The position numbers and the translations under genes were made by a program. DNA of 10,524 nt, taken from NCBI GenBank assembly GCA_946886325.1, contig CAMPIK010000043.1:1-10524 (forward strand), in the 5' to 3' direction. Position 1 is the first letter of the stretch. Every line of letters begins with the position of its first letter. A model generated the notes under the pieces. That model was not told the origin of the DNA, made no database searches, and saw nothing but the letters and a program-made list of their open reading frames with translations. This document shows, one piece after another, positions 1 to 10,524 of the stretch. The DNA comes from an uncultured Shinella sp. (GTDB lineage: Bacteria; Pseudomonadota; Alphaproteobacteria; Rhizobiales; Rhizobiaceae).

Positions 1-226
1 CCTTGTGCGGCCCCTCCGCCCGCGCGGCGTTGACGCCGGTGTGCTCCGAGAGATGCGCGATCTCCCAGCAGGCGAGCGTCAGCCCCGCGCCGTTGAACTC
101 GGCGAAACCATCGGCCCGCCGGTTGAGCTCGAAGCCGAGCTTGTCGATGTAGAAGTCGGCCGAGCGCTGGGCGTCCTTCACAAGGATGCAGATGTCGGTG
201 ATCGCATGGGTCTGGGCAAAGGGCAT
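1..226 (-). CDS. VOC (glyoxalase/dioxygenase-fold) family protein, 3' part missing
   Basis: The first 75 codons of a protein whose end lies beyond the left edge. The translation starts MPFAQTHAITDICILVKDAQ and continues with a stretch containing SADFYIDKLGFEL and a later ACWEIAHLSEHTGV. This is the usual opening beta-alpha-beta unit of the vicinal oxygen chelate superfamily: a strand with 'DICILVKD', a helix with 'ADFY', then 'LGFEL'. The ATG sits 2 bases after the thymidine phosphorylase stop, with GGGGA upstream as a ribosome binding site, so it is probably the last or a late gene of the same operon. VOC proteins include glyoxalases, ring-cleaving dioxygenases, epimerases and resistance proteins, and nothing visible here picks one. 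Only one of the expected two modules is present, so metal ligands cannot be assessed. Family call fairly sure; function unknown. Confidence 0.8.
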   Translation of the reverse strand, partial: MPFAQTHAITDICILVKDAQRSADFYIDKLGFELNRRADGFAEFNGAGLTLACWEIAHLSEHTGVNAARAEGPHK

Positions 227-228
227 GG

Positions 229-1578
229 TCAGGTTTCCCCGTCTGATGTTGAGAGGCGGCCGCCAACGACCGGCCGTGCCGGCGGAACAGCGGGGCCGAT
301 GGTGACAGCCGTGCGGATCGCCGCTGCCGCGGCGTCGAATTGCCCGGGATCGCGCAGGTGGAGGATGCAGAGCGGATCGCCGGCCTCGACGCGGTCGCCG
401 ACATGCACCATGCCTGACAGCCCGACCCCGTGGTCGATCGTGTCGGTCGGCAGCCTGCGACCGGCGCCGAGCCCGACCATGGCGAGGCCCACCGCATAGG
501 CATCGACCCGCTGGACGAAACCCTCCGCGTCAGCGGCAACGGGAAGCCGCAACGGTGCGATCTCCAGATGCGCGTCCGGCCTTTCGACGATATCGCCGGG
601 ACCGCCAAGCGCTGCCACCAGCCGGCCGAAGCGGGCAAGTGCCGAGCCATCGGCAAGCCGCTCCTCCAGCATCGCAACCGCCATGTCGAACGAGGCGACA
701 AGGCCCGCCATCAGGAGGATTTCGCTCGACAGGGCAAGGACCAGTTCGCGCATGCGGCGGTCCTGCCGCCGGCCCGCGAGGAAATCGATCGCTTCCAGCA
801 CCTGAAGCCGGCTGCCGATCGCGTCGCCCATCACCTCGTCCATGTCGACGACGAGCGTGACCATCGCAAGGCCGGCGCGGCCGGCGACATCGACAAGGCT
901 TTCCGCCAGTTCCCCGGCATCGGCCGCGGTCGGCATGAAGGCGCCGGAGCCGTGATTGACGCTCATCACCAGACCCGAAATGCCGGCGGCAAGCTTCTTC
1001 GACAGGATCGAGGAGGTGATGAGCGGGATGGACTCCACCGTCGCCGTGACGTCGCGGACATAGTAGATCGCCGCATCGGCAGGCGCGAGGCGGGGCGTCG
1101 GGCCGATGATCGCGGCACCTGCCGAGACCACCGCGCGGCGGAAGAGATCGGTCGGGGGCGCGATGTCGCAGCCGGGGATCGCCTCCATCAGGTCGACCTC
1201 CCCGCCGGTATGGCCAAGCCCGCGTGCCGAAATCATCGGCATGTGCACGCCGCAGGCCGCGACCAGCGGTGCCAGGATCAGGCTCACCTTCTCGTCGCCG
1301 GTTCCGCCGCTCGAATGCTTGTCGATGATGGTTGAGGGATCGATGCCGGTGCCGGCCCAGTCGATCACCTCGCCGGAATCGCGCATGGCAAGCGTCAGGG
1401 CGGCCGTTTCCTCCCGCGTCATGCCGTTGAGATAGGCGCTCATGGCAAAGGCGGCGATCTGCCCCTCGGAGACAGCGCCCTGGCCGATGCCCTCGACGAA
1501 GCGCCTGATGTCGCCGGGGTCGAGCGTGCCGCGGTCCCGCTTGGCGCGGATCACCTGCGCCGGCAGGAAGGTGGCCAC
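229..1578 (-). CDS. deoA: Thymidine/pyrimidine-nucleoside phosphorylase-like protein (DeoA family)
   Basis: Predicted to cleave a pyrimidine (deoxy)nucleoside with phosphate to give the free base and (deoxy)ribose-1-phosphate in the cytoplasm. The 449 residues are close to the usual DeoA length. The phosphate-binding loop KHSSGGTGD is at about residues 87-95, followed by MISARGLGHTGGE (about 115-127). The catalytic segment RDVTATVESIPLITSSILSKK holds Y172, R175, S190 and K194, which match Tyr168, Arg171, Ser186 and Lys190 of the E. coli enzyme by my alignment. Two family signatures differ: the usual 'VMDVKVGSGAF' reads VMSVNHGSGAF (204-214), and the usual 'GNALEV' reads GSRLQV (255-260), so substrate or ion preference may be altered. 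The start is GTG, 3 bases after the amidohydrolase stop, with AGGGGG about 8 bases upstream, which implies translation from the shared mRNA. The symbol marks the family; thymidine as substrate is not proven. Confidence 0.9.
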   Translation of the reverse strand: MATFLPAQVIRAKRDRGTLDPGDIRRFVEGIGQGAVSEGQIAAFAMSAYLNGMTREETAALTLAMRDSGEVIDWAGTGIDPSTIIDKHSSGGTGDEKVSLILAPLVAACGVHMPMISARGLGHTGGEVDLMEAIPGCDIAPPTDLFRRAVVSAGAAIIGPTPRLAPADAAIYYVRDVTATVESIPLITSSILSKKLAAGISGLVMSVNHGSGAFMPTAADAGELAESLVDVAGRAGLAMVTLVVDMDEVMGDAIGSRLQVLEAIDFLAGRRQDRRMRELVLALSSEILLMAGLVASFDMAVAMLEERLADGSALARFGRLVAALGGPGDIVERPDAHLEIAPLRLPVAADAEGFVQRVDAYAVGLAMVGLGAGRRLPTDTIDHGVGLSGMVHVGDRVEAGDPLCILHLRDPGQFDAAAAAIRTAVTIGPAVPPARPVVGGRLSTSDGET

Positions 1579-1581
1579 GCC

Positions 1582-3114
1582 TCAGCCCCCTGCCCGGTTG
1601 GCGCCGGGCCAGAGCGGCAGGTCGCCCTGGTAGCGGTTGATGCCGATGTCCTGGATCGTCGCGCGGCGGTACATTTCGCGCAAATACGGCTCGAAGCGGG
1701 CGTTCAGCCGTTCGAGTTCGGCGTGCTCGGCCATATAGGCCGGAAGCAGTTCGCTCAGTTCCGCGAAGACGGCGGCCTCGTCCACCGTCAGCAGCCGTCC
1801 CTCCTCGACCACGACCGCGCCGTTGACGACGACCATGCGGATGTTGCTGCCGTTCTCGCAATAGACGAGATGGTGGTCGAGCCGGTTCATCGGCAGGTAG
1901 TCGTAGCCCGTGAGGTCGAGCATGACGAGGTCGGCGCGCTTGCCGACCTCAAGCGATCCGGTCACACCGTCGAGCATGGCGGTGCGCGCGCCCTCGATCG
2001 TCGCGGAGCGCAGCACCTCGGCCGCCTTCACCCAGCGGTCCGTATCGGGCGCGGCGATGTCGTGCACGAGGCCGGCGAAGCGCATGACGTCGAAGATGCG
2101 CGCCGTGTCGTTGCTCGACAGCCCGTCCGTGCCGAGGCCGACATGCACGCCGGCATCAAGCAGCCGGCGGATGGGCGCGATGCCCGAGCCAAGCTTGAGG
2201 TTGGAGATGACGTTGTGGGCGATCGAGCAATCCGCCTCGCCCATCAGCGCCATGTCCTCGTCGGTCACCCAGATCGAATGCGCGATGGTGGTGTTGGCCG
2301 TCAGGATCTCGATGTCGCGCATGTAGCGGATGAGGCTCTTGCCGTAGAACTCCGGCCCGGTGACGGCCTGGGTCTTCGTTTCGAGCACATGGGTGTGGTA
2401 GGGCACGCCCTTTTCCTGCGCCAGCGCCACGCAGGCCTGCATCATCGGCACCGAGCAGCGCTGCGGCGCCGAGGCCGAGACCATGAAGCCGAGCCGCCCG
2501 GCGCGGCCGTGCTGGGTGTCGAAGATCTCGCGGCAATAGGCGATATAGGCATCCGGCGTGATATCGGGACCGCCGACCTCGGCCTGGAGATCGGCCGGGA
2601 TCAGCTCGCGCAGCCAGGGCATGGTGTCGAGCACATGCTTGTCGATGACGACATGGGAGACGTTGGCGCGGATGCCTGACGTCTCGTAGGCATCGAAGAC
2701 GCGGCCGAGGCGGGCGGGATCGTAGGCGGGAAAGTCGAACCAGTCGTCGACCATCGTGGTGACGCCGCCCTTCAGCGATTCCATCGCCGTCAGCAGGCTG
2801 CGCAGATAGAGCAGGCGCTCGCCGATCGGGTCCTTCATCAGGATCGGATAGGAATAGAGCATCCACACTTCCAGCGGCATGTTCTGGTAGCGGCCCTTGA
2901 AGAAGGTTTCCGAGGAATGCATGTGCGCGTTGACGAGGCCGGGCATGACGAGCTTGCCGGTGGCGTCGACGATGCGCGCGCCCTCGGGCGCCACGAGGTT
3001 CGGGCCGATGGCGGCGATGCGGTCGTTTTCGACCAGCAGGTCGCCGGCAAAGGGCGTCGTGCCGTTTGCCGCGTCCATGGAAAGGATGGTGGCGTTGCGG
3101 AAGAGGAGCGTCAT
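1582..3114 (-). CDS. Metal-dependent amidohydrolase, cytosine/guanine deaminase-like (ATZ/TRZ, COG0402 type)
   Basis: A 510-residue cytoplasmic hydrolase of the amidohydrolase superfamily, subtype of the ATZ/TRZ, guanine, 8-oxoguanine and isocytosine deaminases. The N-terminal beta-sandwich part is followed by PGLVNAHMH, giving metal ligands H64 and H66. Further expected ligands and catalytic residues are HVLE (H242, E245), AHSIW (H279) and GLGTDGLSSND (D330). The C-terminal 'GSLEVGKRADLVMLDL' is the typical return strand of these enzymes. All residues needed for hydrolysis are present, so it should be active, probably deaminating a nucleobase or related ring. It starts 16 bases after the permease stop with AAAGG as a ribosome binding site, and runs almost directly into the phosphorylase, so it is in the same operon as the transporter and likely acts on the imported compound or a derivative. 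The substrate cannot be read from sequence: cytosine, isocytosine, guanine or an oxidised purine are all possible. Confidence 0.9.
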   Translation of the reverse strand: MTLLFRNATILSMDAANGTTPFAGDLLVENDRIAAIGPNLVAPEGARIVDATGKLVMPGLVNAHMHSSETFFKGRYQNMPLEVWMLYSYPILMKDPIGERLLYLRSLLTAMESLKGGVTTMVDDWFDFPAYDPARLGRVFDAYETSGIRANVSHVVIDKHVLDTMPWLRELIPADLQAEVGGPDITPDAYIAYCREIFDTQHGRAGRLGFMVSASAPQRCSVPMMQACVALAQEKGVPYHTHVLETKTQAVTGPEFYGKSLIRYMRDIEILTANTTIAHSIWVTDEDMALMGEADCSIAHNVISNLKLGSGIAPIRRLLDAGVHVGLGTDGLSSNDTARIFDVMRFAGLVHDIAAPDTDRWVKAAEVLRSATIEGARTAMLDGVTGSLEVGKRADLVMLDLTGYDYLPMNRLDHHLVYCENGSNIRMVVVNGAVVVEEGRLLTVDEAAVFAELSELLPAYMAEHAELERLNARFEPYLREMYRRATIQDIGINRYQGDLPLWPGANRAGG

Positions 3115-3130
3115 GGCTGGCCTTTCGGGA

Positions 3131-3934
3131 TCACGCTTCCCCGTCCGGCTTCTTCAGGAGCAGCGGCAGCAGCACCAGTTCGAGGCAGACGAGGACGAGG
3201 CAGGAGATGGCGAAGACGACGGTGCCGATGGCGTTCAGCGACGGATCGATGGCGGCGACCAGCACGGAATAGATCGCGACCGGCAGGGTCGGCTGGAAGC
3301 CGGAGACGAACCAGGCGATGATGAATTCGTCGAAGGAGAAGGTGAAGGCGAGCAGCCAGGCGCCGAGGATGCCCGGCAGCGCGAAGGGCAGCACGACGCG
3401 CGTCACCGCCTGCCATTCCGTCGCGCCGAGGTCCCAGGCCGCCTCCTCCAGCGCCGCCGGCATCTGGGCGAGGCGAAGCTGGATGATGGCAAGCGCCGGC
3501 GCAGTGATCAGCACGACATGGGTGAGGAAAACCGCAAACAGCGTGCCCGACAGGTGGAGCCGCGCAAGCAGCCCGAGGAAGCCGACGCCGAGGATGAGCG
3601 GCGGAATGAGGATCGGCAGGGTGACCAGCGCCAGGAAGGCGGTCTTGCCGCGAAAGACGAAGCGGTTGAAGGCGTAGGCCGCGAGAAAGGCGATGACGGT
3701 CGCGACGGTCGCGGCCGCCGGCGAGACGATCATCGTGTTGCCCAGCGCCGCCGTCAGCGTGCCGTCGGCGACGAGCTTCTCGTACCACTCGGTGGTCCAG
3801 CCCTGCAGCGGAAAGCCCGGAAAGCGGTTCTTCTGGAAGGAGAAGAGCACCAGCACGACGAGTGGCAGGAACATGAAGGTGTAGGCGATGGCGAGCCAGA
3901 GCCGGCCGGCGAGGATCCAGGGATTGCCGCGCAT
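3131..3934 (-). CDS. ABC transporter permease, PotC/PotI type
   Basis: Second inner-membrane subunit of the downstream ABC importer, 267 residues, the normal size for PotC-type permeases. It is strongly hydrophobic, with about six membrane segments (roughly residues 12-33, 68-90, 100-124, 132-152, 187-210, 232-260). The cytoplasmic EAA loop that docks on the ATPase is EEAAWDLGATEWQAVTRVVL (about 163-182), with the conserved glycine. The early 'GWTTEWYEKL' segment is characteristic of the PotC branch. The ATG was chosen because it overlaps the previous permease's stop by one base (TGATG) and is preceded by GGAGGA; longer readings upstream lie inside the preceding gene. It pairs with the permease at 3934-4860 and the ATPase at 4857-5936. 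Family homologues carry polyamines and many other cations or small metabolites, so the family does not fix the substrate. Confidence 0.93.
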   Translation of the reverse strand: MRGNPWILAGRLWLAIAYTFMFLPLVVLVLFSFQKNRFPGFPLQGWTTEWYEKLVADGTLTAALGNTMIVSPAAATVATVIAFLAAYAFNRFVFRGKTAFLALVTLPILIPPLILGVGFLGLLARLHLSGTLFAVFLTHVVLITAPALAIIQLRLAQMPAALEEAAWDLGATEWQAVTRVVLPFALPGILGAWLLAFTFSFDEFIIAWFVSGFQPTLPVAIYSVLVAAIDPSLNAIGTVVFAISCLVLVCLELVLLPLLLKKPDGEA

Positions 3935-4860
3935 CAGCTCGTCCTCCGGCGCGCCCGGTCGGCCGCGATGAAACCCGCCGCCAGCGCCAGAACCATGACG
4001 ACGATGAGGATGGTCGCCAGCGCCGAGGTGCGCGGCAGGTTGGTGGAGGACGAGTAGTCGGACATGATCATGCTGGCATAGGTCGGCAGCTTGCCGAGGA
4101 TCGACTGGCCGGTGCCGCCGCCGAGCAGGTTGCCGGAGAGCGCATCGCCGAGGCTGACGATGACGGCGAAGCTGCCGGCGGTCAGCAGCCCGAAGCGCGA
4201 CAGCGGCAGGATGACCCTTTTGAAGGCCTGCCAGCGCGTGGCGCCGAGTTCCCGCGCCGCCTCGATCAGCACCCGGTCGATGGCGAGGATGCTGACATAG
4301 AGGATGACGATCAGGATCGGCGCCAGATAGTGGATGAGGCCGATGCGGGTGGCGATCTGGGTGTAGATGACGTCGATGCGCCAGTCGGCGAGCCCCACTT
4401 CCTTCAGCACGGAATTGATGACGCCGTTGCGCGACAGGATCGTCTGCCAGGAATAGAGGCGCAGCACGTAGCTCGACCAGAAGGGGGCGATGGCGAGCAG
4501 CAGCGCCAGCCGCTGCCAGCGCGCCGGCACGGCAAAGGCCAGCGCCAGCGCCACCATGTAGGAGAGGGCGACGGCGAAGACGGCCGTGGTGGTGGCGACC
4601 CAGAGCGACTGGAGGAGCGCCAGCCCGTAGCGGGAGCGCGAGAAGAAGCTCGCGAAAATCTCGCGGTAATTGTCGAAGGAGAAGCCGGGGATCGCCTGAT
4701 AGTTCTCGACGCGCCAGAAGCCGATCCACAGCAGGAAGATCAGCGGCAGCAGGAAGAGCACGCCGAGCCAGAGGGCGAGCGGCGCGAGGAAGAGCACCTT
4801 CAGCGGGCTGTCGTTCGGCGTCCGCATGCGTTTTGCGGGCGTGGCCGCGAGTTCGCTCAT
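3934..4860 (-). CDS. ABC transporter permease, PotB/PotH type
   Basis: First inner-membrane subunit of the downstream ABC importer, 308 residues. A charged cytoplasmic N-terminus is followed by a long hydrophobic segment (about 21-47). More membrane segments follow at about 85-112, 116-136, 177-195, 225-245 and 283-302. The ATPase-docking EAA loop is EAARELGATRWQAFKRVILP (about 200-219), a textbook match. The segment 'PFWSSYVLRLYSWQ' followed by 'GVIN' is the hallmark of PotB-type permeases. The start ATG overlaps the ATPase stop by four bases (ATGA), which indicates translational coupling; an upstream in-frame reading would run through the ATPase gene and is rejected. Together with the next gene it forms the heterodimeric membrane channel. 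Confidence 0.93.
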   Translation of the reverse strand: MSELAATPAKRMRTPNDSPLKVLFLAPLALWLGVLFLLPLIFLLWIGFWRVENYQAIPGFSFDNYREIFASFFSRSRYGLALLQSLWVATTTAVFAVALSYMVALALAFAVPARWQRLALLLAIAPFWSSYVLRLYSWQTILSRNGVINSVLKEVGLADWRIDVIYTQIATRIGLIHYLAPILIVILYVSILAIDRVLIEAARELGATRWQAFKRVILPLSRFGLLTAGSFAVIVSLGDALSGNLLGGGTGQSILGKLPTYASMIMSDYSSSTNLPRTSALATILIVVMVLALAAGFIAADRARRRTS

Positions 4861-5936
4861 GCCGGGCCTCCGATCAGCGAGGCGTCGGCGGGCGCGAACC
4901 AGGCGGAGATCGGCTGGTTGATCTCGATCGGCAGCGCCTGCGGCACGGTCATCTTGACCTCCGTGCCGTCGACGAGGTCCATCAGATAGATGTTGTGCGA
5001 GCCGGCGAATTCGCGGCCGCGCATGGTGGCGTCGATGCGGTTTTCGCCGGCAATACCTGTCGGCGCGCCGGCCAGCCGGTCGGCCTGCACCACGACGAAG
5101 ACGGGCGTTCCGACCGGGGGAGCGACATCCGTCGCGACCGTCACCTGGCCATGGCCGCAATGCACGATGACATGGCCCGCCTCGACCGACTGGATGCGGC
5201 CGGCAAAGAGATTGTTGCTGCCGACGAAGCGCGCGACGAATTCGGTCTTCGGCCGGGCATACATCTCCTCTGGTGTATCGACCTGCTCGATGCGGCCCTT
5301 GTTCATCACCACCACCCGGTCGGCCATCGAAAAGGCCTCGACCTGGTTGTGGGTGACATAGATGAAGGCCATGCCGAGCTGTTTCTGGATGCGGCGAAGC
5401 TCGCCCTGCATGCGGATGCGCAGGTGGGCATCGAGCGCCGACAAGGGTTCGTCGAGGAGCAGGATATCCGGCTCGGTGACGAGCGCGCGGGCGAGCGCCA
5501 CGCGCTGCTTCTGCCCGCCCGAAAGCTGGGTGATCCGGCGGCCGAGGAAATCGGTGAGGCCGACCAGTTCGGCCATGGCCCTCACCTTGCCGGCGACAAC
5601 AGCCTTGTCATGGGCCTTCAGCGTCAGGCCGAAGGCGATGTTGCCGGCGACGTCGAGATGGGGAAAGAGCGCGTAGTTCTGCCAGACGAGCCGGGTCGAG
5701 CGCAGGTTCACCGGCACGTCGGAAACGTCCCTGCCGCGCACATGGAGCTGGCCGGAGGTGGCGGTCTCAAGGCCGGCGAGGATGCGCAGAAGCGTGGTCT
5801 TGCCGCAGCCCGATGGTCCCATGATGGCGACGAACTCGCCGCGGCCGACCTTGAGATTGACCGCGTCGACGGCGGTGAAATCGTTGAAGCGCTTGGTGAT
5901 CGACAGGAGTTCGAGATCGGGTGCGGCCAATGTCAT
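4857..5936 (-). CDS. ABC transporter ATP-binding protein, PotA/PotG type (downstream module)
   Basis: The cytoplasmic ATPase that powers the downstream importer, 359 residues. Walker A is GPSGCGKTT (about 40-48), the Q-loop is WQNYALFPH (Q86), the signature is LSGGQ (138-142), Walker B is ILLLDEP (D162, E163), the D-loop is SALD, and the switch histidine is H196 in YVTHNQ. The C-terminal third fits the TOBE-type regulatory domain common in PotA, MalK and UgpC proteins. I chose the ATG at 5936 (MTLAAPD) with GGAAGA upstream; an in-frame ATG 36 bases earlier sits at the edge of the repeat element and has no supporting ribosome site. The gene follows the binding-protein gene in the common order of binding protein, ATPase, permease, permease, with the RIME-like repeat between them. 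Confidence 0.94.
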   Translation of the reverse strand: MTLAAPDLELLSITKRFNDFTAVDAVNLKVGRGEFVAIMGPSGCGKTTLLRILAGLETATSGQLHVRGRDVSDVPVNLRSTRLVWQNYALFPHLDVAGNIAFGLTLKAHDKAVVAGKVRAMAELVGLTDFLGRRITQLSGGQKQRVALARALVTEPDILLLDEPLSALDAHLRIRMQGELRRIQKQLGMAFIYVTHNQVEAFSMADRVVVMNKGRIEQVDTPEEMYARPKTEFVARFVGSNNLFAGRIQSVEAGHVIVHCGHGQVTVATDVAPPVGTPVFVVVQADRLAGAPTGIAGENRIDATMRGREFAGSHNIYLMDLVDGTEVKMTVPQALPIEINQPISAWFAPADASLIGGPA

Positions 5937-5961
5937 GGTGTCTTCCGGTTGGGTATGAAGG

Positions 5962-6087
5962 CCCCTCCCCATCCCCTCCCCACAAGGGGGAGGGGCTTAA
6001 CCGGCCGCACCGCTTGTACCTCATGGCAAGGCAGCGCCACGAGTCTTCTCCCCCTTGTGGGGGAGATGGCCGGCAGGCCAGAGGGGG
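5962..6087. repeat. RIME-like palindromic intergenic repeat, copy A
   Basis: A GC-rich element of about 126 bases between the binding-protein and ATPase genes. One end has a 9-bp stem of CCCCTCCCC (5973-5981) with GGGGAGGGG (5987-5995), closed by a 5-base loop. The other end has an 8-bp stem of TCTCCCCC (6047-6054) with GGGGGAGA (6059-6066) and loop TTGT, followed by the small dyad TGGCCGGCAGGCCA and a G-run. The same ends occur in inverted orientation at 10298-10428. From memory, 'ctctggcctgccggccatctccccc' type sequence matches the rhizobial RIME family; I could not search to confirm this. Transcribed, the stems could stabilise or attenuate the mRNA between the two genes. Confidence 0.85.
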
Positions 6088-6097
6088 TATTTCCGGT

Positions 6098-6118
6098 CCG
6101 CCTGCTCTCGACAGGCGG
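6098..6118 (-). terminator. Hairpin just after the binding-protein gene (attenuator or mRNA-end stabiliser)
   Basis: A perfect 7-bp stem of CCGCCTG (6098-6104) with CAGGCGG (6112-6118) around a 7-base loop, starting about 28 bases after the binding-protein stop in transcript order. There is no run of U after it, so it is not a classical intrinsic terminator. Together with the neighbouring repeat hairpins it could protect the upstream mRNA end and let more binding protein than membrane subunits be made, as in other ABC operons. Confidence 0.5.
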
Positions 6119-6145
6119 GACCATAGAATGGAGATCGCCCGCCCC

Positions 6146-7324
6146 TCAGGCCGTCTTGAACTCGTTGAAGATGTCGATCCAGGCCTGTTCCGGCTGGTTG
6201 CCCGGCAGGCCGCGCGGCATGGAGCGGTCGATCAGCGTCTCGACGAGCATCTGGCCGGGGTTTTCCGGATCCGGCACGTAGGAGAGCAGCGCCTTCTGGT
6301 CGTCGTCCCAGTGGTCGACGATCTTCATGTTCGGCCCGCGCGCCTTGAAGGCCTTGGTATAGACGAGCTTCGACTGCACCTTGGGCGAGGTCATGTACTT
6401 GACCCACTCCATGGCGAGATCCTTGTTCTTCGATGCGGAACAGACGCAGGCCACTTCCTGCCAGCGGATGCCGCCCTGCTTCGGGATCGTCGAGGAGAAG
6501 TTGTCGTAGCCGGCAAGCTTCAGGTCGATGTCGAGGTCGCCGGTCGGCGACGCCACGATGTCGCCGGCAAGCATCGCCTGGGCGATCGGCTGGTTGGACG
6601 AACCGAACATGCCGACCTGCGGGCGAAGCTTGATCAGGAAGTCCTTGACCTGGGCAAGCTGCGCGTCGTCGATCATGTAGGGCGTCTGGTTGCCGGGATT
6701 GATCGCGAGGCTGGCATTGCCGAGGTTCGGCAGGTACCAGTCGAAGATGCCGATCTTGCCCTCGTATTTCGGGTTGAGCAGCGAGGCCCAGTCGGTCGCC
6801 TCCTCCGCCGACATCTCGTCGGTGTTGTAGGAGATGCCGTAGAAGGAAAAGCGCGTCGGGATGCCGTAGACCGTGCCGTCCGTCTCGCCCTTGGTCGGCG
6901 CGAAGTCGCGGAACTTCGGGTGGTAGTTGGCAAGCTCGTCGAAGCCCTCGGTCTTGTAAGCCTCGATGGCGCTCTGGGCCTTCAGCTTCTGGACGTATTC
7001 GGCATCCGAGATGATGGCGTCGAAGGTGCCGGGCGGCGTCTGGGCGAAGAACTGCAGCATCTGCTCGCCGCCGATATAGATCTTGAACTCCACCTTGGTC
7101 TTGTGGAGGTCCTCGAACTCGGCGATGACGTCGCGTTCCTCGTAGCCCGGCCAGCACAGAACGCGCAGCGGTTCGGCAGCGCTTGCCTGGCGCGAGAAGA
7201 TGGTGAAGTTGCCGAAGGCGGCGCCGGCCGTCACGGCGGCTGCTCCGCCGAGTAGCTTGCGCCGGCTCACCTCCGGCAGGCTCGAAACCGTGTTCTGTCC
7301 GTCTGCCTGTTTTTCGGTCGTCAT
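6146..7324 (-). CDS. Periplasmic substrate-binding protein of an ABC importer, PotD/PotF type, Tat-exported
   Basis: A 392-residue exported protein that should capture the substrate in the periplasm and hand it to the membrane complex. The N-terminus has a twin-arginine signal, SRRKLLGG (about 20-27), then a hydrophobic alanine-rich stretch and a likely cleavage site in RQASAAEP (about residue 49 or 50). The mature start, EPLRVLCWPGYEE, is the usual PotD-family first strand; further family features are FDAIISDAEYVQKL and VYGIPTRFSFYGISYNTDEM. The ATG is preceded by AGGGGA. It lies 193 bases beyond the upstream ATPase gene, with the palindromic operator candidate in between, so it probably heads its own transcription unit that continues into the downstream ABC genes. 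By homology it would be called spermidine/putrescine-binding, but this family also binds unrelated compounds; a pyrimidine-type ligand is my inference from context. Confidence 0.92.
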   Translation of the reverse strand: MTTEKQADGQNTVSSLPEVSRRKLLGGAAAVTAGAAFGNFTIFSRQASAAEPLRVLCWPGYEERDVIAEFEDLHKTKVEFKIYIGGEQMLQFFAQTPPGTFDAIISDAEYVQKLKAQSAIEAYKTEGFDELANYHPKFRDFAPTKGETDGTVYGIPTRFSFYGISYNTDEMSAEEATDWASLLNPKYEGKIGIFDWYLPNLGNASLAINPGNQTPYMIDDAQLAQVKDFLIKLRPQVGMFGSSNQPIAQAMLAGDIVASPTGDLDIDLKLAGYDNFSSTIPKQGGIRWQEVACVCSASKNKDLAMEWVKYMTSPKVQSKLVYTKAFKARGPNMKIVDHWDDDQKALLSYVPDPENPGQMLVETLIDRSMPRGLPGNQPEQAWIDIFNEFKTA

Positions 7325-7451
7325 GTCGTTCCCCTGGTGGCTTGGTGACCTTACGGGATAGAAGGCAGCAAGTTCCGTGCCAGCTGTCTACGACATTGAA
7401 ACCATTGCGAAACGGCCGGGATCGATTGCGTTGATTGTTTCGTGGGCGATC

Positions 7452-7477
7452 AAAATCTGACCAAATGGTCAGATTTT
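7452..7477. promoter_or_regulatory. 26-bp palindrome, candidate RutR-type (TetR family) operator
   Basis: Two 12-base arms, perfectly complementary, separated by AA. The core is TGACCA-AA-TGGTCA (7458-7471), extended by CT/AG and an A/T flank on each side. The E. coli RutR consensus is TTGACCANNTGGTCAA; the inner 14 positions match and only the outermost pair differs. It lies about 130 bases upstream of the binding-protein start and about 40 bases after the ATPase stop. RutR-type repressors are released by uracil or thymine. Alternative reading: an intrinsic terminator of the upstream operon, since the stem is followed by four T in the transcribed direction, although it is AT-rich and the T-run is short. 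No regulator gene is in the window, and I could not place a convincing -35/-10 pair in the 193-base gap. Confidence 0.6.
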
Positions 7478-7517
7478 TGGCGAAGCCGGGTGGCGTGATC
7501 GCAAGCCAGGCATCAGG

Positions 7518-8594
7518 TCACGCGAAGGCGTGCGCGGCGTCCGTCTCGAAGCTGAGCCAGGCCGTGTCGCCCCGTCCCATGCCGGCGATCGCCTCGTGGC
7601 CGAAGGGCAGGCGGACGGAAAGCGTGTCGCCGGTCGCCGTCAGGGTCCGGACCTCGACCGTGTTGCCGAGAAAGGTGATGTCGTCGACGGTGACGGCAAG
7701 GCCCGCTTCCCGCGCCGCCCGCGACAGCGACAGCCGTTCCGGGCGCAGCAGCAGTGCAGCCTTTCCTTCTGTCCCGCGCGCCCCATGCAGCGGAACGCCG
7801 TCGACGATCTCGCCGCCGGGCAGCCGCAGCCGGGTCCTGTCGCCGTTCATCGCAAGGATCTCGGCATCGAGGAAATTGCTGTCGCCGATGAAGCCGGCGA
7901 CGAAGCGCGTGGCGGGCTTGGCGTAGAGTTCCGGCCCGGTCCCGACCTGGTCGATCTCGCCCTGGCTGAAGACGGCAATGCGATCGGAGAGCCTGAGCGC
8001 CTCTTCCTGGTCATGGGTGACATAGAGGATCGTGACGCCGGTTTCCTGGTGGATGCGGCGGATCTCGAACTGGATTTCCTCGCGCAGCTTCTTGTCGAGC
8101 GCAGACAGCGGCTCGTCCATCAGAAGCACCGGCGGCTCGTAGACGAGCGCGCGGGCAAGCGCCACCCGCTGCTGCTGACCGCCCGACATCATCGCCGGCA
8201 TGCGATCCTCGAAGCCCTCAAGCCGGACGAGTTTCAGCGCGGACTTCACGCGCTCGGCGATCTCGGCCTGCGGCAGGCGGCGGATGCGCAGCGGAAAGGC
8301 GACGTTCTCGCCGACGGAGAGATGCGGGAAGAGGGTATAGCGCTGGAAGACCATGCCGATCTTGCGCTTGTGCGACGGCGTCGCCAGCAAGCTCTTGCCC
8401 TTCAGCAGGATGTCGCCCTCGGTCGGGTCCTGGAAGCCGGCGAGGATATAGAGCGTCGTCGACTTGCCGGAGCCTGATGGCCCGAGGAAGGTGACGAACT
8501 CGCCTTCGGCGACGTCGAGATTGACGTTCTTGACCGCCGTCACCGGCCCGTAGACCTTGCGGATGCCGCGGATGCTGAGGAAGGGTTCGGTCAT
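7518..8594 (-). CDS. ABC transporter ATP-binding protein, PotA type (upstream module)
   Basis: The ATPase of the upstream ABC module, 358 residues. Walker A is GPSGSGKST (about 38-46), the Q-loop is FQRYTLFPH (Q84), the signature is MSGGQ (136-140) instead of the usual LSGGQ, Walker B is VLLMDEP (D160, E161), the D-loop is SALD, and the switch histidine is H194 in YVTHDQ. The C-terminal part resembles a TOBE domain (about 280-350, including LLLRPERLSL). The start ATG overlaps the permease stop by four bases (ATGA), so translation is coupled. It is clearly a separate lineage from the ATPase at 4857-5936 (different Q-loop, linker and C-terminus), which argues for two independently acquired transporters rather than a recent tandem duplication. 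Confidence 0.94.
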   Translation of the reverse strand: MTEPFLSIRGIRKVYGPVTAVKNVNLDVAEGEFVTFLGPSGSGKSTTLYILAGFQDPTEGDILLKGKSLLATPSHKRKIGMVFQRYTLFPHLSVGENVAFPLRIRRLPQAEIAERVKSALKLVRLEGFEDRMPAMMSGGQQQRVALARALVYEPPVLLMDEPLSALDKKLREEIQFEIRRIHQETGVTILYVTHDQEEALRLSDRIAVFSQGEIDQVGTGPELYAKPATRFVAGFIGDSNFLDAEILAMNGDRTRLRLPGGEIVDGVPLHGARGTEGKAALLLRPERLSLSRAAREAGLAVTVDDITFLGNTVEVRTLTATGDTLSVRLPFGHEAIAGMGRGDTAWLSFETDAAHAFA

Positions 8595-9391
8595 GTCTTG
8601 CGTCCCTTGCGGACCACGGCCGCAACGATCATCAGGAGAATGGTGAAGGCGATGAGCAGCGTCGAGGCGGCGGCGATGACGGGCGTCAGGTCCTGCCGGA
8701 GCGTCGACCAGATCTTGACCGGCAGCGTCTGGAGCGTCGGGCTCGCCATGAAGATCGCCAGCACCACCTCGTCCCAGGAGGCGAGGAAGGAGAAGACGGC
8801 GGCGGCGAAGATGCCGTGCTGAATGGCCGGTACGGTGACGCGCAGCCGCGCCTCCCAGGGGCTCGCGCCGCAGAGGATCGCCGCATCCTCGATCGACCGG
8901 TCGAAGCCCTCAAGCGCATTGCCGATGGCGATGATCGAGAACGGCAGTGCGATCAGCAGATGCGCGACGACGAAGGCAAAGGTCGTGCCGGCAAGCCCGA
9001 GCCGGAGGAAGAGCGCATAGAGCGCCACGGCGAGCACCACCACCGGCAGGATCATCGGCGTGAGAAACAGGGCGCGCAGCAGGTCGCGGCCGGGAAAGGT
9101 GCCGCGGTTGAGGCCGAGTGCGGCCAGGAAGCCGATGACGACGGAAAGCACCGTGACGATCGCGGCGATCTTCAGGCTCGTCAGCGCCGAATAGAACCAG
9201 CGCGGATCGGCGAAAAGCTCGCCGTACCAGCGCGTCGTCCAGGCGGGCGGCGGGAAGATCAGCCACTGCGACGAGCCGAAGGAGAGCGCGGCGATGAAGA
9301 CGATCGGCAGCAGGAGAAACAGGCAGACGGCGACGGTGATCGCAATCAGCATCCACTTCCAAACGCCGAGCTTCTCGAAATCGAGCAACAT
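8591..9391 (-). CDS. ABC transporter permease, PotC type (upstream module)
   Basis: Inner-membrane subunit of the upstream importer, 266 residues, with about six hydrophobic segments (roughly 13-37, 70-95, 105-130, 135-158, 190-212, 236-260). The ATPase-docking loop is EDAAILCGASPWEARLRVTV (about 168-187), with cysteine before the conserved glycine where leucine is usual. 'AWTTRWYGELF' near the N-terminus and 'SWDEVVLAIF' are PotC-branch features. The start lies 3 bases after the previous permease's stop, with a GGGCGGGG ribosome site; the end overlaps the ATPase start. It should form the channel with the permease at 9395-10252. Confidence 0.93.
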   Translation of the reverse strand: MLLDFEKLGVWKWMLIAITVAVCLFLLLPIVFIAALSFGSSQWLIFPPPAWTTRWYGELFADPRWFYSALTSLKIAAIVTVLSVVIGFLAALGLNRGTFPGRDLLRALFLTPMILPVVVLAVALYALFLRLGLAGTTFAFVVAHLLIALPFSIIAIGNALEGFDRSIEDAAILCGASPWEARLRVTVPAIQHGIFAAAVFSFLASWDEVVLAIFMASPTLQTLPVKIWSTLRQDLTPVIAAASTLLIAFTILLMIVAAVVRKGRKT

Positions 9392-9394
9392 GGC

Positions 9395-10252
9395 CTACCC
9401 CGCCCGGCTGGTGTTGAAGAACTTGAGTTGCACCGCATAGAGCGCAAGCGTCACGACGAGCAGCACGAGGGCGGCCGCACCCCCCATGCCCCAGTCGACC
9501 AGCGACTGGACGAATTGCGCGATCAGTTCGGCGAGCATCATGTTCGAGGTGCCGCCGAGGAGCGCCGGCGTGACGAAGTAGCCGAGCGACATGACGAAGA
9601 CCATCAGCGCGCCGGCCGCGATGCCGGAAAGCGACAGCGGCAGCAGCACGCGGGTGAAACACTGCCGCCGGTTGGCGCCGCAGAGTGCCGCCGCGCGCAG
9701 GATCGCCGGGTCGATCGCGCGGATGACGCCCATCAGCGGCAGGATGACGAAGGGCAGCATGATATAGGTCATGCCGATGGTGACGCCGACCAGATTGTTG
9801 ACGAGCGGCAGCGGCTCACCGATCAGCCCGAGCGACATCAGCGTCTTGTTGATGACGCCGGTGCGCTGGAGCAGCACCATCCAGGCATAGGTGCGCGCCA
9901 GAAGGTTCGTCCACATCGACAGGATGATGATGGCCAGCACCAGCCGCGCCCAGCGCTCCGGCATGATGGCGAGCAGCCAGGCGACCGGATAGCCGATCAC
10001 CACCGAGATGATCGTCACGACGGTTGCGACGAGGAAGGTGTTGAAGAAGATGCGGGCATAGGTGGTCGAGCCCAGCAGCGTCTCGTAGTTCTGCAGGCCG
10101 AACTGCGGCTCCATGATGCTGCGCAGAAGCAGCATCAGCACCGGCAGGATGAAGAAGATCGCGATCAGCACCAGCGCCGGCAGCAGATAGGCGAAGCTGC
10201 CGCTGCGCAGTTTCGCGGGCGCTGTCCCGCTTGTGGCTATCGATGGTGCCAT
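9395..10252 (-). CDS. ABC transporter permease, PotB type (upstream module)
   Basis: First gene of the upstream ABC module, 285 residues. Hydrophobic segments lie at about 20-45, 68-95, 102-120, 155-178, 208-232 and 257-277. The EAA loop reads LRAAALCGANRRQCFTRVLL (about 185-204): the leading glutamate is absent, and cysteine replaces leucine before the glycine, as in its partner permease. 'SMWTNLLARTYAWMVLLQRTG' followed by 'VIN' is the PotB hallmark. The ATG at 10252 has only a weak upstream site (CGAAG). Upstream lie a short palindrome and the second RIME-like repeat, so a promoter for this module may lie in the roughly 45 bases between repeat and start, or the gene may be read through from the partial gene at the right edge. 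No binding protein accompanies this module on its upstream side within the window. Confidence 0.92.
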   Translation of the reverse strand: MAPSIATSGTAPAKLRSGSFAYLLPALVLIAIFFILPVLMLLLRSIMEPQFGLQNYETLLGSTTYARIFFNTFLVATVVTIISVVIGYPVAWLLAIMPERWARLVLAIIILSMWTNLLARTYAWMVLLQRTGVINKTLMSLGLIGEPLPLVNNLVGVTIGMTYIMLPFVILPLMGVIRAIDPAILRAAALCGANRRQCFTRVLLPLSLSGIAAGALMVFVMSLGYFVTPALLGGTSNMMLAELIAQFVQSLVDWGMGGAAALVLLVVTLALYAVQLKFFNTSRAG

Positions 10253-10277
10253 GTCTTCGGTGTCCGGTTGGCTGGAA

Positions 10278-10287
10278 ATACGCGTAT
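10278..10287. promoter_or_regulatory. 10-bp palindrome ATACGCGTAT upstream of the PotB-type permease
   Basis: A perfect 10-base dyad 26 bases upstream of the permease ATG, in the short space between the gene and the repeat element. Its position would suit an operator overlapping a promoter. It is short, so chance occurrence is quite possible; I know of no regulator that it clearly fits. Confidence 0.3.
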
Positions 10288-10297
10288 GTCACAAAGT

Positions 10298-10428
10298 CCC
10301 CCTCTGGCCTGCCGGCCATCTCCCCCACAAGGGGGGAGAAGACTCGCGGCACCATCGTGCCCCAATCGAGGCACCGGGAGCGAGGCGGGTTAAGCCCCTC
10401 CCCCTTGTGGGGAGGGGTTGGGGAGGGG
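10298..10428. repeat. RIME-like palindromic intergenic repeat, copy B (inverted relative to copy A)
   Basis: About 131 bases between the partial gene at the right edge and the PotB-type permease. It carries the same two ends as the repeat at 5962-6087 but on the opposite strand: an 8-bp stem TCTCCCCC (10319-10326) with GGGGGAGA (10332-10339), and a 9-bp stem CCCCTCCCC (10395-10403) with GGGGAGGGG (10409-10417). The outer segments are nearly identical between copies; the middle 40-50 bases differ. That is the mosaic pattern expected of RIME elements. It sits just after a stop codon in transcript order and may act as the 3' end structure of the upstream mRNA. Confidence 0.85.
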
Positions 10429-10464
10429 TCTTGCCGCCGCTCGCCGCATACAGGCCAAGTCATC

Positions 10465-10524
10465 TCAGACCTTCCCCGCGAATGTGTCCGTCGCATGGAT
10501 CAGCCGCTCGAGGATGCCGGGTTG
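10465..10524 (-). CDS. C-terminal end of an unidentified upstream gene
   Basis: An open frame entering from the right edge and ending at TGA (10467-10465) encodes only QPGILERLIHATDTFAGKV. Codon use and GC at third positions fit a real gene, and the repeat element begins 36 bases after the stop, which is where such elements usually sit. The tail is too short to assign a family. If genuine, the gene lies upstream of the transporter operon and could belong to the same pathway. Confidence 0.5.
   Translation of the reverse strand, partial: QPGILERLIHATDTFAGKV

Follow-up and report, generated by a model that had tools for sequence, protein, structure and literature searches.

A conserved RutR-type palindrome ahead of a sigma-54 promoter at a Rhizobiales transporter operon, probably the operator of a RutR paralogue

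Introduction

In Escherichia coli, the rutA promoter combines a RutR-type operator with a sigma-54 promoter downstream of it at pyrimidine/nitrogen genes, and the gene for the regulator is adjacent (PMC4591121, PMC10891134). The locus described here resembles it on both counts. The window, that is, the whole 10,524-nucleotide stretch of DNA from an uncultured Shinella sp. that was analysed, carries a RutR-type operator sequence upstream of a sigma-54 promoter, and the adjacent regulator gene recurs in Rhizobiales loci. The two systems differ in what the site precedes, an oxygenase pathway in E. coli and a PotD-type ABC transporter operon in the window, and in geometry: the gap between operator and promoter is 65 bp at rutA, compared with 73–76 bp in the Rhizobiales loci. 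For this comparison, the RutR box between rutA and rutR of E. coli K-12 was read by eye, as was the NtrC-like sequence next to it, which has no counterpart found in the Rhizobiales loci; the rutA sigma-54 element is the one listed in PMC4591121. RutR regulons across Proteobacteria taxa have been reconstructed in RegPrecise, with taxon-specific substitutions in the motif, and the available text of that account describes neither a RutR paralogue nor a sigma-54 layout (PMC5343134). A search of the open-licence literature returned no account of the paralogue or of the binding-protein operon among the matches listed. New here are the sigma-54 promoter at a fixed gap from the operator, a RutR paralogue (RutR2) with a near-copy of the operator at codA, and the similar layout in E. 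coli rutA and in one distant genome, G647.

A conserved palindrome before a transporter operon

An earlier note on this DNA had described a 26-bp palindrome between two ABC modules. Its position (7452..7477, no strand assigned) and its sequence proved exact: an inverted-repeat scan gives arms at 7452–7463 and 7466–7477, 12 nt each and 100% complementary, with a 2-nt spacer. Of the 29 pairs in the window 25 were listed, and none of these is a longer perfect repeat. The pattern TGACCANNTGGTCA occurs exactly once in the window; with up to two mismatches allowed, at least one match appeared in 41 of 200 shuffles of the window (mean 0.21), and under so lax a test the window by itself is not overwhelming evidence against chance. 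The core CTGACCAAATGGTCAG, at 7457..7472 as read on the plus strand (again without strand assignment), is predicted to be a RutR2-type TetR site. It is a palindrome like TTGACCANNTGGTCAA, which we take to be the RutR operator consensus: the inner 14 positions are exact, with outer bases T or C at the left end and G at the right. Between 7200 and 7700, the window has no match to Rfam at gathering score. Further inverted repeats (CCCCTCCCC/GGGGAGGGG) lie at 5961–5996, close to where the second ATPase gene starts, and at 10395–10428, near the right window edge.

Stronger evidence comes from relatives. Searching genome contigs with the binding protein yielded 25 loci, of which 20 (all except L020–L024) had their upstream regions examined. 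Among the 11 close Rhizobiales loci, an exact core precedes the binding-protein gene in ten (L001–L006, L008–L010 and L015), L007 being the one without it, and a further exact core stands before the binding-protein gene of R. etli 8C-3 in a plasmid collection. Counting the window and R. etli 8C-3, TGACCA-NN-TGGTCA is exact in 12 of 13 close loci, which bears out the conservation in orthologous gaps that the earlier note had proposed to check. Because these loci were fetched by protein and not by pattern, their exact cores argue against chance, and on this comparison the palindrome is a real and strongly conserved DNA site before a transporter operon.

Across the 12 core-bearing loci, the distance from core to ATG is 141–147 bp. 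The core is exact in these loci by selection, and identity figures concern the flanks: mean pairwise identity outside the core is 0.53–0.67 in the adjoining 8 bp and 0.26–0.36 beyond, where the flanks of the predicted operator are near random. The outer arms are extended in the window and in L002 only (6 and 8 outer dyad pairs, respectively, in the two), with no pairs in the other ten loci; the size of 26 bp given in the earlier note is thus true of the window and does not carry over to 10 of the 12 loci.

Farther out, the site changes or disappears. Upstream of the binding-protein gene, L011 has TGACCCGATGGTCA and L012–L014 have TTGACTRAATCGTCAA at 178 bp, whereas no convincing site was seen at L016–L019 and L025 (L017–L019 by one upstream-region comparison). 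In a broad family sample, 2 of 297 genomes, G002 and G220, had the binding protein at E ≤ 1e-100, and TGACC....GGTCA was not found at the G220 locus (L063). The plasmid collection held one close orthologue, that of R. etli 8C-3, and one at <60% identity.

Genes of the binding-protein operon and the terminator question

Read leftwards, the gene order is the ABC operon ending in an ATPase gene, the palindrome, and then, all on the minus strand, the genes of the operon predicted to be controlled. The first encodes an extracellular solute-binding protein (6146..7324; PotD-like, SBP_bac_8), followed by an ABC ATPase (4857..5972; PotA/PhnT2-like), ABC permease 1 (3934..4860; a corrected gene call that overlaps the end of the ATPase gene and the start of permease 2), ABC permease 2 (3131..3934; PotC-like), an amidohydrolase of the ATZ/TRZ-type deaminase/chlorohydrolase kind (1582..3114) and a thymidine/pyrimidine-nucleoside phosphorylase (229..1578). 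A 532-aa open reading frame at 3131–4729, considered as a permease fusion, was rejected; its N-terminal half is in the wrong frame. The phosphorylase scores 510.5 bits against NF004490 (cut-off 269) and 538 bits against TIGR02643, below the 570.7 of that model. For the 'deaminase', the closest PDB relatives are atrazine chlorohydrolase and related enzymes, not a pyrimidine deaminase. The earlier note had the operon end in these two genes; instead, the 5' part of a VOC-like gene follows (1..226), running from 226 off the window edge, and the family-model matches of its orthologue are weak. Three related binding-protein loci in cyanobacteria (L018, L019 and L021) have two amidohydrolase genes upstream, which suggests an old link between the binding-protein transporter and amidohydrolases.

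To the right of the palindrome, the ATPase gene at 7518..8594 (minus strand) is the last of a separate upstream ABC operon and is not part of the binding-protein operon. The palindrome lies ~40 bp past its stop codon, has T-rich edges in the window and folds stably as an RNA hairpin (41-nt pieces, z −5.5 and −4.6), as an intrinsic terminator of the upstream operon, possibly a bidirectional one, would. That this is what the palindrome is for seems to us very improbable: the outer arms of the stem are those missing from most loci, several loci have few T on one side, the upstream genes differ among loci (in L004, the neighbour is on the opposite strand), and the palindrome was not listed by a terminator scan. 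The permease–permease–ATPase module upstream in the window was adjacent in none of the 11 close loci; L010 has a 45%-identical ATPase, 4.7 kb upstream. From 150 plasmid records with DNA similar to the module, five were fetched, and none of the five had TGACC....GGTCA in 6 kb or an inverted repeat with arms of at least 8 within ~300 nt after the ATPase gene. Since the core is absent after the upstream ATPase in all five relatives, termination is not the conserved role of the palindrome, and we rejected it as such, the stem and T-tract not being conserved with the upstream gene; the palindrome may nevertheless take part in ending transcripts in this one genome. The predicted operator is kept before the binding-protein gene and missing after the upstream module's ATPase, and we assign it, as the earlier note did, to the binding-protein operon and not to the upstream ABC operon.

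A sigma-54 promoter at a fixed distance

Sigma-54 (RpoN) promoters have the consensus TGGCAC-N5-TTGC[A/T]. The window contains such a −24/−12 element, TGGCACGGAACTTGCT, at 7367..7382 on the minus strand; it agrees with the consensus at 12 of 12 positions and lies 75 bp from the operator core and 58 bp before the ATG of the binding-protein gene. TGGCA-N6-TTGC is found in all 12 core-bearing loci, in each at the 73–76-bp gap from the operator, and the spacer between the two elements is poorly conserved (mean identity 0.52). At L007, which is without the palindrome, the sigma-54 element was not found either. This promoter, which the earlier note did not mention, changes the mechanism.

Among 397 genomes of the order, the exact core combined with a sigma-54 element occurred twice at gaps of 58–88 bp and not at all at gaps of 89–119 or 27–57 bp; the reversed-pattern control gave no match among the matches listed. 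The two genomes are G002, with the binding-protein operon, and G647, in which the gap is 63 bp and the pair lies upstream of an ABC ATPase gene, beside genes for a RutR-like TetR protein and PreA, a dihydropyrimidine dehydrogenase subunit that scores over its cut-off. The gap in E. coli rutA and G647 differs from that in the Rhizobiales loci by ~10 bp, or one turn of DNA; three lineages are few, and this is a lead and not a law.

The position of the palindrome also suits the binding of an activator, which counts against our preferred reading of it as a repressor site. A sigma-54 enhancer-binding protein (XylR/DmpR- or NtrC-like) could then use the palindrome as its upstream activator sequence: the palindrome is centred at about −108 of the promoter at a fixed spacing, and in the 200 bp before the ATG no other conserved element was seen upstream of the promoter. 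We nonetheless hold an enhancer site to be unlikely. A near-copy of the palindrome recurs in the tetR2–codA gap (see below), where a sigma-54-like match (10/12) is intergenic in only one of eight loci, the other weak matches being coding; the half-sites of the palindrome differ from the NtrC consensus in spacing and in letters; and at L011–L014 a related palindrome stands upstream of the gene and a sigma-54 element was not found. Scanning for NtrC-like sequences yielded no convincing site: best matches were no better than those of shuffles in 10 of 11 loci (R. etli lay outside the scan), and L009 had a match of 10/12 at 40 bp from the ATG that was equalled in 3 of 200 shuffles. No IHF site was found between operator and promoter either; the best match was equalled in at least 120 of 300 plain letter shuffles in 10 of 11 loci, and in 25 of 300 at L005.

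Two RutR-type regulators and related operators

The check for a RutR homologue that the earlier note had proposed was applied to relatives of the host: PF08362, the RutR-type C-terminal domain, is present in all 11 related genomes searched (the genome of L011 was not among them). Canonical RutR is intact in 10 of these, the G011 copy being in two pieces, and a second RutR-family TetR protein, RutR2, is encoded in 10, with none in G007. At its binding-protein locus (L007), G007 also lacks the site, the sigma-54 element, and the deaminase and phosphorylase genes in the operon. In eight genomes, the far end of the locus holds the RutR2 gene (tetR2) and, divergent from it, a gene for cytosine deaminase; the enzyme of L005 scored 766 bits against PRK07572 (cut-off 438). 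The two genes are neighbours at that end in R. etli as well, where RutR2 is encoded ~1.5 kb beyond the VOC-like gene. In G001 and G003, RutR2 is encoded elsewhere in the genome and not at the binding-protein locus. The RutR2-type TetR gene of these two genomes is on another contig, beside genes that by eye are msrA-like and fdhD-like (G001, L033/L061; G003, L034/L060). At L012, two RutR-like TetR genes share one locus with the binding-protein operon. We infer from these relatives that the host of the window also has RutR2, whose gene would lie outside the window.

RutR2 belongs to the PF08362 TetR family (L055: PF08362, 139.5 bits, cut-off 25; TetR_N, 54.1 bits) and falls below both RutR equivalog cut-offs (TIGR03613, 172.4 against 368; NF011584, 154.9 against 230). 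A canonical Rhizobiales RutR (L049) misses them too, with 237.5 and 223, so these scores alone do not separate RutR2 from RutR. A tree does, with one strong split (100/100) that places E. coli RutR and 10 canonical rows opposite 14 RutR2-type rows; it is midpoint-rooted, and the program flags long branches. The best PDB match of RutR2 is E. coli RutR (3loc, 4jyk and 6z1b; E 7.7e-42), the next non-RutR chain following at 1.1e-10. The uracil pocket of RutR comprises W77, Y97, W167, Q171 and Q179' (PMC10891134). RutR2 resembles E. coli RutR in having PF08362 and in keeping W77, Y97, W167 and Q171, the latter four in all 10 RutR2 proteins of the related genomes, and departs from it in the tree, in its recognition helix (PKANIYYY for SKTNLLYY) and in the replacement of Q179 by Leu, also in 10 of 10. 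With this replacement, the ligand of RutR2 may not be uracil.

Between tetR2 and codA, TTGACG[A/G]NNTGGTCAG is found in 9 of 9 gaps; it departs from the core at a single position of the left half, or at two in L053, and is thus a near-copy. In G001 and G003, the exact core lies at the promoter of the genome's own RutR2-type gene, and the best further matches at their binding-protein loci score 5.2 and 10.4, weak values beside a shuffled maximum of 10.3. Canonical rutR genes have a different, slightly asymmetric upstream site, TTGACCGRYTGGTAAA, in 10 of 10 cases (L042–L051), and the longer TTTGACCGAYTGGTAAA in 7 of 10; the G001 and G003 proteins in this canonical set are identical. Genome-wide, the exact core occurs at 17 places in 10 of 11 genomes, against 3 for the reversed control; 10 of the places belong to the binding protein and 2 to RutR2 genes, and 5 are unexplained. 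The pattern TTGACSRNNTGGTCAG has 23 matches in 12 genomes or records, of which the binding-protein operon accounts for 10, tetR2–codA for 9 and other places for 4 (reversed control, 3); the binding-protein site of G002, which begins with C, is outside it.

Direct binding of the palindrome by canonical RutR, the uracil sensor, was the proposal of the earlier note. It accords with the match of the core to the RutR consensus, with an intact canonical copy in nearly all of the genomes, with position-matrix scores that overlap between RutR2–codA sites (11.8–21.1) and canonical rutR sites (10.4–15.0), and with G647, where a canonical-looking RutR (SKPNLLYYF) is encoded beside TGACCAGATGGTCA. Yet we regard it as improbable: canonical rutR has its own site, whose right half differs, tetR2–codA is where the palindrome's near-copy sits, and G007, which keeps canonical RutR and is without RutR2, has no exact core anywhere. 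Judged from these sequences, the binder is most likely a relative of RutR and probably not RutR itself. Of the RutR control put forward in the earlier note, the RutR-type operator, the RutR-family regulators, and the cytosine deaminase and thymidine phosphorylase genes of related loci stand; the identity of the controller shifts to RutR2 as the likely binder, a diverged paralogue with its own clade, an altered recognition helix and Leu for Q179.

A proposed two-key promoter

Taken together, we consider it likely that the palindrome is the operator of a RutR2-type repressor at a nitrogen-controlled nucleobase/nucleoside uptake operon, released by a pyrimidine-like ligand. To the conservation, co-occurrence, related predicted operators at both places, fixed spacing and sigma-54 consensus given by the comparison, we add binding, repression, the ligand and the identity of the activator as what we infer. 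A RutR2 dimer at about −108 of the sigma-54 promoter would hinder an enhancer-binding activator or its DNA loop and so keep the uptake operon off, with the binding protein, ATPase, two permeases, deaminase, thymidine phosphorylase and VOC-like protein all repressed. With a pyrimidine-like ligand in its pocket, RutR2 would leave the DNA; once it is gone, sigma-54 RNA polymerase and the activator could transcribe the operon when nitrogen is short. The promoter would thus need two keys, as in the E. coli rut operon: sigma-54 for nitrogen need and RutR2 release for the presence of substrate. RutR2 may also control its own gene and codA via the near-copy operator.

Family models would give this ABC operon a polyamine-type label; the control elements and neighbouring genes offer a lead on its function, namely nucleobases or nucleosides used as a nitrogen source. 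It also singles out a RutR paralogue with a probable operator, and the fixed geometry between operator and sigma-54 promoter offers a handle on how a TetR repressor shuts an enhancer-driven promoter. A broader idea, speculative and in our view rather less likely than not to hold in full, is that RutR-family repressors occupy a conserved, helix-phased 'anti-enhancer' seat on sigma-54 promoters, 63–65 bp (E. coli rutA and G647) or 73–76 bp (Rhizobiales) upstream of −24. From there, as ligand-sensing TetR proteins, they might gate the loop between activator and polymerase instead of blocking polymerase itself, so that nitrogen and nucleobase signals would meet at one promoter, with RutR2 as a distinct regulator with a non-uracil ligand.

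Sites in further relatives

Across 297 relatives, TTGACCANNTGGTCAG had 20 matches in 18 genomes, compared with 2 for the reversed pattern. Three of the matches (L065, L075 and L076) are inside open reading frames with similar surrounding sequence, which means that there are fewer operators than the excess over the control suggests. Of the 20 matches, seven fall outside all open reading frames of at least 120 aa, and three have another RutR-family TetR gene within 1.5 kb; the genes adjoining these three encode an NMT1-type binding protein, a PnrA-like (nucleoside-type) binding protein or a class-III aminotransferase. By eye, the TTGACCANNTGGTCAG sites of L079, L080 and L084 precede TRAP-type transporter-like genes.
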